Assembly (NCBI RefSeq): GCF_011320075.1
Contig: NZ_JAANPA010000006.1
Coordinates: forward strand, 1 to 64,000
DNA from: Sphingosinicella sp. YJ22
GTDB lineage: Bacteria; Pseudomonadota; Alphaproteobacteria; Sphingomonadales; Sphingomonadaceae
Reading direction: 5' to 3'
DNA: 64,000 bases
How positions within the stretch are numbered: the stretch's first letter is position 1; every line of letters begins with the position of its first letter. A model generated the notes under the pieces. The model was given only the letters and a program-made list of their open reading frames with translations, made no database searches and was not told the origin of the DNA. This document shows, in pieces, positions 1 through 64,000 of this stretch. A program made the translations under genes and the position numbers.

Positions 1-829
1 GCTGGGCGGCGGCGGCCTCGCCATGGGCCTGGCCGGCGGCGTCGACCGCGGCGACGGCGATCTCGGCTTCCTTGCGCGCGGCCGCGGCGGCGTCGGCCGC
101 TTCCTTCCAGCGCGAGAAGACCAGGCGCGCCTCGGCGACGCGAATTTCGTCGCTCAATTTGCGGTAGCGCTCGGCGGCGCGGGCCTGGCGCTTCAGCGCG
201 GCGGCGCGCTGCTCCATGTCGCCGAGCAGATCGTCGAGGCGCGCGAGATTGGTCTCGGCCGCGCGCAGCTTCTGCTCGGCGTCGCGGCGGCGGACGTGGA
301 GGCCGGCGATTCCCGCCGCTTCCTCCAGCATCAGCCGGCGCTCGGCGGGCTTGGCGGCGATGATCGCGCTGATCCTCCCCTGGCTGACCAAGGCGGGGGA
401 GTGGGCGCCGGTGGCGGCGTCGGCGAACAGCAGGCCGACGTCGCGGGCGCGCACGTCGCGGCCGTTGATCCGGTAGGCGGAGCCGGCGCCGCGCTCGATG
501 CGCCGGGTGACCTCGACGTCTCCGGACGCGAGCAGGCGGACGCCCTCCGGGTCGCCGATGTCGTCGGGATGGCGCTCGATCGACAAAGTGACTTCGGCGA
601 AGTCGCGCGACGGGCGGGTCGCGGTGCCGGCGAAGATCACGTCGTCCATGCCGTGGCCGCGCATCGACTTGGCCGAGCTTTCGCCCATCACCCAGCGGAT
701 CGCCTCGAGGACGTTGGACTTGCCGCAGCCATTGGGGCCGACGATTCCGGTGAGGCCCGGCTCGATGCGCAGGTCGGCGGGCTCGACGAAGCTCTTGAAG
801 CCGGACAGGCGCAGCCGCTTTATCTGCAC
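1..829 (-). CDS. smc: Chromosome segregation ATPase SMC, N-terminal part (runs off window)
   Basis: SMC is the ATPase of bacterial condensin (with ScpA and ScpB) and organises and segregates the chromosome. The reverse strand reads [20 protein letters not shown], then a Walker A loop GPNGCGKSN, a Q-loop region ([20 protein letters not shown]) and the start of a long coiled coil rich in Glu, Arg and Ala. Only about 276 of the usual ~1150 residues are inside the window; the C-terminal Walker B half lies beyond base 1. The start is a GTG, because the in-frame stretch upstream reaches a TAG with no ATG, GTG or TTG. The next gene upstream in the same direction is a DsbA-like gene, 83 bp away. The family call is secure; the start codon is an inference. 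Confidence 0.93.
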
Positions 830-912
830 GGGCGCATCGCCTTGGCGGACTCGCGGCTAGCGTGGCAGGGTGAGGGATCCGCTCGGCAAGGACGCAAACC
901 CCTCATGCCCGG

Positions 913-1632
913 TCACCTGCCCCTTTCGCCCGCCCCCGCAGCGGGGGTTTGCGCGAGCAGCGGCTGGATCATCGCCCAATTGGCCCCGCCGATCATCCGC
1001 CCGTTGAGCATGAAGGTCGGCGTGCCGTCGACTCCGAGCCGGTCGGCGGCGTCGCGCATCGCCATCACCTGGTTCAGCCCGTCGGCGCTGGCGAGGCAGC
1101 GAGTCGCCTGCGCCGGCGTGATGCCATGGTCGGCGGCGATCTGCTTGAGCCCGATCAGCTCGGCGGTGCGCGCCACCGACTGCGGGGTCGGCCGCACCTC
1201 GATCTCGGCGCGCTGCGCCGGCGTCAGCGCGTCGGCGCGTCCTGCCCACACGTCCTGCCGCGCGAACAGATGGGTGGTCATCGCGAAATATTCGTTCGGC
1301 GCGGCGCAGCGGCTGAGCACCGCGGCGGCGAGGTCGTAATGATTGAGGACGTAGTTGCGATATTCGACGCTGACCCGGCCCGAACGGATGTGCTCGAGCA
1401 ATTCCGGCATCGCCTCGGCCGAGAAGGTCGCGCAGTGCGAGCAGGTCAGCGACAGGAACTCGACCAGCTTCAGCGGCGCGTCGGGATTGCCGAGCCGGAA
1501 GCCGCCCTCCGGAGTCGCCGCCGCCTGGCGCGTCCAGTCGACCGGGATCGCGGACATGTCGGGCGCCTGCGCCGCGGCCGGAGCCGCGGCGAGGAGCCCG
1601 ATGGCGACGAAGGCGGACGCGAGCCGCTTCAT
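913..1632 (-). CDS. DsbA-family thiol:disulfide oxidoreductase (secreted)
   Basis: 239-residue periplasmic thioredoxin-fold protein of the DsbA/DsbG_4 type, expected to form or shuffle disulfides in exported proteins. An N-terminal signal peptide (MKRLASAFVAIGLLAAAPAAAQA) is followed by a TPEGGFRLGNPDAPLKLVEF strand and the active site CSHC at about residue 62. The cis-Pro segment is VDGTPTFMLNG near the C-terminus. The ATG at 1632 was chosen because it begins the signal peptide; the longer open frame upstream belongs to the neighbouring gene region. It lies one base downstream of a second DsbA-like gene on the same strand, so the two look like an operon and a tandem duplication. The exact redox partner cannot be told from sequence. 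Confidence 0.88.
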   Translation of the reverse strand: MKRLASAFVAIGLLAAAPAAAQAPDMSAIPVDWTRQAAATPEGGFRLGNPDAPLKLVEFLSLTCSHCATFSAEAMPELLEHIRSGRVSVEYRNYVLNHYDLAAAVLSRCAAPNEYFAMTTHLFARQDVWAGRADALTPAQRAEIEVRPTPQSVARTAELIGLKQIAADHGITPAQATRCLASADGLNQVMAMRDAADRLGVDGTPTFMLNGRMIGGANWAMIQPLLAQTPAAGAGERGR

Positions 1633-1633
1633 G

Positions 1634-2407
1634 TTACGACCCGATCGCCGCCCGCAGGCGGTTCTCGAGCGACAGGCCGGGGGTCTGCGGGTGGTTCCAA
1701 TAACCGACATTCTCCTGGACCTGGCCGTTGATGAAGAAGGTCGGCGTGCCGGTGACTCCATCCTCCTGCACCTTGCGCTGGGTCTCGGCGAGGCTGTTCA
1801 GATTCTCCGGATTGTTCAGGCACTGATCGACCTGCGCCTGCGGCATGCCGCGCTGGCGGAAGAACTGGTCCATGCCGAGCGCTCGGGCGAGCGCCGGCGC
1901 CTGCTGCTGCGGCGGCATCGCCTGGAGCGCCGCGAGCTGCGATTCCGGGATCGTGCCGGTGCGGGCCGACCATTCCGAATGGGTCGCGTAAAGCTGCTCG
2001 GTCAGCGCGAAGAAGGATTGCGGGCCCTGGCAGCGCAGCAGCATCGTGATGCCCGGATCGGTCGGGAACAGCAGCACCGGCCGATATTCCCAGCTCACCT
2101 GGCCGCTGCGGACATAGGTGTTCTTCAGCTCTTCCGACGCTTCCTGGGAGAATTGGGCGCAGTGGCCGCAGCTGATCGAGGCATATTCGAGGAGCTTCAC
2201 CGGCGCGTCCGGATTGCCCATGCGGAAGCCGCCTTCGGGCGTGGCTTGGACCGTCTGGGTCCAGTCGCCGTTATTGGGCGCGGCGATCTGCGGCAGCGCC
2301 GCGTTGAGGTCGATGGTGGCGGCGGCCTGGTTGAGGTCGCCCTCGCCGCCGCATCCGGCCACGGCCAGAGCCAAAGCCGAAGCAATGCCGACAAAAACTG
2401 GCTTCAT
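1634..2407 (-). CDS. DsbA-family thiol:disulfide oxidoreductase, lipoprotein form
   Basis: 257-residue paralogue of the gene just downstream, sharing TPEGGFRMGNPDAPVKLLEY, an active site CGHC and a cis-Pro loop VTGTPTFFINGQ. The N-terminus MKPVFVGIASALALAVAGCGG has a clear lipobox (AVAGC), so the mature protein should be acylated and anchored in a membrane rather than free in the periplasm. The start overlaps the stop of the DUF721 gene by 4 bases (ATGA type), suggesting translational coupling in the order DUF721, this gene, then the soluble DsbA. Having a tethered and a soluble copy side by side is common in sphingomonads. The role in disulfide formation is inferred from fold and motif. Confidence 0.88.
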   Translation of the reverse strand: MKPVFVGIASALALAVAGCGGEGDLNQAAATIDLNAALPQIAAPNNGDWTQTVQATPEGGFRMGNPDAPVKLLEYASISCGHCAQFSQEASEELKNTYVRSGQVSWEYRPVLLFPTDPGITMLLRCQGPQSFFALTEQLYATHSEWSARTGTIPESQLAALQAMPPQQQAPALARALGMDQFFRQRGMPQAQVDQCLNNPENLNSLAETQRKVQEDGVTGTPTFFINGQVQENVGYWNHPQTPGLSLENRLRAAIGS

Positions 2408-2964
2408 CTTTTCCTGTCTCCAATGGTGCCGATCACGGGGATCGCCGTCACGATGGGCGCTCCTTCGCTTGCGGCGAGCCCCTGCGCAAGGGATTCGAGG
2501 ACGGCGCGAAGCTCCGGATCGGCGACTTCGCGCAGCGATTCGCCGAGCTCGGCGGGGACGGGCTGCGGCGGCGCGGCCGGCACGGGGCGCTTGCGCGCGA
2601 CCGCGACCCGGCCCTGACGGAACGACACGCGCTCGATCGCGGGATAGCCGAAGAAGCGGTTGACCCGCTCGACGATCACCGGCGCGACATGCTGAAGCAT
2701 CGGCGCATGCGCGCCTTCGACGACCAGGGTGAGGACTCCGCCGCTCTTGCGGCCCGGCGGGAAGCGGATCGATTCGGGCGAGGACACATTGGCGTAGCGC
2801 TCGCCGACGATCTCGGACCAACGCGTGACGATGCTGTGCTGGATGAATCCGAAGCGGCGGAAGGCTGCGGCGCCGACTCCGCCGATCAGGTCCGACACCG
2901 ATCGCACGCCGTTGACCCGACGTGCCGGCTCCTTCGATTTCGTCGTCCCGCCCACTTTGCCCAT
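2404..2964 (-). CDS. DUF721 / DciA-like protein
   Basis: 186-residue protein with the DUF721 domain (roughly residues 20-110: SDLIGGVGAAAFRRFGFIQHS, then RWSEIVGERYANVSSP and LTLVVEGAHAPMLQHVAPVI). DUF721 proteins related to DciA load or assist the replicative helicase DnaB in bacteria lacking DnaC, and also resemble KH-like RNA/DNA-binding domains. The chosen start (MGKVGGTTKSKE) gives a typical basic N-terminus; an upstream ATG at 3009 would reach beyond the start of divergent mutY and is less likely. It is the first gene of a run with the two DsbA-like genes and is divergent from mutY with only 26 bp between starts, so both promoters must lie within or overlap the genes. Helicase loading here is inferred from family only. 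Confidence 0.8.
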   Translation of the reverse strand: MGKVGGTTKSKEPARRVNGVRSVSDLIGGVGAAAFRRFGFIQHSIVTRWSEIVGERYANVSSPESIRFPPGRKSGGVLTLVVEGAHAPMLQHVAPVIVERVNRFFGYPAIERVSFRQGRVAVARKRPVPAAPPQPVPAELGESLREVADPELRAVLESLAQGLAASEGAPIVTAIPVIGTIGDRKR

Positions 2965-2990
2965 CGCAAAGATAGTGGCACAGCCCGCCG

Positions 2991-4001
2991 GTGCCCGTCG
3001 ATGCGACAAATGCCCTGATGCGCTGGTATGCTGTGGATAAGCGACGGCTGCCGTGGCGCGCGGAAGCGGGCGAGACCGCCGACCCTTATCGGGTGTGGCT
3101 GTCGGAGATCATGCTCCAGCAGACCACGGTCGCGGCGGTGAAACCCTATTTCGAGACTTTCACGGCACGCTGGCCGAACGTGGCGGCATTGGCGGCCGCG
3201 GACGAGACCGAAGTGATGCGCGCCTGGGCGGGCCTCGGCTATTATGCGCGGGCGCGAAATCTCATCGCCTGCGCGCGCGAAATTGCAGCGCGGGGCGGCG
3301 CGTTTCCGGATGACGAGACGGCCTTGCTCAAGCTGCCCGGCATCGGCGGCTATACCGCCGCGGCGGTGGCCGCGATTGCCTTCGGCAAGCGCGCGGTCGT
3401 GGTCGACGGCAATGTCGAGCGCGTGGTGTCGCGCCTGTTCGCGCTGTCCGAGCCGCTTCCGGGCGCGAAGTCGCGTCTGCGGCAGCTTGCCGACAGCCTG
3501 ACACCCGACCAGGGCGCTGGCGATTTCGCGCAGGCGATGATGGACCTGGGCGCGACCATCTGCACGCCGCGCTCGCCCGATTGCGGCCGCTGTCCGGTCG
3601 CCGAATGGTGCGCAGCGCGGGTGGAGGGGCGTCCGGAGGCCTATCCGGTCAAGGCAAAGAAGGCCGCCAAGCCGCGGCGGGAATGGACGGCCTATTGGCT
3701 CGAGCGCGACGGCGAGGTGCTGCTGGTTCGGCGGCCGGCGCGCGGGCTGCTCGGCGGCATGCTGGCGATGCCCGTCGAGGCTCCGGCGGAGACCGTCTGG
3801 GAGGAGGCCGGGGCGGTCGAGCATGTCTTCACCCATTTCGCGCTGACCATGTCGGTGGTCTGCGGCGAGGGCGCCTCGCAGGTCGAAGGCGAATGGTGGC
3901 CGGTGGCGCGGATCGAGCAAGCCGGCTTGCCGACCGTTTTCGCCAAGGCGGCGCGGCGGGCGCTGGCATGGCGGAAGCCGCCGCGGGCGGAAGCGGCATG
4001 A
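2991..4001 (+). CDS. mutY: Adenine DNA glycosylase MutY
   Basis: 336-residue base-excision repair enzyme that removes adenine mispaired with 8-oxoguanine. The catalytic Glu39 lies in LSEIMLQQTTV, the helix-hairpin-helix LPGIGGYTAAAVAAIAFG spans about residues 115-132 and the catalytic Asp139 is in VVVDGN. Four iron-sulfur cysteines C191-X6-C198-X2-C201-X5-C207 follow, with a C-terminal NUDIX-like 8-oxoG recognition domain (EWTAYWLERDGEVLLVRRPA onward). All key residues are present and the length is normal. Its stop overlaps the nudC start (ATGA), so two nucleotide-quality-control enzymes are translationally coupled. The ATG at 3009 is an alternative start. Confidence 0.96.
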   Translation: MPVDATNALMRWYAVDKRRLPWRAEAGETADPYRVWLSEIMLQQTTVAAVKPYFETFTARWPNVAALAAADETEVMRAWAGLGYYARARNLIACAREIAARGGAFPDDETALLKLPGIGGYTAAAVAAIAFGKRAVVVDGNVERVVSRLFALSEPLPGAKSRLRQLADSLTPDQGAGDFAQAMMDLGATICTPRSPDCGRCPVAEWCAARVEGRPEAYPVKAKKAAKPRREWTAYWLERDGEVLLVRRPARGLLGGMLAMPVEAPAETVWEEAGAVEHVFTHFALTMSVVCGEGASQVEGEWWPVARIEQAGLPTVFAKAARRALAWRKPPRAEAA

Positions 4002-4867
4002 TCCCGCCCGGCTTTACCGGCGCAGGGCTCGACCGCGCCGACCAGCTGCGTGTCGACGCCGCGCGGCTCGCCGAGGCGCTCGCGCATGCCGAGGCGGGGG
4101 TGCTGGCGATGCAGGGGCTGGAGCCCGAGCTGGACTCGGCGGGACGGCTGGTCTGGTCGTCGGTCACCGGCCACTCGGTCGAGCGCCTGATCCTCCTCGG
4201 CTTCGACGGTGAGGCGCCGCGCTTCGCCCCGCTCGGCGACGTCGCGCCGCACGGCCAGGCGGCGATGCACCTGTTCAAGCTGATCAGCGAGCTCGACGCC
4301 CGCGAGGCGGCGATCTGGGGCGCCGCGCGCAGCCTCAACGAATGGCATGCGCGCCACCGCTTCTGCGGAACTTGCGCCGCGCCGACCGAGCCGTTCCGCG
4401 CGGGCTGGGGCCGCCGCTGCGACGGCTGCGGCGCCGAAGCCTTTCCGCGCGTCGATCCGGTGGTGATCATGCTCGCCGAGCATGACGGGCGGGTGCTGGT
4501 CGGGCGCCAGCACCGCTATCCGCCAGGCCGCTATTCGGCGCTCGCCGGCTTCGTCGAGCCCGGCGAGTCGATCGAGGAGGCGGTGGCGCGCGAGCTGTTC
4601 GAGGAAGCGGGGCTTCGCGTCGAAGCGGTGCGCTACGTCACCAGCCAGCCCTGGCCCTTCCCCTATTCGCTGATGATGGCCTGCGTCGCGCACGCGGAGG
4701 ACGGCGCGCTGACCCTCGACGAAACGGAGATCGAGGACGCCATCTGGGTCGATCGCGCCGGAGTGCGGGCGGCGCTCGACGCGGACCCCGACGCCCCGTT
4801 CCAGGCGCCGCCGCCCTACGCGATCGCGCACAGCCTGCTGCGCTGGTGGGTCGGACAGGGCGGCTAG
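3998..4867 (+). CDS. nudC: NAD(H) pyrophosphatase / NAD-capped RNA hydrolase NudC
   Basis: 289-residue NUDIX hydrolase. The zinc ribbon has four cysteines (RFCGTC about 25 residues before CDGCG), followed by the Nudix box (GFVEPGESIEEAVAREL then FEEAGL) and the NudC signature SQPWPFPYSLMM. The family cleaves NADH to NMNH and AMP and removes NAD caps from RNA 5' ends. The start overlaps the mutY stop, indicating an operon. The C-terminal PPPYAIAHSLLRWWV helix is typical of the family. The gene ends 4 bases inside a convergent cupredoxin-like gene. Confidence 0.95.
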   Translation: MIPPGFTGAGLDRADQLRVDAARLAEALAHAEAGVLAMQGLEPELDSAGRLVWSSVTGHSVERLILLGFDGEAPRFAPLGDVAPHGQAAMHLFKLISELDAREAAIWGAARSLNEWHARHRFCGTCAAPTEPFRAGWGRRCDGCGAEAFPRVDPVVIMLAEHDGRVLVGRQHRYPPGRYSALAGFVEPGESIEEAVARELFEEAGLRVEAVRYVTSQPWPFPYSLMMACVAHAEDGALTLDETEIEDAIWVDRAGVRAALDADPDAPFQAPPPYAIAHSLLRWWVGQGG

Positions 4868-5295
4868 CGCGAGGTGAGCTGTCCCTCGGTCTGGCCCTGC
4901 GGCTCGACCAGGATCAGCGCGCTCATTCCGACGAGGCGGCGCACCCAGCTGCGGCTGCGCATGCGGTAGCGGCCGACGGCCGGCACCAGATTGATCGCGC
5001 GGGTCTCGCCCGGGGCGAGAGTCATCCCGCCATTGGCGACGAGATCGGCATCACCCGCGCGGACCCGGGCGCGGGCGAAGAAGCTGCCGGCCTGAAGGCT
5101 GAGCGGCGATCGGCTGCTGTTGTAGAAGACGAGACGCACCGGTTCGCCAGCTGGCAGCCTGATCACCTCGGGCTCGAACGCATTCACCCGCAGCAGCACG
5201 GGATGCTCGATGCCCTGGCGCCATTCCGGCTCCCGCGGCTGCGCGGACGCCGCCGTCGCGGCGAGCAGAAGCACGGGCAGAAGCAGGCGACGCAT
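4864..5295 (-). CDS. Secreted cupredoxin-like protein
   Basis: 143 residues with a signal peptide (MRRLLLPVLLLAATAASAQ) and a beta-rich body: HPVLLRVNAFEPEVIRLPAG, then VRLVFYNSSRSPLSLQAGSF and APGETRAINLVPAVGRYRM. This pattern matches cupredoxin_1-like periplasmic proteins that share the blue-copper fold. The usual Cys/His/Met copper ligands are not evident (no Cys in the mature chain), so it probably does not form a type 1 copper site. It overlaps nudC tail to tail by 4 bp. Function is unknown; the fold assignment is moderately secure. Confidence 0.65.
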   Translation of the reverse strand: MRRLLLPVLLLAATAASAQPREPEWRQGIEHPVLLRVNAFEPEVIRLPAGEPVRLVFYNSSRSPLSLQAGSFFARARVRAGDADLVANGGMTLAPGETRAINLVPAVGRYRMRSRSWVRRLVGMSALILVEPQGQTEGQLTSR

Positions 5296-5384
5296 AGGAA
5301 CCTCCCGCTACAACAATGGCTTGCGGGTATAGCAGTTCCGTCGCGATCCACCCAGCCCGCTCGCTCAGCCCGAACGGTGTGGCT

Positions 5385-6962
5385 TTAGAATCGCAGCGGC
5401 ATCACCGTCTTCACGCTCGGCAGCTCGGACAGCTTGGCGATCAGCCGGCCGCCGACCTGGCCGTCGACCGCGATCAAGGCGATCGCCTCGCCGCCCGCGG
5501 CGCGGCGGCCGAGATGGAAGGTCGCGATGTTGACTCCAGCGTCGCCCAGCGCCGAGCCGACTCGGCCGATGAAGCCCGGTTTGTCCTCGTTGACGAAGTA
5601 GATCATGTCGCCGTCGAGCTCGGCCTCGACCGCAACCCCGAACAGGTCGACGAGGCGCGGCGCGGAATTGCCGAACAGGGTGCCGGCGACGCTCTTCTCG
5701 CCGTCCTGGGTCATCACCGAGACGCGCAGGAGCGTGTGATAGTCGCCTTCGCGGTCGTGGCGGATCTCGCGCACGTCGATGCCGCGCTCCTTGGCGAGGA
5801 ACGGCGCGTTGACCATGTTCACCGTGTCGGAATGGACTCGCATGAACCCGGCGAGAACCGCGCTCGAGATCGGCTTCTGGTTCAATTCGGCGGCGGCGCC
5901 CTCGGTCTCGATGCTGATCTGGCTGAGGCCGCCATGGGCGAGCTGGCCGACGAGGCTGCCGAGACGCTCGGCGAGCGCCATGTAGGGCCTGAGGCGCGGT
6001 GCTTCCTCGGCGCTGAGGCTCGGCATGTTGAGCGCGTTGGTGACCCCGCCGCGGACCAGGAAGTCGCTCATCTGCTCGGCGACCTGGATGGCGACGTTGA
6101 CCTGCGCCTCGTTGGTCGACGCGCCGAGATGCGGCGTCGCGACGAGGCCGGGCGTGCCGAACAGGGGATTGGCCTGCGCCGGCTCCTCGACGAACACGTC
6201 CAGGGCGGCGCCGCCGATATGGCCGCTCTCGAGGCCCTCCTTGAGCGCCGCCTCGTCGATCAGGCCGCCGCGGGCGCAGTTGATGATGCGCACGCCCTTC
6301 TTGGTTTTCGCCAAATTGGCGGCGGACAGGATGTTGCGGGTCTGGTCGGTGAGCGGCGTGTGGAGGGTGATGAAGTCGGCGCGGCGCAGAAGCTCGTCGA
6401 GCTCGACCTTCTCGACGCCCAGCTCGAGCGCCCGTTCGGGGGTCAGGAACGGGTCGAAGGCGATGACGCGCATCCTGAGGCCGAGCGCGCGGTCGGCGAC
6501 GATCGAACCGATATTGCCGCAGCCGATCAGGCCCAAGGTCTTGGCGGTCAGCTCGACCCCCATGAAGCGGTTCTTCTCCCACTTGCCGGCCTGGGTGGAG
6601 GCGTCGGCCTGGGGCAGCTCGCGGGCGAGCGCGAACATCAGTGCGATGGCGTGCTCGGCGGTGGTGATCGAGTTGCCGAACGGGGTGTTCATGACGACGA
6701 TCCCGCGCGCGGTCGCGGCGGGGATGTCGACATTGTCGACGCCGATCCCGGCGCGGCCGATCACCTTGAGGTTGGGCGCGGCCTCCAGAAGGTCGGCGGT
6801 GACCTTGGTCGCGGAGCGGATGGCGAGGCCGTCATAGTCGCCGATGATTGCCTTCAATTCGTCCTTGGTCAGGCCGGGCTTCTCGTCGACCTCGACTCCG
6901 CTGGCGCGGAAGATCTGTGCGGCGTTCGGGTCCATTTTGTCGGAGATGAGGACGCGGGGCAT
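5385..6962 (-). CDS. serA: D-3-phosphoglycerate dehydrogenase SerA
   Basis: 525-residue long-form enzyme of the first step of serine synthesis (3-phosphoglycerate to 3-phosphohydroxypyruvate, NAD-linked). It starts MPRVLISDKMDPNAAQIFR and has the Rossmann motif GLIGCGNIGSIVADRALG, catalytic region RGGLIDEAAL (Arg), EEP (Glu) and PHLGASTNEAQ (His). An intervening ASB-like domain and a C-terminal ACT domain (IALIAVDGQVGGRLIAKL) that senses serine follow. The stop of the DUF559 gene overlaps its ATG by one base, so it is the last gene of serC-DUF559-serA. Co-transcription with serC is expected and fits the serC-type leader found upstream of serC. Confidence 0.97.
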   Translation of the reverse strand: MPRVLISDKMDPNAAQIFRASGVEVDEKPGLTKDELKAIIGDYDGLAIRSATKVTADLLEAAPNLKVIGRAGIGVDNVDIPAATARGIVVMNTPFGNSITTAEHAIALMFALARELPQADASTQAGKWEKNRFMGVELTAKTLGLIGCGNIGSIVADRALGLRMRVIAFDPFLTPERALELGVEKVELDELLRRADFITLHTPLTDQTRNILSAANLAKTKKGVRIINCARGGLIDEAALKEGLESGHIGGAALDVFVEEPAQANPLFGTPGLVATPHLGASTNEAQVNVAIQVAEQMSDFLVRGGVTNALNMPSLSAEEAPRLRPYMALAERLGSLVGQLAHGGLSQISIETEGAAAELNQKPISSAVLAGFMRVHSDTVNMVNAPFLAKERGIDVREIRHDREGDYHTLLRVSVMTQDGEKSVAGTLFGNSAPRLVDLFGVAVEAELDGDMIYFVNEDKPGFIGRVGSALGDAGVNIATFHLGRRAAGGEAIALIAVDGQVGGRLIAKLSELPSVKTVMPLRF

Positions 6963-7375
6963 TATGATCCTTTCTGTCCCCTCTCCCCTTCAGGGGAGAG
7001 GGTGGTTGAGCGGAGCGAAACCGGGAGAGGGGGAGAGGCGAGGGCCTCTGCGATGCTGGTGACGACGCCGCCGAGGTTGGTCATCATCTCGGCATTGGTG
7101 AAGCGAAGGACGCGGTAGCCGCGGGCCTCAAGCTCTTTGGTGCGCCCCGCATCGTATTCCTGCTGGAAATCGTGAGAGTCGCCGTCGATCTCGATGATCA
7201 GCTTGGTCGGGATGCGGCAGGCGAAGTCGACGACGTAGCTTCCGATTACGACCTGGCGGCGAAACTTGGCCGGGTCGAGGCGGCGGGCACGAAGGGCGCT
7301 CCAGAGCAGTCTCTCCGGTTCGGTGGGCTGGCGCCGCATCTGTTTTGCGCGCTGGATGAGCAGCTGATCCCGCAT
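6962..7375 (-). CDS. DUF559 endonuclease-like protein inserted in the serC-serA operon
   Basis: About 137 residues. The core QPTEPERLLWSALRARRLD, then FRRQVVIGSYVVDFAC, LIIEIDGDSHD and LEARGYRVLRFTNAE matches DUF559, a small PD-(D/E)XK nuclease fold related to Vsr mismatch endonucleases. The E-x-D-G-x-H and R-Y/F-T segments are intact. The C-terminal tail (residues ~115-137, PVSLRSTTLSPEGERGQKG) is translated from a palindromic repeat, so the repeat is part of the reading frame. ATG at 7375 is preceded by an in-frame GTG at 7378; either may be used. It sits between serC and serA with repeats at both ends, which looks like a small mobile cassette. The real substrate is unknown. Confidence 0.85.
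   Translation of the reverse strand: MRDQLLIQRAKQMRRQPTEPERLLWSALRARRLDPAKFRRQVVIGSYVVDFACRIPTKLIIEIDGDSHDFQQEYDAGRTKELEARGYRVLRFTNAEMMTNLGGVVTSIAEALASPPLPVSLRSTTLSPEGERGQKGS
6974..7034. repeat. Palindromic repeat at 3' end of DUF559 gene
   Basis: Contains CCCTCTCCCC TTCAGGGGAGAGGG, a near-perfect inverted repeat, followed by a second purine-rich arm (GGGAGAGGGGGAGAGG). The same palindrome in the opposite orientation lies just upstream of the DUF559 gene at 7380-7433. It is translated as the last ~20 residues of the DUF559 protein. Confidence 0.8.
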
Positions 7376-7379
7376 CACT

Positions 7380-7433
7380 CCCCCTCTCCCGCCGCCTTCG
7401 GCGGCACCCTCTCCCCTGAAGGGGAGAGGGTGC
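7380..7433. repeat. Palindromic repeat upstream of DUF559 gene
   Basis: Two nested inverted repeats: GCCGCC-TTC-GGCGGC, and CCCTCTCCCC-TGAA-GGGGAGAGGG. The second is the same element as at 6974-7034 but inverted. It fills the gap between the serC stop (7439) and the DUF559 start (7375). As RNA both hairpins could attenuate or stabilise the serC transcript. Confidence 0.78.
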
Positions 7434-7438
7434 CAAGT

Positions 7439-8629
7439 TCAGGCGGATCGCGCCATGTGAAAGGCCCAGGCGAGCCAGGGGGTGAGGCGCTCGACGTCCT
7501 CGGTGTCGACGGTGGCGCCGCACCAGATGCGGATGTGGGGCGGGGCGTCGCGGTGGCCGGCGATGTCGAAGGCGGCGCCTTCCAGGTCGAGAAGGGCCTC
7601 GATCTGCTTGACCAAAGCGCGCTGGCCGTCGGAGTCGAGACCCGGAACCGCGGCGTCGGCGAGCTTGAGGCAGACGCTGGTGTTCGAGCGGGTGGCCGGG
7701 TCGACGGCGAGATGTTCGATCCAGGGCGTTTTCTCGACCCAGGCGTCGAGCGTCGCGGCATTGGCCTCGGCGCGGTTCATCAGGGCGGGGAGGCCGCCCT
7801 GAAGCTCGGCCCATTCCAGAGCGTAGATGTAATCCTCGACCGCGAGCATCGACGGCGTGTTGATGGTCTCGCCCTTGAAGATGCCCTCGATGAGCTTGCC
7901 GCTCTTGGTCAGGCGGAAGATCTTGGGCAGCGGCCAGGGCGGCGTGTAGCTCTCCAGCCGCTCGACCGCGCGCGGGGACAGGATGAGGATGCCGTGGGCG
8001 CCCTCGCCGCCGAGCACCTTCTGCCAGGAGAAGGTGACGACATCGAGCTTGTCGAAGGGCAGCGCCTGAGCGAACGCCGCCGAGGTCGCGTCGCAGATGG
8101 TGAGGCCGTCGCGGTCGTCTCTGATCCAGTCGCCGTCCGGCACGCGCACGCCCGAGGTCGTGCCGTTCCAGGTGAACACCACGTCGCTTGCCGGGTCGAC
8201 CGCGGCGAGGTCGGGAAGCGCGCCATAGGGCGCGGTTAGTATGGTCGCGTCGAGCTTGAGCTGCTTGGCGACGTCGGTGACCCAGCCCTGCCCGAAGCTC
8301 TCCCAGGCGAGCATCGTCACCGGGCGGGCGCCGAGCAGGCTCCACAACGCCATCTCGACCGCGCCGGTGTCGGAGGCGGGGACGATTCCGATGCGGTGGC
8401 TTGCCGGCACGCGCAGGACGTGGCGGGTCAGCTCGATGGCGTGCTGCAGGCGCGCCTTGCCGATCTTCGAGCGATGCGAGCGGCCGAGCGAGCCGAGCGC
8501 GAGCTTCTCGGGGCTCCAGCCGGGCGGCTTGGCGCAGGGGCCGGACGAGAAATGGGGGCGCCGCGGCTTGTCCGCCGGCTTGTCGATAGGCGCAGTCGTA
8601 CCGGCAACCGCCGGCGAAAGGTCAGTCAT
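7439..8629 (-). CDS. serC: Phosphoserine aminotransferase SerC
   Basis: 396-residue PLP enzyme converting 3-phosphohydroxypyruvate and glutamate to phosphoserine. It matches the alphaproteobacterial subtype: [19 protein letters not shown], then [14 protein letters not shown] and the PLP lysine in [17 protein letters not shown]. Substrate loop segments [21 protein letters not shown] and [18 protein letters not shown] follow. The ATG at 8629 lies directly after a hairpin leader containing the Shine-Dalgarno sequence; longer frames upstream run antisense through the extensin gene and were rejected. It is the first gene of serC-DUF559-serA. Confidence 0.96.
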
Positions 8630-8681
8630 GCAAACTCTCCTCGCAGAGAGCACGCGCCGCGTTGGGACGGCGTGGCCCGCC
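8630..8681 (-). ncRNA. Candidate serC-type leader RNA
   Basis: On the reverse strand, directly before the serC ATG, there are two hairpins. One is CACGCCG with a loop pairing to CGGCGCGTG (8651-8674). The other is CTCTC-TGCGAG-GAGAG (8635-8650), which places the GGAG ribosome-binding site in its 3' arm. The position, the two-hairpin layout and the GAGAGTTTGC-ATG junction match my memory of the serC RNA motif described in alphaproteobacterial serC-serA leaders. Upstream, TTGACT followed 16 bases later by TACTCC may be the promoter. The Rfam match was not run. Confidence 0.6.
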
Positions 8682-8770
8682 GACGGGAGTAAGGCCGCGT
8701 TGATCCAAGTCAAGCGGGGGCGGCGCGTGACGGCTTGACGCCTGTGGACGAGTTGGCGCGTTGTGCGGCG

Positions 8771-9418
8771 ATGCGGCTGGCGCTCCTTCTCCTGGTTTCC
8801 CTCGTCGTCGCGGGCTGCGTCCCGCGCGGCGCCATACCGGGGCGCGATGGCCAGCCTGCCGCGCAGGCGCTCGACGCCGATCATCCGATGACCCTGCAGT
8901 GCCGCGCCGAGCTTGCCGGTGATCGGGTCGCGTTCCGCACCGTCCCCGACCGCCTCAACGAAAATGGCTGCTCGGTGCTCGGCGCGGTGCAGCTCGCCGA
9001 CATCGGCACGCCCAGCGCCGGGCTCGGCGCGATGAAATGCTCGCTGGCGCGGCAATATGCGCGCTGGGTGCGCGACATCGTCCAGCCCGCCGCGCGCCAG
9101 CTGCTCGGCAGCCCGGTCGCGCGAATCGAGACGTTCGGCACCTATGCCTGCCGGCCGGTCAACGGGCGCGAGGGCGCGCGATTGAGCGAGCACGGCCTCG
9201 CCAATGCCGTCGACGTCGCCGGTTTCACGCTCGCCGACGGACGGCGCGTCTCGGTGCTGGAGGGGTGGAACGGCGCCGACGAGCGCGTCCGCACCTTCCT
9301 GCGCACCGCGCATCGCGGCGGCTGCACGCTGTTCCGCGTCGGCATGGGGCCGGAGTCGAACGCCCTCCACCGCGACCATCTGCATTTCGACTTGGGGCAG
9401 GGGCGCTATTGCCGCTAA
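8771..9418 (+). CDS. Extensin-like family lipoprotein
   Basis: 215-residue exported protein with lipobox signal peptide [16 protein letters not shown] and an Extensin-like_C domain ([20 protein letters not shown], then [24 protein letters not shown] and [12 protein letters not shown]). The domain is related to D-Ala-D-Ala carboxypeptidase-like (VanY/MepA) folds: the H-x-x-x-x-x-x-D and HRDHLHFD segments would be the metal ligands, so peptidoglycan cleavage is plausible but unproven. The ATG at 8771 was chosen over 8735 because it begins the signal peptide. It is divergent from serC. Confidence 0.8.
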
Positions 9419-9428
9419 TGCGGGTCAA

Positions 9429-10307
9429 ATGACCGATCCGATCCCGCCGCAGCGCGTCTTCTCTCCCGCCCGTGAAGAGGCGGAAACCGCCGCCAAGCAG
9501 ACCTCCTCGCCGCAGACGGAGGATCCCGCATATCGCCTCGCCTTCCAGGACATGGACTTCCTGCTGCGCGAGGATCTCCGGCCGGTGCGCTTCCAGCTCG
9601 AGCTGCTGAAGCCGGAGCTTCTGCTCGACGAGGCCAAGATCGCCTCGACCTTCGTCATGTACGGGTCGGCGCGAATCCCCGAGCCGGAGAAGGCGGATTC
9701 GCTGATCGCGGCGGCTGCGACCGATCATCAGCGGCTGATCGCCGAGCGGCTCAAGGCCAAATCCCATTATTATGACGAGGCGCGCAAGCTCGCGCGGATC
9801 GCGAGCAAGACCGCGCCCGACCCCGACGGCTGGCGCCACTTCGTCGTCTGCTCGGGTGGCGGGCCGTCGATCATGGAGGCGGCGAATCGCGGCGCCATCG
9901 AAACTGGCGCCGAGACGATCGGGCTCAACATCGTGCTCCCGCACGAGCAGCTGCCCAACCCCTATCTGACCCCGCATTTGTCGTTCCAGTTCCACTATTT
10001 CGCGCTTCGCAAGATGCACTTCCTGCTGCGCGCCCGGGCGGTGGCGGTGTTCCCGGGCGGCTTCGGCACCTTCGACGAGGCGTTCGAGCTCCTCACCCTG
10101 ATCCAGACCGGCAAGGTGGCGCCGCTGCCGATCGTGTTCTTCGGGCGGGAGTTTTGGGACCGAGTGGTGAATTTCCAGGCGCTGGTCGACGAAGGCGTCG
10201 TGTCGGCGGCCGACCTCGACCTCTTCTCCTTCGTCGAGACGGCGGAGGAAGCCTGGGACATCGTCTGCCGCCACTATGAGGAGCGGGACGGCAAGCCGGT
10301 CTGCTGA
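9429..10307 (+). CDS. LOG family protein (lysine decarboxylase-like Rossmann fold)
   Basis: 292-residue TIGR00730/LOG-type protein. The core contains VMYGSARIPEPEKADS, VVCSGGGPSIMEAANRGA and the signature PGGFGTFDEAFELLTLIQTGK, which carries the PGGxGTxxE motif of cytokinin riboside-5'-monophosphate phosphoribohydrolases. The family hydrolyses nucleoside 5'-monophosphates to base and ribose 5-phosphate; it does not decarboxylate lysine. The ~70-residue N-terminal extension before the core puts it in the longer type II subgroup. The start ATG sits 10 bp after the extensin stop, so co-transcription is likely; a strong hairpin follows the stop. Confidence 0.87.
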   Translation: MTDPIPPQRVFSPAREEAETAAKQTSSPQTEDPAYRLAFQDMDFLLREDLRPVRFQLELLKPELLLDEAKIASTFVMYGSARIPEPEKADSLIAAAATDHQRLIAERLKAKSHYYDEARKLARIASKTAPDPDGWRHFVVCSGGGPSIMEAANRGAIETGAETIGLNIVLPHEQLPNPYLTPHLSFQFHYFALRKMHFLLRARAVAVFPGGFGTFDEAFELLTLIQTGKVAPLPIVFFGREFWDRVVNFQALVDEGVVSAADLDLFSFVETAEEAWDIVCRHYEERDGKPVC

Positions 10308-10310
10308 ATC

Positions 10311-10347
10311 AAGAAGGGCCACCCCTAGGGGCGGCCCTTCTTCTTTA
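10311..10347. terminator. Bidirectional intrinsic terminator
   Basis: AAGAAGGGCC pairs with GGCCCTTCTT across a 12-base ACCCCTAGGGGC centre that is itself nearly palindromic. The hairpin sits between the convergent LOG gene (+) and cytochrome c gene (-) and is followed by a T-rich run on the plus strand (TTCTTCTTT), so it can terminate both. Confidence 0.85.
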
Positions 10348-10349
10348 GC

Positions 10350-11027
10350 TTAGTGGTCGCGGCCGGCGGCCGGGGCTGCCTCGCCGCCGGTGCGGCCTTC
10401 CTGGACCGGGGCGACCTGCGCCTCGTTGAGCACCGGCTGGTCGGCCGCGGCGCCGTTGACCGCAGGGTCGGAGCTGTTGCCGGCCGGCGCGGCCTCGCCG
10501 GCGGCCGGGGCCGGCGGCAGCGCCAGGCTGGAGCCCTGCGCATTCATGTAGACCATGAGGTCGGCGCGGTCCTGCGGGTCGGACAGGCCGGCGAAGGTCA
10601 TCTTGGTGCCGGGGGCGAAGGCGCGCGGGCTCGCCAGCCAGGCACTCATCGTCTCCCAGTCCCAGGTGCCGCCATGACCGCGAAGGGCCTCGGAATAGTT
10701 GAAGCCAGCGACGTGAGCCACGGCCTGGCCCATCGAGCCATAGAGATTCGGGCCGACGCCGTTGGGGCCGCCCTGGTTGATCGTGTGGCAGGCGGCGCAC
10801 TTGCGGAACACGGCCTCGCCGCGGGCGGCGTCGGCGGTCTGCAGGAAGTGGGCGATCGGCTGCTCGGCCTCGCCGCCTTCGCCCTCTTCCTGGACTCCGG
10901 CGATCGGGTAGCCCATCGGATCGGGACGCTCGGACTTGAACATCTCGCCGGCCACCAGGGTGCCGCCGAGCAGCACGATGCCGCCTCCCAGCACCCAACC
11001 AGCAATCGTGTTGAACCGATCGTTCAT
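10350..11027 (-). CDS. Membrane-anchored cytochrome c (CycM-like)
   Basis: 225 residues. An N-terminal membrane anchor (FNTIAGWVLGGGIVLLGGTLVAG) precedes a class I cytochrome c domain with heme motif CAACH in GEAVFRKCAACHTINQGG and a likely Met ligand in GTKMTFAGLSDPQDRADLM. A C-terminal tail of ~50 residues rich in Ala, Pro and Gly follows. This is the cytochrome c552/CycM type that carries electrons between bc1 complex and oxidases in the periplasm while tethered to the inner membrane. Start ATG at 11027. It ends at the bidirectional terminator. The low-complexity tail is typical of sphingomonad members. Confidence 0.88.
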   Translation of the reverse strand: MNDRFNTIAGWVLGGGIVLLGGTLVAGEMFKSERPDPMGYPIAGVQEEGEGGEAEQPIAHFLQTADAARGEAVFRKCAACHTINQGGPNGVGPNLYGSMGQAVAHVAGFNYSEALRGHGGTWDWETMSAWLASPRAFAPGTKMTFAGLSDPQDRADLMVYMNAQGSSLALPPAPAAGEAAPAGNSSDPAVNGAAADQPVLNEAQVAPVQEGRTGGEAAPAAGRDH

Positions 11028-11505
11028 CGCGGCGAAGACCCCTGTCAGGATGCGCGGCGCCAGGAGGGCTGCCGCGGCAAGTTCTCGAATTGGCGCCCCC
11101 TTTATGCGGGGGGCGCGCGCGCCGCAAGCACCAGACGCCCATCGCCGGCGCCTCGGCGGGGGACCTTCCGGCTTTCGCCGCGGATCCTTGCGCGAAAGAA
11201 AAGCAGAGGCCCAAAGCAGGGTCGGCCGATCCACGCAATCGCCTGGAGAAAGCGGCGTCGATTCTACCCCCGTTATCCTCGTTATCCACAGGCAGATTCG
11301 GCTTTGACGACTCGGTTTCCCATGACAGGTTCCAGTTGTGGCCGGGTCGATCGCCCCTCGGGACGAGTGACCAGGCTGCGGCCGGAAACGGCTTCGGATC
11401 GGACCGCAAGCGAAGATTCGAAACGTCACGGCGAGGGCGGCTGACGAAGCCGCCGCCATGCGGACGCAACGGGCTTGCCCCTTAGCTTTTGCAAGGATCG
11501 GCAAG
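11028..11505. other. Gene-free leader region upstream of hairpin array
   Basis: I find no convincing gene here. It holds the upstream region of cytochrome c (reverse strand), a run of G/C (about 11096-11125) and a hairpin GGCGGCT-gacga-AGCCGCC near 11435-11455. A further stem CTTGC ... GCAAG lies at about 11474-11495, directly before the first TTCG hairpin. If the array is transcribed on the plus strand its promoter should lie here; TTGACG at about 11304 is a weak -35 candidate without a good -10. Confidence 0.5.
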
Positions 11506-12276
11506 CTTCGTCGAGCAGCCCGGCGGAACCAGAAGCTTCGGCTTCACGGGACCGCCAAAGGAAAACCGGAAGAGCTTCGGCTCCGACGGGGATCCAAAAC
11601 CGGAGAAACGGATCGGCTTCGGCCGGCACCGCGCTTCGGAGGCGAGCCGCCAGGGCTTCGGCTTTGACGGGGAGCCAACCGGGAAGGGTGCCAGCTTCGG
11701 CTGACATTCTTGTCGGCCGGAAAAGACCGATCGGCTTCGGCCGACACGGAGTTTCCGGACAGGTGAACCGCCAAGGCCTCGGCCGGACGCGGGGAACCGA
11801 ACGGTGAACGGCAAGGGCTTCGGCCTAAGCCCGGATCCGGGAGAGCCGCCAGAGCTTCGGCTCGAACGGCTCTCCTGGAGACCTGGACCGGCCTCGGCCG
11901 GGAAAGGCTCTCCAAAGGAGAAATGAGGCGGCTTTGGCCAAGCCATTTTTCCTCAGGAGAACTGAATGGACTTCGGTCCGGACAGGGATCCACGGGAAAT
12001 CGGACAGGCTTCGGCCTGGAAGAGGACCCACCGGAGAACTGCTGAGGCTTCGGCCAAGGCAGGGATCCACCGGAGAACTGCGGCGGCTTCGGCCAAGGCA
12101 GGGACCCAACGGAGAACTGCGGCGGCTTCGGCCAATGCAGGGACCCAAGGTGAACCGCCACGGAGCTTCGGCTCCAGGCGGGGATCCGGGTGAAGTGTCG
12201 CGAAGCTTCGGCTTCGAGGCGCCGATCCTAGGTGAACCGCGAAGGGCTTCGGCCTTTCGTGGAGAGCCGAACGGGA
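11501..12276 (+). repeat. Tandem array of ~20 degenerate UUCG-hairpin units (putative structured RNA)
   Basis: The core CTTCGG recurs at 11536, 11575, 11617, 11656, 11695, 11735, 11818, 11855, 11971, 12009, 12048, 12087, 12126, 12166, 12206 and 12247. Variant cores lie at 11776 (CCTCGG), 11892 (CCTCGG) and 11932 (CTTTGG), and a first imperfect one at 11506. The pitch is 37-42, most often 39. Each unit folds as: outer stem, a three-by-three internal loop, inner stem of 3-5 bp, tetraloop. Stem bases differ between units but pairing is kept: GAGAGCCG/CGGCTCTC at 11841-11873, AAATG/CATTT at 11921-11948, CTGC/GCAG at 12078-12100, CCGCC/GGCGG at 12156-12181. Linkers carry GGATCC-like and GGAGAAC or GGTGAAC boxes, themselves able to form TCC-N3-GGA mini-hairpins. 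The hyperstable C(UUCG)G loop occurs on the plus strand, favouring plus-strand transcription. Non-triplet spacings break every reading frame, so it is not a repeat protein. No known RNA family is recognised. Confidence 0.85.
12009..12139 (+). repeat. Nearly identical 39-bp units within the hairpin array
   Basis: Four consecutive units starting at 12009, 12048, 12087 and 12126 are the least diverged: each reads GGCTTCGGCC, about 8 bases, GGGA(T/C)CCA(C/A)C, then GGAGAACTGC. They are exactly 39 bp apart. This points to recent unit duplication inside an otherwise old array and gives the best consensus of the unit. Confidence 0.85.
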
Positions 12277-12411
12277 TGGAAGCGTCAGGTCCTGCCTCTC
12301 GCCTCTCTTCCCGGACAATGGGTGGAACGCCTGGTCGTTCGTGCCATTGTCGAACATCGCCGAGACGGACGCCAAGCCCTCACCGGCGCGGCTTTCCCCG
12401 GCTCGACGCAG

Positions 12412-12439
12412 TGAGGGCTGGCGGAAACGTCAGCCCTCA
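12412..12439 (+). terminator. Strong hairpin downstream of the array, possible terminator
   Basis: TGAGGGCTG and CAGCCCTCA form a perfect 9-bp stem around GCGGAAACGT. An overlapping alternative pairs the same left arm region with GCCCTCAC at 12376-12383. No good T-tract follows (TGTGCATTTGGGG), so it may be a processing or attenuation structure rather than a classical terminator. It lies between the array and the bactofilin gene. Confidence 0.45.
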
Positions 12440-12641
12440 TGTGCATTTGGGGGAGCGAGCATTCGGCGCGGCGCATTTGAGGCGCGGCGCAGGCCGCCCT
12501 TCGCGACGCGCTGTCCCGCGCCTACTCTCCTGATAAATAACGTGTTGCGCCTCCGCCTGTGGCTGACCGCAGGCGCGTCCCGCCGCCTTGATCTCACCCC
12601 TCAAAAGCGCGACTGTCCGGGTGGGCAAAAGGGGCGAATCG

Positions 12642-13130
12642 ATGTTTTCGAGCGGCAAGAGCAAGGGGCCGGCAGCGGCCAAGCAGGGCGGCAGGAGCGG
12701 GGCCGGGGGGCTCTCCTTCATCAGCCCCGACGTGGTGGTGAACGGAGACCTCACGACCGAATCGCAGATCCATATCGACGGGCGCATCGAGGGCAACGTG
12801 ACTTGCGCCACCCTCATCCAGGGCAAGGGCGGCACGATCGCCGGCAACATCGTCGCCGAATCGGCGTGCATCGCCGGTCTCGTCGACGGCACCGTCAATG
12901 CGCGGCTGGTGACTCTCGAGCCGAGCGCTCGGGTCACCGGCGACGTCACCTACGAGACGTTGAGCATCGCCGCGGGCGCGGCGATCGACGGCCGCCTCGC
13001 CCGGCGCGAGGGCGCCGGCGCCGGGGCCGTCATGGCGACGCTGAAAGCGCTGCCCGACAAGGCCAGGCCCCGCGGCGACCAGCCGAGTCTGCTGCCGCCG
13101 GGCGAGCCGCTGATCCAGGCGGCGGAGTAG
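12642..13130 (+). CDS. Bactofilin (polymer-forming cytoskeletal protein)
   Basis: 162 residues. A short disordered basic N-terminus (MFSSGKSKGPAAAKQGGRS) leads into the beta-helical DUF583 domain from about residue 27 (FISPDVVVNGDLTTESQIHI, then DGRIEGNVTCATLIQGKGG and SARVTGDVTYETLSIAAGA). A disordered tail of ~35 residues follows. Bactofilins self-assemble without nucleotide into filaments that scaffold cell-wall enzymes and cell shape. The ATG at 12642 is preferred over one at 12588 because the family begins close to the beta-helix. The long array lies upstream. Confidence 0.9.
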   Translation: MFSSGKSKGPAAAKQGGRSGAGGLSFISPDVVVNGDLTTESQIHIDGRIEGNVTCATLIQGKGGTIAGNIVAESACIAGLVDGTVNARLVTLEPSARVTGDVTYETLSIAAGAAIDGRLARREGAGAGAVMATLKALPDKARPRGDQPSLLPPGEPLIQAAE

Positions 13131-13137
13131 GCCACCG

Positions 13138-13608
13138 GTGAGCCGCCACGGCGCGGAGATCGCCTGGACCTCGGACGGCGACTTCTCGAGCGGGAGGTAC
13201 AGCCGGACCCATGAGTGGCGCTTCGACGGCGGCCAGACGGTGCGCGGCTCGTCATCGCCGGACGTGGTGCGGGCGCCGATGTCGGATCCGTTTGGCGTCG
13301 ACCCTGAAGAGGCGCTGGTCGCGGCGGCGTCGTCCTGCCACATGCTGTGGTTCCTCGACTTCGCCCGCCGCGCCGGCTTCGACGTCGCCTCCTACCGCGA
13401 CTCGGCCGAGGGTGAGATGGGCATGGGCGCGAACGGTCGGGTGATGATTACACGCATCGTCCTTCGTCCCGCGATCGCCTTCGCCGGCCGCCAGCCGGAC
13501 GACACTGAGCTGGCCGACCTGCATCACCGCGCCCACGACGCCTGCTTCATCGCTAATTCGCTCAGCACCGACATCGTCGTGGAGGCGCCCGCGGCGGTCG
13601 AGAGGTAA
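13138..13608 (+). CDS. OsmC family peroxiredoxin-like protein
   Basis: 156 residues starting at GTG, 7 bp after bactofilin. It resembles OsmC/Ohr-fold proteins: GSSSPDVVRAPMSDPFGVDPEEALVAAASSCHMLWFLDFARRAGF carries one conserved cysteine in AASSCHM. A second cysteine lies in HDACFIANSL, as expected for the two redox cysteines that reduce organic peroxides. The likely role is organic hydroperoxide detoxification. Close spacing suggests co-transcription with the bactofilin gene. Confidence 0.87.
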   Translation: MSRHGAEIAWTSDGDFSSGRYSRTHEWRFDGGQTVRGSSSPDVVRAPMSDPFGVDPEEALVAAASSCHMLWFLDFARRAGFDVASYRDSAEGEMGMGANGRVMITRIVLRPAIAFAGRQPDDTELADLHHRAHDACFIANSLSTDIVVEAPAAVER

Positions 13609-13646
13609 AGTCGCCGGCGGGGGCCGGCAGCGAAAGGGGGGACGCA

Positions 13647-14462
13647 ATGCCTTACCGCCACGCCCATTATTACCTGCTCGCCCTGTTCCCGCTCACCCTG
13701 TTTGCGTTCTGGCCCGGCTATTTCTCGGACCTCCGGGGCGCGGCCTATTCCGCCCATGTCCACGGCGTGACGGCGTCGCTGTGGATCGCCCTGCTGGCGA
13801 TGCAGAGCTGGTCGATCCACCGCCGCCAGAACGCGCTCCACCGCACGCTCGGCTATTCCAGCTTCGTGCTGTTTCCCTTGTTCACCGTCGGGGGCCTGCT
13901 GGTCATTCAGACGATGGCGATGAAGTTCACCGCCGGCGTGTCGCCCTTCTACAACGTCTTCGCGCCGGGTCTCGCGCTGCTCGACGGCCTGTCGACCCTC
14001 GCGGTGCCCTGCCTGTTCTTCATGGCGCTGAAGAGCCGCCGCAAGGTCCACCGCCACGGCGCCTACATGCTCTCCACCGTATTCTTCCTGCTCGCGCCGA
14101 TCACCACGCGAATCCTGTCCGATTATCCGCCGTTCGCGGTGACCGGGCCCGAGACCTTCCACCGGTTCGGCTGGGCGCTCCACTTCTCCAACCTGATGGT
14201 GGTGCTTCTCCTTCTCGAGCTCCATCGCCGCCATCCCAAGTCGGGCCGTGCGTTCCTGGTCACCGCCGGGCTAGTCGCCGTTCAGAGCCTCCTGTTCGCC
14301 TTCGTCGCGCCGCTGCCTCTATGGCGCGGCCTGTTCGCCTCGATCGCGACGGTGCCGCTGCCCGTGCTCGTCAGCCTCGGCTTCGCGGTCAGCGGCGCGG
14401 TGGCGTGGGCGGGGTGGAGCAGCGTTCCGCTGCGGCGAAGGACCGCAGCAACTTCGTCGTGA
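13647..14462 (+). CDS. Multi-pass membrane protein of unknown function
   Basis: 271 residues with about seven hydrophobic segments (YYLLALFPLTLFAFWPG, then VTASLWIALLAMQSW, SSFVLFPLFTVGGLLVIQTM, LSTVFFLLAPITTRIL, LMVVLLLLELHRR and others). Conserved-looking histidines HVHG near residue 38 and HRTLG near 65 resemble heme-b or DUF2306-like membrane proteins, but I cannot name it. A good ribosome-binding site (AAAGGGGGG) precedes the ATG. Confidence 0.7.
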   Translation: MPYRHAHYYLLALFPLTLFAFWPGYFSDLRGAAYSAHVHGVTASLWIALLAMQSWSIHRRQNALHRTLGYSSFVLFPLFTVGGLLVIQTMAMKFTAGVSPFYNVFAPGLALLDGLSTLAVPCLFFMALKSRRKVHRHGAYMLSTVFFLLAPITTRILSDYPPFAVTGPETFHRFGWALHFSNLMVVLLLLELHRRHPKSGRAFLVTAGLVAVQSLLFAFVAPLPLWRGLFASIATVPLPVLVSLGFAVSGAVAWAGWSSVPLRRRTAATSS

Positions 14463-14564
14463 GCCCGATGGGGTTCGTCGAAGGATAGTGACGGCCCCGG
14501 CGGCCGCGCTTCAGGCTCCCGCTCGGGAGCGCGTCCGCGCTCGGCAGGGGCAGGAGACAGAATT

Positions 14565-15974
14565 TTGGCGACGGTTTCGGTTGACGGCACGGGTGCGGGC
14601 GCGGCGGCGGCCCGCCACCCGAAGGGTCTTTATTATCTGGCCTTCACCGAGGCGTGGGAGCGTTTCTCTTATTACGGCATGAGCGCGCTGCTCGTGCTCT
14701 ACATGGTCAACGAGCTGCTGATGCCGGGCCATGTCGAAAATGTCGCCGGCTTCGGAGGCTTCCGCGCCTTTATCGAGGGAGCGTACGGGCCGCTGTCGAC
14801 CCAGGCGCTCGCCTCGGCGATCTTCGGGCTCTACGCCGGCTTCGTCTATTTCACGCCGGTGCTCGGCGGTCTCATCGCCGACCGTTGGATCGGTCAGCGC
14901 AACGCGGTGGTGCTTGGCGCCTTGTCGATGGCCGGCGGCCATGTCGCGATGGCGTTCGACGAGAGTTTCCTGCTCGCGCTTCTGCTCCTGGTGATCGGAT
15001 CGGGCCTGCTCAAGGGCAACATTTCCGCGCAGGTCGGCGCGCTTTACCCGCGCGACGACGAGGCGCGGCGCACCCGCGGCTTCGCCATCTTCAGCGTGGC
15101 GATCAATGTCGGCGCGGTGTTCGGCCCGATTTTGTGCGGCTGGCTGGCGAACGAATATGGCTGGCACTGGGGTTTCGGCGCCGCGGCGATCTTCATGCTC
15201 TGCGGCCTCGTCACCTATCTCGCCGGCTACAAGCATCTACCGGCGCGGGTCGAACGGCGCGCCGACGAGGAGGCGAAGCTGACTTCGCACGACTGGACGA
15301 TCATCGCGGCGCTGATCGCGGTGATGTTCATCACCATGTTCCACTCGATCGCTTATTATCAGCTCGCCAACACCTTCCCGGTGTGGGTGCAGGACCATGT
15401 CGACCTGAGCCTCGGCGCATTCGAGATTCCGGTGCCGTGGTACCAGTCCGTCGATCCCCTCTTCAGCATCATCGGCGTTCCGGTGCTCTTCGCCTTGTGG
15501 GGATGGCAGGCGCGTCGGCGCGGCGAACCCGGCGACCTCGCCAAGATCGGCATCGGCGCGGCACTGGCGGCGTGCGCAAACCTGATCCTGGTCGCGGCGA
15601 TCCTGGTCAGCGGCGGCGACAACATCCACCCGCTGTGGCCGTTTCTCTATGCCGGTACGCTCGGCGTCGCCTTCCTCTATTATTGGCCGACCCTGCTCGC
15701 CTTGGTGTCGCGCGCCGCGCCGGCGAGCGTCAACGCGACGATGATGGGCGTGTGCTTCCTCACCCTGTTCGTCGGCAACAACGTCATCGGCTGGCTCGGC
15801 GGTTTCTACGAGCCGCTCGGGCCGCTGCGCTTCTGGCTGCTCCATGCCGGCATCGGCGCGGCCGGCGCAGTGCTGGTGCTGCTGTTCGGCGGGGCGTTGC
15901 GCCGGGCGCTGGAAAGCTCGGTTCGAGATGAGCCGCTGCGCCCGGGCGCCGAGACCGTCGAGGTTGAACGATAA
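14565..15974 (+). CDS. POT/PTR family peptide:proton symporter
   Basis: 469 residues with the POT signature: FTEAWERFSYYGMSALLVLY in helix 1 (E-x-x-E-R-F-x-Y-Y-G) and later GSGLLKGNISAQVGALY. About 12-14 transmembrane helices follow. The family imports di- and tripeptides coupled to protons across the inner membrane. Start is TTG at 14565, supported by AGGAGACAG just upstream. It stands alone, 102 bp after the membrane protein gene. Confidence 0.92.
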   Translation: MATVSVDGTGAGAAAARHPKGLYYLAFTEAWERFSYYGMSALLVLYMVNELLMPGHVENVAGFGGFRAFIEGAYGPLSTQALASAIFGLYAGFVYFTPVLGGLIADRWIGQRNAVVLGALSMAGGHVAMAFDESFLLALLLLVIGSGLLKGNISAQVGALYPRDDEARRTRGFAIFSVAINVGAVFGPILCGWLANEYGWHWGFGAAAIFMLCGLVTYLAGYKHLPARVERRADEEAKLTSHDWTIIAALIAVMFITMFHSIAYYQLANTFPVWVQDHVDLSLGAFEIPVPWYQSVDPLFSIIGVPVLFALWGWQARRRGEPGDLAKIGIGAALAACANLILVAAILVSGGDNIHPLWPFLYAGTLGVAFLYYWPTLLALVSRAAPASVNATMMGVCFLTLFVGNNVIGWLGGFYEPLGPLRFWLLHAGIGAAGAVLVLLFGGALRRALESSVRDEPLRPGAETVEVER

Positions 15975-16052
15975 CCGCACGGAATATTGGAGGTTTTCCT
16001 ACAGCCTTTGGGCCATATCGACAATCGGTCCGGCGGAACGTAACTGGAACGA

Positions 16053-17297
16053 ATGGCTCAGCTGGGTACGCGCGAGAAGCTGGCGATTCTCGCCGATGCG
16101 GCGAAATATGACGCGAGTTGCGCTTCGTCGGGAACGTCGAAGCGCAACAGCATCGGCGGCAAGGGGATCGGCTCGACCGAGGGCATGGGCATTTGCCACG
16201 CCTACGCGCCGGACGGCCGCTGCATCAGCCTCTTGAAGATCCTGCTGACCAACAGCTGCATCTTCGACTGCCATTATTGCATCAACCGCAAGAGCTCGAA
16301 CGTCCGCCGCGCTCGGTTCACGGCGGAAGAGGTCGTCCAGCTCACCCTGGCCTTCTACAAGCGCAACTATATTGAGGGGCTGTTCCTCTCCTCCGGGATC
16401 ATCCGCTCGCCCGACTACACGATGGAGCAGATCGTCCGGGTCGCGCGCAGCCTGCGCGAGGAGCATGATTTCCACGGCTACATCCACTTGAAGACCATCC
16501 CCGACGCCGACCCGGAGCTGGTCCACCAGGCCGGCCTCCATGCCGACCGCGTATCGATCAATGTCGAGTTGCCGACCGTCGCCGGCCTGACGAGGCTCGC
16601 GCCGGAGAAGGATGCCGGGCGCATCGAAGGCGCGATGAAGGACATGAAGGCGGCGATCGTCGACACGCGGGATGCGAAGAGGCGGTTCCGCTCGGCGCCG
16701 AATTTCGCCCCCGCCGGCCAGTCGACCCAGATGATCGTCGGAGCGGACGGCGCCGACGACCGCGCCATCATCGGCCGGGCGAGCGGGCTCTATGACCGCT
16801 TCCGCCTGCGCCGCGTCTATTATTCCGCGTTCAGCCCGATCCCCGACGCGAGCGCGGTGCTGCCGTTGAAGCGGCCGCCGCTGATGCGCGAGCACCGGCT
16901 CTACCAGTCCGACTGGCTGATGCGCTTCTACGGCTTCGAGCCGGGCGAGGTCGGCCAGGTCACCGACGCGGCGGGCATGCTGCCGCTCGACATCGACCCC
17001 AAGCTCGCCTGGGCGCTCAAGTTCCGCGAGCGCTTCCCGGTCGACGTCAACCGCGCCGACCGCGAGGCCTTGCTGCGCGTGCCCGGCCTCGGCGTGAAGG
17101 CGGTCGACAAGATCGTCGCCAGCCGGCGCCTGCGAAGCCTGCGGCTGGACGACGTGGCCCGGCTCACGGTGTCGATCGCCAAGGTGCGGCCGTTTATCAC
17201 CACCGCGGACTGGCGGCCGACCCTGCTCACCGACCGCGCCGATCTCGGCGCGCGCCTCAGGCCCGCGTCGCAGCAGCTGGAGCTGTTCGCCGCTTGA
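16053..17297 (+). CDS. Putative DNA modification/repair radical SAM protein
   Basis: 414 residues. The radical-SAM cysteines are C-X3-C-X2-C in TNSCIFDCHYC near residue 75, preceded by CHAYAPDGRCISLLKILL. A helix-hairpin-helix (LLRVPGLGVKAVDKIVASRR) lies near residue 350, pointing to DNA binding. This matches the TIGR03916-type protein that occurs beside UdgX/DUF4130 genes, and such a gene lies 0.8 kb downstream at 18075. The reaction is unknown. The neighbouring GST on the other strand separates the two partners, which in many genomes are adjacent. Confidence 0.9.
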   Translation: MAQLGTREKLAILADAAKYDASCASSGTSKRNSIGGKGIGSTEGMGICHAYAPDGRCISLLKILLTNSCIFDCHYCINRKSSNVRRARFTAEEVVQLTLAFYKRNYIEGLFLSSGIIRSPDYTMEQIVRVARSLREEHDFHGYIHLKTIPDADPELVHQAGLHADRVSINVELPTVAGLTRLAPEKDAGRIEGAMKDMKAAIVDTRDAKRRFRSAPNFAPAGQSTQMIVGADGADDRAIIGRASGLYDRFRLRRVYYSAFSPIPDASAVLPLKRPPLMREHRLYQSDWLMRFYGFEPGEVGQVTDAAGMLPLDIDPKLAWALKFRERFPVDVNRADREALLRVPGLGVKAVDKIVASRRLRSLRLDDVARLTVSIAKVRPFITTADWRPTLLTDRADLGARLRPASQQLELFAA

Positions 17298-17303
17298 GCC
17301 CGG

Positions 17304-17996
17304 TCAGAAGGCGGCGCGGCCCGAGCTTTCCGGCCAGTCGCCGTCGCCGTCCGCGGAGGGGAAGAATTCGCGGAAAGAGCGGGCTTCCTCGACGCAGCGG
17401 GCGAAGCTCGGACGGTCGAGCATTCGCTCGAGATAGGCGCCGAGCTTGGGGTAACGATCCGCGAACGGAGCCACCTTCTGCGCATAGAACAGCGCTGGCG
17501 CCGCGGCGCAGTCGGCGAGGGTGACGTCGGGCCCCGACAGATAGGTCTGGATGATTCGCTCCTCCAGGAAGCGGTAGCTCGTGTCGAGCAGAGCGCGGGC
17601 TTCCTCGACGCCGAACGGGTCGCGCTTGCCCTCGGGCCGGAGGCGGTCGCCGACGATCTTCTGCATCGGCGTCTGGATGTAATTGTCGATCACTCGGTCG
17701 AGCAGGTGGACCGCGCGTAGATGCCCCGGATCGATCGGAGTCATGCGCTTGCCGGAGGCGGACAGCGTGTCGAGATACTCGATGATCACGGTGCTTTCCG
17801 GCAGGGTCGCACCGGCATGGTCGTCGTTCAGCACCGGAAACTTGGCGTAGGGCCACACCGCCGCGAACTCGGCCTTGGAGCGCGGATCGCCGAGATCGAC
17901 GACATGGCGCTCATAGGGGAGGTCGCGCTCGTGGAGGGCGATCATCACCTTCTGACAATAAGACGAGAAGGGGTGGTAATAGAGGTGCAGGGTCAT
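17304..17996 (-). CDS. Glutathione S-transferase family protein
   Basis: 230 residues. The N-terminal thioredoxin-like domain (MTLHLYYHPFSSYCQKVMIA, then YAKFPVLNDDHAGATLPEST with cis-Pro and ES glutathione contact) is followed by an all-helical C-terminal domain (VTLADCAAAPALFYAQKV). The FSSYCQK segment gives a Ser/Cys-type active site. It detoxifies electrophiles or isomerises substrates using glutathione. It is convergent with the radical SAM gene (6 bp gap) and divergent from the UdgX gene, so it interrupts that pair. Confidence 0.88.
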   Translation of the reverse strand: MTLHLYYHPFSSYCQKVMIALHERDLPYERHVVDLGDPRSKAEFAAVWPYAKFPVLNDDHAGATLPESTVIIEYLDTLSASGKRMTPIDPGHLRAVHLLDRVIDNYIQTPMQKIVGDRLRPEGKRDPFGVEEARALLDTSYRFLEERIIQTYLSGPDVTLADCAAAPALFYAQKVAPFADRYPKLGAYLERMLDRPSFARCVEEARSFREFFPSADGDGDWPESSGRAAF

Positions 17997-18074
17997 TCCG
18001 CCCTCCTAACGTCATTCATGCGAAAGCGGTAATCCCGCTTCTGCCTTTTTCTCGCTTTGGCTAGGCTGCGCCTC

Positions 18075-19553
18075 ATGCACGCCGTCCTGCTTGCCGACGA
18101 GGATGATTTCGAGGGCTGGCGGGATGCCGCGCGGGGGCTGGCGGTCGCCGGCGTGCCGCCGCGCGAGGTGACGTGGCAGGTCGGCCAGGGCGGAGGCGAC
18201 CTGTTCGGCGACGAGGCGCCGCCGCCGGCCGCGGACGGGCCGGCCTTCGCGGTGCCGCGGGCGTTCCTGACCCTGGCGCAATCGGTGATCTGCCATTCCG
18301 ATCCCGAGCGCTTCGCCTTGCTCTACACCCTGCTGTGCCGGATCCGATCGAACCCGCAGGCGATGGAGGACGGCGCCGACCCGCTCGTCCAGAGGCTGGA
18401 ACGGATGGCCAAGGAAGTGCGGCGCGACATGCACAAGATGCACGCCTTCCTGCGCTTCCGCGAAGTGCCCGAGCCGGACGGCGGAGAAACTGGCGGCCCG
18501 GACGGCGCCGAGCGCTTCGTGGCCTGGTTCGAGCCGGACCATCATATCGTCCGCGCCACCGCCGGCTTCTTCGTCCGCCGCTTCGCCGGCATGCGCTGGT
18601 CGATCCTCACGCCGGAGCTGTCGATCCATTGGGACGGCGAGCGGCTCACCGAGAGCCCCGGCGCGGCGCGCACGGACGCGCCGTCGGGCGACCCGGTCGA
18701 GGAGACGTGGAAGACCTATTATTCCAGCATCTTCAATCCCGCGCGGCTCAAGGTCGGCGCGATGCTCAAGGAGATGCCGAAGAAATATTGGAAAAACATG
18801 CCGGAGACCGCGTTGGTCGCTCCGTTGATCGCGGGTGCTCAAGGACGCGAGGCGGCGATGGTCGAGGCATCGAAGCGCAAGCTGAGCGAGGCGGAGGTCG
18901 AGGGCTTGGCGACCGCCGACAAGGCCGAGCGTCGGCTTCAGCCCGGCGGCAATGCGCTTGCGGCGTGGGAAGCGATTCTCGCCGACGCCAAGGCGTGCAC
19001 GCGCTGTCATCTCTACAAGCACGCGACCCAGACCGTGTTCGGCGAGGGGCCGCTCGACGCCCGCATCATGTTCGTCGGCGAGCAGCCGGGCGACCAGGAG
19101 GATCTGGCGGGACGGCCGTTCGTCGGGCCGGCGGGGCAGCTGTTCGACCGGGCGCTCGGCGAGGCAGGGGTCGACCGCGCCCAGACCTACGTCACCAATG
19201 CGGTCAAGCATTTCAAGTTCGAGCGGCGCGGCAAGCGCCGGATCCACAGCAAGCCCGAGGCGCCGGAGATCGAGGCGTGCCGCTGGTGGATCGAGCAGGA
19301 GCGCACCCTGATCCGCCCGCCGGTCACCGTCGCGCTCGGCGCCACCGCGGCGCGAAGCCTGTTCGGCCGGGTGATGACAATCAGTCGAGTCCGCGGCCAG
19401 GCTCTGGAGCTCCCCGACGGCGGCGAGGCCTGGGTGACCGTCCACCCCAGCTTCCTGCTGCGCCTCCCGGACCCCGACAAGAAGCGGGAGGAATATGCCC
19501 GCTTTGTCGAGGATCTGGCGCGCATCGGCGAACGGGCGAAGGCGCTCGCTTGA
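18075..19553 (+). CDS. UdgX-type uracil-DNA glycosylase fused to DUF4130 domain
   Basis: 492 residues. The N-terminal half (about 1-235) is a DUF4130/TIGR03915-like domain (HSDPERFALLYTLLCRIRSN, then MHKMHAFLRFREV and DHHIVRATAGFFVRRF). The C-terminal half (about 285-485) is a family-4-like uracil-DNA glycosylase with iron-sulfur cysteines (CTRCHLYKHAT), motif 1 GEQPGDQEDLAGRPFVGPAG and motif 2 VTVHPSFLLR. It also has the UdgX hallmark KRRIHSKP, whose His covalently traps the uracil-site sugar. It therefore likely excises uracil and stays cross-linked to DNA. Partner of the radical SAM gene at 16053. ATG at 18075 chosen over an upstream TTG. Confidence 0.93.
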   Translation: MHAVLLADEDDFEGWRDAARGLAVAGVPPREVTWQVGQGGGDLFGDEAPPPAADGPAFAVPRAFLTLAQSVICHSDPERFALLYTLLCRIRSNPQAMEDGADPLVQRLERMAKEVRRDMHKMHAFLRFREVPEPDGGETGGPDGAERFVAWFEPDHHIVRATAGFFVRRFAGMRWSILTPELSIHWDGERLTESPGAARTDAPSGDPVEETWKTYYSSIFNPARLKVGAMLKEMPKKYWKNMPETALVAPLIAGAQGREAAMVEASKRKLSEAEVEGLATADKAERRLQPGGNALAAWEAILADAKACTRCHLYKHATQTVFGEGPLDARIMFVGEQPGDQEDLAGRPFVGPAGQLFDRALGEAGVDRAQTYVTNAVKHFKFERRGKRRIHSKPEAPEIEACRWWIEQERTLIRPPVTVALGATAARSLFGRVMTISRVRGQALELPDGGEAWVTVHPSFLLRLPDPDKKREEYARFVEDLARIGERAKALA

Positions 19554-19556
19554 CGG

Positions 19557-20180
19557 TTATTCGTCCGACGCCACGCCCGGATATTGCCGCTCCTTGAGCA
19601 TCCCGGCGAGATGTGCCGTGTTCGACGCGACCATGGCGGCGGTGCTGCTCACCTTCTCCGGAATCTGCGGCAGGTCCTGGAAGTCGGTCTTGCCCATCGC
19701 TTCGCCGACCCAGTAGCAGACCGCGCCCGCGGGCAGCGTCCAGCCCATGTCGTTCAGGGCCTGGAACAGCTCGGCGCTGACATGGTGGGCGCCGTCCTCG
19801 TTGCCGACCACCGCCACGACCGCGACCTTGCCGTAGCTCGGCATCCGGCCCTTCTCGTCGGTCTCGGAAAGGAAAGCGTCCATCCGCTCGGTGACGCGCT
19901 TGGCGATGCTCGACGGCTGGCCGAGCCAGATCGGGGTGCCGAAGATGAGGATGTCCGCGGCGAGGATCCGGCGGCGAAGCTCCGGCCAGTCGTCGCCCTC
20001 GCCCTCGTCCGACGTGACGCCTGGCTTCACGTTGTAGTCGGCGACGCGGATCGTGCCGGCGAAGTCCACGTCCTTTTTCTTCAGCTCGGAGACGAGAAGG
20101 CCGATCATCTTGTCGGTCGACGAGCTTTCGCCGTCCGACGCCTTGAGGGTGCAATTGAGGGCGATCGCCGTCAGCGCCAC
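19557..20180 (-). CDS. Flavodoxin-like NAD(P)H-dependent FMN reductase
   Basis: 207 residues. The flavodoxin-like fold begins MALTAIALNCTLKASDGESS, with ILAADILIFGTPIWLGQPSS as the flavin-side loop and KVAVVAVVGNEDGAHHVSAEL. It resembles NADPH-dependent FMN reductases and flavodoxin family proteins, so quinone or flavin reduction is likely. It is convergent with udgX (3 bp gap) and 60 bp downstream of the MDR oxidoreductase gene. Confidence 0.82.
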   Translation of the reverse strand: MALTAIALNCTLKASDGESSSTDKMIGLLVSELKKKDVDFAGTIRVADYNVKPGVTSDEGEGDDWPELRRRILAADILIFGTPIWLGQPSSIAKRVTERMDAFLSETDEKGRMPSYGKVAVVAVVGNEDGAHHVSAELFQALNDMGWTLPAGAVCYWVGEAMGKTDFQDLPQIPEKVSSTAAMVASNTAHLAGMLKERQYPGVASDE

Positions 20181-20240
20181 GTCCCGCTCCTTTGCTTGGG
20201 TGGATGCAGGTAAAGGCGCGGGCGAGCGCGGAAGTTCCGC

Positions 20241-21245
20241 CTAGAGCCGGACCAGCATCTTGCCCGTGTTGCTGCCGGTGAACAGGCCGATGAAGGCGTC
20301 GGGCATGGCGTCGAGGCCGTCATGCACGGTCTCGCGCGAAGCGATCGTCCCGCTCGCGACCCACGGACCCATCTCGGCGTAGAACTCGCCCATCCGGCCG
20401 AGATAGTCCGGAAACAGGAAGCCGCGGATGGTGATCCGGGCGGCGATGATCCGGGCGATGTAGCGCAGGCACATCGGCTCGGTGCTGTTGTAGCCCTCGA
20501 TCAGGCCGCAAATGGCGAATCGGGCGCGGCTTCGCGCGGTTGCAAGAGCGGCGTCGAGATGGTCGCCGCCGACATTGTCGAAATAGACGTCGATGCCGCT
20601 CTGGCCGATCTCCTTGAGGGCGGCGGCAAGGCCCTTGAGCACCGGGCCGGCCTTGTAGTCGATCACCGCGTCGGCGCCGAGCTCCTTCACCCAGGCGCAT
20701 TTGTCCGGGCCGCCGGCCGAGCCGATCACGATCATGCCCTTGGCCTTGGCGATCTGGACCACGGCGGAGCCCACCGCGCCCGCGGCGGCGGAGACGAACA
20801 CGGTCTCGCCCTCTTTCGCCTCGGCGGCGTCGAGCAGGCCCCAATAAGCGGTTCCGCCGGTGAGGCCGAGATTGCCGAGCCATTGATGGTCGTCGACTCC
20901 GAGCGCGGGCAGCTTGTTGAACGCTGCCGCCGGCGCGGACGACACGTCGCGCCAGCCGAGCATGTGCTGGACGAGGTCGCCTTCCTTGAAGGCGTCGGAA
21001 CGGCTTTCGACGACTCGGCCGACCGCTCCGCCTTCCATCGGCTCGCCGAGCTGGAAGGGCGGAACGTAGCTCTTCACGTCGTTCATCCGCCCGCGCATGT
21101 AGGGATCGACGCTGAGCCACGCGTTGCGCACGCGCACCTCGCCGTCCTGGAGCGGGGCCAGTTGCTGCTCCCTCAGCTCGAAATCGGCGTGGGTCGGCAT
21201 GCCCTGCGGGCGCTGCTTCAGGGTCCAGGCGCGGGCGGTCGTCAT
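20241..21245 (-). CDS. MDR-superfamily NADP-dependent oxidoreductase (CurA/LTB4DH type)
   Basis: 334 residues without the catalytic zinc motif. Features are RNAWLSVDPYMRGRMNDVKSY, the cofactor loop VSAAAGAVGSAVVQIAKAKG (AAxGxxG) and DVYFDNVGGDHLDAAL. These are typical of leukotriene B4 12-hydroxydehydrogenase / curcumin reductase-like enzymes that reduce alpha,beta-unsaturated ketones or aldehydes with NADPH. ATG at 21245 gives the standard N-terminus (MTTARAWTLKQRPQGMP). A terminator lies upstream, so it is transcribed independently of the DUF2171 gene. Confidence 0.9.
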   Translation of the reverse strand: MTTARAWTLKQRPQGMPTHADFELREQQLAPLQDGEVRVRNAWLSVDPYMRGRMNDVKSYVPPFQLGEPMEGGAVGRVVESRSDAFKEGDLVQHMLGWRDVSSAPAAAFNKLPALGVDDHQWLGNLGLTGGTAYWGLLDAAEAKEGETVFVSAAAGAVGSAVVQIAKAKGMIVIGSAGGPDKCAWVKELGADAVIDYKAGPVLKGLAAALKEIGQSGIDVYFDNVGGDHLDAALATARSRARFAICGLIEGYNSTEPMCLRYIARIIAARITIRGFLFPDYLGRMGEFYAEMGPWVASGTIASRETVHDGLDAMPDAFIGLFTGSNTGKMLVRL

Positions 21246-21300
21246 GGTGGCTCCCCTCTCGGTGTCGGCAAGCGCCTTACTCGAACCGCCGCCCGCGCAC

Positions 21301-21336
21301 AAAAGAAAGGCCCGGCGCCTGATCGGGTGCCGGGCC
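21301..21336 (-). terminator. Intrinsic terminator after the DUF2171 gene
   Basis: On the reverse strand GGCCCGGCAC pairs with GCGCCGGGCC around CCGATCAG and is followed by TTTCTTTT. It lies about 50 bp after the DUF2171 stop and 56 bp before the next gene start. Confidence 0.85.
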
Positions 21337-21384
21337 AGTTCTCATGCGCTCAAGGGGAGGGGAGCGCGTGACATATCGTCCAGA

Positions 21385-22434
21385 CTATTTCTCGTCGCGA
21401 TAGGTTCCCGAGAAGCTCCGCCCGAGGACATCCGGACCCTCGCTGCCGCCGTCCTCGCGCTCGAACAGGGCGCGGTTCGCCTCCTCGTCGCGCCACGCCT
21501 GCATGGCCTCCTCGGAGCTCCTGTTCAGAACCACCTTGTCGTCGACCGAGTCGAGCCAGCCGCACGGGATCGAGTGATGGTGCCCGCCGGCCGACGGATC
21601 GCTCTTGGTCAGGACGATCCGCCCGTCGCGGACCTTGTCGACGGTGCCGACATGCTGGCCGTCGGAGCCGACCACCTCCATGTGCTCGGTCACCCGGCCC
21701 ATATGCTGGCGCTGCTGGCCGCGCCGCTCGCGCCACGCGCCGAACTCGCTTTCGAAGCGCGAGGCATTTTCCTGACGATATTCGTCATAGTCGCGGTCGA
21801 GGCTCTCGATCTGGCGGTTGCGCCATTCGTGGTAATGCGGGTCGAACTCCGATTGGCCGCGCTGCTGGCCATAGCGGCCCTGCTCGCGCTCATGCTGGTC
21901 GAGGATGGCTCGGGCGCGCGACGAGCTCCCGGTGCCAGGGCCGCCCGTCAGCGTCTGCTGCGCCATGCCGTAGGGCGAAGCGACCGGATGGGCGCCGTGG
22001 GTGCCGACATGGCCGGGGTCCTGGCGGTCGAAGCGCGGTCCGCCGAATTCGGGGTCGAAGCCCGGGCCGGCCATGCCGCTGGCGCCGAAAGTTCCTTCAT
22101 AGCCGCCGCTGCCGCCGCCTTCGCCATAATAGCCGATGCCCTGGTCGACGCCGCCATAGCCGCGGTCGGGATCGGCAAAGCGGTTGTCGCTGTGGCTCCG
22201 TGCCTGGCCCTGATCGGAATAGCGGGCGGTCCGGCGATAGTCGCCGCGCGATTCGAAGCCGCCGCCCCAGCGCTGCTGGCCGCGGTCGCCGCCGCGATAA
22301 TAATCGACATGGGAGCCGGGCGAGCGGTCATGGGGATCGCGGCCGAAGCCGCGGTCGCGCTCGCGCTCGCTTCGCCATGGCGAGCCGGCGGCGCGGTCCC
22401 GGTCGTCGCCGCCGTAGCGATCGTCATTGCCCAT
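21385..22434 (-). CDS. DUF2171 protein with long disordered N-terminus
   Basis: 349 residues. About 230 residues of low-complexity sequence rich in Gly, Asp, Arg, Tyr and Gln (MGNDDRYGGDDRDRAAGSPW and onward, repeated RYG/GGY patterns) precede a small PRC-barrel-like DUF2171 domain (MEVVGSDGQHVGTVDKVRDG, then LTKSDPSAGGHHHSIPCGWL). DUF2171 proteins are widespread in sphingomonads and often stress-linked; the biochemical role is unknown. The N-terminus resembles phase-separating Gly/Arg/Tyr-rich regions. Start ATG at 22434 has AAGGAGAG upstream. Confidence 0.8.
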   Translation of the reverse strand: MGNDDRYGGDDRDRAAGSPWRSERERDRGFGRDPHDRSPGSHVDYYRGGDRGQQRWGGGFESRGDYRRTARYSDQGQARSHSDNRFADPDRGYGGVDQGIGYYGEGGGSGGYEGTFGASGMAGPGFDPEFGGPRFDRQDPGHVGTHGAHPVASPYGMAQQTLTGGPGTGSSSRARAILDQHEREQGRYGQQRGQSEFDPHYHEWRNRQIESLDRDYDEYRQENASRFESEFGAWRERRGQQRQHMGRVTEHMEVVGSDGQHVGTVDKVRDGRIVLTKSDPSAGGHHHSIPCGWLDSVDDKVVLNRSSEEAMQAWRDEEANRALFEREDGGSEGPDVLGRSFSGTYRDEK

Positions 22435-22722
22435 GGCTTCTCTCCTTGCTGCGATGTGCCGGGGCGCCGGTGAAGCGCGTCGCAGGAGAAACGACTCCAG
22501 GGGGGTGCCGTTCCGCCGCGGCGGGCGGAACGTGGCGGCGCGGCGCCGGCCCGAATTCGCGCCGGGCCTCGGGTCTTTCGCGGGCGGGACCGGGCTGTTC
22601 CGGCAGGGGCGGGCCAGGCGCGAAAACAAGCTCAGGACAGGCATTGCAAGGCGGCCAAGCCGTCGCTATCTGGGGCGCCTTCGCGCGGCGGGCAGCCCAT
22701 GCCCCGCCGGATGAAAAGGCGC

Positions 22723-22798
22723 GGGGCTGTAGCTCAGATGGGAGAGCGCTGCAATCGCACTGCAGAGGTCAGGGGTTCGATTCCCCTCAGCTCCACCA
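22723..22798 (+). tRNA. tRNA-Ala(CGC)
   Basis: 76-nt cloverleaf. Acceptor GGGGCTG pairs with CAGCTCC including the G3-U70 wobble that marks alanine tRNAs. The D arm is GCTCAGATGGGAGAGC, and anticodon stem CTGCA/TGCAG encloses ATCGCAC (anticodon CGC). The T arm is AGGGG-TTCGATT-CCCCT and the 3' ACCA is encoded. It is the apparent integration site of the region to its right, because its 3' half is repeated at 59844. Confidence 0.97.
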
Positions 22799-22802
22799 GC
22801 CT
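22750..22802 (+). repeat. Left attachment repeat (tRNA-Ala 3' half)
   Basis: The stretch from the anticodon stem (TGCAATCGCACTGCAGAGGT) through CCA and the following GCCT is repeated at 59844-59896 with two substitutions (a/g before GGGGTTC, c/a before AGCTCC). This is the expected signature of integration into the 3' end of a tRNA gene; this copy belongs to the intact tRNA. Confidence 0.8.
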
Positions 22803-22869
22803 TTCTCAAAATGTAATCAACCACTTGATCGACGCGTTGCGCCCGCGAAGGCTCTTCCTCAGGCTTGCT

Positions 22870-22890
22870 GGTATCGCTCTGGTATCGCAA
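22870..22890 (+). repeat. Tandem GGTATCGC pair, left candidate integrase arm site
   Basis: GGTATCGC-N3-GGTATCGC-AA: two copies of an octamer 11 bp apart (one helical turn), 72 bp inside the left end. The same 21-bp element with one mismatch lies at 59746-59766, 78 bp inside the right end and in the same orientation. The reverse strand reads LRYQ-x-DT at both sites. No open gene was found between the tRNA and 23090. Confidence 0.65.
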
Positions 22891-23089
22891 TTCCGTTCCG
22901 GATCGGCACTTGAGCCGTGAGAGTGACAGCCGAAGGCGAGAAAACGACAGTCATTTTCGGGTCGAGTCTGACGGATTGCGGACAGGCGGCGGGCGAGCAG
23001 GACATCTTTGATGCGCGCATCACCCGCTCGCCTTGCGCCCTGAGCCTGTGCGGCTAGCGCTTCTGATCGATTGCGAGGTGATCACAAAA

Positions 23090-23593
23090 CTAGGTTAGGC
23101 CGCCCCGTTCACCTCCCGGCGGTCGGGGAACCGGCGGGGAATGGAGAGCGCCGATCATACAGGACGCCAGTGCTTGTCGGGGCGGCCGAGCGCTGGCCGT
23201 ATTCGCGCCGGTTGCGACGGCAAGATCGAGATCTACGCTCTGAGCGCGGTTCTGGTCGGAGCCAACGCATTCGACTCTCAGGGGCCCATTACCCGGTTCG
23301 GCGAACACAAACACGAGGTTGGGATTACGCGTAAGCCGGGCTGCGGTGGCGTAGCAGGTTGCGCGAATCACTACGCCGACTTGAGCGCAATTGGAGGCGT
23401 CCGGCGCCTCCCCCGGGGGAGCAGCGTCAAAATGACCGCCGCGTGCCATGTCGGCGATGAGGTCGCGGATTTTCTCGGCGGTGGCGGAATCTTCGGCGAC
23501 CACCACCGGAGCAACCGGGACCGGAGGCGGGACCGCCCCGGCGGCGCCTGCGTCCACCAGCATCATCGCGGCGAAAAGCACTTTACCTGGCAT
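23090..23593 (-). CDS. Hypothetical secreted protein
   Basis: 167 residues. A hydrophobic N-terminus (MPGKVLFAAMMLVDAGAAGA) resembles a signal peptide and is followed by PPPVPVAPVVVAEDSATAEK. Three cysteines in the body (SNCAQVG, RATCYATAARL and VECVGSD) could form disulfides in the periplasm. No family recognised. A second gene for a small secreted protein, also reverse, lies upstream. First gene-like object inside the putative island. Confidence 0.5.
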   Translation of the reverse strand: MPGKVLFAAMMLVDAGAAGAVPPPVPVAPVVVAEDSATAEKIRDLIADMARGGHFDAAPPGEAPDASNCAQVGVVIRATCYATAARLTRNPNLVFVFAEPGNGPLRVECVGSDQNRAQSVDLDLAVATGANTASARPPRQALASCMIGALHSPPVPRPPGGERGGLT

Positions 23594-23667
23594 CCATTCG
23601 ATCCTGTTCGCTTGTCTTCTTTGATCGATTTAAGCGCAATGGCATGGCAAGCCGGATCGGCTCGTTC

Positions 23668-24189
23668 CTAAAATTCGAAGCCGCGCAACGGCTTCCGACG
23701 GCAACGCCCGGTCCCTGAATAGCCGGATGGCATGTCCGGAAGGTCGATCACTCGCATCTCAAGCGACGGCAAGGCGACGTCGAAACCGATGCCCGAACCG
23801 TCGGCGAGAAATCGGTAGCGCGTGACGACCCGCTCGGCACTGAACGGTCCGGCCTGCGCGACGCTTGGGAAGCTGCCGAAGCGCCGCCCTGGAGTGCAAT
23901 AGGGACGCGCGTGCGCGCCGGGCCGGCTGAGCGAATCGTAGAGCCTTGCGACGTCGACGGCGCCACCGGCATTGCCGGCAGGCAGGTCATCGATGATGCA
24001 CGTCGTCAGTGCCGGCGTTTCGACGATGAACAGCACGTTATGACGGTCCGTACCGCTGACCCCGCCGGCTTGCAGTGTCAGGTCGAAGGTGCAGTGGTAG
24101 GCATCCACCGCGGCCTCGACAGGCGACGCTAGGCTCACGGTCGCTGAGGCCAGCGCTATTGAAAGTCTCTTCGCCGCTTTCGTCCTCAT
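23668..24189 (-). CDS. Hypothetical secreted protein
   Basis: 173 residues with a signal peptide (MRTKAAKRLSIALASATVSLASPVEA, cleavage near AAVDAYHC). The body has beta-strand character: HCTFDLTLQAGGVSGTDRHN, VLFIVETPALTTCIID and AERVVTRYRFLADGSGIGF. It has an even number of cysteines, consistent with an exported disulfide protein. Family not recognised. Start ATG chosen at the signal peptide. Confidence 0.55.
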   Translation of the reverse strand: MRTKAAKRLSIALASATVSLASPVEAAVDAYHCTFDLTLQAGGVSGTDRHNVLFIVETPALTTCIIDDLPAGNAGGAVDVARLYDSLSRPGAHARPYCTPGRRFGSFPSVAQAGPFSAERVVTRYRFLADGSGIGFDVALPSLEMRVIDLPDMPSGYSGTGRCRRKPLRGFEF

Positions 24190-24320
24190 ATTTGCCCCTC
24201 ACCCTGTTCGACCGCGACTACGGATACCTTATTCTCACGCGACCAATTCGTCTGCGCACACGGCGTTCACCCGCCTTCATCGAGGCTAGCACGCTCGTAG
24301 AACTTGTGAGAAGAGGTTAA

Positions 24321-24716
24321 ATGATGCGCTATAACATCGCCCTTGCATTGGTCCTCGTTGTGCTCGCGTACCCGTCCGATGCGACCGGCTGCCCGTCTCC
24401 CGCCGGAGTTGTGGCCATCATCCATGACGCGGCGCCCTCGCGTGTCCCCGAAGAGACTTTGGTTCTCGATGTCGTGTTCGAAGACGGCCCCGCGGTCCCG
24501 CGGGGGCTTGTCGAAGCCCGTATCAGGCGCGTCGTGCACGGCACGTTTTCGGGTCGGTCAGTGCTGGTCCGCGCTGATCGACCGACCAGCTGTCATTATC
24601 CATTCTCAAATGGACGCTCCGGCCTGATCGTCGGTCATCTGCGTGAGATGGACAGCACACAGGTGCTGCACCCGATCTATGTTCCTCGCCGGACGGGATT
24701 TCGGCTGCTCAGATAA
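24321..24716 (+). CDS. Hypothetical small secreted protein
   Basis: 131 residues (ATG at 24321, or the next codon ATG at 24324), with signal peptide MRYNIALALVLVVLAYPSDATG. Mature cysteines lie in GCPSPAG and TSCHYPF. The segment RRVVHGTFSGRSVLVRADRP, then SGLIVGHL, suggests a small beta domain. AAGAGGTTAA just upstream is a usable ribosome-binding site. Family not recognised; divergent from the previous gene. Confidence 0.55.
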   Translation: MMRYNIALALVLVVLAYPSDATGCPSPAGVVAIIHDAAPSRVPEETLVLDVVFEDGPAVPRGLVEARIRRVVHGTFSGRSVLVRADRPTSCHYPFSNGRSGLIVGHLREMDSTQVLHPIYVPRRTGFRLLR

Positions 24717-24931
24717 GGCGCTCGCCCACCTTCAGTACTAGCGAACTAGCCCCAGTGGTCCCATCGTGTCTCAGCAGGCGATGGGTCGCTGAGTTTACGC
24801 GCCCATAGCAGTGTTGAAGCTCGCGCGGGGTCCGGCTGCTCAAGGGGTCCTCGCGCACGTATTGGCAAGCGTCCGCCTTTCCGCTCCCGCGCCAGCAGAG
24901 CAAATCGCGTCGGCCTCGCGCCTTGCCTTGG
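24717..24931. other. Spacer without recognisable gene
   Basis: Short reading frames here on both strands lack signal peptides, family motifs and ribosome-binding sites. I see no strong hairpin or repeat. Confidence 0.4.
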
Positions 24932-25240
24932 CTACCGCTCGACGCGTGGGCTCGCACCTTCTCGAGCTCGTACCGCATGCCGCTGCCAAGGCCAGCAACC
25001 TTCAATTTCCGTCTCGAGCGAAAAGCTCAGGAGCGTGCGTATCACTACAATGATTCCGAGAAGACCCACGCTCTCCAACGTTAGCGGGGCCGTGATAGTC
25101 CCAATGATGTCGGCGCCAACGAGCAGTTCCAAGCCCAACAATATCCCGCGACCAAGGTTTGCACGATAGCGCTCGTAGGCATTCCGCCAATCCGAGCTGC
25201 GCCCCTCGCGCACGAACCAAAGAGTGGCGAGAATTACACC
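24932..25240 (-). pseudogene. DUF1622 membrane protein, N-terminally degraded
   Basis: The reverse frame reads SSDWRNAYERYRANLGRGIL, then LGLELLVGADIIGTI and LESVGLLGIIVVIRTLLSFSLETEIEG. This is the conserved core and C-terminus of DUF1622 membrane proteins. The expected first transmembrane helix before WRNAYERYR is missing: upstream residues are Arg-rich (SWRRRRRKG) with no suitable start, although the frame is open to 25387. I interpret it as a remnant that lost or frameshifted its N-terminus; a short functional form cannot be excluded. Confidence 0.5.
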
Positions 25241-25437
25241 CTTTCGCCGACGTCGCCGCCAAGAGCGGACCGTCGGCTCCCGGCCAAAAGCGGACTTGCC
25301 GCGGGCCAGCTGAGTTGGCGTGTCACGAGCGGGGCAGTGAGATCTTCCACCTCTGAGTGCCCACTTTTGTCGTCTGTGGGGCATCATTTTCCGGGTCGAA
25401 GCACCGCCGGCGACGCCGAAAAACCAGCCTGACGCCC

Positions 25438-27645
25438 TTACTGCCCCGAGAACGGGATCGGCGGGACGGCCGGCGCTTGCGGCTGCGGCAGCGGCTGCTG
25501 TCCTCTGCGGCCGAAACTGTAGGTCAGCGCAAACTTGACGCGTGGCCCATCCGAGAAATTTCGGTTCCGCGCGAGCACCGAGTTGGACAAGGTGATCGTC
25601 TCAAACTCGGTTCCGAAAATGTCGTCGACGGTCAGAACCGACGTCAGCCGGTCGGTGATCGCGTGCGACCAGCTGGCCGAGGCCCGGAAGAAGGCGGCGC
25701 GCTCGACCAGGCCGTCGTCATAGGGCCCCGAGAAGGTGGTGCTCAGGGTGACCCGGTCGGCGCCGCGCTGGCTGTCGGTGCCGTCGCGATAGTCGATCAC
25801 CGCCGTGGCCGAATAGGTGCTGCTTTCCACCGTGCCGACGAAACCGAAACCGTCCCGATCGATACGCCTGTCGATGAGGTTCGCGTTGAAATTGTAGCTC
25901 CAGCCGCGGAGCGGGGTGCCCTGAACCGCCAGCGAGACGCCGGTGTCCTGGCGCTCGCCGACATTGATCGGCTGGGTCAGCAGGACGCCGTCGGGGGTGA
26001 GCGTCGCGAAGGTGGAGAACAGGTCGTCGGTGCGCCGGTGGAACAGGGTCAGCGATACGGTTTGACGCGCCACCTCGCCGCGCAGCCTGGCTTCGAACGC
26101 ATCGGTCAGCTCGGGCCGCAGATCGGGGTTGCCGACGAACGCGCTGGTCGCGTCCTGGAAGCGACGCACCGGGCTCAGCTGGGGAATCTGCGGCCAGGCG
26201 ATGCGGCGGGAATAGCTGAGATTGGCCGTCAGCCACTCCGCGACCCGGCGCTCGTAACTGGCGCTGGGGAAGAGGTGGAACTCGCTCCTCTCCGTGCCGA
26301 GAACAGGGTCGATCAGCTCATAGTCGCGATTCTCGCCCCTGAGGCCCGCCAGGACAGTCCCGCCGAACAGAGGAAATTGAAGGCTGCCATAAGCGGCCGT
26401 TTCGAAGATCGACCCTTCGATGACCGCGATCGTCGGCGGCAGCGTTCCGCCGAAGGGCAGCTCCCCGCTCTGCTCGGTCCGGCTGAAGTCGTAGCCGTGG
26501 TTCAGCGATCCGCCGGTCAGAAGCCGCCAACCCGTCCCGAGCGGCCGGACATAATCGATCTTGAAGTTACGGATCCGTGCGTCGGTATCGACGCTCGACT
26601 GGAAAATTCGCCCGTTGAAGTCGGACGCCGACCGGCTGTTCGGGCTGAAGCTGAACTGCTGGATCGAGGCGGTCAGCAATTCCGCCGGACGCCGGCCCTC
26701 CGCTCGATATTCGAGCGCGATATTGTTGCCGTTATAATCGAAGCGATTGGTGGTCAGCTGGCTGATCGGAGTGGCGGGGCCTGGGGTGATCAGCAGTTCC
26801 GAATCGATGTCGTTGCGCGCCTCGGCCGTGATCAGGCCGCCGGACAGGGTGACCGTCTTCTTGTCGCTCAGCCGGTAGGTGATCTGCGTGTTCGCATTGG
26901 CAAAGCGGAAGCGGCCTTCCACCTCCTGCGACTCCAGCGTGTCGGGGATCGAGCTGGCCGGATTGAGGTTGATCCGCTCCCGGATCGCCTCGGTCTCGGT
27001 GCCGTTGCGGGTCACGCCCAGATTGGCGGTGATCGTCCAGTTGCCGCTGCTCCACGTCGGCGCGACGCGCGCTTCGTAGCTTCCGTACCGCCCGACGCTG
27101 GCGGTCGCCGAGCCGCGCAGGCCGCCGCGGGCGTCGCGGCGCGTGATGATGTTGATGATGCCGCCGGTGCCCGAGGCCGAGAATTGGGCGCTGGGATTGG
27201 TCACCACCTCGATTCGGGCGATCTCGGAGCCTTGGAGGTCCCGCAACACGTTGGGATTGGGTGACGGCCGCCCATCGACCAGGACGGTCACGCCGGTTGT
27301 TCCGAGCAGGGAGACCGAATTGTCGGGCTGCACCGTCACGGCTGGAATGCGGCCAAGGATATCGAGCGCGTTCGAAGTCCGCGCCTGGGCATTGTCCCGG
27401 ACGAGGTAGGTTTCGCGGTCGATGGAGGTGCGCTGTTCCGATTGGGCGCGGACCACGATCTCATTCTCCGGCTCCGCCGTTTGACCAGGCGCGGCCTCCT
27501 GCGGCTGGACGGCCGGCGTTTCGGGAGCAGGGGCGGGACGGGCGGGTTGCGGCTGCCCTGAGGACGGGGCGGCTGGTGACGGCTGGGCGGACGCGGCCGA
27601 CACCGGAATGACTGCCGCGGCGGACAACAACAGCAAGTTACGCAA
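25438..27645 (-). CDS. TonB-dependent receptor-like outer-membrane protein (OMP_b-brl_3 type)
   Basis: 735 residues. A signal peptide (MRNLLLLSAAAVIPVSAASA) and a Pro/Gln-rich linker precede a plug domain (IVVRAQSEQRTSIDRETYLV, ALDILGRIPAVTVQPDNSVS, VTVLVDGRPSPN and GGIINIITRR). A C-terminal barrel of the CirA-like outer membrane beta-barrel family follows. The tail ends in PPIPFSGQ rather than the usual aromatic residue, though TYSFGRR precedes a 20-residue Pro/Gln extension. No N-terminal carboxypeptidase-like domain is visible. The substrate is unknown; the location beside copper/metal genes hints at metal uptake or sensing but is weak evidence. Confidence 0.87.
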   Translation of the reverse strand: MRNLLLLSAAAVIPVSAASAQPSPAAPSSGQPQPARPAPAPETPAVQPQEAAPGQTAEPENEIVVRAQSEQRTSIDRETYLVRDNAQARTSNALDILGRIPAVTVQPDNSVSLLGTTGVTVLVDGRPSPNPNVLRDLQGSEIARIEVVTNPSAQFSASGTGGIINIITRRDARGGLRGSATASVGRYGSYEARVAPTWSSGNWTITANLGVTRNGTETEAIRERINLNPASSIPDTLESQEVEGRFRFANANTQITYRLSDKKTVTLSGGLITAEARNDIDSELLITPGPATPISQLTTNRFDYNGNNIALEYRAEGRRPAELLTASIQQFSFSPNSRSASDFNGRIFQSSVDTDARIRNFKIDYVRPLGTGWRLLTGGSLNHGYDFSRTEQSGELPFGGTLPPTIAVIEGSIFETAAYGSLQFPLFGGTVLAGLRGENRDYELIDPVLGTERSEFHLFPSASYERRVAEWLTANLSYSRRIAWPQIPQLSPVRRFQDATSAFVGNPDLRPELTDAFEARLRGEVARQTVSLTLFHRRTDDLFSTFATLTPDGVLLTQPINVGERQDTGVSLAVQGTPLRGWSYNFNANLIDRRIDRDGFGFVGTVESSTYSATAVIDYRDGTDSQRGADRVTLSTTFSGPYDDGLVERAAFFRASASWSHAITDRLTSVLTVDDIFGTEFETITLSNSVLARNRNFSDGPRVKFALTYSFGRRGQQPLPQPQAPAVPPIPFSGQ

Positions 27646-28020
27646 ATCAGTTCCTCCCCGATGTTCCGGCGCCAGCCGTCAGTCCCGCCGGGCCAGTGCC
27701 CTGCGAGCCGATAGGGCTGGCAGCTTTTTGCAAACGCACCCCCTCGGGCCGGCTGGCCCGTGTATCACTCAGCTAACACAGCGACGCCCGGTGGTCAAAG
27801 CCCGTCGTGAAGCCGGCTCCCTCATGCCGCCGGCGACAGCGCAAAGCATGAGCAACAGATGAGCTTTTGATGAAAAGCGACCCATTTGGAGGCGACCAGC
27901 CAGGCACCGAAGAGCCGACCGTCTGCTTCCGGCCCATTGCGGACGGACCGCTAGGCGCCCGTTGCGAACGCTCAGGGCGGAAACGGGATTACCCGTAAGT
28001 GGACATTCCGCGTCAGCATC
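27646..28020. other. Intergenic region upstream of the TonB receptor
   Basis: I see no supported gene in these 375 bases. The part near 27646-27780 should contain the receptor promoter (reverse strand). Several inverted G/C blocks occur (for example CGGGCCGGCTGGCCCG around 27746), but no known operator or riboswitch was recognised. Confidence 0.4.
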
Positions 28021-28213
28021 TAGCTGATCTCCTCGATCGCGAAGCCGAGGTCGGGCGCGGGAGGAGGAACCGCATTGTGCAGACATTTTTGTCGTCATAA
28101 TCCCGGTAGCCCCAGTCCCGCCCGGCGGCCTTCGGTACCAACCCGATGTTCTTATAGTGGTGGATCACCCGCACGCTCACATCGGACGCTGTCGAGGCCC
28201 ATCCAATCTCCAT
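28021..28213 (-). pseudogene. MerR-family (CueR-like) regulator, frameshifted and truncated
   Basis: The first ~50 codons encode a MerR DNA-binding domain (MEIGWASTASDVSVRVIHHY, then KNIGLVPKAAGR, GYRDYDDKNVCTMRFL). After RFL the frame shifts. The next recognisable residues, APDLGFAIEEIS, are in another frame and run straight into a stop codon. The dimerisation helix and the metal-binding loop are gone. It lies 10 bp from the copper-type ATPase gene, where a CueR regulator is expected, so this is probably the dead cognate regulator. Confidence 0.7.
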
Positions 28214-28223
28214 CGGCCTCTTC

Positions 28224-30413
28224 CTACAGCCGGACGGCGCGCAAGCGCAGGGAATTGCTGATCACCGCGACCGAGCTGAACGCCATCGCTGCGCCGGCGA
28301 TGACCGGGCTGAGCAGCAATCCGAACGAGGGGTAGAGCACACCGGCCGCGATCGGCACGCCGGCGGCGTTGAACACGAACGAGAAGAACAGGTTCTCGCG
28401 AATGTTGCGCATCACGGCGTGACTGAGGCGGCGGGCGCGCACGATGCCGCCCAGATCGCCCCGCACCAGCGTGACTGCCGCGCTTTCCATCGCCACGTCG
28501 GTTCCGGTTCCCATCGCAATGCCGACATCGGCCGCGGCGAGCGCCGGTGCATCGTTGATGCCGTCCCCAGCCATGGCGACGCGACGGCCTTGCTTGCGCA
28601 GGCGTTCGACGACGGACTGCTTCTGGTCGGGCAGCACGTCCGCCATGACTTCGCCGATGCCCCCGATCTTCCGCGCCACGGCTTCGGCCGTGCGGCGGTT
28701 GTCGCCGGTGAGCATGACCAGGTGAACGCCCTCGCGGCGAAGAGCCGCAACCGCCGCGGCGGCGCTTTCCTTCACCGGATCGGCAACCGCGATGACTCCG
28801 CCCAGTTTGCCGTCGACGGCAACAAACATCACTCCCTGGCCCTCCGAGCGCCGTTCGTCCGCAGCGGGCGCAAGCAGGGAGGCACCGATGCCGAGATCGG
28901 CAAGAAGCGCCGTGTTGCCCAGCGCGACCCGGCGCCCGGCCACGGTTCCGGATACGCCTTTCCCGGTGTGCGACTGGAAGTCCTGCGCCGCCTCGATCTC
29001 CACCCCGCGCTCGTGGGCACCTTCGATGATCGCGGCCGCGAGCGGATGTTCGCTGCCGCGCTCGAGCGCCGCTGAGAGTCCGAGCAGTTCGTTCTCCTCG
29101 AGACCCGCCGCTGGGATGACAGCGACGAGCCTCGGCTTTCCGAGCGTGAGAGTGCCGGTCTTGTCGACAACCAGAGTGTCGATCTTCTCCATGAGCTCGA
29201 GGGCCTCGGCGTTCTTCACCAGCACGCCAGCGGTGGCGCCGCGACCGGTTCCGACCATGATCGACATCGGCGTGGCGAGGCCCAGGGCGCAGGGACAGGC
29301 AATGATCAGGACCGCGACCGCGTTGACCAGCGCGTGGCTCATCGCGGGCTCGGGGCCGACCAGAGCCCAGACTATGAAGGCCAGGACGGCTATCGCCACG
29401 ACGGCCGGAACGAACCAGGCGGAGACCTTGTCGGCAAGCGCCTGGATCGGGGCGCGGGATCTTTGCGCCTCGGCGACCATCCGCACGATCTGGGAAAGCA
29501 TCGTGTCCTGACCGACCCGCTCCGCCCGCATGAGCAGGCTTCCGGTCCCGTTGATGGTGGCGCCGGTGACTTGCTCCCCCGGGACCTTCTCGACGGGGAC
29601 CGGCTCGCCGCTGATCATCGACTCGTCGACGGACGAATGGCCCTCGACCACGACACCGTCCACCGGGACTTTCTCCCCGGGACGCACGCGCAGAAGGTTG
29701 CCCAGGCGGACGTGTTCGAGCGGGATATCTTCCTCTCTGCCGTCCTCGTGAACCAGCCGGGCCGTCTTCGGCGCGAGCCCGAGCAAGGCTCGAATGGCTC
29801 GGCCGGTCGCCGAACGGGCGCGGAGCTCGAGAACCTGGCCGAGCAGGACGAGCGTCGTGATGACGGCGGCGGCTTCGAAATAGACCGGAACCAGACCGCC
29901 CATCGTTCGGAACGACGGCGGAAACAGATCGGGCGCCACCGTCGCGATGACGCTGTAAAGATATGCCACGCCGACGCCGAGGCTGATCAGCGTGAACATG
30001 TTGAGGCTGCGGTTTCTGATCGACGCCGCGCCGCGCTGGAAGAAGGGCCAGCCGCCCCACAGCACCACCGGAGTAGCTAGACCGAGCTGGACCCACACCG
30101 ATGTCGTCATCGGCAGCGGGTGCCAATTGAGCAGGTCAGCGCCAAAGGTGAGCACCACGAGGGGTATCGAGAGGACGGCGCTGAGCCAGAACCGCCGGGT
30201 CATGTCGATCAGCTCGGGGTTGGGCCCTTCCTCCAGCGTCGGCTCGAGCGGCTCGAGCGCCATGCCGCAGATGGGGCAGGTGCCTGGCCGACCGCGACGG
30301 ATTTGCGGATGCATGGGACAAGTCCAGATCGTCCCTTGGGGCGGCTCGGCCGGAGCGCCCTGAGCAGGGGTGGCCGTAGCTGGTTCGCTCGACGGAGGCT
30401 GCTTCCTCTTCAT
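28224..30413 (-). CDS. Copper-type heavy-metal translocating P-type ATPase (P1B)
   Basis: 729 residues. The N-terminal heavy-metal-binding domain ([20 protein letters not shown]) replaces the usual CxxC HMA domains. It has the transmembrane CPC motif in [16 protein letters not shown], phosphorylation site [20 protein letters not shown] (HP locus), [12 protein letters not shown] and [20 protein letters not shown]. Such enzymes export Cu(I) (CopA/CopB-like) or Ag(I) across the inner membrane. ATG at 30413 overlaps the upstream NRAMP stop (ATGA), implying translational coupling. The adjacent MerR-like regulator is broken, so copper induction may be lost. Confidence 0.93.
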
Positions 30414-31732
30414 CCGAGGAACGGCGAAAGGCTCATGACCAGCATGGCGACTGCGGCTGCGGTCATGGTTGCGGTGGCGATCCACCCCAGCGACCTTAGC
30501 CCACCGCTCGCTATGAACGGTCCCATGATCTTCCTGCGCGACACGATAAGCATCATGGCGATCATCAGGGGGACGGACACCAGGCCGTTGAGGACCGCGC
30601 TCCAGAACAGTGCGCGGATAGGATCGAGCGAAGAATAGTCGACGGCGAGACCCACGCAGACCGCCGCGGCGATGATCGAGTAGAAGCCCCTGGCGTGGCG
30701 AACGTCATATTCCAACCCCCACTTCCATCCCAACGCCTCGGAGACGGCATAAGCCGCCGAGCCGGCGAGGACCGGTACCGCGAGAAGACCGGTTCCGACG
30801 ATTCCGAGGCTGAACAACGCGAAGGCGAATTCACCGGCAATCGGGCGTAGCGCCTCGGCCGCCTCGGCCGAAGTGCGCAGCTCGACTCCGCCCGCGTCGT
30901 GGATGGTGACCGCCGTCGAGAGGATGATGAAGAATGCGGTCAGGTTGGCGAAGCCCATTCCCACGAGGGTGTCCCAGCGGATTCGTGCAAGCTGGCGGGG
31001 CGCCTCACTGTGATGCCTGATCAGCGGGCCAGTAGACGGGTCGCCTCGGTCATCCTCGACTTCCTGGGACGCCTGCCAGAACAGGAGATAGGGGCTGATC
31101 GTCGTTCCGAAGACCGCGACGACGGTCGTCGCGGCATCCCGAGTCACCGCGAGATGCGGCGCGATGGTCCGAAGCGCCACCTCGCCCCAGTCGATCCGCA
31201 CCGTCAGCACCACCCCGACATAGGCGAAGAGCGCGAGCGTGAGGAACTTAAGGAAATGCACGTAGCGGTGGTAAGGGACGAGCAACTGCAGGGCGATCGA
31301 AGCCCCTGCGAAGAACAGCGTGAACGGATGTTCGTTGAGCCCCGTGACGAGCGCTGCCGACGCCCCCATTGCGGCGAGATCCGCGCCGATGTTGATGATG
31401 TTGGCAATGAGCAGCAGACTAACGAGGATCGCGACCGCCCATTGAGGGAATGCGCGCTTCATGTTCGCCGCTAGACCCTTGCCGGTGACCCGGCCGATCC
31501 TGGCGCTGAGCATCTGCATCGTCGACATCAGCGGATAGAGGACGGGCATCGTCCAGAGCATGTCGAGCCCGAACCCGGCTCCCGCCTGCGAATAGGCCGC
31601 GATGCCGCTGGGGTCGTCGTCGGCCGCCCCGGTGATCAATCCGGGGCCCAGCCGCTCGAAGCGCACGGCGGGGCGGGCGCTTCGCCGAAGCCTCGCCTTG
31701 CGTCGGGCGCCTTGTGCGACCGGGCTATCCAT
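30410..31732 (-). CDS. NRAMP-family divalent metal transporter, atypical helix 1
   Basis: 440 residues, about 11 transmembrane helices. It has the NRAMP layout ([20 protein letters not shown], then [20 protein letters not shown]). The metal-binding DPGN motif of classical manganese transporters reads DPSG here, and helix 6 lacks the canonical MPH (TTISPYLLF). It therefore belongs to the divergent NRAMP-related branch whose substrate may be Mg, Al or another ion. The gene ends in an ATGA overlap with the copper-type ATPase. Start ATG at 31732. Confidence 0.85.
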
Positions 31733-31824
31733 TCAGACTAGGCGCGCGGCAGCCGGGTCTTGCCGCCTTGCCCGCCGTCTCGGGTTTGGCAAACGCTGGC
31801 TCCCGCGCCGCGACCAATTCGTCG

Positions 31825-32328
31825 TCAAGCTGATTGGATCTCGATGCGCTGCCGCTTCGTCTCGGCGTCGGCCTTCCTGGGAACGAGGATTTCAAGAACG
31901 CCGTGGCGAATCTTGGCCTTTACGCCCTTTTCGTCGCTGCCCGGGGGCAGCTCGATGCGCCGCTCGAACGAGCCATATGACCGCTCGGAATAGGAATAGC
32001 CCTTTTCCTCCTCCTCCCGACGTTCCTTCTTCTCGCCGGATAGGAATATCGAGCCGTCATGGACGTGCATTTCGATGTCGGTCGCATCCATGCCGGGCAC
32101 CTCGATCGACACTTTGAAGGCCTTTTTCGTCTCGGTCATCTCGACCGCCGGGACCAGCATGCCCGCGGGCAGGTCGAGCCTGACCGACGGCCAGCGGGTC
32201 GGGAATTCATCGAAGAGCCGTTCAACCTCGCCCCGCAAACGGGCCAGCGGTTCGATGAAGGTCTCGGTGAAGCTCGGGATATTCCGGCGTGCCAAAGGCC
32301 GGTCGAGCATTTCATCTTGTCGCGTCAT
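31825..32328 (-). CDS. Hsp20/alpha-crystallin small heat-shock protein
   Basis: 167 residues. The N-terminal arm (RLRGEVERLFDEF) precedes the alpha-crystallin domain at about 55-155 (PAVEMTETKKAFKVSIEVPG, FLSGEKKERREEEEKGYSYS, ELPPGSDEKGVKAKIRHGVL and EILVPRK). It binds unfolding proteins in the cytoplasm without ATP. ATG at 32328 with GGAGGGTCG upstream. Divergent from the phosphorylase/PRPP synthetase operon; the shared upstream region holds a TACGTA palindrome. Confidence 0.93.
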   Translation of the reverse strand: MTRQDEMLDRPLARRNIPSFTETFIEPLARLRGEVERLFDEFPTRWPSVRLDLPAGMLVPAVEMTETKKAFKVSIEVPGMDATDIEMHVHDGSIFLSGEKKERREEEEKGYSYSERSYGSFERRIELPPGSDEKGVKAKIRHGVLEILVPRKADAETKRQRIEIQSA

Positions 32329-32452
32329 TCGACCCTCCACTTTCTTCGGAGGCCTTCAGAATGCGCAGGCGGGCCAGGGATCGCTATAAGTGTTAGCGCG
32401 TAGGTCGCCCGACCTTGGCGCGTCGAAAGAGCAGGGCCACGGTTCCGGCGAA

Positions 32453-32460
32453 CTACGTAT
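32453..32460. promoter_or_regulatory. TACGTA palindrome, candidate operator
   Basis: CTACGTAT in the region between divergent hsp20 and the phosphorylase gene, 77 bp upstream of the latter's start. Two other TACGTAG sites precede uspA and the ion-channel gene; I noticed no further complete TACGTA in the window. Confidence 0.4.
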
Positions 32461-32535
32461 CTCGGGGTGCGCGTTGGGCTGAGTATCTTCGGGCGCAGCA
32501 GCCGTCGCGGCTGCGGTCACGAAGGAGCGATCCGG

Positions 32536-34059
32536 GTGCGTTCAATCGACCAGCGAACGTCACTCCACCCGCTCCGTGCGAAGCGGCTGGGCCTGGAGAC
32601 GCAGCATGAGGCGATCGTCTTCATGCACGCGCGATGTCCGGTCGCTCGCTCCGAAGGCTTCACTGCCCGAGCGCAGGTCGAACTGACCGCCGGCAGCCGC
32701 TCGGCTCTGGCGACGCTCTACGAGGTGACCGACGACGTCATAGCGGTCGACGAGGTCGGCCTTTCCGAGACTGTCTGGCACCGGCTCGGCGCGACGGAAG
32801 GCGCCGAGATCAAGGTGAAGCATCCCCAGCCACTGGTTTCCATGAGCGACGTACGCGCCAAGGTGTACGGACATCGGCTGGACGCACCGCGGCTGCGGCG
32901 GATCATCCAGGATATCGTCGCCGAGCGATATTCCGACGTGCAGCTTGCCGCGTTCGTCACCGCCTTCTCGAGCCAGCCGACGAATCTCACCGAAGTGGCC
33001 GGTCTGACAGGTGCGATGGTGGACGCCGGCGACAGGTTGGCCTGGTCGGGAAAGCCCATCGTGGACAAGCACTGCGTGGGTGGGCTGCCCGCCAATCGCA
33101 CGACACCGATCATCGTCGCCATTGTCGCCGCGGCGGGGCTGATCATCCCCAAGACGTCGTCCCGCGCCATCACGTCACCGGCTGGCACGGCAGATGTGAT
33201 GGAGACGATGACGGGGGTGGCTCTGGATATTCCGGAAATGCGTCGGGTCGTCGAGAGGGAAGGGGGCTGCCTGGTCTGGGGCGGGAGCGTCCGTCTAAGT
33301 CCTGCCGACGATATCCTGATCCGGGTCGAGCGAGCCCTCGATCTCGACAGCACGGCGCAGTTGGTCGCCTCGGTCCTGTCGAAGAAGATCGCGGCCGGGT
33401 CGACGCACGTTCTGATCGACCTGCCGGTCGGGCCAACCGCGAAGGTCAGGACGCACAAGGACGCGACCGAACTTGGCAGCTATCTCACTGCGGTCGGCGC
33501 CGAGTTCGGGCTGGACGTCCGGGCGGTGCTGACAGACGGCCGTCAGCCGGTTGGTATCGGTCTCGGGCCGGCACTGGAGGCGCGCGACGTGCTGGCAGTG
33601 CTGAGGGGCGATCGGGCCGCTCCGACGGATCTGTCGGAGCGTGCGCTCCAGCTCGCCGGTGCGACGCTCGAACTCGGCGGTGCGTCGCCGCCGGGCGCGG
33701 GCATCAGGGACGCGGCGGCGATCCTCAACGATGGGCGCGCGCTGACCAAGTTCATGGCCATATGCGAGGCACAGGGGGGATTTCGGGAGCCTCCGGCCGC
33801 GCCGCTTCAGCACGTCATAAGATCGGATATCGCCGGCAAGGTTGCCCGCATCGACAACAGGCTGCTTGCCCGGATCGCGAAGCTGGCAGGGGCGCCGCAA
33901 TCGCCCTCGGCCGGCCTGGAGCTGCACGTGAAACTCGGGTCTGTCGTCGAGAAGGGGCAGGAGCTGATGACCCTGCATGGTGAGAGCCGGGGTGAGCTGG
34001 AATATGCGCTCGATTATGCCGGCTCCAATCCCTGCGTGATCCACACGAGCGCCTCGTGA
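32536..34059 (+). CDS. Thymidine phosphorylase-family protein (AMP phosphorylase-like)
   Basis: 507 residues of the long archaeal-type thymidine/AMP phosphorylase group. An extra N-terminal domain (LETQHEAIVFMHARCPVARS) is followed by DIVAERYSDVQLAAFVTAFS, DKHCVGGLPANRTTPIIVAI, TSSRAITSPAGTADVMETMT and C-terminal domain DNRLLARIAKLAGAPQSPSA. Archaeal homologues phosphorolyse nucleoside monophosphates to ribose 1,5-bisphosphate. Start GTG at 32536 is supported by GAAGGAG; an upstream GTG at 32467 is less likely. It overlaps the PRPP synthetase gene, so nucleotide breakdown and PRPP formation are coupled. Confidence 0.88.
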   Translation: MRSIDQRTSLHPLRAKRLGLETQHEAIVFMHARCPVARSEGFTARAQVELTAGSRSALATLYEVTDDVIAVDEVGLSETVWHRLGATEGAEIKVKHPQPLVSMSDVRAKVYGHRLDAPRLRRIIQDIVAERYSDVQLAAFVTAFSSQPTNLTEVAGLTGAMVDAGDRLAWSGKPIVDKHCVGGLPANRTTPIIVAIVAAAGLIIPKTSSRAITSPAGTADVMETMTGVALDIPEMRRVVEREGGCLVWGGSVRLSPADDILIRVERALDLDSTAQLVASVLSKKIAAGSTHVLIDLPVGPTAKVRTHKDATELGSYLTAVGAEFGLDVRAVLTDGRQPVGIGLGPALEARDVLAVLRGDRAAPTDLSERALQLAGATLELGGASPPGAGIRDAAAILNDGRALTKFMAICEAQGGFREPPAAPLQHVIRSDIAGKVARIDNRLLARIAKLAGAPQSPSAGLELHVKLGSVVEKGQELMTLHGESRGELEYALDYAGSNPCVIHTSAS

Positions 34060-34988
34060 GACGAGTTCTCTTCGCGCTGAACGCCGCCGAAGGGCTCGCG
34101 GGCCGCCTTGCATCCCTGCTCGACTGCGAACTCGGGACGGTCGAACGCCGCCAGTTTCCGGATGGCGAGAGCTACATCCGATTATCGACCCCGGTCGCGA
34201 ACCGTCACGTCCTCGTGCTCTGCTCCCTCGACTGTCCCGACACCAAGGCGCTTCCTCTACTCTTCGTGGCTGACGCGGCGCGTCAGCAGGGTGCCGAAAG
34301 CGTCGGGCTCATCGCACCCTATCTCGCGTACATGCGGCAGGACAAAGCGTTCTCGCCGGGCGAGGCGGTCACTTCGCGGACCTTCGCGGGCCTGATCGAT
34401 AGCCAGTTCGATTGGCTGGTCACCGTGGATCCGCACCTTCATCGCTATCCAAACCTTGGCGCGCTCTATTCGCGCCCGGCGCTCGCAACGAGTGCGGCCG
34501 AGCCGGTCGCCGATTGGATCCGGACAAATGTTGAGCGGCCCGTAGTGATCGGGCCGGATGAGGAGAGCGCGCAGTGGGTCGAGCGCATCGCAACCTTGAT
34601 CGATGTTCCTTGGAGGGTGTTCCGCAAGGAAAGGCGCGGTGACTTCGACGTCAGCCTCAGCGCCGCAGTCGTTGATCTCGCCGAGGAAGCGACTCCAGTG
34701 CTTGTCGACGACATCGCATCCAGCGCGCGGACGATGATCGAAGCGGTGCGGACCCTCAGGAACGCCGGGCGGCGCGCACCCTATTGCGTCGTGGTGCACG
34801 CCATTTTCGCCGGAGACGCCTTCGAACAACTCCAACTCATGGAGCCGGCGGGTGTCGCCAGCACCAATGCCGTCGCGCACGAAACGAATCTGATCGACAT
34901 CTCAGGGCCTCTTGCCGCTGCCGTAAAGGAGATGCTCGCTGGGTGGCGGGCAACAGTCGATCTAAGCGCGGAGCGGAAGCGCGAATGA
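34056..34988 (+). CDS. Ribose-phosphate diphosphokinase-like protein (PRPP synthetase)
   Basis: 310 residues. It has the PRPP synthetase features RRQFPDGESYIRL, PYLAYMRQDKAFSPGEAVTS, VTVDPHLHRYPN and the PRPP loop TPVLVDDIASSARTMIEAVR. It makes PRPP from ribose 5-phosphate and ATP. It is a divergent class seen next to thymidine-phosphorylase-family genes in stress clusters rather than the housekeeping prs. Start GTG overlaps the upstream stop (GTGA). The last residues (LSAERKRE) end in a short basic tail. Confidence 0.88.
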   Translation: MRRVLFALNAAEGLAGRLASLLDCELGTVERRQFPDGESYIRLSTPVANRHVLVLCSLDCPDTKALPLLFVADAARQQGAESVGLIAPYLAYMRQDKAFSPGEAVTSRTFAGLIDSQFDWLVTVDPHLHRYPNLGALYSRPALATSAAEPVADWIRTNVERPVVIGPDEESAQWVERIATLIDVPWRVFRKERRGDFDVSLSAAVVDLAEEATPVLVDDIASSARTMIEAVRTLRNAGRRAPYCVVVHAIFAGDAFEQLQLMEPAGVASTNAVAHETNLIDISGPLAAAVKEMLAGWRATVDLSAERKRE

Positions 34989-35045
34989 CCGGGTCTTGCT
35001 AAGGCAAACCCAAGCTGTTCTGCGTCAATCCGGGGTCAGGCTTGA

Positions 35046-35483
35046 TCAGGCTCGAAGCGCCGCCAAAGCGTCGCCGGCGTGCCCACCGCCCGGCCAGGCC
35101 TGAGACAAAGACCCGCCGCGCCGGAAGAGGAACGTCGCGCCATCGGTCTCCGCGCTTCTCTCCTTTGCTGGAAGGAGGGCTTCGAACCGCGTCCATGCCT
35201 CCCCCTCCGCATCGCGCAGGAGGGTGACCTGCGCGCTGCCAATGCTGTGCACGAGCCCTTCCGTTTGGCTCGGCACGATGCCGAGCAGCCACGCCCCGCA
35301 CGCTTCGAATTCGGAGGCCCGCTTCAAGTAACTCTCGATCTCCGTGGAGGCACCCCTTCTGTCAGCGGGGCAGAAGAAGACGACCAGTTCGTGGCCGACG
35401 AAGTCGGCGGGGTTGATCTCGCCCCCATCCACGCCAGGCAGGAGGACGTTGGGAATGCCGAAACAGACGGTGCTCGGAGTCAT
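35046..35483 (-). CDS. Redoxin/peroxiredoxin-like protein lacking the usual peroxidatic site
   Basis: 145 residues with an AhpC/TSA-like thioredoxin fold: MTPSTVCFGIPNVLLPGVDG, GHELVVFFCPADRRGASTEI, then FEACGAWLLGIVPSQTEGLV. In PrxQ/BCP enzymes the cysteine lies in PADxTPGCT; here that position reads PADRRGAST, so the peroxidatic Cys is missing, although FFC and EACG supply nearby cysteines. It may be an inactive or altered redoxin. ATG at 35483 was chosen over 35531 as it starts the fold. Confidence 0.65.
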   Translation of the reverse strand: MTPSTVCFGIPNVLLPGVDGGEINPADFVGHELVVFFCPADRRGASTEIESYLKRASEFEACGAWLLGIVPSQTEGLVHSIGSAQVTLLRDAEGEAWTRFEALLPAKERSAETDGATFLFRRGGSLSQAWPGGGHAGDALAALRA

Positions 35484-35576
35484 TCTGAGTCTCCTGCACT
35501 GGCGGCCCGCGGGTTGCTGAACGCTCATCAACCTAGATGAGCGGTCACGGGGGTCATTAGGTGATTTACCTGATGG

Positions 35577-35825
35577 CTAGCGGCGCGGCCTGCCGCCGGG
35601 CGTGACTGCCGGCGCTTCCGTCCCCAGGAGCAGCAACTGGAAGAGGGCAAATCCACTCTCGTCCGTGACGGTCAGGCACCATTCCGCACGATCCCAGAAG
35701 GCGTCCGCCTCGTTGCACAACGCCTCGCCCGTGAAGCGCACGGCCTCGCACTTGGCGATATTCAGGTGCGGGAGATCCAGGGAGAATGAGGGGTTTGAAG
35801 GAAACTCGGTTTCGCCCGGCCGATC
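35577..35825 (-). pseudogene. DUF6894-like fragment
   Basis: The reverse frame reads GETEFPSNPSFSLDLPHLNI, then AKCEAVRFTGEALCNEADAF and CLTVTDESGFALFQLLLLGT. This resembles the C-terminal two thirds of DUF6894 proteins (small alphaproteobacterial proteins). There is no start codon between the upstream in-frame TGA and this sequence, and the usual N-terminus (MPRYFF-like) is absent. I call it a decayed fragment. Confidence 0.45.
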
Positions 35826-35909
35826 TCATCTAAGGGAAATCACGCATGGCTTCGCGCCGACGGAGACTGCAACCGTCCTCCAGCAAAGTGCTCGTTCGGG
35901 GGGTGTCCG

Positions 35910-36296
35910 ATGTTGCGCAACTATGAAGCGGTGCTCGACCGGTTCCAAGTGGCGGTAATTTTCTGCCTTTCGCTGATTGTCACGGCATGTGAGACCCCCT
36001 CGCCACGCCCATCGGCGCAACACCGCTCCACTGAAGGGTTCAACTACGCACAGGCCTCCTGCGGGAGCTGCCACGGCGTGGGTCGTTCAGCGAGGTGGCC
36101 GAATTCGAACGCCCCACCGTTCGAGGTCATCGTCAACCGGGAAGGCCTGACAGCGGAGACGCTGTCATTCTGGTTACGCGGCGCTCACAACTATCCCCGG
36201 GAGATGGACTTCTATCTCGGCGACCGCGAGGTCGAGGCGCTGGTCGTTTACATGCTCACCCTGAGGGACCCGAACTATCGGCGCCCTCCAGATTAA
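35910..36296 (+). CDS. Small c-type cytochrome, likely lipoprotein
   Basis: 128 residues. A hydrophobic N-terminus ending in a lipobox (FQVAVIFCLSLIVTACETP) precedes a single heme-binding CGSCH in YAQASCGSCHGVGRS. Met100 near MDFYLGD may be the distal ligand, followed by helix EALVVYMLTLRDPN. It could pass electrons in the periplasm. It sits among stress and metal genes without close partners. Confidence 0.75.
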   Translation: MLRNYEAVLDRFQVAVIFCLSLIVTACETPSPRPSAQHRSTEGFNYAQASCGSCHGVGRSARWPNSNAPPFEVIVNREGLTAETLSFWLRGAHNYPREMDFYLGDREVEALVVYMLTLRDPNYRRPPD

Positions 36297-36335
36297 ACGT
36301 GTCGTGATCGAAGCGTCTTTGGCCCCGCCAAGCCG

Positions 36336-37100
36336 TCACGTCACGAGGCCGAACGCATCCCGGAGTAGCGCTCCGACGGCAAAGGCCAGCATTGCAGCGG
36401 CACTGCCCACAGCGAGCGTCTGGACACCCGAAACGAGCCGCGAGCCGCCGACGACGGCGCCTTTGAATAGGCCCAAAATGAAGAAGGTCGCGCCTGCCAG
36501 GACAGTGCTTCGTGTGAACAGCAGCTCGGACGGGCCGCCCAGAATGAACGGGAGGAGCGGTATGAACCCGCACAGGCTGAAGGCGACGAACGTCACGACG
36601 CCCGCCCGTAGCGGCTTCGCGCTGATCTCGCTGAGCCGCAATTCCTCCTGCATCATCGTGTCGACCCAGACGCGCCGGTCCGAGGAAATCACCGCGACGA
36701 TGCGGTCGAGTTCCGGCGGCTCGAAACCTTTGCGAGAGAAGATTTCCCGAATTTCGGCCCGCTCGCCCTCAGGACAGGCATGTGTCTGCCAATCCTCGTC
36801 AGCGCGGGCGCGCCTCACTTCCTGCTGACGGCTGCGCGTTCCAAGATAGTTGCTGACCGCCATGCTGAAGCCGTCGGCGGCCAGGTTTGCCAGGCCGAGA
36901 ACGATGACGGTCATGATCGGGAGCCTTGCGCCTGCGCTGCCCGCGACGACTGCGAAGGTCGTGACGACGCCGTCCACGCCCCCAAGCACGAAATCCCCGA
37001 TCGCTCCCTCGCCTTTAGGTCGGGAAATGCGCTCGCGGATTCGCGCGGGGCGATGCTCTTCCTCGAGATCGCGACATTCCGTGGCGGCCGGGGAAATCAT
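36336..37100 (-). CDS. VIT1/CCC1-family iron/manganese transporter
   Basis: 254 residues. GAIGDFVLGGVDGVVTTFAV and LGLANLAADGFSMAVSNYLG form the characteristic first helices. A cytoplasmic helical region with acidic metal-binding residues (EDWQTHACPEGERAEIREIF, then RKGFEPPELDRI) and three further helices follow. VIT proteins move Fe(II) or Mn(II) out of the cytoplasm. The start overlaps the stop of uspA (ATGA type), so uspA and this gene form an operon. Confidence 0.9.
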   Translation of the reverse strand: MISPAATECRDLEEEHRPARIRERISRPKGEGAIGDFVLGGVDGVVTTFAVVAGSAGARLPIMTVIVLGLANLAADGFSMAVSNYLGTRSRQQEVRRARADEDWQTHACPEGERAEIREIFSRKGFEPPELDRIVAVISSDRRVWVDTMMQEELRLSEISAKPLRAGVVTFVAFSLCGFIPLLPFILGGPSELLFTRSTVLAGATFFILGLFKGAVVGGSRLVSGVQTLAVGSAAAMLAFAVGALLRDAFGLVT

Positions 37101-37543
37101 TCCCGCACCACGAGAACGGAGCAGGCGGCGTGCCGCACCACGCTCGCGGCATTCGCGCCAATCAGATAATCGCGCATTGCCGGCCGGTGCGAGGCAAGCA
37201 CGATGAGATCGGCATCCGTTTCCTCGGCGAGATCGATGATGCCTCGATAGATGCTGCCTTCCGCGACCTTCTTCTCGATTTCCAGGCCGGGCGCGATCTC
37301 ATCAGCCAGCAGCATCAGCCGCGCCCGTGCGCGCTCGATGAGTTCGCGCAGCTGGATCGCGGTCCATTCCGCCTGCATTGCCGTCACGGTCCAGGGAACC
37401 ACGGTCGCGATCGTCAGCCGGGCATCAAAGCACTTGGCGAGAGCCAGCGCCACCGGCGCTGCCTTGGCCCAGGAGCTCGGCTCGTCGAGGTCGACCGGAA
37501 GCAGGATGTGACGGTAGATGTTCGATGGAATTGCAGTGGCCAT
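37097..37543 (-). CDS. Universal stress protein UspA family
   Basis: 148 residues. It has the Usp fold with YRHILLPVDLDEPSSWAKAA at the start, ADLIVLASHRPAMRDYLIGA near residue 120 and terminal SVLVVRE. The nucleotide-binding G-2x-G-9x-G(S/T) motif is degenerate (ASHRPAMRDYLIGANAASVV), so ATP binding is uncertain. First gene of uspA-VIT. A TACGTA palindrome lies 74 bp upstream of the start. Confidence 0.9.
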   Translation of the reverse strand: MATAIPSNIYRHILLPVDLDEPSSWAKAAPVALALAKCFDARLTIATVVPWTVTAMQAEWTAIQLRELIERARARLMLLADEIAPGLEIEKKVAEGSIYRGIIDLAEETDADLIVLASHRPAMRDYLIGANAASVVRHAACSVLVVRE

Positions 37544-37613
37544 GGCGCCCTTCTGAACTGCGTGATCGCGCCTGCCTCTCCGTAATTTCCCGGATCGCCC
37601 GCTGTCCCCGGAG

Positions 37614-37623
37614 CATTACGTAG
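37614..37623. promoter_or_regulatory. CATTACGTAG element upstream of uspA
   Basis: The ten bases CATTACGTAG are repeated exactly at 42357-42366 upstream of the ion-channel gene, in the same orientation relative to the plus strand. Both lie upstream of reverse-strand stress genes. Confidence 0.45.
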
Positions 37624-37681
37624 TGCGCCCCACAGGATCCTGTCGGAAAGCCACGGCCGTTCCTGAGGAGGTCGTACTCGG

Positions 37682-38047
37682 ATGCGGCACGCGCTGATCA
37701 TCTCGGCCGATGCGGACCTGGCGAGCGTCATCGAGGATCGTCTGCTGGCGCTTGGTTTCCGCGCGTTCGAGCGTAGCTGGACTGAAGACGATGCGGTCGA
37801 TGCGGCGCGGCAGCGGCCCCCCGACCTGATCGTCGTCGGCGATTGCATTGAGGTCGGATCGCCCCTTCAGGCGGCTGGGCGCATCAATGGAGAGCAGCCT
37901 GACATTCCCGTCCTGCTCGCCACGACGTGCCTTCCGAAAGTCTTGGGAGAACTGCCCCAGGGCGCGAGTTTGAGCGGGCCTTATTCGCCCGATCAGGCGG
38001 CGGTGGCAGTGAAACGGAGCCTCATTCGCCTCGTCGCGGGCGGCTGA
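37682..38047 (+). CDS. Receiver-like (CheY-fold) protein
   Basis: 121 residues. The beta-1 strand HALIISADADLASVIEDRLL has an acidic-like pair, then PPDLIVVGDCIEVGSPLQAA (Asp at the phospho-acceptor strand), DIPVLLATTCLP and LPQGASLSGPYSPDQAAVAV with Pro in place of the conserved Lys region. No output domain. It is probably a degenerate receiver. Convergent with the cation ATPase, overlapping it by 26 bp; divergent from uspA. Confidence 0.65.
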   Translation: MRHALIISADADLASVIEDRLLALGFRAFERSWTEDDAVDAARQRPPDLIVVGDCIEVGSPLQAAGRINGEQPDIPVLLATTCLPKVLGELPQGASLSGPYSPDQAAVAVKRSLIRLVAGG

Positions 38048-40718
38048 GCGAGCTCCGCAAAGCGTGGCGCGAGGCCGCCACCGACGCCTTCGTGACCTCC
38101 GCCACGATCACGATCAAAAACGCAGCGCCGAGGCATGAGGCCAGCACACCCTGGTCGATCGGCCCGGTGCCGAGGACGGACTGGAGCGGGGGCAATGTCA
38201 TCGCGCCGATCTGAAGCGCAATGGCCGCGCCGACGCCGAGGAGAAGCCACGGATTGCTCGTGAGCGGCTCGCGCCAGAACGGCCTCCGCTCGCTGCGCAT
38301 GACGAGGACATAGACATTCTGGAACAGCACCGTGAGAAACAGGACGCCGTTGCGTGCCTCGTCGATCGTGTGCCCTCGCCCGATCAGCTCGTCCATGAGA
38401 AGCAGCGCGACTACGGTCATGGTCAGGGCGGGCGGCAACAACAGCGCGATGGCCGATCGGTCGACGATCGGTTCGCGCGGCGAACGCGGCGGGCGTTGCA
38501 GTTCATCGCCTTCGCCGCGGCCGAAGCCGAGCATCACATCCTGCGCCCCGTTGGTTACCAGGTTGGACCAAAGTAACTGCACCGGTGTCAGCGGCATTGG
38601 CAGCCCGACCGCCAAAGCGCCGAGGAACATGAAGATTTCCGCGACTCCAGTGGCGAGCAGGAAGATCACGATCTTGCGAATGTTGGCGTAGGTGATCCGC
38701 CCTTCCTCGACGCCCGCCACGATGGACGCGAAGTTGTCGTCCGCCAGGATCAGGTCCGACGCGCCGCGTGCGACGTCGGTGCCTCCCTTGCCCATGGCGA
38801 CGCCGACAGCGGCCGCCTGAAGGGCCGGTGCGTCATTCACCCCGTCACCCGTGACCGCGACCAGCTCGCCAGCGGCGCCCAGAGTGGTGACGATCGCCAG
38901 CTTCTGGACCGGATCGATCCGCGCAAAGATTTGGCCGTCCCGGATCCTGGAGGCGCGCTCCTCCGGGAGGTCGGCGAGCGCATCCAGCATCGCTCCTGTG
39001 ACCACAGTCTCGGCGCCGGCCGACAGTCCGATCTGGTTGGCGATATTAAGGGCTGTGGCCGGGTGGTCGCCTGTTATCATGCGAACCGAGATGCCGGCCT
39101 CGGCGCATGAAGCGACGGCCGCGGGCACTTCCGGCCGCACCGGATCGACCAGCGCCACGAACCCGAGAAGCTCAAGGCCGTGAAGCGCACGCTCGGCAGG
39201 CTCGCCATCGCCTAGCCTGCGGCTGGCGAGCGCAATCATTCGATAGCCGGAGGCTGCGAGGGCGTCCGCATGGGCGAGCGCAGTCCCGTCCTCGCCCTTG
39301 CACATTGGCAGGACGGTTTCCGGGGCGCCTTTGACGATCAGCGCGACCGCATCGCCCTCCGTTCGTGCAACCGCCGCGAAACGCCGAACCGGCTCGTACG
39401 GCAGCTGCCAGGCCCGCGGCTCGCGAAGTGCGCAGCGAAGCTCGATGCCGAGCTCACTCGCGAAGTGGAGCAGTGCGGTATCGACGCTGTCCCCGCTCAG
39501 GCCACCCTCGGGCGTGACCTGGGCCTCGTTGCACGAAACGGCGGCATTGCCGATCGCTGCGAGCTGGTCCGAACGCGCCTCTATCGCCCACTCATGGCGC
39601 GGGATCAGCTTTCCGTCCGGCAGCAGCACCGTCTCGACCGACAAGCGGTTCTGGGTCAGCGTGCCGGTCTTGTCGGTCGCGATGAGGGTGCAGGCACCGA
39701 GCCCCTCCACGGCCGGCAACGAGCGCACGATCACATTGCGGAACGCCATTCGCCGCGTCGCGGCAGCGAGAGCGACGGTCACGGCGATCGGAAGGCCTTC
39801 CGGGATCGCTGAAACGGCGAGTGCGACGCTGAGCAGCAGGATCTGCTCGACCCTCTCTCCCTGCAGCGTGAGCAAGGCCGCGAGGATGGCGATCAACAGC
39901 ATGACGCCCAACGCGATCTGCCGTGCCAGCCTGTCGAGGCGAGTGATCAGTGGCGGTGGCGCGGAGGGCGCTGCGCGCAACGACGCATCGATCCGTCCGA
40001 GTTCGGTCTTGCTCCCGGTCGCGACGACAAGGCCACTGCCCCTGCCTTGAGCGACCATGGTTCCCGCGTGGAGCATGGTCTGACGGTCGCCGACCCCGGC
40101 ATTCTCCGGCACTCGGGCGAGGCTGCTCTTGGCGACGGGCAGGGACTCGCCCGTTAGGGATGCCTCGCTGACCATCAGGCCGCTGTCGCTCATCAGGCGC
40201 AGGTCGGCAGGAACGGCCATTCCGCTTTCGAGCTCGACGACGTCGCCGAACACCAGCTCCGCGGCGTCGATCACGGCGACCTGTCCGCCTCGCCTTACCC
40301 GAGCTTCGTGCCGGATGAGCTCTTGCAGCGCAGCCATGCTCGTTTCGGCGCGCCGCTCCTGAGCGGTACCGATCGCTGCGTTGAGGAGCAGGACGATGCC
40401 GATGAACAGCGCGTCGGTGCGATCGCCGATCAGCAACGAAACGATCGTCGCGGCGAGCAGCAGGTAGATGAGCGGGCTGCGGAACTGGCGCAGGAACAGG
40501 TGCACGAGGCTTGGCCGCCGAGCTTCAGGAAGCGTGTTGGGGCCGAGTTCGGCCAGCCGCCGCGCCGACTCCTCAGGTGCCAGTCCCTCCGGCGAGGAGT
40601 TGGCAACGCCCAGGCACTGCTCGGCGCTCATCGCATGCCACGCGGCTGTCCTAGCGTCGGAGCCCTGTTTCCACCGCTGCATCGGCCCTGCCTGTGCCGC
40701 CGCCGGATCCCGAACCAT
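38022..40718 (-). CDS. Cation-transporting P-type ATPase (P2A, calcium-pump-like)
   Basis: 898 residues. An N-terminal cation-ATPase domain (LAPEESARRLAELGPNTLPE), actuator TGES (SEASLTGESLPVAKS), helix-4 motif ALAVSAIPEGLPIAVTVALA (PEGLP, as in P2A pumps) and phosphorylation site ATDKTGTLTQNRLS precede KGAPETVLP, GDGVNDAPALQAAAVGVAMG and a C-terminal cation-ATPase domain. It likely exports Ca2+, Mn2+ or another cation. ATG at 40718 has AGGTGA upstream; a GTG at 40730 is the alternative. Similar pumps accompany Usp/Hsp20/ADH genes in low-oxygen survival clusters of other proteobacteria. Confidence 0.9.
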   Translation of the reverse strand: MVRDPAAAQAGPMQRWKQGSDARTAAWHAMSAEQCLGVANSSPEGLAPEESARRLAELGPNTLPEARRPSLVHLFLRQFRSPLIYLLLAATIVSLLIGDRTDALFIGIVLLLNAAIGTAQERRAETSMAALQELIRHEARVRRGGQVAVIDAAELVFGDVVELESGMAVPADLRLMSDSGLMVSEASLTGESLPVAKSSLARVPENAGVGDRQTMLHAGTMVAQGRGSGLVVATGSKTELGRIDASLRAAPSAPPPLITRLDRLARQIALGVMLLIAILAALLTLQGERVEQILLLSVALAVSAIPEGLPIAVTVALAAATRRMAFRNVIVRSLPAVEGLGACTLIATDKTGTLTQNRLSVETVLLPDGKLIPRHEWAIEARSDQLAAIGNAAVSCNEAQVTPEGGLSGDSVDTALLHFASELGIELRCALREPRAWQLPYEPVRRFAAVARTEGDAVALIVKGAPETVLPMCKGEDGTALAHADALAASGYRMIALASRRLGDGEPAERALHGLELLGFVALVDPVRPEVPAAVASCAEAGISVRMITGDHPATALNIANQIGLSAGAETVVTGAMLDALADLPEERASRIRDGQIFARIDPVQKLAIVTTLGAAGELVAVTGDGVNDAPALQAAAVGVAMGKGGTDVARGASDLILADDNFASIVAGVEEGRITYANIRKIVIFLLATGVAEIFMFLGALAVGLPMPLTPVQLLWSNLVTNGAQDVMLGFGRGEGDELQRPPRSPREPIVDRSAIALLLPPALTMTVVALLLMDELIGRGHTIDEARNGVLFLTVLFQNVYVLVMRSERRPFWREPLTSNPWLLLGVGAAIALQIGAMTLPPLQSVLGTGPIDQGVLASCLGAAFLIVIVAEVTKASVAASRHALRSSLSRPRRGE

Positions 40719-40788
40719 AAGTAAGGTCACCTAGCGACGGCGGGGTTTTCGCGGGGGCATGTTTTCCGTTGGAACGACGGAGAGACCA

Positions 40789-41865
40789 ATGCCTGAGAAG
40801 ATGAAGGCTGCAATCTTCCTGGAGCCCGGCCGCATCGTCCTCGGCGAGAAGCCGATCCCCGACGTGGGCCCGCTCGACGCGCTGATCCGCGTCACCACGA
40901 CCACGATCTGCGGCACCGACGTGCACATCCTGAAAGGGGAATATCCGGTCGCTTCCGGCCTCACCGTCGGTCACGAGCCCGTCGGCATTATCGAGAAGCT
41001 CGGCTCTGCGGTCAGGGGCTATGAGGAGGGTCAGCGCGTCATCGCCGGGGCGATCACTCCGTCAGGCTGGTCGAATGCGTCGCTCGCCGGGTGTCACGCC
41101 CAGTGCGGGGCGGGCACGAGGCACGGCTGGAAGGCGATCGGCGGCTGGCGGTTCGGCAACACGATCGACGGAGCCCAGGCCGAATATCTGCTCGTCCCTG
41201 ATGCCATGGCCAATCTCGCGCCGGTGCCGGAGGGTCTCACCGACGAACAGGTGCTCATGTGCCCCGACATCATGTCGACCGGTTTCGGCGGCGCGGAGGC
41301 CGGTCGAATCCGCATTGGCGACACCGTGGCGATATTCGCGCAAGGCCCGATCGGTCTCTGCGCGACCGCGGGCGCCCGGCTGATGGGCGCCTCGACCATC
41401 ATCGGCGTCGAGGCCGTGCCGGAACGCGCCGAGATCGCCCGGCGCATGGGTGCTGACCATGTGATCGATTTTACAAAGTCCGATCCGGTGGACGAAATCA
41501 TGCGGATCACCGATGGTCGAGGCGTCGACGTCGCGATCGAGGCGCTCGGCCGCCAGGAGACCTTCGAGGCCGCGCTGAGCGTCCTTCGGCCGGCCGGGAC
41601 ATTGTCCTCGCTCGGTGTCTATTCAGCCGACCTCAAGATCCCGCTCGAGGCGTTCGCGGCGGGGCTGGGCGATCACAAGATCGTGACCACGCTCTGCCCG
41701 GGCGGGAAGGAACGGATGCGCCGGCTGATGGCTGTGGTCGCATCGGGCCGGATCGATACCGCGCCCCTCGTCACCCACCGGTTCTCGCTCGACGACATCG
41801 AAACGGCCTACGACCTGTTCGCGCATCAAAGGGACGGTGTGCTGAAAGTGGCGATCCACCCATAG
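40789..41865 (+). CDS. Zinc-dependent alcohol dehydrogenase
   Basis: 358 residues of the medium-chain family. Catalytic zinc ligands are Cys in TTICGTDVHIL (Cys then Asp) and His-Glu in TVGHEPVGIIEKLG; the nucleotide loop is AIFAQGPIGLCATAGARLMG. The four-cysteine structural zinc lobe is missing (only CHAQCGAG), as in secondary alcohol dehydrogenases of the Thermoanaerobacter type. It probably reduces ketones or aldehydes, useful in fermentative redox balance. ATG at 40789 has ACGGAGAG upstream. Divergent from the cation ATPase. Confidence 0.9.
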   Translation: MPEKMKAAIFLEPGRIVLGEKPIPDVGPLDALIRVTTTTICGTDVHILKGEYPVASGLTVGHEPVGIIEKLGSAVRGYEEGQRVIAGAITPSGWSNASLAGCHAQCGAGTRHGWKAIGGWRFGNTIDGAQAEYLLVPDAMANLAPVPEGLTDEQVLMCPDIMSTGFGGAEAGRIRIGDTVAIFAQGPIGLCATAGARLMGASTIIGVEAVPERAEIARRMGADHVIDFTKSDPVDEIMRITDGRGVDVAIEALGRQETFEAALSVLRPAGTLSSLGVYSADLKIPLEAFAAGLGDHKIVTTLCPGGKERMRRLMAVVASGRIDTAPLVTHRFSLDDIETAYDLFAHQRDGVLKVAIHP

Positions 41866-41897
41866 CTCACGGGTTGCTTTCGCCCTGGCATGCCGGA

Positions 41898-42323
41898 TCA
41901 CACTCGTCGGAGTAGCCCGACGACCCGGATGAGGAAGGCCGTCGACCAGCCGATCATGATGATGCCGTTTATCCCCTCGATGGCGGAGACGAGCCGCCAC
42001 TCCTGGGCCATCACCTCGTCATCGTAGCCGATCGCGCCGTAGGTGATGGTCGAGAAATAGACCGCGTCGCGAAGCTCCCCGATGGCGCCGATCACGAGGT
42101 AGAGAAAGCCGTAGATCCAGATCTCCACCCCGTGGAGCCCGATGAGGGCGAGGATCGCGAACAGTAGAAGTCCGAGTCCCCAAAGCGAGTCGGGGTGCAT
42201 GTGGCCGGCTCCTTCCTGCCGCGTCTCGAGACGCAGCAGCCGCGCGAGCAGGATCAGTCCGGCGCCGTGGATGAGCACGGTCACCGTCACCATCAAGGTT
42301 GCCAGGGCGAGCTCGCGGATCAT
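41898..42323 (-). CDS. Two-helix ion channel (Ion_trans_2-like) with unusual filter
   Basis: 141 residues. Helices at LATLMVTVTVLIHGAGLILL, SLWGLGLLLFAILALIGLHG, YGFLYLVIGAIGELR and GINGIIMIGWSTAFLIRVVG flank the pore segment DAVYFSTITYGAIGYDDEVM. The K+ filter TVGYG reads AIGYD here. It may be a potassium or less selective channel. A CATTACGTAG element lies 34 bp upstream of its start. Confidence 0.75.
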   Translation of the reverse strand: MIRELALATLMVTVTVLIHGAGLILLARLLRLETRQEGAGHMHPDSLWGLGLLLFAILALIGLHGVEIWIYGFLYLVIGAIGELRDAVYFSTITYGAIGYDDEVMAQEWRLVSAIEGINGIIMIGWSTAFLIRVVGLLRRV

Positions 42324-42356
42324 GGGGGACAGTCATCGCGCGCCGGCGCGTGAGTT

Positions 42357-42366
42357 CATTACGTAG
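42357..42366. promoter_or_regulatory. CATTACGTAG element upstream of ion-channel gene
   Basis: Exact copy of the uspA-upstream decamer at 37614. The position, 34-43 bp before the channel start codon, fits a promoter or activator site on the reverse strand. Confidence 0.45.
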
Positions 42367-42562
42367 CTGTCCGTATGGCCCCGCCTGGGCCCGACGTAGC
42401 CTTGATGGACCAGGGAAGGAGGCGAGGATGAAGGTAGTTTTCCCAGGGATCGCGTGATCGATATGTCCTAATCGATCTTCTCTAAAGGCTGCACCAAGCC
42501 CCGGATTCAATCGTCCGCGGTCCCGGCCGCCGGCGAGCCGTTGCCGCATTCCACCGACGCAG

Positions 42563-42671
42563 AGGCATGGCACGTCCGAATTCTACCGCGCGCGAGCCGC
42601 CATCACGCGCCCGCTGATCGAGCGCCACGATTTCAACCTGGTCGTGGTGGAGGCCGACTGGCCCGAACGCT
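42563..42671 (+). pseudogene. Erythromycin esterase-family fragment
   Basis: The plus strand reads [20 protein letters not shown], then [14 protein letters not shown], which is the conserved N-terminal catalytic block of erythromycin esterase-like proteins. There is no start before it and a frame break soon after, so only ~36 codons remain. Such genes often accompany Usp/Hsp20/phosphoribosyltransferase stress clusters, so this is likely the decayed end of the stress block. The rest of 42367-42761 holds no other gene I can support. Confidence 0.65.
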
Positions 42672-42730
42672 CCCTACGGAAAAGCCTCGAAGCGGGGGTT
42701 GAACAATCACAGCCTAGGCCTTAGCTGCGC

Positions 42731-42756
42731 GTTCCACTGTATTAGCACGTTGGAAC
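42731..42756. promoter_or_regulatory. Imperfect 26-bp palindrome before the TrpR-type gene (candidate operator)
   Basis: GTTCCA ... TGGAAC arms enclose GT-nn-TA-nn-AC, giving the symmetric pattern GTTCCA-N2-GT-N2-TA-N2-AC-N2-TGGAAC. It ends 5 bp before the ATG of the TrpR-like regulator at the head of the his operon. Position and symmetry suit an autoregulatory operator for a TrpR-family dimer. No leader peptide with a histidine run was seen. Confidence 0.5.
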
Positions 42757-42761
42757 AAGCT

Positions 42762-43088
42762 ATGCCCGACTCACCTTCGCTGACGCCGACGAAAGACCTG
42801 GATCGGCTGACAGACGACCTGTGCGCGGCGCTGTTGACTCCGGGAAGCGTGGACGAGATGCGGCGCCTGCTGGTCGACCTGTGCACGCCCGCGGAGATCC
42901 GAACTCTCGCCGAGCGGTGGCAAGTGGCCCGCCTGCTCGACGGGGACGAACTTTCCTACCGAGAAATCCAGGAGGCGACGGGAGTCAGCACGACGACTGT
43001 CGTGCGAGTGGCGCGCTTTCTGAAGCAGGAGCCGCATCGGGGGTACCGGCGAGCGCTGGATGCGCTGGAGGCCGGCGATGCTCGCTGA
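42762..43088 (+). CDS. TrpR/YerC-family regulator heading the his operon
   Basis: 108 residues. TrpR-like helical domain: LDRLTDDLCAALLTPGSVDE, then RLLVDLCTPAEIRTLAERWQ, and helix-turn-helix SYREIQEATGVSTTTVVRVA. This is the YerC/YecD branch, found next to histidine genes and thought to repress them. The start ATG at 42762 follows the palindrome at 42731-42756. It overlaps hisG (start at 43078), so regulator and pathway are co-translated and histidine-responsive autoregulation is likely. Confidence 0.88.
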   Translation: MPDSPSLTPTKDLDRLTDDLCAALLTPGSVDEMRRLLVDLCTPAEIRTLAERWQVARLLDGDELSYREIQEATGVSTTTVVRVARFLKQEPHRGYRRALDALEAGDAR

Positions 43089-43968
43089 TTCCGCGCGCCT
43101 GCACATCGCCATTCAGAAGTCGGGCAGGCTGTCCGAGCTTAGCCGCGCCTTGCTGCGCGACGCCGGTCTCAGAATCCAAAACGGCAAGAACGAGCTTGCG
43201 GCACGAGTGGAGAATTATCCGGCCGACCTGATGTTCGTCCGCGACGACGACATCCCGACGTTCGTCGCGGACGGCGTGTGCGAGCTTGGCGTCGTGGGCG
43301 GCAATGTGCTTCGCGAGTTCGAGCTAGGAGAAGCCGATCCTCGCTGTGAAATTGTCGCAGAGCTCGGCTTTGGCCGCTGCACGCTGAAGCTCGCCGCTCC
43401 CGAGAACACCCCTTGGGAAGGCGTCGCATCTCTCGAGGGCGCACGGATTGCGACCTCCTACCCGCGGATTCTCCAGCGGTTCCTGGAGGAGGGACAAATC
43501 AAGGCGACCGTGGTCAAGATGAACGGCGCCGTGGAGCTCGCGCCGCGGCTCCAAATCGCGCCCTTCATCTGCGACCTCGTATCCACGGGAGCAACCCTCG
43601 AGGCGAACGGCCTGCGTCCGGTGGAGACGGTGTTCGAGAGCGAAGCCGTGCTCGTGCGTAGCCGCAAGCCGGTCTCCCAGGCGAGAGAGGAGCAGGTGGC
43701 CGGGCTTCTCAGCCGCATCGACGGCGTGCTCGCCACGAAGGAGGCCAAGTACATCATGTTGAACGCGCCTGAGGAGGCGCTGTCGGCGATCAGCGCGCTT
43801 CTGCCGGGCGCCGAGGCGCCGACGATCCTGCCGCTCCACCAGCGGCCGGGCCATTTCGCCGTCCACGCGGTCTGCCAGGAGTCCGTTTTCTGGGAGACCC
43901 TCCAGAAGCTGAAGGCCACCGGCGCGTCGGCGATCCTCGTCCTCCCCATCGAAAAGATGATGCTGTGA
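43078..43968 (+). CDS. hisG: ATP phosphoribosyltransferase, long form
   Basis: 296 residues, first step of histidine synthesis (ATP plus PRPP). Features are LHIAIQKSGRLSELSRALLR, DVCELGVVGGN-like segment (DGVCELGVVGGNVLREFEL), IATSYPRILQRFLE, ICDLVSTGATLEANGL (PRPP loop) and a C-terminal ~75-residue regulatory domain (EALSAISALLPGAEAPTILP onward). The C-terminal domain makes it the self-sufficient long form that needs no HisZ; sphingomonad chromosomes often carry the short form instead. ATG at 43078 with GGAGG at 43066 is preferred over ATG 43060. Confidence 0.94.
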   Translation: MLADSARLHIAIQKSGRLSELSRALLRDAGLRIQNGKNELAARVENYPADLMFVRDDDIPTFVADGVCELGVVGGNVLREFELGEADPRCEIVAELGFGRCTLKLAAPENTPWEGVASLEGARIATSYPRILQRFLEEGQIKATVVKMNGAVELAPRLQIAPFICDLVSTGATLEANGLRPVETVFESEAVLVRSRKPVSQAREEQVAGLLSRIDGVLATKEAKYIMLNAPEEALSAISALLPGAEAPTILPLHQRPGHFAVHAVCQESVFWETLQKLKATGASAILVLPIEKMML

Positions 43969-45263
43969 AGATTCTCGACTGGAACAGGCTCGACGCGATC
44001 GGGCGAAGGGAGGCGCTTTCCCGGCCGGCGCAGCGCGGCGACCCCGCCCTGCAGCAGGCGGTGCGCGCCATCGTCGAGCGGGTGCGCGGCGGCGGCTGGG
44101 ACGCCCTCGTTGCCGAGGCCCAGCGGCTGGACGGCGCTCCGCCGCGGCTCGAGCCGGTCGCTCCGGCGGCGGCCGAGGCGCGCAGGCTGCTGGAGCGGGA
44201 GCAGGTGGAGGCGATCCAACTTGCCGCGCGCAACATCGCCCTGTTCCACGAGCGCAGCCGCCCCGCCGACATCGCGGTCGAGACGCTTCCGGGCCTCACG
44301 GTCCGCAAGGTGTGGCGGGCGATCGACCGTGTCGGCCTCTATGTGCCCGGCGGAAAGACGCCGCTCTTCTCGTCGCTGCTGATGCTGGCCCTGCCGGCGC
44401 GTGCGGCAGGAGTCGGCGATCTTGTCACGGTGACCCCGCCGCGGCGGCAGGGCGGGCTCGACCCGGCGGTGGCGGTGGCGGCGGAGCTTTGCGGGATCGA
44501 GACGATCTGGACCGTCGGAGGCGCCCAGGCGATCGCAGCGCTGGCCTTCGGCGCCGGCGCGATTCCTGCGGTCGCCAAGATCTGCGGACCCGGCAACGCC
44601 TGGGTTGCCGAGGCCAAGAGTTACATCGCATCGCTGCCCGGCGGCCCGGCCATCGATCTTCCCGCCGGCCCCAGCGAGTTGTTCGTGATCGCCGACCGCA
44701 GCGCCGACCCGGCGACGGTCGCCGCCGACCTGCTCAGCCAGGCCGAGCACGACGCCGCGGCCCAGGTCCTGCTCGCGACGGATTCCGAGGAGATGGCGGA
44801 CGAGGTTCTGGCCGAGGTCCGCGCGCAGGCGGCGTTGCTGCCGAGGCGCGAGGCCGTGAACGGCGCGCTCGCCAATGCCCGGATCATCCTTACTGCAGGC
44901 ATCGGCCATGCCGTGGAGATCGCCAACAGCTACGCGCCCGAGCATCTGTCGCTTGCCGTGGACAATGCCGACGCCCTCGTTGCGCGCATCCACAACGCCG
45001 GCGCGGTCTTTGCCGGGCGCAGCGCGGCGGAGACGATCGGCGACTATCTCGCCGGCTCGAGCCATGTGCTCCCGACCGACGGAGCGGCGCGGGCGTGGAG
45101 CGGCGTATCCGTCCACACATTCCTCAGGTCGATGACCGTTCAGACGCTGACCGCTAAGGCCGCGGATCGCGTGGCGGGGCCGGCGGCGCTGCTGGCTCGG
45201 CTCGAGGGCCTCGAGGCGCACGCCCGAGCCGCCGAGGCGCGCCGGGAAAGGACGGCCGCATGA
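43965..45263 (+). CDS. hisD: Histidinol dehydrogenase
   Basis: 432 residues, the last two oxidations to histidine. Segments include VGLYVPGGKTPLFSSLLMLA, GGAQAIAALAFGAGAIPAVA, KICGPGNAWVAEAKSYIA, PSELFVIADRSADP, LLSQAEHDAAAQ (zinc ligands) and NSYAPEHLSLAV (catalytic Glu-His). GTG start overlaps the hisG stop and its own TGA overlaps the next ATG, so the genes are tightly coupled. Confidence 0.96.
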   Translation: MKILDWNRLDAIGRREALSRPAQRGDPALQQAVRAIVERVRGGGWDALVAEAQRLDGAPPRLEPVAPAAAEARRLLEREQVEAIQLAARNIALFHERSRPADIAVETLPGLTVRKVWRAIDRVGLYVPGGKTPLFSSLLMLALPARAAGVGDLVTVTPPRRQGGLDPAVAVAAELCGIETIWTVGGAQAIAALAFGAGAIPAVAKICGPGNAWVAEAKSYIASLPGGPAIDLPAGPSELFVIADRSADPATVAADLLSQAEHDAAAQVLLATDSEEMADEVLAEVRAQAALLPRREAVNGALANARIILTAGIGHAVEIANSYAPEHLSLAVDNADALVARIHNAGAVFAGRSAAETIGDYLAGSSHVLPTDGAARAWSGVSVHTFLRSMTVQTLTAKAADRVAGPAALLARLEGLEAHARAAEARRERTAA

Positions 45264-46915
45264 GCGCGCTCGCCCTGCGCCTCGCGCGCCCCGAAGTGCT
45301 CGCTCTGCCGCCGTTCGACATCGGTGTTCGTGCCGTCGCGGGCCTGGCGGACGTCATCAGCCTCGACGCCAACGAGAACCCGTTCCAGCCGCTCGGCTCG
45401 TCGGGGCTCGACGTGGGCATCAACCGCTATCCCGAGCCGCAGCCGTCGCGCCTCCTTCAGGTCATGGCTGGCCTCTACGGGGTGGCTCCGGGCGAGCTGG
45501 TCGTGACCCGCGGGGCCGACGACGCGATCGACCTGCTCGTCCGCGCCTTCTGCCGTGCCGGCGAGGATTGCGTGCTGGTCGCGACCCCGACCTTCTCGGC
45601 CTACGCCCACTTCGCCCGGCTCCAGGGCGCCCGCGTCGCCGAGACGAAGCTCACACCGGACTTCGATCTCGATCCCGCCGCCTTCATCGCTGCTGCGCGG
45701 GCGGAGGCTGGGCTGAAGCTCGCCTTCATCTGCTCGCCGAACAACCCGACCGGGAACCCGGTGCCGACGCGCCAAGTGCTGGAGATCGCCGACGCCCTGT
45801 CCGACACGATCGTCGTTCTCGACGAGGCCTATATCGAGTTCTCGGAGCTGGAGAGCCTCGCCGCCGAGGCGGCGAAGCGGCCGAACCTGGTGGTGCTCCG
45901 CACGCTCTCCAAGGCGTACGGCCTCGCCGGCGCCCGGATCGGCTCGGCCATCGCCAATGCCGGGCTGATCGGGGTGCTTCGGCGGGCGCTTCCGCCTTAC
46001 CCGTTGCCGACCTTGTCGATCGAAGCCGCGCTCACGGCGCTGGCGCCGGCGCGGCGCACGGTTCACGAGGAGCGGATCGAGCGGATCAAGGCGGAGCGGT
46101 CGCGCGTCGCCGAGCGCATCGCGGCGTCGCCGCTGGTGCGCAAGGTGCGCAGCGGCGGCGGCAATTTCCTATTCCTCGAGGTGGAGGATGCGCCGGCTCT
46201 GGCGCGGCGGCTCGATCAGCGCGGGATCCGCGTCCGCTTCCGCGAGAATGCCGCGCGTGGCGGCGTCCGCGTCACCATCGGCACAAGCGAGGAGAATGAC
46301 GCGGCGCTGTCGGCGTTTGGACTCGACATAGAGGCTCGTCCGTCCCGCCGTGCGGAAATCGCCCGCGACACCAGCGAGACGCGCATCGCGGTCGCCCTTG
46401 ACCTCGACCGGCCAGGTCCGCGGCGGATCGGCACCGGCATCGCCTTTTACGACCACATGCTCGACCAGGTCGCCGCCCATGGCGGCTTCTCGCTGATCCT
46501 GTCGTGCGACGGCGACGTCGAGGTCGACGGCCACCACAGCATCGAGGATTGCGCCATCGCTTTCGGCACGGCCTTGGCGCGCGCGCTCGGCGAGCGCCGC
46601 GGCATCGGCCGGTTCGGCTTCGCTCTGCCGATGGACGAGGCCGAGGCCCAGGTGCTGGTCGATCTCTCCGGCCGGCCGTCCAGCGTCTTCGAAGGGTCGT
46701 TCGCGGCCAGCCATATCGGCGCCTATCCGACCGAGATGACCGCCCACGTCTTCCGTTCGCTGGCCGACAGCCTCGGCGCGTCGATCCATGTCCGGGTCTC
46801 GGGCGAGAACGACCACCACAAGACCGAGGCGTGCTTCAAGGCCTTGGGCCGATCGCTGCGCCAGGCGATCCGGCTCGAAGGCGATTCCGTGCCCAGCACG
46901 AAGGGCATGTTGTGA
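45260..46915 (+). CDS. hisCB: HisC-HisB fusion: histidinol-phosphate aminotransferase + imidazoleglycerol-phosphate dehydratase
   Basis: 551 residues in one frame. Residues ~1-356 are a PLP aminotransferase (DANENPFQPLG, FICSPNNPTGNPVPTRQVLE, VLDEAYIEFSE, and PLP lysine in TLSKAYGLAGARIGSA). Residues ~364-551 are a full IGP dehydratase with both metal motifs (GHHSIEDCAIAFG and NDHHKTEACFKALG) and terminal PSTKGML. The joint (SAFGLDIEARPSRRAEIARD) has no stop or start gap. The fused steps are not consecutive: IGPD acts just before HisC, so channelling is possible. Known fused HisB proteins join a phosphatase instead, so this arrangement is uncommon. Confidence 0.95.
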   Translation: MSALALRLARPEVLALPPFDIGVRAVAGLADVISLDANENPFQPLGSSGLDVGINRYPEPQPSRLLQVMAGLYGVAPGELVVTRGADDAIDLLVRAFCRAGEDCVLVATPTFSAYAHFARLQGARVAETKLTPDFDLDPAAFIAAARAEAGLKLAFICSPNNPTGNPVPTRQVLEIADALSDTIVVLDEAYIEFSELESLAAEAAKRPNLVVLRTLSKAYGLAGARIGSAIANAGLIGVLRRALPPYPLPTLSIEAALTALAPARRTVHEERIERIKAERSRVAERIAASPLVRKVRSGGGNFLFLEVEDAPALARRLDQRGIRVRFRENAARGGVRVTIGTSEENDAALSAFGLDIEARPSRRAEIARDTSETRIAVALDLDRPGPRRIGTGIAFYDHMLDQVAAHGGFSLILSCDGDVEVDGHHSIEDCAIAFGTALARALGERRGIGRFGFALPMDEAEAQVLVDLSGRPSSVFEGSFAASHIGAYPTEMTAHVFRSLADSLGASIHVRVSGENDHHKTEACFKALGRSLRQAIRLEGDSVPSTKGML

Positions 46916-47493
46916 CGCTCACGATCGTCGATCTGGGGTGCGGAAATCTGGGGTCGGTCGCAATCGCGCTTGAGCGGTTCGGCGTGGCGCCCCTGATCAC
47001 CGCCGACGCGGAGCGGATCGCCGCCGCCGAGCGCGTCGTTCTGCCCGGCGTCGGAGCGGCGGGCTTCGCGATGGAGAGGATCGAGGCGCTCAGCCTCAGC
47101 GAGACTCTGCGATCGCTGCGCCAGCCGGTGCTCGGAATCTGCCTCGGCATGCAATTGCTGTTCGAGGAGAGCGAGGAAGCGGCCGGCCCCTGCCTCGGCA
47201 TCATCCCCGGCCGCGTGCGCAGGCTCGATCCCGCTCCGGAGCGGCCGGTGCCGCACATGGGCTGGAGCCGGCTCGCCGTCTCCGACCCTCGGATCGGCCT
47301 CAGCGACGGCGACTATGTCTATTTCGCCCACAGCTTCGCCTGCGACACGGGCACGGCAACCCGAGCCTTCGCCGATTACGGCCGCGAGATACCCGCCATC
47401 GTCGTTCAGGAGAATGTCTGGGGGGCGCAATTCCACCCGGAGCGCTCGGGCGAAGCCGGCGCGCGGTTCCTCCAGGCCTGGCTGGACTCATGA
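46912..47493 (+). CDS. hisH: Imidazole glycerol phosphate synthase, glutaminase subunit
   Basis: 193 residues, class I glutamine amidotransferase that supplies ammonia to HisF. Nucleophile elbow in LGICLGMQLLFEES, oxyanion PGVGAAGFAM, catalytic His-Glu in AQFHPERSGEAG. GTG at 46912 overlaps the hisCB stop (GTGA); the following hisA start overlaps its stop. Confidence 0.95.
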   Translation: MTLTIVDLGCGNLGSVAIALERFGVAPLITADAERIAAAERVVLPGVGAAGFAMERIEALSLSETLRSLRQPVLGICLGMQLLFEESEEAAGPCLGIIPGRVRRLDPAPERPVPHMGWSRLAVSDPRIGLSDGDYVYFAHSFACDTGTATRAFADYGREIPAIVVQENVWGAQFHPERSGEAGARFLQAWLDS

Positions 47494-48206
47494 TCCTCTA
47501 TCCCGCCATGGATCTGATGGGCGGCCGCGTCGTGCGCCTTCGGCAGGGTCGGTTCGACGATGCGACGGCCTATGCCGCCGATCCCGCCGAAGCCTTGGCC
47601 GAGTTCGCGGCGGCCGGTGCCGAATGGGCGCATGTCGTCGACCTCGACGGCGCGCGGGCCGGGGAACCGGTCCAGCACGATTTGATCGCCCGCCTGGCCG
47701 GCACCGCGAAGCTGAAGCTTCAGGTCGGCGGGGGCTTCCGCACCCGCGATCAGGTCGCGCGCATGCTCGACTTCGGGGTTGCGCGCGTGGTGATCGGCAG
47801 CCTCACGGTGAAGCAGCCCAACCTGGTCCGCGCCTTCTTCGAGGAGTTTGGGGCGGAACGGATCACCTTGTCGCTCGACGTCCGGATCGAGGGCGGCATG
47901 CCTCTGGTCGTAGCTTCGGGCTGGACCGAGAAATCGGCGCTCTCCTTGTGGGAGGCGGCTGCGCTCTACCCCGAGGCGCGCCACATCCTTCTCACTGACG
48001 TCGGCCGCGACGGCATGCTCGCCGGGCCCAATTTCGCCTTGCTCGAGGAAGCGGTGAAGCGCCTGCCGGCCGCGCAGATCCAGGCCTCGGGCGGGGTCTC
48101 CTCGCTGGACGATCTGCGCAGGCTCGGCACGGCCGGTACGATCGTCGGCAAGGCGATCTGGGACGGCCGCTTCACCCTCGCGGAGGCGCTCGATGCCTGC
48201 GCGTAG
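47490..48206 (+). CDS. hisA: ProFAR isomerase
   Basis: 238-residue (beta/alpha)8 barrel. Catalytic Asp in [20 protein letters not shown] (MDL) and phosphate loops [16 protein letters not shown] and [14 protein letters not shown]; second catalytic Asp region [11 protein letters not shown]. It ends 14 bp inside the hisF gene. Normal length. Confidence 0.95.
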
Positions 48207-48960
48207 GATCATCCCCTGTCTCGACGTGAAGGATGGGCGTGTCGTCAAAGGTGTGCAGTTCCGCGACCACCGCGACGCCGGCGACATCATCGAGCAGGCG
48301 CTGCGCTACCGCGACGAAGGCGCGGACGAGCTCGTCTTCTACGATATCGGCGCAAGCCCGGAGGGGCGCAGCCTCGATCTCGGCTGGGTCCGGCGCATCG
48401 CCCGCGTGATCGACATTCCCTTCACCGTCGCCGGCGGAATCCGCAGCCGCGACCGCGCCGCCGCCTGCCTTGATGCCGGCGCCGACAAGATCTCGATCAA
48501 CTCGCCGGCGCTGGAACGGCCCGCTCTGATCGGGGAGATCGCCCGCGATTTCGGCAGCCAGTGCGTGGTGGTCGGCGTCGACAGCCTCGCCGTCGAAGGC
48601 GATTATGTGGTCAAGCAATATACCGGCTCGCCCGAGGCGACGCGCGATGCCGGCCGCCGCACCCTCGACTGGGTCCGCGAAGCGACCGAGCGCGGGGCCG
48701 GGGAGATCGTCCTCAACTGCATGCGGCAGGACGGCGTCCGCACCGGCTACGACCTCGCCCACACGCGCGACGTCGTCGACGCGGTCGACGTGCCCGTCAT
48801 CGCCTCGGGCGGAGCGGGGTCGCCCGAGCATTTCCGCGATGCCTTTGCCGAGGCCGGCGTTAGCGGCGCGCTCGCCGCCAGCGTGTTCCACGACCGGCTC
48901 ATCGCCATTCCCGACCTCAAGGAGTTCCTCGCGACATGCGGGATCGAGATGCGCCGCTGA
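48193..48960 (+). CDS. hisF: Imidazole glycerol phosphate synthase, cyclase subunit
   Basis: 255-residue barrel. [20 protein letters not shown] holds catalytic Asp11-type residue; [20 protein letters not shown] and [17 protein letters not shown] are phosphate-binding loops; [19 protein letters not shown] carries the second catalytic Asp. Works with HisH. The start lies within the hisA end, and hisIE starts 25 bp before its stop. Confidence 0.96.
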
Positions 48961-49589
48961 CGGCCCAAGACATCGACACTTTGGCCTGGGACAAGATGGA
49001 CAATCTCATCCCGGCGACGATCCAGGACCGCGTCTCCGGCCGGGTGCTGATGCTCGGTTACATGAACCGCGAAGCGCTCACGGCGACCTTGGCTACCGGT
49101 CTAGGCACCTTCTGGAGCCGATCGAAGCAGCGTCTGTGGATCAAGGGCGAGACGAGCGGCAACGTCCTGCGCGTCGCCGCCGTCCATGCCGATTGCGACG
49201 GCGACGCTATCCTCGTCCTTGCGGACCCGGCGGGGCCGACCTGCCATCTCGGCACGATGGCCTGCTTCGGCGATGCCGCAAGTTCAGGGCCCGGCTGGCT
49301 GGCCGAGCTCTCGCGCATCGTCGCCGACCGTGCCTCCACCGGCAGCGGAGACAGCTACACCCGCCGGCTTCTCGCCCAGGGACCGCCGCGGATCGCTCAG
49401 AAGATCGGCGAGGAGGGGGTCGAAGTCGCGCTGGCCGGCGCTGGCTCCACAACCGAACATTGCGCGGAGGAAGTCGCCGATCTCCTGTACCATGTGGCGG
49501 TGTTGATGGAGGCGCGAGGCTTCGGCTGGAGCGAGGTGATTGCGGTCCTTCGATCACGGCATGCTGTGGCAGGAGAGAAGGTTGACTGA
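48936..49589 (+). CDS. hisIE: HisI-HisE fusion: phosphoribosyl-AMP cyclohydrolase / phosphoribosyl-ATP pyrophosphatase
   Basis: 217 residues. HisI part (about 1-115): [38 protein letters not shown] and zinc cysteines ([19 protein letters not shown]). HisE part (about 125-205): [32 protein letters not shown] and [16 protein letters not shown] with the metal-binding EExxD-type residues. Alphaproteobacteria often keep hisI and hisE separate, so the fused form is another hint that the operon came from elsewhere. Confidence 0.95.
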
Positions 49590-50373
49590 GCTTTCGGTCT
49601 TCACGGCCTTTGCGGAAGAGCTTGCTGATGCCGCCCGCGCCGAAGCCTTGCGCTGGAGCGAGGCCGACTGGGCGGTCGAGAACAAGGGCGGCGGGGGGGC
49701 GTTCGATCCTGTCACCAATGCCGATCGGGCCGTCGAGCGGGTCGTCCGTGATCTCATCGAGGAGCGATGGCCAGATCACGGCATCGAGGGCGAGGAGCTC
49801 GACGCGAAGGACGGCTCCTCTCGCTATCGATGGAGCCTTGATCCGATCGACGGCACCCGCTCGTTCATCTGCGGGCTTCCGAGCTGGACCGTGCTGATCG
49901 CTCTGCTCGACGAAGGGCGGCCCGTCGTCGGCGTGATCGACGCGCCTCGCCTCGGCGAAAGATTCGTCGGACATGGGGACGTCGCGGAGTTCGTCGCGGC
50001 ATCGGGGCGCAGCGGCTTGCTCACCAGTCAATGCAGAGCATTGGACGAGGCGCGACTCTCAACGACCGATCCATATCTCTTCTCGCCGGAAGATCGGATT
50101 GGATTCGAGCGGGTCAGGGAGCGGGCGCGACTGACGCGTTATGGCCTTGATGGTTACGCCTATGGCCGGCTTGCAGCGGGCGACCTAGACTTGGTCGTCG
50201 AGAGCGGGCTTGCGCCCCATGACATGAATGCGCTGCTGCCCGTGGTGACGGCGGCCGGCGGAAAGGTGAGCAATTGGCTCGGCGGAACCGATTTTTCGCA
50301 GGGGAAATTGGTTGCGGCGGCCTCCGCGGAGCTGCTGGACCAGGCGGTGAGCCTTCTGAGCCTCTCGCGCTGA
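49582..50373 (+). CDS. hisN: Histidinol-phosphatase, inositol monophosphatase type
   Basis: 263 residues. IMPase-fold signature: GAFDPVTNADRAVERVVRDL, EGEELDAKDG (metal Glu), RWSLDPIDGTRSFICGLPSW (DPIDGT), C-terminal SGLAPHDMNALLPVVTAAGG with His-Asp in place of the usual Trp-Asp. It removes phosphate from histidinol phosphate, completing the pathway. TTG at 49582 overlaps the hisIE end and has AGGAGAGAAGG before it; ATG at 49561 and TTG at 49540 are alternatives. Confidence 0.88.
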   Translation: MTELSVFTAFAEELADAARAEALRWSEADWAVENKGGGGAFDPVTNADRAVERVVRDLIEERWPDHGIEGEELDAKDGSSRYRWSLDPIDGTRSFICGLPSWTVLIALLDEGRPVVGVIDAPRLGERFVGHGDVAEFVAASGRSGLLTSQCRALDEARLSTTDPYLFSPEDRIGFERVRERARLTRYGLDGYAYGRLAAGDLDLVVESGLAPHDMNALLPVVTAAGGKVSNWLGGTDFSQGKLVAAASAELLDQAVSLLSLSR

Positions 50374-50399
50374 GCCTTTGCCAAGACTAGAAGAGGACC

Positions 50400-51047
50400 G
50401 TGCGTGTGGGGGATTTGAGCGTGGGCGATAATGACGCGTTCGAGACGCTTCTGGCATCGATCCATCACACTCCGATCGCGACCGTGGTCACCGACCCGCG
50501 CAGGCCGGACAACCCTATCGTCGCAGTCAATGACGCCTTTTCTCGCCTGACCGGCTATTCGGAGGCGGAGATCGTCGGGCGCAATTGTCGCTTCCTCGCG
50601 GGGCCGGACACTGATCCCCGAGCACGAGGCGAGCTGGCGCAAGCCGTTGCCGCGGGGCTGCCCGCGCTGGTCGAGCTTACCAATTACCGCAAGGGCGGCG
50701 TGCCATTTCGCAATGCGGTGATGATCGCGCCGGTGCGCGACCAGGCCGGGGCGCTCGCCTATTTCATCGGATCCCAGATGGATGTCGGCGCTGGAGCCGA
50801 TCTGGCGAGCAATCGTGCGAGGGAAGCGAGGGCGTTGGTATCCTCGCTCACCTCGCGTCAGCGCGAAGTGCTGGAGTTTCTCGTCAGCGGGCTGCGCAAC
50901 AAGCAGATCGCCGGACTGCTCGGAATCGACGAGAAGACGGTGAAGATGCACCGCGCCCGGCTTCTCGACAGGTTGAACGCGCCGACGTCTGCCGACGCGA
51001 TCCGGATCGGGGTCGAGGCAGGCCTTCAGCTCAACGATCCCGAGTGA
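50400..51047 (+). CDS. LOV-HTH blue-light photoreceptor transcription factor (EL222-like)
   Basis: 215 residues. The LOV domain (about 16-130) has the full flavin-binding set: GRNCRFLAGPDTD with photoactive Cys63, Asn95 (LTNYRKGG), Asn105 (FRNAVMIAPV) and Gln126 (FIGSQMDV). After a short linker a LuxR-type HTH lies at about 150-195 (LTSRQREVLEFLVSGLRNKQ, then IAGLLGIDEKTVKMHRARL). EL222 of Erythrobacter dimerises and binds DNA on blue light. Start GTG at 50400 follows AGAGG; it is 26 bp after hisN and overlaps the convergent crtE by 17 bp. Candidate light regulator of crt and possibly his genes. Confidence 0.92.
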   Translation: MRVGDLSVGDNDAFETLLASIHHTPIATVVTDPRRPDNPIVAVNDAFSRLTGYSEAEIVGRNCRFLAGPDTDPRARGELAQAVAAGLPALVELTNYRKGGVPFRNAVMIAPVRDQAGALAYFIGSQMDVGAGADLASNRAREARALVSSLTSRQREVLEFLVSGLRNKQIAGLLGIDEKTVKMHRARLLDRLNAPTSADAIRIGVEAGLQLNDPE

Positions 51048-51933
51048 CGGCGTAGCGGGCGATCGTCTCCAGCTGAGCCGCGCGCCGGTCAAAGGCGTGA
51101 AGGTGCGCGATCGCCTGCTCAACCAACAGATCGGCCTGCTGCCGCGCGCGCTCTTCTCCAAGCAGCGTCACGAAGGTCGCCTTGCCGCGCGCCTCATCCT
51201 TGCCAACCCGCTTGCCAACGACCGCTTCGTCTCCCCGATGGTCGAGAAGGTCGTCGGCAATCTGAAAGGCCAGCCCCAGGCACTGGCCATAGCCGCGGAG
51301 GCTCAGGCGGTGGTCGGAGGGGGCTTCGCCGAGAATGGCGCCGGCGTCGACGCACCAGTTGATGAGCGCGCCGGTCTTGAGGCGCTGGAGGCGGGTGATT
51401 CCGTCGAGGTCGAGCTCGATGCCCTCGGCGACGAGGTCGATCATCTGGCCGCCGGCCATGCCGGATGCGCCGGACGCGCGGGCGAGCTCGACCGTCAGGT
51501 GCGCCCTGACCTCAGCGGACGGATGAGTGGCCGGATCGGCGAGGATTTCGAAGGCGAGAGCGAGCAGAGCGTCGCCGGCAAGCACCGCCGTCGCCTCGTC
51601 GAACGCGCAGTGGACGGTCGGCCGGCCGCGGCGCAGATCGTCGTCGTCCATGCAGGGAAGGTCGTCATGGATCAGCGAGTGGACATGGACGCACTCGACC
51701 GCCAGCCCCGCCCACAGCGAGTAGCTCTCCGGAACGCCGAACAGGTTTGCCGAGGCGATCGTGAGCAGTGGACGCAGGCGCTTCCCGCCGAGCGCGGCAT
51801 AGCGCATCGCCTCGAACAGCCGCGCGCTCTGGTCCTCGGGCTCGGACAGAAGCGCGGTGAACATCGCGTCGATATCGGCGCGGATGCGATCGGTCGACGC
51901 GGGCAGACTCGGTGCCGGACCGCGGCTGCTCAT
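51031..51933 (-). CDS. crtE: Polyprenyl (farnesyl/geranylgeranyl) diphosphate synthase
   Basis: 300 residues. First aspartate-rich motif with two extra residues in SLIHDDLPCMDDDDLRRGRP, second in LGLAFQIADDLLDHRGDE; also ALGGKRLRPLLT and GGQMIDL. The residues before the first motif (VECVHVHSL) have no bulky aromatic at the -5/-4 positions, compatible with a C20 product, but FPP synthase (IspA) cannot be excluded. The ATG overlaps the ispH stop, so the two form an ispH-crtE operon feeding carotenoid synthesis. Confidence 0.85.
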   Translation of the reverse strand: MSSRGPAPSLPASTDRIRADIDAMFTALLSEPEDQSARLFEAMRYAALGGKRLRPLLTIASANLFGVPESYSLWAGLAVECVHVHSLIHDDLPCMDDDDLRRGRPTVHCAFDEATAVLAGDALLALAFEILADPATHPSAEVRAHLTVELARASGASGMAGGQMIDLVAEGIELDLDGITRLQRLKTGALINWCVDAGAILGEAPSDHRLSLRGYGQCLGLAFQIADDLLDHRGDEAVVGKRVGKDEARGKATFVTLLGEERARQQADLLVEQAIAHLHAFDRRAAQLETIARYAVTRDR

Positions 51934-52916
51934 CCGATGGCGACCCGCTTGAACTCGGCCGTCTCCTCGACTGTTCCGACATCCTGGACGCGCAGCCGGT
52001 AGCGGCCGGCGAGCGCCTCGATGACTCCGGTGACGCTGGATTCCGGGGTCGACGCGGCGGCGGTGACGCCAACCGCGCCGGCCCGCGGCAGCCGGGACCA
52101 GTCGAGCAGGGATGCGTCTGGGACCAGCTGAACGGATTCGCACCTCAGCGCCGCGACCTCTGCGAGGCGGCGGGCATTGGAGGAGAAGGTCTCGCCGACG
52201 ACGATTACGGCCGCGGCGCGACCGGCGATGAGCCGTACCGCGTGCTGGCGGTTGGTCGTCGCGTAGCAGATGTCGCTGGTCGGCGGCTCAACCAGGTCGG
52301 TGAAGCGCGCGCGAAGGACGTCGACGATCTCTTCCGCCTCCTCCACGGAATAGGTGGTCTGGACCGCCACCGCAGCCGGGGACGCAGAGTCGAGGGTCAG
52401 TGCCGCCGCCTCGCTGGCCGATTTCACCACGAGGGTGCTGCCGGGAGGGAGGCGCCCCGTCGTGCCTTCGACTTCCGGGTGGCCTTCGTGGCCGACGAGA
52501 ATGATGTGGCGACCGTCACGATGGAAACGCTCGACCTGGCGATGCACCTTGGCGACCAGCGGGCATACCGCGTCATAGGCGCGAAGGCCGCGGAACCTGG
52601 CTTCGTCATGAATCGCCTGCGCAACGCCGTGTGCCGACAGGACGACCACGGCTCCGGACGGCACTTGCGCCAGCTCCTCGACGAAGATCGCGCCCTCGGC
52701 CTCGAGCTCCCGCACCACCGCGAGGTTGTGAACGATCGGGCGGCGGACGTAGACCGGCGGTCCGTGCGCGGCCAGCGCATCGCGAACGGCGTCGATCGCA
52801 CGGCGCACTCCAGCGCAAAAGCCGCGCGGATTGGCGAGCAACAGCTCGATCTCCGGGCGGAAGTCGTCAGCGCCCGCTGCGCTGGCTGAGGCCATGGTGG
52901 ACGAGAGATCGGACAT
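51930..52916 (-). CDS. ispH: 4-hydroxy-3-methylbut-2-enyl diphosphate reductase
   Basis: 328 residues, last step of the MEP pathway giving IPP and DMAPP. Three iron-sulfur cysteines in ANPRGFCAGVRRAID, YDAVCPLVAKVH and SDICYATTNRQHAV; catalytic VGHEGHPEVEGT and SSNARRLAEVA present. The alternative ATG at 52895 would shorten the N-terminus by 7 residues. It sits beside crtE and opposite the crtYIB operon, so this may be a dedicated copy for pigment synthesis. Confidence 0.93.
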   Translation of the reverse strand: MSDLSSTMASASAAGADDFRPEIELLLANPRGFCAGVRRAIDAVRDALAAHGPPVYVRRPIVHNLAVVRELEAEGAIFVEELAQVPSGAVVVLSAHGVAQAIHDEARFRGLRAYDAVCPLVAKVHRQVERFHRDGRHIILVGHEGHPEVEGTTGRLPPGSTLVVKSASEAAALTLDSASPAAVAVQTTYSVEEAEEIVDVLRARFTDLVEPPTSDICYATTNRQHAVRLIAGRAAAVIVVGETFSSNARRLAEVAALRCESVQLVPDASLLDWSRLPRAGAVGVTAAASTPESSVTGVIEALAGRYRLRVQDVGTVEETAEFKRVAIG

Positions 52917-52981
52917 CGTAACCCTGCATCGCACCCCCGGCTTCCGGTGGTACGCGCTAGGGTTGGCCGAATCCACATGGC

Positions 52982-53407
52982 CTAAAGCATGTATTGCATA
53001 CGGACCGACAAGCGGGTGAAGCCCGGTGCGATGCCGATCCGCACATCCCGAAAGCGCGGCGCTCCAAAGCGTATGCGCGGATTTCGAGAGAAACCGAAGC
53101 CCTCGCGCGGGATCCGGAGCATGGTGTCGAGCTCCCGGTTCCGGTTCTCGTCGTGGAAGACCGACAGGGCATATTCCCCGGGCGCGGCATTCATGGTCAC
53201 GCGCGTCGTCGACGCCGGCACCGTTCGCTTGATCGCCGCCGGATCGTCACGGCAGTTCGGGAAATGACGCGGGTGGCGGGTCAGGCAGAGATGAACGTCG
53301 CCGCGCCCGTTTCGAAGGCCCTCGATCGCGACCTCGACCTGGCTCATGCCCTGAGCGCCGGTCAGAAGCAGAAGCGGCGTCGCCGCGGCGATCTTGAAAA
53401 GGTTCAT
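52982..53407 (-). CDS. DUF2141 secreted protein
   Basis: 141 residues. Signal peptide (MNLFKIAAATPLLLLTGAQG) and the DUF2141 domain: VEVAIEGLRNGRGDVHLCLT, APGEYALSVFHDENRNRELD and IPREGFGFSRNPRIRFGAPR. Two cysteines (HLCLT, FPNCRDD) may pair. DUF2141 genes are often found beside carotenoid genes in sphingomonads; function unknown. Divergent from crtY with a 62-bp shared promoter region. Confidence 0.85.
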   Translation of the reverse strand: MNLFKIAAATPLLLLTGAQGMSQVEVAIEGLRNGRGDVHLCLTRHPRHFPNCRDDPAAIKRTVPASTTRVTMNAAPGEYALSVFHDENRNRELDTMLRIPREGFGFSRNPRIRFGAPRFRDVRIGIAPGFTRLSVRMQYML

Positions 53408-53469
53408 GGCGCGGGACCGTACGCGCGTCGCCGCGCCGTCGCCATACGTGCTTTCGGCGAGGTGGGCGG

Positions 53470-54615
53470 ATGAGCCAGACGCTGGTCATCGTCGGCGGCG
53501 GTCTGGCGGGCTCGCTCCTGGCCCTCGCCTTTGCCGATCGCCGGACCGACGTGGACATCCTCCTCGTCGAGCAGGGCGAGACGCTCGGCGGCAATCACGT
53601 CTGGTCGTTCTTCGACAGCGATCTCGACCCGGCCGGCCAAACGCTGGTCCATCCGCTCGTCACGCAGCGTTGGCTCGATCACGAGATCGCGTTCCCGATG
53701 CGGCAGCGCCGTCTCCCGGTCGGCTACAACAGCATTCGCTCGGAGCAGCTCGACCGCGTGGTGCGCGCGACCCTTCCTCCGGATCGCATCCGCCGAAGCC
53801 AGGTGATCGAGCTCGCGTCGAATTACATTCGGCTGGAGAGCGGCGAGAGGGTCGTCGCCGACGGAATCATCGACGCGCGAGGCGCCTCCGCCTTTCCCGG
53901 ACTGGACCTTGCCTGGCAGAAATTTGTCGGCCGGACGTTCAGGACGTCGCGCCCGCACGGCCGCTCCACGCCCGTCATCATGGACGCGACGGTGCCCCAG
54001 GAGGACGGTTATCGGTTCGTCTACACCCTGCCGTTCGGCGAGACCGAGCTGATGGTCGAGGACACTTATTACTCGGACAGCCCGGTCCTAGACGCGCCCA
54101 CGATCCGGCAGAGGGTCGACGCCTACCTGGAAAGCGTCACCGGTTCTCCAGCCGAGGTCGTCGGCGAGGAATCGGGGGTTCTGCCGGTCGTGCTCGGCGG
54201 CTCCGCGCAATCGCTGTGGCCCGATGGCGAGCCGCTGCCGCGCCTGGGGGTTCGCGGCGGCTTCTTCCACCCGACCACCGGCTATTCGCTTCCCGACGCC
54301 GTGGCCAACGCGCTGTTGCTGACGAAGCAGCGGGATCTGTCGACGCCCGCCCTTCACGACCTGTTGCGGCGGCGGGCCATCGCACTTTGGGAGGAGCGAG
54401 GCTTCTTCAGGCTCTTGAACCGGATGCTGTTCCGCGCCGCTTCAGGGCCGGAGCGCTACCGCGTTCTCGAGCATTTCTACAGGCTTCCGGACCCGATCGT
54501 CGGCCGCTTCTACGCATCCGCCTTGTCGAGGCTGGACAAGATCCGGATCCTGTCGGGGCGCCCGCCGGTTTCGATCCCGCGCGCGATCGGCGCGATGCGA
54601 AGCGGCGCGGCATGA
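53470..54615 (+). CDS. crtY: Lycopene beta-cyclase
   Basis: 381 residues. FAD-binding N-terminus (LVIVGGGLAGSLLALAFADR), cyclase signatures NHVWSFFDSDL, RVVADGIIDARGASAF, EDTYYSDSPVLDAPTI and GGFFHPTTGYSLPDAVANAL. Converts lycopene to beta-carotene at the membrane. First gene of crtY-crtI-crtB; its TGA overlaps the crtI ATG. Confidence 0.95.
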   Translation: MSQTLVIVGGGLAGSLLALAFADRRTDVDILLVEQGETLGGNHVWSFFDSDLDPAGQTLVHPLVTQRWLDHEIAFPMRQRRLPVGYNSIRSEQLDRVVRATLPPDRIRRSQVIELASNYIRLESGERVVADGIIDARGASAFPGLDLAWQKFVGRTFRTSRPHGRSTPVIMDATVPQEDGYRFVYTLPFGETELMVEDTYYSDSPVLDAPTIRQRVDAYLESVTGSPAEVVGEESGVLPVVLGGSAQSLWPDGEPLPRLGVRGGFFHPTTGYSLPDAVANALLLTKQRDLSTPALHDLLRRRAIALWEERGFFRLLNRMLFRAASGPERYRVLEHFYRLPDPIVGRFYASALSRLDKIRILSGRPPVSIPRAIGAMRSGAA

Positions 54616-56090
54616 GCCGCAGCGCCGCCGTCATCGGGGCCGGGTTCGGCGGCCTTGCCCTCGCCATCCGGCTTCAGTCGGCGGGGGTCGAGACGACGAT
54701 CATCGAGGCACGGGACAAGCCCGGCGGGAGGGCCTATTTCTGGGAAAAGGACGGCCACGTCTTCGACGCGGGGCCGACCGTGATCACGGACCCGGCCTGC
54801 CTTCGCGACCTGTGGGCGCTGACCGGCGCCGACATGGCTGCGGACGTCGAGCTGATCCCGGTCTCGCCCTTCTACCGCCTGTCATGGCCCGACGGGACGC
54901 AGTTCGACTATCTCGACGACGACGCCCTGCTCGACGAGCAGATCGCCGCCCTCGATCCCGCCGATGTCGAGGGCTACCGCAAGTTTCTGCGCTATTCGGC
55001 CGGGGTCTATGTCGAGGGCTACGAGAAGCTCGGCGCCGTGCCGTTCCTCGACTTCTCGTCGATGCTTCGAGCCGCGCCTCAGCTTGCGCGCCACCAGGCG
55101 TGGCGTTCCGTCTATTCGATCGTGTCGAGCTTCGTTCGAAACGAGAAGCTGAGGCAGGCGCTGTCCTTCCACAGCCTGCTCGTCGGCGGAAACCCGATGA
55201 CCACGAGCGCGATCTACGCGCTGATCCACAAGCTGGAGCGCGACGGCGGCGTGTGGTTCGCCAGGGGCGGCACCAATGCCCTGGTCGCCGGAATGGTCCG
55301 CCATTTCGAGCGTCTCGGCGGCACCGTCCGGCTCGGCGATCCCGTCGCCAAGATCGGCACGAGCGGCCGGCGCCTCACGCAGGTGCGCACGAAGAGCGGA
55401 TGGTCGAAGCAGTTCGATGCCGTTGCGTCCAACGCCGACGTGGTGCGCACCTACGACATGGTCGACGGCGGGCGGGGCGAGCGCGCCGCGCGCAAGCTTC
55501 GCCGCAAGAGCTTCTCGCCATCGCTGTTCGTCGTCCATTTCGGAACGACCGGCGCCTGGCCCGACGTGCCGCATCACACGATCCTGTTCGGTCCCCGCTA
55601 CCAGGGCCTTCTCAGCGACATCTATCGCGGCAGCGAGCTCGCGGACGACCCGTCGCTCTACATCCATCACCCGACGGCGTCGGACAGCGGCATGGCCCCG
55701 GACGGACATTCGACCTTCTACGCGCTCGCGCCCGTTCCCCATCTCGGCAAGGCGCCGCTCGACTGGGACGTCGAAGGGCCGCGCTACCGCGATCGAATCC
55801 TGCAGATCGTCGAAGAGCGCCTGCTTCCGGGGCTCCGCGGCCGGCTGGGTCCCGTCTTCCACTATACGCCGAGCGACTTCGAGACCGACCTCAACTCGCA
55901 TCTGGGGTCCGCTTTCAGCCTCGAGCCGCGCCTCACCCAGAGCGCGTGGTTCCGGGTCCACAACCGCGACGACGAGATCGAGAACCTCTACTTCGTCGGC
56001 GCGGGGACGCACCCCGGCGCGGGCATTCCCGGGGTCGTGGGAAGCGCCAAGGCGACGGCGGGGCTGATGCTGGCCGATCTCGCCGCCTGA
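54612..56090 (+). CDS. crtI: Phytoene desaturase (lycopene-forming type)
   Basis: 492 residues. Dinucleotide fold VIGAGFGGLALAIRLQSAGV, RAYFWEKDGHVFDAGPTVIT, and the C-terminal bacterial phytoene dehydrogenase signature ENLYFVGAGTHPGAGIPGVV. Catalyses the stepwise desaturation of phytoene to lycopene. ATGA overlap with crtY, one-base overlap with crtB. Usual length. Confidence 0.96.
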   Translation: MSRSAAVIGAGFGGLALAIRLQSAGVETTIIEARDKPGGRAYFWEKDGHVFDAGPTVITDPACLRDLWALTGADMAADVELIPVSPFYRLSWPDGTQFDYLDDDALLDEQIAALDPADVEGYRKFLRYSAGVYVEGYEKLGAVPFLDFSSMLRAAPQLARHQAWRSVYSIVSSFVRNEKLRQALSFHSLLVGGNPMTTSAIYALIHKLERDGGVWFARGGTNALVAGMVRHFERLGGTVRLGDPVAKIGTSGRRLTQVRTKSGWSKQFDAVASNADVVRTYDMVDGGRGERAARKLRRKSFSPSLFVVHFGTTGAWPDVPHHTILFGPRYQGLLSDIYRGSELADDPSLYIHHPTASDSGMAPDGHSTFYALAPVPHLGKAPLDWDVEGPRYRDRILQIVEERLLPGLRGRLGPVFHYTPSDFETDLNSHLGSAFSLEPRLTQSAWFRVHNRDDEIENLYFVGAGTHPGAGIPGVVGSAKATAGLMLADLAA

Positions 56091-57067
56091 TGGTCAGCGC
56101 CGCCCCGCCGCCGGATCGCGCCGAGCTGGTCGCCACCGCCAGCCGAACCATCCGTGACGGGTCGCGCTCCTTCCACGCCGCCAGCCAGCTGTTCGACCGG
56201 ACGACCCGCGAGCGCGCTTGGCTCCTCTACAGCTGGTGCCGCCATTGCGACGACGTGTGCGACGGGCAGGATCTCGGTCATCGCGCGGAGCAGCGTCCGC
56301 AGGCGCTGGAGGATATCGAGGCGCTGACCCGCGACACCCTGGCCGGCGCGCCGCCCGACATATTCTTCTACCAGGCGCTCGCGGCCGTGCTCGACGAATG
56401 CGCCATCCCGCACCGCTTCCTCACCGATCACTTGGCCGGGTTCGCGCTCGACACCGAGGGCTGGCGTCCGCAGGACGAGCGCGACCTCGTCACCTATTGC
56501 TACCATGTCGCGGGCGCGGTCGGATGCATGATGGCGGTGGTGATGGGGGTCGACCCGCGCGACGAGGACACGCTGGAAAGCGCTTCGGCGCTCGGCATCT
56601 CCTTCCAGCTTTCCAACATCGCCCGCGACCTCAAGGAGGATCGGGCGGCGGGGCGCTGCTACGTGCCCGCATCGTGGCTTCGGGAATATAGCGTCGATCC
56701 CGCCGCCGGGCTTCCGGCCGACGATCCGGACATGCTGGCTGTCATCGCGGCGAGGCTCGTCCGGTTGGCCGACCAGCACGAACTGAAGGCCCGAAAGGGG
56801 GTGCCGATGCTTCCGTTCCGGTCGCGCTGGGCGGTGCTCGCGGCGGCGCGGATCTATGGCGAGATCGGGCGGCGGGTGGCCGCGCTCGGCCCGGCGGCAT
56901 GGGACAAGCGCGTCGTGATCCGGCGGCGGGTCAAGCTGCGCTTCCTGCTGTCGAGCTTCGTCGAGACCTTGCGCACCGGCGGCGGCGAAGGCCGATCCTA
57001 TCCGGTGCGCGCCGAGCCGGTCCGCTCGGCCGGAAGCCGCCACCAGGGAGTCGCCGGCGAGCGGTGA
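56090..57067 (+). CDS. crtB: Phytoene synthase
   Basis: 325 residues. Two aspartate-rich motifs: LYSWCRHCDDVCDGQDLG (DDxxD) and SNIARDLKEDRAAGRCYVPA. Also DGSRSFHAASQLF and GISFQLSNIARD. Condenses two GGPP molecules to phytoene. The last 70 bp of the gene overlap the 3' end of the convergent crtW; the extra C-terminal tail (SYPVRAEPVRSAGSRHQGVA) lies in that overlap. Confidence 0.95.
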   Translation: MVSAAPPPDRAELVATASRTIRDGSRSFHAASQLFDRTTRERAWLLYSWCRHCDDVCDGQDLGHRAEQRPQALEDIEALTRDTLAGAPPDIFFYQALAAVLDECAIPHRFLTDHLAGFALDTEGWRPQDERDLVTYCYHVAGAVGCMMAVVMGVDPRDEDTLESASALGISFQLSNIARDLKEDRAAGRCYVPASWLREYSVDPAAGLPADDPDMLAVIAARLVRLADQHELKARKGVPMLPFRSRWAVLAAARIYGEIGRRVAALGPAAWDKRVVIRRRVKLRFLLSSFVETLRTGGGEGRSYPVRAEPVRSAGSRHQGVAGER

Positions 57068-57726
57068 TGCTCGTGATGATAGCCGAAGTGGAAGCAGGTC
57101 AACAGTGACAGGGCCTTGCCGTAGGAGCTGCTGCGCGCGCGGTGGCGATCGGCGAAGGGATCAGGGCCGGCGCGGTGCGGCAGGTAGGTCCCGAACAGGA
57201 AGAGCTGAAGCGACGACAGGATCGCGGGCACCGCCCAGAACAGCAGCAGGTTGGCCAGGCTCGCCCCGAGCAGGAGGAGATAGACGGCCACGCCCGCCGC
57301 GATCACGCAGAGCTCGCGGAGCCCGAGATACTGGCGGATGAAGCGCCGGTACCAAGGCCAGAACCGGTCCGGATGATCCGCGTCGAAATCGGGGTCGGTG
57401 CCCGTCCCGGCATGGCGGTGGTGGTCGAAATGCTTGGGTGACAGCCGGTCGAAGGAGAAGCCGGCGTAGAGCAGCAGCGCAAGCCTCCCGGCCGCCCGGT
57501 TCAGCGCCGGCCGGCCCGGCGCGAGCGCGCCGTGCATGCAGTCATGGGCGACGATGAACAGGCCGACGCTAAGCCAGCATTGCAGAAGGACGATCGCCGG
57601 AGCGGCGAGAAGGCCGGGGCCTGACAGCTCGACGAGGAAGACGGCGGCGATGTGCGCAGTGAGCCACGACGCGATGATCGCCGCTGCGAGGAGGAGGCCG
57701 ATCGCGGTCTGGCGGGCGCGGCTCAA
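56998..57726 (-). CDS. crtW: Beta-carotene ketolase
   Basis: 242 residues. Di-iron membrane oxygenase with histidine boxes SVGLFIVAHDCMHGAL, SPKHFDHHRHAGTGTDPDFD and CFHFGYHHEHHRSPATPWW. It adds 4-keto groups to beta-ionone rings (echinenone, canthaxanthin, astaxanthin). Start is TTG overlapping the crtZ stop (TTGA), which gives the usual CrtW length; no ATG is available in the right place. The 3' end overlaps crtB by 70 bp. Confidence 0.93.
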   Translation of the reverse strand: MSRARQTAIGLLLAAAIIASWLTAHIAAVFLVELSGPGLLAAPAIVLLQCWLSVGLFIVAHDCMHGALAPGRPALNRAAGRLALLLYAGFSFDRLSPKHFDHHRHAGTGTDPDFDADHPDRFWPWYRRFIRQYLGLRELCVIAAGVAVYLLLLGASLANLLLFWAVPAILSSLQLFLFGTYLPHRAGPDPFADRHRARSSSYGKALSLLTCFHFGYHHEHHRSPATPWWRLPAERTGSARTG

Positions 57727-58199
57727 GGAGTCGCGCTCCGCCCCTTCAGCTGCTGCTTCAGGCGCGGGAGCGGAGGCGCATAGAGGAAGCCGAAGGACAC
57801 CGCGCCGTCGCGCTCGCGGACCGCATGGTGAAGCCGGTGCGCCTGGACGAGATGCTTGAGATAGCCGCTTCGCGGCACCGGCAGGAGCGGGATGCGGCGG
57901 TGGACCAGGCCGTCGTGGAAGATCGCGTAGATGACCCCGTAGCCGGCCATTCCGACGCCGACCCACCAGAGCAGGGGCCAGGCTTCGCCAAGCGCGAACA
58001 GGGTGATGCTCAGGACGGCGAACACGACCGCATAGAGGTCGTTCCGCTCGAAGGCTCCGTCGCGAGGCTCATGGTGGGAACGGTGCCACCCCCAGCCGAA
58101 GCCGTGCATGAGGTAGCGGTGGACGAGATAGGCCACCGCCTCCATCGCCGCGACCGTCGCGACGGCGATCGCCACTCCGAGGGCCCAGGACTCGCTCAT
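57723..58199 (-). CDS. crtZ: Beta-carotene 3-hydroxylase
   Basis: 158 residues. Histidine clusters: YLVHRYLMHGFGWGWHRSHH, IFHDGLVHRRIPLLP and LVQAHRLHHAVRERDG. Fatty acid hydroxylase fold with about four membrane helices; hydroxylates C3 of beta-ionone rings to make zeaxanthin-type xanthophylls. Operon with crtW (overlapping) and possibly the upstream sulfotransferase (49 bp gap). Confidence 0.94.
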   Translation of the reverse strand: MSESWALGVAIAVATVAAMEAVAYLVHRYLMHGFGWGWHRSHHEPRDGAFERNDLYAVVFAVLSITLFALGEAWPLLWWVGVGMAGYGVIYAIFHDGLVHRRIPLLPVPRSGYLKHLVQAHRLHHAVRERDGAVSFGFLYAPPLPRLKQQLKGRSATP

Positions 58200-58248
58200 G
58201 GTCTCGCACTAGGATGCCGGGAATAGGCCGTCCACCTTCGCGAGGCGG

Positions 58249-59532
58249 CTACCGCACAAAGCGGGTAGGGGCGATCGCGGCCTCGACCTCCGCTTGCGTC
58301 AGCCCGAACTGGCCGAGCGAATAATGATGGTCCGCGAGCCGGCGGTGGCGCTTGCGGGCGAGGTAGCGCGCCATTCGCTGCTCGACTTCGGGCAGGAGGG
58401 GGAGGTCGAGGATCCGGTAGACCTTGCGCATGGCGGCCCGCCAGTCGGCGCCGATCTCGTCGAATGAGACGTCGATTTGAGGGCCGCCGAAGCCGGCCCG
58501 GGCATCGTCGGTGCGGCGTCGGCGAAGGGCGACCTTGCGCAGCCACTCGCGGCCGATCCAGTGCGGGTCGACCGCGTTCGACTGGACCTGCATCTGGTTG
58601 AGGACGAGCGAGGCCGACGAGGCGACGAGGGCCGGTGCAGGGCGATCGAGGCAGACCAGCCGAGCGTCGGGGAAGATGGCGAGGACCGAGGCGAGGTCCT
58701 GCGTCATCTGGGGGAGCTTGAGGATCCACGGCCGCCCGCCGGACTCGCCGCGGAGCCAGGCGATGGTCTGGAGGAGGCGCCTGAACTCGCCATAGACGGG
58801 CCGCGTGTCCATCGTCTCGCAGGCGGCGGCGAAGCCCGGCACGCGCCACTGTGCCTCGTAGGCCGAGCCGAAGACGGCAATGTTGTGGAAGCCGATCTCC
58901 TCGTCGGGCTCGGCGGTGCGGGTCGGGTGGATGACGTCGAACTGTGGGTTGAGCCAGCGCGCCGCTCGAAGGGCGAGCCAGCCGCGCAGGCGGCGGTCGT
59001 CGAGGGCGCGCAGGCGCTTCCCGGCCGGCACCGGGTTCCAGCTTTCGAAAAAGCGCGTGTGGGCGAGGCGCGGGTCGCAGGCGAGAAGGCGCTGCATCCG
59101 GGTGGTCCCCGAGCGCATCTGGCCGAGGACGATGACCGGGGCGCGGATCTGCTGGTCGAGGATCTCCGGGTGGCGCTGCCACAGCTCGTGCATTCGGGCG
59201 CGATTGGCGAGCGCAGCGACGAGCTGGCCATAGGCGATGACCATTCCGAGCGGGGTGAGCTCGGCCTCGCCGTGCAGGTCGCGAGTGAGGATGTCGAGCC
59301 GGTCGCGCCAGTCACCGTCATCTTCCGGCACTTCACGTCCCGCGCGAGACTGGGCGGCGGCGATCAGGGCGTCGGGCTCCAAGACGGGCCGAGGCAGCCA
59401 TTTGCGGCGCCAAGCGGCGTCCAGCATCGCGTTGAGGCGGGCGTGTGAGCGGCTGAAAGGTTGGTCGGAATCTGGTGGGACCCGCCGGGTGTCTTTCCGC
59501 AGCAGCTCCATAGATTTCGCCTCGGGGCTCAT
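58249..59532 (-). CDS. Sulfotransferase family protein, candidate carotenoid-modifying enzyme
   Basis: 427 residues. PAPS-binding loop in PVIVLGQMRSGTTRMQRLLA, followed by FFESWNPVP, PDEEIGFHNIAVFG and PWILKLPQMTQDLASVLAIF (3'-phosphate region LVCLDRPAPALVASSASL). It matches sulfotransferase_3-type proteins that act on small molecules. It lies directly upstream of crtZ-crtW on the same strand, and sulfated xanthophylls (erythroxanthin and caloxanthin sulfates) are known from related marine bacteria. Sulfation of hydroxylated carotenoids is therefore the best guess, though unproven. Start ATG at 59532 or 59511 (better ribosome-binding site). Confidence 0.8.
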   Translation of the reverse strand: MSPEAKSMELLRKDTRRVPPDSDQPFSRSHARLNAMLDAAWRRKWLPRPVLEPDALIAAAQSRAGREVPEDDGDWRDRLDILTRDLHGEAELTPLGMVIAYGQLVAALANRARMHELWQRHPEILDQQIRAPVIVLGQMRSGTTRMQRLLACDPRLAHTRFFESWNPVPAGKRLRALDDRRLRGWLALRAARWLNPQFDVIHPTRTAEPDEEIGFHNIAVFGSAYEAQWRVPGFAAACETMDTRPVYGEFRRLLQTIAWLRGESGGRPWILKLPQMTQDLASVLAIFPDARLVCLDRPAPALVASSASLVLNQMQVQSNAVDPHWIGREWLRKVALRRRRTDDARAGFGGPQIDVSFDEIGADWRAAMRKVYRILDLPLLPEVEQRMARYLARKRHRRLADHHYSLGQFGLTQAEVEAAIAPTRFVR

Positions 59533-59745
59533 GGGCGGGTCAACACCCCTCGCGCAGGATCGTGCCCCGAGCGCCGGTAGCCGTTTCTCGTCGATGTCCG
59601 TGATTCGGCGGCCAAGACGAACAGGCATCGCCACGCAACGGGGGAAGAGACGCCGGGGCCTAAACGGCAGCTTCTGTGTTCGAGGTGACGAAAGCAGTCG
59701 GTCAGTTCTCGGCCAATTGCGGCCGGTCGGTCCGGTGTTGCGCTT

Positions 59746-59766
59746 GGTATCGCACTGGTATCGCAA
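59746..59766 (+). repeat. Tandem GGTATCGC pair, right candidate integrase arm site
   Basis: GGTATCGC-N3-GGTATCGC-AA, one mismatch from the copy at 22870. It ends 77 bp before the tRNA 3' repeat. After circularisation the two copies would flank the attachment core at about +75 and -77 bp, in direct orientation. Confidence 0.65.
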
Positions 59767-59843
59767 ATGGCTCGGGTCAGTGCCGCCGAGGCCCAAACCG
59801 CTCAACGAAAATGGCGGTTTTCCGTGATTTCTGCAGATTTTCG

Positions 59844-59896
59844 TGCAATCGCACTGCAGAGGTCGGGGGTTCGATTCCCCTAAGCTCCACCAGCCT
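59844..59896 (+). repeat. Right attachment repeat: 3' half of tRNA-Ala
   Basis: Carries the anticodon loop and 3' anticodon-stem strand, T arm (GGGGGTTCGATTCCCC) and AGCTCCACCA of tRNA-Ala(CGC) but no 5' half, so it is not a working tRNA. Two substitutions and one inserted base in the following GCCTCTTTC distinguish it from the copy at 22750-22802. Confidence 0.85.
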
Positions 59897-59975
59897 CTTT
59901 CTTGTAAGAACAAGTGGTTGGCGCTTGCGTCGCGTCGATTGACGGGTTGTCTGCGCTACCGGCGAGTGGCGGGCC

Positions 59976-61274
59976 CTAGATCAGCGTGACTATGCCGGCA
60001 GCCGCCAGGGCGAGGCCGCTCGCGACCAGCGTCGCGATGCCGAGCCTGCCTTTCGTCCAGCCCGCCGTGCCGAAGACCACGAACGCCTTGAACAAGGTGT
60101 TCAGCAGGACGGGAATGGCGATCACCAGTCCCGCCGTTTCGGGGTCGAGGGTGCCCGGTCGGAGCGATCCGACGGTCACGATCGCCGCATCCACGTCGAA
60201 ACTGCCCGATATGGCGATGAGCGTCGCGACCCCCGCATCCCCGAAGCGCTGCTCTGCCCAGCGCGCGGCCACCGCCATGACGGCGACGAGGAGCGCGAAG
60301 CCCAGGGCCGGCAGCAGGTCGAAGGGGTTGCGGGTTTCGGCGGCGACGGTCTCGGCCATAGCCTCATCGCGCGAGCGCCGAACAAGCCACAAGGTCGCGA
60401 GCGCCGATACGAGGGCGGCCGGCACGACGGGGATGGCGAGGCTTGGCATCGCGGATGGCGCGAGGACAGCTGTGAGCGCAAGGACTCGGCAGAACATCAA
60501 AGTGGAGGCGACGGCGATGCCGGCGGAGAGGAGGAAGTCGCCGCCGCTGCCGCTCCTCAGCCGCGCCGACAACGCGGCCGTCACCGCGGTTGACGAGTAC
60601 AGGCCGCCGATCGCGGCAGTGGCCAGAGTTCCGCGGCTTCGCCCGAAGGCGCGGTCCGCGACATAGCCTGCGAACGAGAAGCCGCTGACCAGGACGACGA
60701 CCAGCCAGATCTGGCGTGGGTTCCAGGCGTCGTAGGGCCCGTAGCGGCCGTCGGGCAGCAAAGGCAGGATCACCGCGGCGATGATGACGAAGCGGATCGT
60801 CGCCCGGAGGTCGGCCTCGCTCAGGCGGTCGAGCAGCCCGTGCAACTGCTTCTTGGTCGCGAGGATGAGCGCGACCGTGGCTGCAATGGCGGCGGCCATC
60901 ACCGTCTGCCCAGTCGTCGCGAGATAGCCGATCCCAAGGGTGACGAGGCCGGCGATCAACGAGGTTGCGCCGACCCAGTCGCCGTCCCTGATCTCGCGGG
61001 CATAGCCGATCACCAGCGTGGCCACCGCTCCCGAGACGAGCAGCGCCGGCACGATCGGGCCGGTGGCGGTGACCATCACCCCGGCAATGCCGCCGAGAAG
61101 CCCGAGCAGTCCGAAGGTGCGAAGGCCGGCGACCCGGCTGCCTTCCGGCTGGTCGCGCGCGCTCCAGCCCCGCTCGAGCCCGATCAGAAGACCGAGACCG
61201 AGCGAGACGAGCAGGCTCCATGCGAGCGACCAGGTGCCGATCGGTGTTCCCCCGGGAAAGTCGTCGTGACTCAG
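59976..61274 (-). CDS. MgtC/DUF4010 family membrane protein
   Basis: About 432 residues with ~12 hydrophobic segments. The N-terminus has the MgtC signature SLGLGLLIGLERGWSARDQP, then AGLRTFGLLGLLGGIAGVMV; the rest is a DUF4010 domain (FAGYVADRAFGRSRGTLATA, IGGLYSSTAVTAALSARLRS). Role unknown, possibly ion homeostasis. No ATG, GTG or TTG lies in frame close to the MgtC motif. A CTG at 61274 that overlaps the stop of the L,D-transpeptidase gene is the best-placed start, but the frame stays open upstream, so the start is uncertain. Confidence 0.75.
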   Translation of the reverse strand: MSHDDFPGGTPIGTWSLAWSLLVSLGLGLLIGLERGWSARDQPEGSRVAGLRTFGLLGLLGGIAGVMVTATGPIVPALLVSGAVATLVIGYAREIRDGDWVGATSLIAGLVTLGIGYLATTGQTVMAAAIAATVALILATKKQLHGLLDRLSEADLRATIRFVIIAAVILPLLPDGRYGPYDAWNPRQIWLVVVLVSGFSFAGYVADRAFGRSRGTLATAAIGGLYSSTAVTAALSARLRSGSGGDFLLSAGIAVASTLMFCRVLALTAVLAPSAMPSLAIPVVPAALVSALATLWLVRRSRDEAMAETVAAETRNPFDLLPALGFALLVAVMAVAARWAEQRFGDAGVATLIAISGSFDVDAAIVTVGSLRPGTLDPETAGLVIAIPVLLNTLFKAFVVFGTAGWTKGRLGIATLVASGLALAAAGIVTLI

Positions 61275-62197
61275 CTTGTATGCAACGAATCCGGCACGAG
61301 GACGAATGTCGATCCGGGCGGGAGGCCGGCCTCGACGGCGGCGCGGAAGGCCGGGTCGGCCGAGACGAGGTCGAACGGGTTGCGCGTTGGAGCCGCGCCG
61401 TCCGCCTGTCCGGTGAGCGGGACCCGAGTCCATTGCGGCTCGCTGCTCCGCGGCCCGAGCCTGAACGCGGTCAGGGTCTGTACCGCCGGAGCCGACATCG
61501 GCGCCGACGCGACGATCTCTCCCCCGCGAAGCAGGAGAATGCGGCCGTCGGCGATGCTCGCCACGATGGTGGCTGGACCCGCCAGCGAGATTGCGGCCGT
61601 CCGAATCGCCGGCCCGTCGGCCAAATGCCGGTCCAGCATGCGTTCCGTCGCGCCGAGATCCTCCGACAGGCCGAGGCGGGGCATCGCGGTCCGATCCGTG
61701 ATCACGACCGGCGTGCCGAGGCGGGTGACGCCGTAGAGCAGCCGCGCGAAGTCGTGTGGGAGCCTGATGCAGCCGTGGGAGGCCGGGAAGCCGGGCAGGG
61801 CGCCGCCGTGAAGCGCGATGCCGCCCCAGGTGAGGCGCTGCATGAAGGGCATCGGCGCGTTGTTGTAGAGGCTGGAATAATGCTCCACGCGGCGCTGGAG
61901 CACGCGATAGGTGCCGGTCGGCGTCGTGAACCCCCGGCGGCCGGTCGAGACGGTGGTGATTCCGATCGGGATGCCGTTGCGGTAGGCGATGAGGCGCTGG
62001 GTATGCCGGTTGATGACGACCAGCACCGGCCCCTCCGAAGCGAGCTCGGGCGCCCAGATGAAGTCGCCCGGGTGGAATCGCTCGACTTCCGCCAGCACGG
62101 TGCCGCGTCCCAGCGACGGCGGGTCGGCGGCGGCCGGGACGGCGAGCACGAGAAGCACCAGCGCGAGCAGCGCCGCGGCGATCACGGTTCTGGTCAT
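61271..62197 (-). CDS. L,D-transpeptidase (YkuD family), secreted
   Basis: 308 residues. Signal peptide (MTRTVIAAALLALVLLVLAV, PAAADPP), then the YkuD domain at about 50-180: VLVVINRHTQRLIAYRNGIP, TGRRGFTTPTGTYRVLQRRV, and the active site IALHGGALPGFPASHGCIRL with catalytic Cys. A ~110-residue C-terminal part has no recognised domain. Forms L,D-crosslinks in peptidoglycan or anchors proteins. The ATG at 62197 starts the signal peptide. Its stop overlaps the next membrane gene. Confidence 0.9.
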   Translation of the reverse strand: MTRTVIAAALLALVLLVLAVPAAADPPSLGRGTVLAEVERFHPGDFIWAPELASEGPVLVVINRHTQRLIAYRNGIPIGITTVSTGRRGFTTPTGTYRVLQRRVEHYSSLYNNAPMPFMQRLTWGGIALHGGALPGFPASHGCIRLPHDFARLLYGVTRLGTPVVITDRTAMPRLGLSEDLGATERMLDRHLADGPAIRTAAISLAGPATIVASIADGRILLLRGGEIVASAPMSAPAVQTLTAFRLGPRSSEPQWTRVPLTGQADGAAPTRNPFDLVSADPAFRAAVEAGLPPGSTFVLVPDSLHTS

Positions 62198-62255
62198 TCC
62201 TGCACCATGAGGTTGAGCCGCGCGGTCCAATATCAGGGATAGTCCGTAGGATCGG

Positions 62256-62307
62256 CGTGGCTTGCCGGGCATCCGATCGGGGTGCGGTCGTGGGCCGGCA
62301 AGCCACG
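62256..62307. repeat. 13-bp inverted repeat in divergent promoter region
   Basis: CGTGGCTTGCCGG and CCGGCAAGCCACG are perfect inverted arms separated by 26 bp. They lie between the divergent L,D-transpeptidase and FAD oxidoreductase genes, about 60-110 bp upstream of the transpeptidase start. Could be an RNA hairpin in a long leader or a regulator site. Confidence 0.6.
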
Positions 62308-62340
62308 GCCCCTGATGCAGCCTTCGCCTGCAAGAGGGCA

Positions 62341-62356
62341 TAGGGAATAATCCCTA
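62341..62356. promoter_or_regulatory. TAGGGA-N4-TCCCTA palindrome
   Basis: A perfect 6-bp inverted repeat with a 4-base AT-rich spacer (ATAA), 88 bp upstream of the FAD oxidoreductase ATG. Its symmetry and position suit a repressor or activator site; the cognate protein is unknown. Confidence 0.4.
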
Positions 62357-62443
62357 CCGGCCGCACAGCGCGCGGCACCTAAGGAGGATTGCTTAGCGAC
62401 GAGGGCCCAATGCCGAGGCAGGCTGCCCGAAAGGGAGAAGGCG

Positions 62444-63973
62444 ATGGCTCAGCGCTCCATGATCATCGTCGGCGCCGGCGTCGGAGGGCTGGCGGCCGGA
62501 TGCTATGCCCGAATGAACGGCTATGACGCCCATATCCTCGAAATGGGCGAGCGCCTCGGCGGCTGCTGCACGTCGTGGCGGCGCGGCGACTATGTCTTCG
62601 ACGGCTGCCTCCACAATCTGGGCGGCACCGACTTCGGAAGCGCGCTCAACAGGATGTGGCGCGAGCTCGGCGTCGTGCCCCAGCTCCGCATGGGCGCTTT
62701 CACCGAGCAGGTGGCGGTCGAGCGAGACCAGGGCGAGCCGCTCATCCTCTACGCCGATCTCGACCGGCTCTCGGCCCGTCTGAAGACGCTGGCGCCGGCG
62801 GATGCCGACCGGATCGACCGGCTGATCGCGGGCGCCCGCTTCTTCGCCGGCTTCGACATGATGGGTCTCGCTCTCGCCGGTCCGGCCAAGCGCTACGCCG
62901 CCTTGCTGCGCATGCTTCCCCTTGCCCTGCGCTGGCGCTCGATGACGCTCGGCGACCTGGCGAAGCGTTTCAGCCATCCTTTCCTGCGCGCGGCCGTTCC
63001 CCGCCTCATCTATGACTGGCCGGAGCAGAGCGTGCTGATGCTGCTCTATTTCCTGGGCCGGCTGTCGGTCGGCGACCTGGGCTGGGTCGAGGGCGGGTCC
63101 GCTGCTCTCTCCGCGGCGATCGGCAAGCGTTTCGCCCAGCTTGGCGGCACGATCCGCTACGGCGCCCGCGTTCGGTCGATCATCGTCGAGGGCGACCGCG
63201 CTGTCGGGGTGCGCCTCGCCGACGGCGACGAGGAGCGTGCAGACGTCATCGTCTCCGACGCCGACGGCCGCACGACGATCTTCGACATGCTCGGCGGCCG
63301 CTATGCCAGCCACAAGCAGCGCCTCTTCTACAGCCGACCCGAAGACCGAGTGGAGATGGGCGTCCACCTGTCCTTCGGCGTGGATGCCGCGTTCACGAGC
63401 GAGCCCCATGCGATCGTCATTCCGCTCGATCCGCCGACGGAGATCGATCGCGAGGTACGCGACCGGCTGTTCGTCCAGATCTTCAACCATGACCGGTCCT
63501 ACGCGCCTCCCGGCAAGACGGTGATCAAGGTGCTGTTCGGCACCAGCTTCAACCGGTGGGAGCGGCTGGCGGCCGATGCCGCGGCCTATCAGGCGGCGAA
63601 GGACCGCATCTTGGGAGCCGTCGGCGCGGCGTTGGAGCGGCGCTTCCCGGGCTTCCTCGATGCGGTCGAGGTCGCCGACGTGGCCACCCCGATCACCAGC
63701 CTGCGCTTCACCGGGGCCGGCCATGGCTATGAGGACAGCATGAGTGGCGTCATGTCGTCGCTGTTCCTCGGGCGCCGCCGCGGCCGTTCGTTGCCCGGGC
63801 TCGCCGATTTCTACCAGGTCGGCCAGTGGGCGGGCGTGCCGGGGGTGCCGTTCGTCGCCGCCGACGGACGCAACCTCGTCAAGGCCTTGTGCCGGAAAGA
63901 GGGACGGCCCTTCGTCGCGCGGTGGCCGAGCGATGCGGAATCGCCCCATCCCGCCTTCGCCGCGCTCGCCTGA
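62444..63973 (+). CDS. Phytoene desaturase-like FAD-dependent oxidoreductase
   Basis: 509 residues of the CrtI/CrtO/carotenoid isomerase superfamily (COG1233). MIIVGAGVGGLAAGCYARMN is the FAD fold; GCCTSWRRGDYVFDGCLHNL, VEGGSAALSAAIGKRFAQLG and VIVSDADGRTTIFDML follow; the C-terminal FAD motif is degenerate (DFYQVGQWAGVPGVPFVAAD). It lies just outside the putative island and may act on carotenoids or other isoprenoids or lipids. Strong ribosome-binding site (AAGGGAGAAGG) precedes the ATG. Confidence 0.85.
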   Translation: MAQRSMIIVGAGVGGLAAGCYARMNGYDAHILEMGERLGGCCTSWRRGDYVFDGCLHNLGGTDFGSALNRMWRELGVVPQLRMGAFTEQVAVERDQGEPLILYADLDRLSARLKTLAPADADRIDRLIAGARFFAGFDMMGLALAGPAKRYAALLRMLPLALRWRSMTLGDLAKRFSHPFLRAAVPRLIYDWPEQSVLMLLYFLGRLSVGDLGWVEGGSAALSAAIGKRFAQLGGTIRYGARVRSIIVEGDRAVGVRLADGDEERADVIVSDADGRTTIFDMLGGRYASHKQRLFYSRPEDRVEMGVHLSFGVDAAFTSEPHAIVIPLDPPTEIDREVRDRLFVQIFNHDRSYAPPGKTVIKVLFGTSFNRWERLAADAAAYQAAKDRILGAVGAALERRFPGFLDAVEVADVATPITSLRFTGAGHGYEDSMSGVMSSLFLGRRRGRSLPGLADFYQVGQWAGVPGVPFVAADGRNLVKALCRKEGRPFVARWPSDAESPHPAFAALA

Positions 63974-63982
63974 GGCCGCCAT

Positions 63983-64000
63983 ATGGCGACGATTGCCGAA
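63983..64000 (+). CDS. Possible start of a further gene (cut by window end)
   Basis: ATG GCG ACG ATT GCC GAA, 9 bp after the previous stop. Too short to identify; included only because spacing fits an operon with the FAD oxidoreductase. Confidence 0.25.

Follow-up and report, generated by a model that had tools for sequence, protein, structure and literature searches.

A covarying hairpin array in Sphingosinicella as part of a putative replication-timed structured RNA gene of Sphingomonadaceae

What kind of genetic element carries a long run of short hairpins between a cytochrome c gene and a bactofilin gene in Sphingosinicella sp. YJ22? The stretch of DNA analyzed here, hereafter the window, spans 64,000 nucleotides. 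The original prediction for it placed about 20 UUCG-capped hairpins at a pitch of about 39 nt between 11501 and 12276 and regarded them as a candidate undescribed structured RNA. The reading that we favor, with a probability of roughly 0.6, is that the array forms the fast-evolving body of a trans-acting, replication-timed structured non-coding RNA (ncRNA) gene of Sphingomonadaceae, which ends at a GNRA-loop terminator. As judged from sequence, the promoter-like block and the terminator are conserved and the body between them drifts in both sequence and length. The earlier reading had missed the promoter-like block and the terminator, as well as how widely the element is distributed and its link to DnaA and GcrA/CcrM. 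If the favored reading is true, the locus connects a long structured bacterial RNA with the circuit that governs replication and the cell cycle in a large bacterial family. The body of this RNA, changing fast with pairing kept, would be a natural experiment on structure-only selection, and its compact promoter would make the DnaA and GcrA inputs separable experimentally.

Table 1. Coordinates of the element and of its flanking genes in the window.
Feature	Position	Strand	Basis or remark
Cytochrome c gene, upstream of the element	10353-11027	-	
Three tandem DnaA-box-like 9-mers, CTACCCCCG TTATCCTCG TTATCCACA	11264-11290	+	sequence; first is a poor match
Distal GANTC site (GATTC), CcrM type	11295-11299	no strand	missing from several copies
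Putative -35, TTTGAC	11303-11308	+	conserved TTGG/TTTG position; 17 nt ahead of putative -10
Proximal GANTC site, CGACTCG (reverse complement of YGAKTCG)	11308-11314	no strand	34/34 aligned rows, 26/27 order-level loci
Putative -10, CAGGTT	11326-11331	+	from sequence; predicted transcription start ~11338
5' rod, GGGCGGCTGACGAAGC able to pair with GCTTCGTCGAGCAGCCC	11435-11521	+	by eye
Array of 19 three-stem hairpins, 16 UUCG-capped	11519-12269	+	core scan, pairing and covariation tests
Segment CGCCAAGCCCTCACCGGCGCGG, shared with second-copy RNAs of relatives	12370-12391	+	by eye
Terminator-like hairpin, GAAA loop, weak T tail	12411-12440	+	like the hairpin at the 3' end of most loci
Bactofilin gene, downstream of the element	12642-13130	+	followed by an OsmC-like gene (Pfam)

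The array consists of covarying three-stem units

Nineteen CYTYGG cores (16 CTTCGG, 2 CCTCGG and 1 CTTTGG) form a single chain from 11536 to 12247 with steps of 37–42 nt; 100 dinucleotide-shuffled versions of the whole window yielded a chain of 3 cores at best. The predicted array is thus real, with a slightly lower count than first given. The whole feature reaches past the coordinates first proposed: the array occupies the central part of a larger unit at ~11264-12440, about 1.1 kb in the window. Each unit has stems of 3, 3 and 4 pairs separated by 3x3 loops (19 ungapped rows). The GGATCC-like and GG(A/T)GAAC boxes, formerly described as linkers, instead pair with each other: in many units they form an outermost GGA/UCC stem that encloses a 3x3 loop of GAA and GGA, as in GGA-GAA-CUG ... 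CAG-GGA-UCC, so that the bead comprises three short stems split by 3x3 loops. In 77% of cells this outer stem is paired. A Shine-Dalgarno-mimic role of the boxes was dropped after inspection by eye, because relatives lack it and because the letters pair. A CRISPR, already dismissed in the original prediction, can likewise be rejected, since the units diverge (mean column identity of 64%) and adjoin each other, as opposed to near-identical repeats with unrelated spacers.

Within a unit the arms match each other better than arms taken from different units do, both in the best outer helix (4.37 vs 2.85 bp) and in the inner pairs (3.26 vs 2.43), with 0 of 20,000 permutations reaching either value. 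Of the cells in the ungapped 19-row alignment, 83.7% are paired, compared with 66.3% in shuffles, and pairing falls to 27.9–50.5% after sliding by 1–3 columns (47–51% for one column). Doubly changed cells number 39 against 12.2 in shuffles (0/500), and 9 of the 10 pairs contain double changes against 5.8 in shuffles (1/500). The covariation between arms that had been predicted is therefore significant: the units covary and, by the evidence of the aligned letters, selection appears to act on pairing.

Folding energies are less clear-cut. The RNA fold of 11510-12280 gave z = -5.3 on the plus strand and -4.3 on the minus strand (20 shuffles each), and these near-equal values mean that folding energy alone barely separates the strands. 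Over 31 selected loci (L058 was omitted for a wrong hairpin) the excess was modest, with mean z of -2.5 on the plus and -1.4 on the minus strand; plus-strand z was at or above 0 at three loci (L121, L130 and L143), and the body in the window was about equal on both strands. This counts against the ncRNA reading, as does a consensus fold computed from 7 whole relatives, whose covariation term was slightly unfavorable (+1.21) and in which many pairs were invariant; at least one double change was found in 49 of its 189 pairs. An equivalent of the 5' rod is present in that consensus fold, mostly as invariant pairs.

A promoter-like block hints at possible replication timing

Upstream of the array lies a block of TTATCC-type 9-mers, the last of which is TTATCCACA, followed by GANTC sites. 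Across 34 aligned rows, chosen for DnaA-like boxes, box 2 always has ATCC and box 3 always has TCCACA. At the proximal site the letters are CGACTC(G/A) or CGAATCG, always compatible with the reverse complement of YGAKTCG, in all 34 aligned copies, some of which were fetched by patterns requiring or favoring GANTC (one fetch pattern left its middle base and outer flank open). The 27 order-level loci came from a model built on those rows, and the sole miss among them, L158, reads CGACTCA by eye. According to PMC7987155, YGAKTCG is an extended motif put forward for promoters activated by GcrA in Caulobacter; that paper also states that the extension did not hold in Brevundimonas, which counts against the GcrA link. 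GcrA itself is encoded in 20 of 21 genomes, G000 included. The proximal site follows the last box by 17–18 or by 28 nt, two spacing classes separated by one turn of the helix, a pattern suggestive of proteins that share one face of the DNA.

The block thus has GANTC in the context expected of a GcrA/CcrM-regulated promoter and, at motif level, boxes near a promoter as expected of DnaA regulation. Control by DnaA and GcrA is what we infer from these motifs, although the putative -35 and -10 are weak. Because of the DnaA-box-like cluster and the CcrM/GcrA-type site, synthesis of the RNA would probably fall at a fixed stage of the replication cycle. A transcript from ~11338 would end at the conserved GNRA-loop terminator, and its stacked rod-like hairpins could act as a multivalent platform, recognized by a protein through structure rather than sequence. 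That the array binds many copies of one protein is a guess. More tentative still, and in our view rather doubtful, is a full replication clock, in which DnaA and fork passage (via methylation state and GcrA) would elicit a pulse of long hairpin-rod RNA; its many beads would bind and titrate a protein of the cell cycle or of the nucleoid, and this structure-only sponge would have a sequence nearly free to drift.

In E. coli, datA and DARS are DNA-level DnaA sites that titrate or recharge DnaA. It is unlikely, if conceivable, that the present locus is such a site and its RNA incidental. Clustered DnaA-like boxes do recur before replication genes in other Alphaproteobacteria: the five class-sample matches to our promoter model outside the order lie immediately upstream of gapR (3 loci, from a single genus) or of dnaB (2 loci), with one gapR and both dnaB supported by Pfam and the remaining two gapR identified by eye. 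However, a DnaA site leaves the covarying hairpins downstream, and the hairpin kept at the other end, unexplained, and the conserved GANTC and spacing suggest a promoter.

Conserved 3' end and variable gene neighborhood

A GC-rich GNRA-loop hairpin followed by some T's was found at the 3' end of 50 of 59 loci, compared with 2 of 59 on the opposite strand (60 loci were assembled, L148 failed the promoter pattern, and L130 and L137 are identical in sequence). On visual inspection, L108, L150 and L157 among the 50 hairpins are not clearly of the family type, and some of the nine misses (L105, L106, L082/L110, L089/L111 and L159) do have the family hairpin. Compensated pairs occur among the 36 of 46 loci passing a strict filter (16 distinct hairpins). 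The T tail is weak, which counts against the ncRNA reading. The distance from the boxes to the terminator ranges from ~0.34 kb (L149) to 1.4 kb (L106). Ahead of the terminator, the letters of CGCCAAGCCCTCACCGGCGCGG are identical in L103 and L123 and near-identical in L104 and L070 (by eye).

In seven related genomes (G001, G004, G008, G013, G016, G018 and G024, sequence by eye), an element rich in hairpins and headed by this promoter block precedes bactofilin, and G025 has the same arrangement with its bactofilin identified by eye; the cytochrome c side was read, by eye, in G008 only. A hairpin-rich element thus sits at the same locus in relatives, in line with the original prediction. The block is kept with a different body in G005, G006 and G010.

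This neighborhood raises the possibility of a leader or attenuator of the bactofilin gene, which is on the same strand, with a terminator-like hairpin in between. We consider it improbable, because neighboring frames differ between loci (compared as longest open frames, with no family search) and because G007 and G009 carry the element without a bactofilin match. For example, an OsmC-like frame lies downstream in L082 and L089 (by eye), and in L122 and L126 the longest frames run on the opposite strand. The inferred product is a free RNA, not a leader.

Distribution and copy number

Among 396 sampled Sphingomonadales genomes, 91 had a match to the promoter model, distributed over 15 of 84 genera and nearly always one per genome; 27 loci outside the genus were read, and the weaker remainder may include other box clusters. 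The 305 genomes without a match under strict filters count against the ncRNA reading. In a class-wide sample the model matched 6 of 385 genomes, the window genome being one. A scan of GTDB contigs with the exact pattern retrieved 16 stretches, all labeled as sphingomonads or as an Alphaproteobacteria MAG, including Sphingomonas changbaiensis, S. horti, S. arenae, S. parva and Sphingosinicella terrae. Within the genus, the block pattern missed 9 of 26 genomes, of which G000, G006, G010, G016 and G018 nevertheless carry the block; it was unseen in G003, G011, G019 and G022.

A model built from the 19 units of the window alone gave 38 matches at E <= 0.01 in the 26 genus genomes. Its 21 matches in the 25 other genomes include 15 in the same RNA gene (in G001, G002, G008, G014, G015, G018, G024 and G025, the G002 copy, L163, being at a contig end), so that the unit search proposed in the original prediction does recover this gene in relatives. 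Seven matches fall outside the RNA gene, and of the three viewed by eye L164 is a coding region, L165 an ordinary terminator and L166 an intergenic site of unclear nature; the other four are L167 and matches in G022, G013 and G005:C1.

These counts bear on a selfish or dispersed palindromic repeat of the REP/BIME kind, expanded in tandem. The near-identical neighboring units at 12048, 12087 and 12126 do point to local duplication. Yet 16 of the 17 unit-model matches in the window's own genome sit in one array, where many dispersed copies would be expected, the weak 17th resembles an ordinary terminator by eye, and the host gene has conserved ends. A repeat of this kind is accordingly very improbable.

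The RNA gene is, from the sequences compared, usually single-copy and sometimes present twice. Second copies were found in G001, G008, G018 and G025, at L070 646-771 (minus strand), L103 925-1050, L104 2864-2989 (minus strand) and L102 2045-2170; those of G025 and G018 are ~3–4 kb from the first copy and oriented towards it. By eye, the RNA body in L086, L106 and L163 (G002) contains longer repeated blocks of ~220 bp with UUCG hairpins.

The element is distant from hemE and parB

DnaA-type boxes and GANTC sites could also mark the chromosomal replication origin, and a similar box pair (13.6 bits) does occur at the hemE locus of G005, though the other hemE locus retrieved, in G020, has only weaker ones. 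That the element is the origin is extremely improbable, because in 7 genomes with a shared contig the element lies ~304–701 kb from hemE and parB, which are within ~10 kb of each other; moreover, some genomes have two copies. The sampled GC skew of G025 was noisy. The DnaA-like boxes beside hemE that resemble those of the RNA promoter are at L098 2681-2711 and L099 2685-2833. In L169–L173, TTATCC-type box clusters sit directly upstream of gapR and dnaB in other Alphaproteobacteria.

Comparison with known RNAs

Rfam 15 at the gathering threshold gave no match at the locus and none in 20 homologous loci, and a permissive Rfam scan of 9 loci returned sub-threshold matches only. Together with the significant covariation, this sustains the proposal of a candidate undescribed structured RNA. 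Among the titles and abstract openings listed, with most subscription journals outside coverage, nothing was recognized as this element; the one mention of Sphingomonas in an excerpt of PMC8632094 concerns an odc1 leader.

Comparable systems differ in important respects. CcnA of Caulobacter, as described in part of PMC8959179, is likewise an alphaproteobacterial ncRNA tied to the cell-cycle circuit, but it sits at the origin and is presumably CtrA-activated, whereas our element is hundreds of kb from hemE and parB and, unlike CcnA as described there, carries DnaA-like boxes and a GcrA-type site. Identity with CcnA was rejected on location. EcpR1 of Sinorhizobium is likewise trans-acting and cell-cycle-linked and represses gcrA and dnaA; the excerpt of PMC4414408 describes it without a hairpin array, unlike the element. 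The large ornate RNAs OLE, GOLLD and ROOL are, in an excerpt of PMC12286853, likewise long structured bacterial ncRNAs, whereas the element lacks an Rfam match and has as its body a drifting rod array between conserved ends.

CsrB and RsmZ are protein sponges with many repeated hairpins in one RNA. The element shares the many repeated hairpins, but its loops are mostly UUCG. CsrA/RsmA was found in 0 of 21 genomes by a search that was positive in 3 of 14 control genomes, and a sponge of the CsrB/RsmZ type was rejected accordingly.

A protein-coding repeat with a 13-residue period on the minus strand is barely credible despite a 227-codon open stretch there, because, as the original prediction had argued, the 37–42-nt pitch breaks the frame, and also because none of the six frames crosses the array without a stop and it is pairing that selection maintains. 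At 11544-12161 of the window, the minus strand has a 205-codon frame with a 13-residue repeat, probably a by-product of the 39-nt pitch. Elsewhere in the window, an Rfam serC leader (RF00517, 44.1 bits) matches at 8630-8682 on the minus strand.
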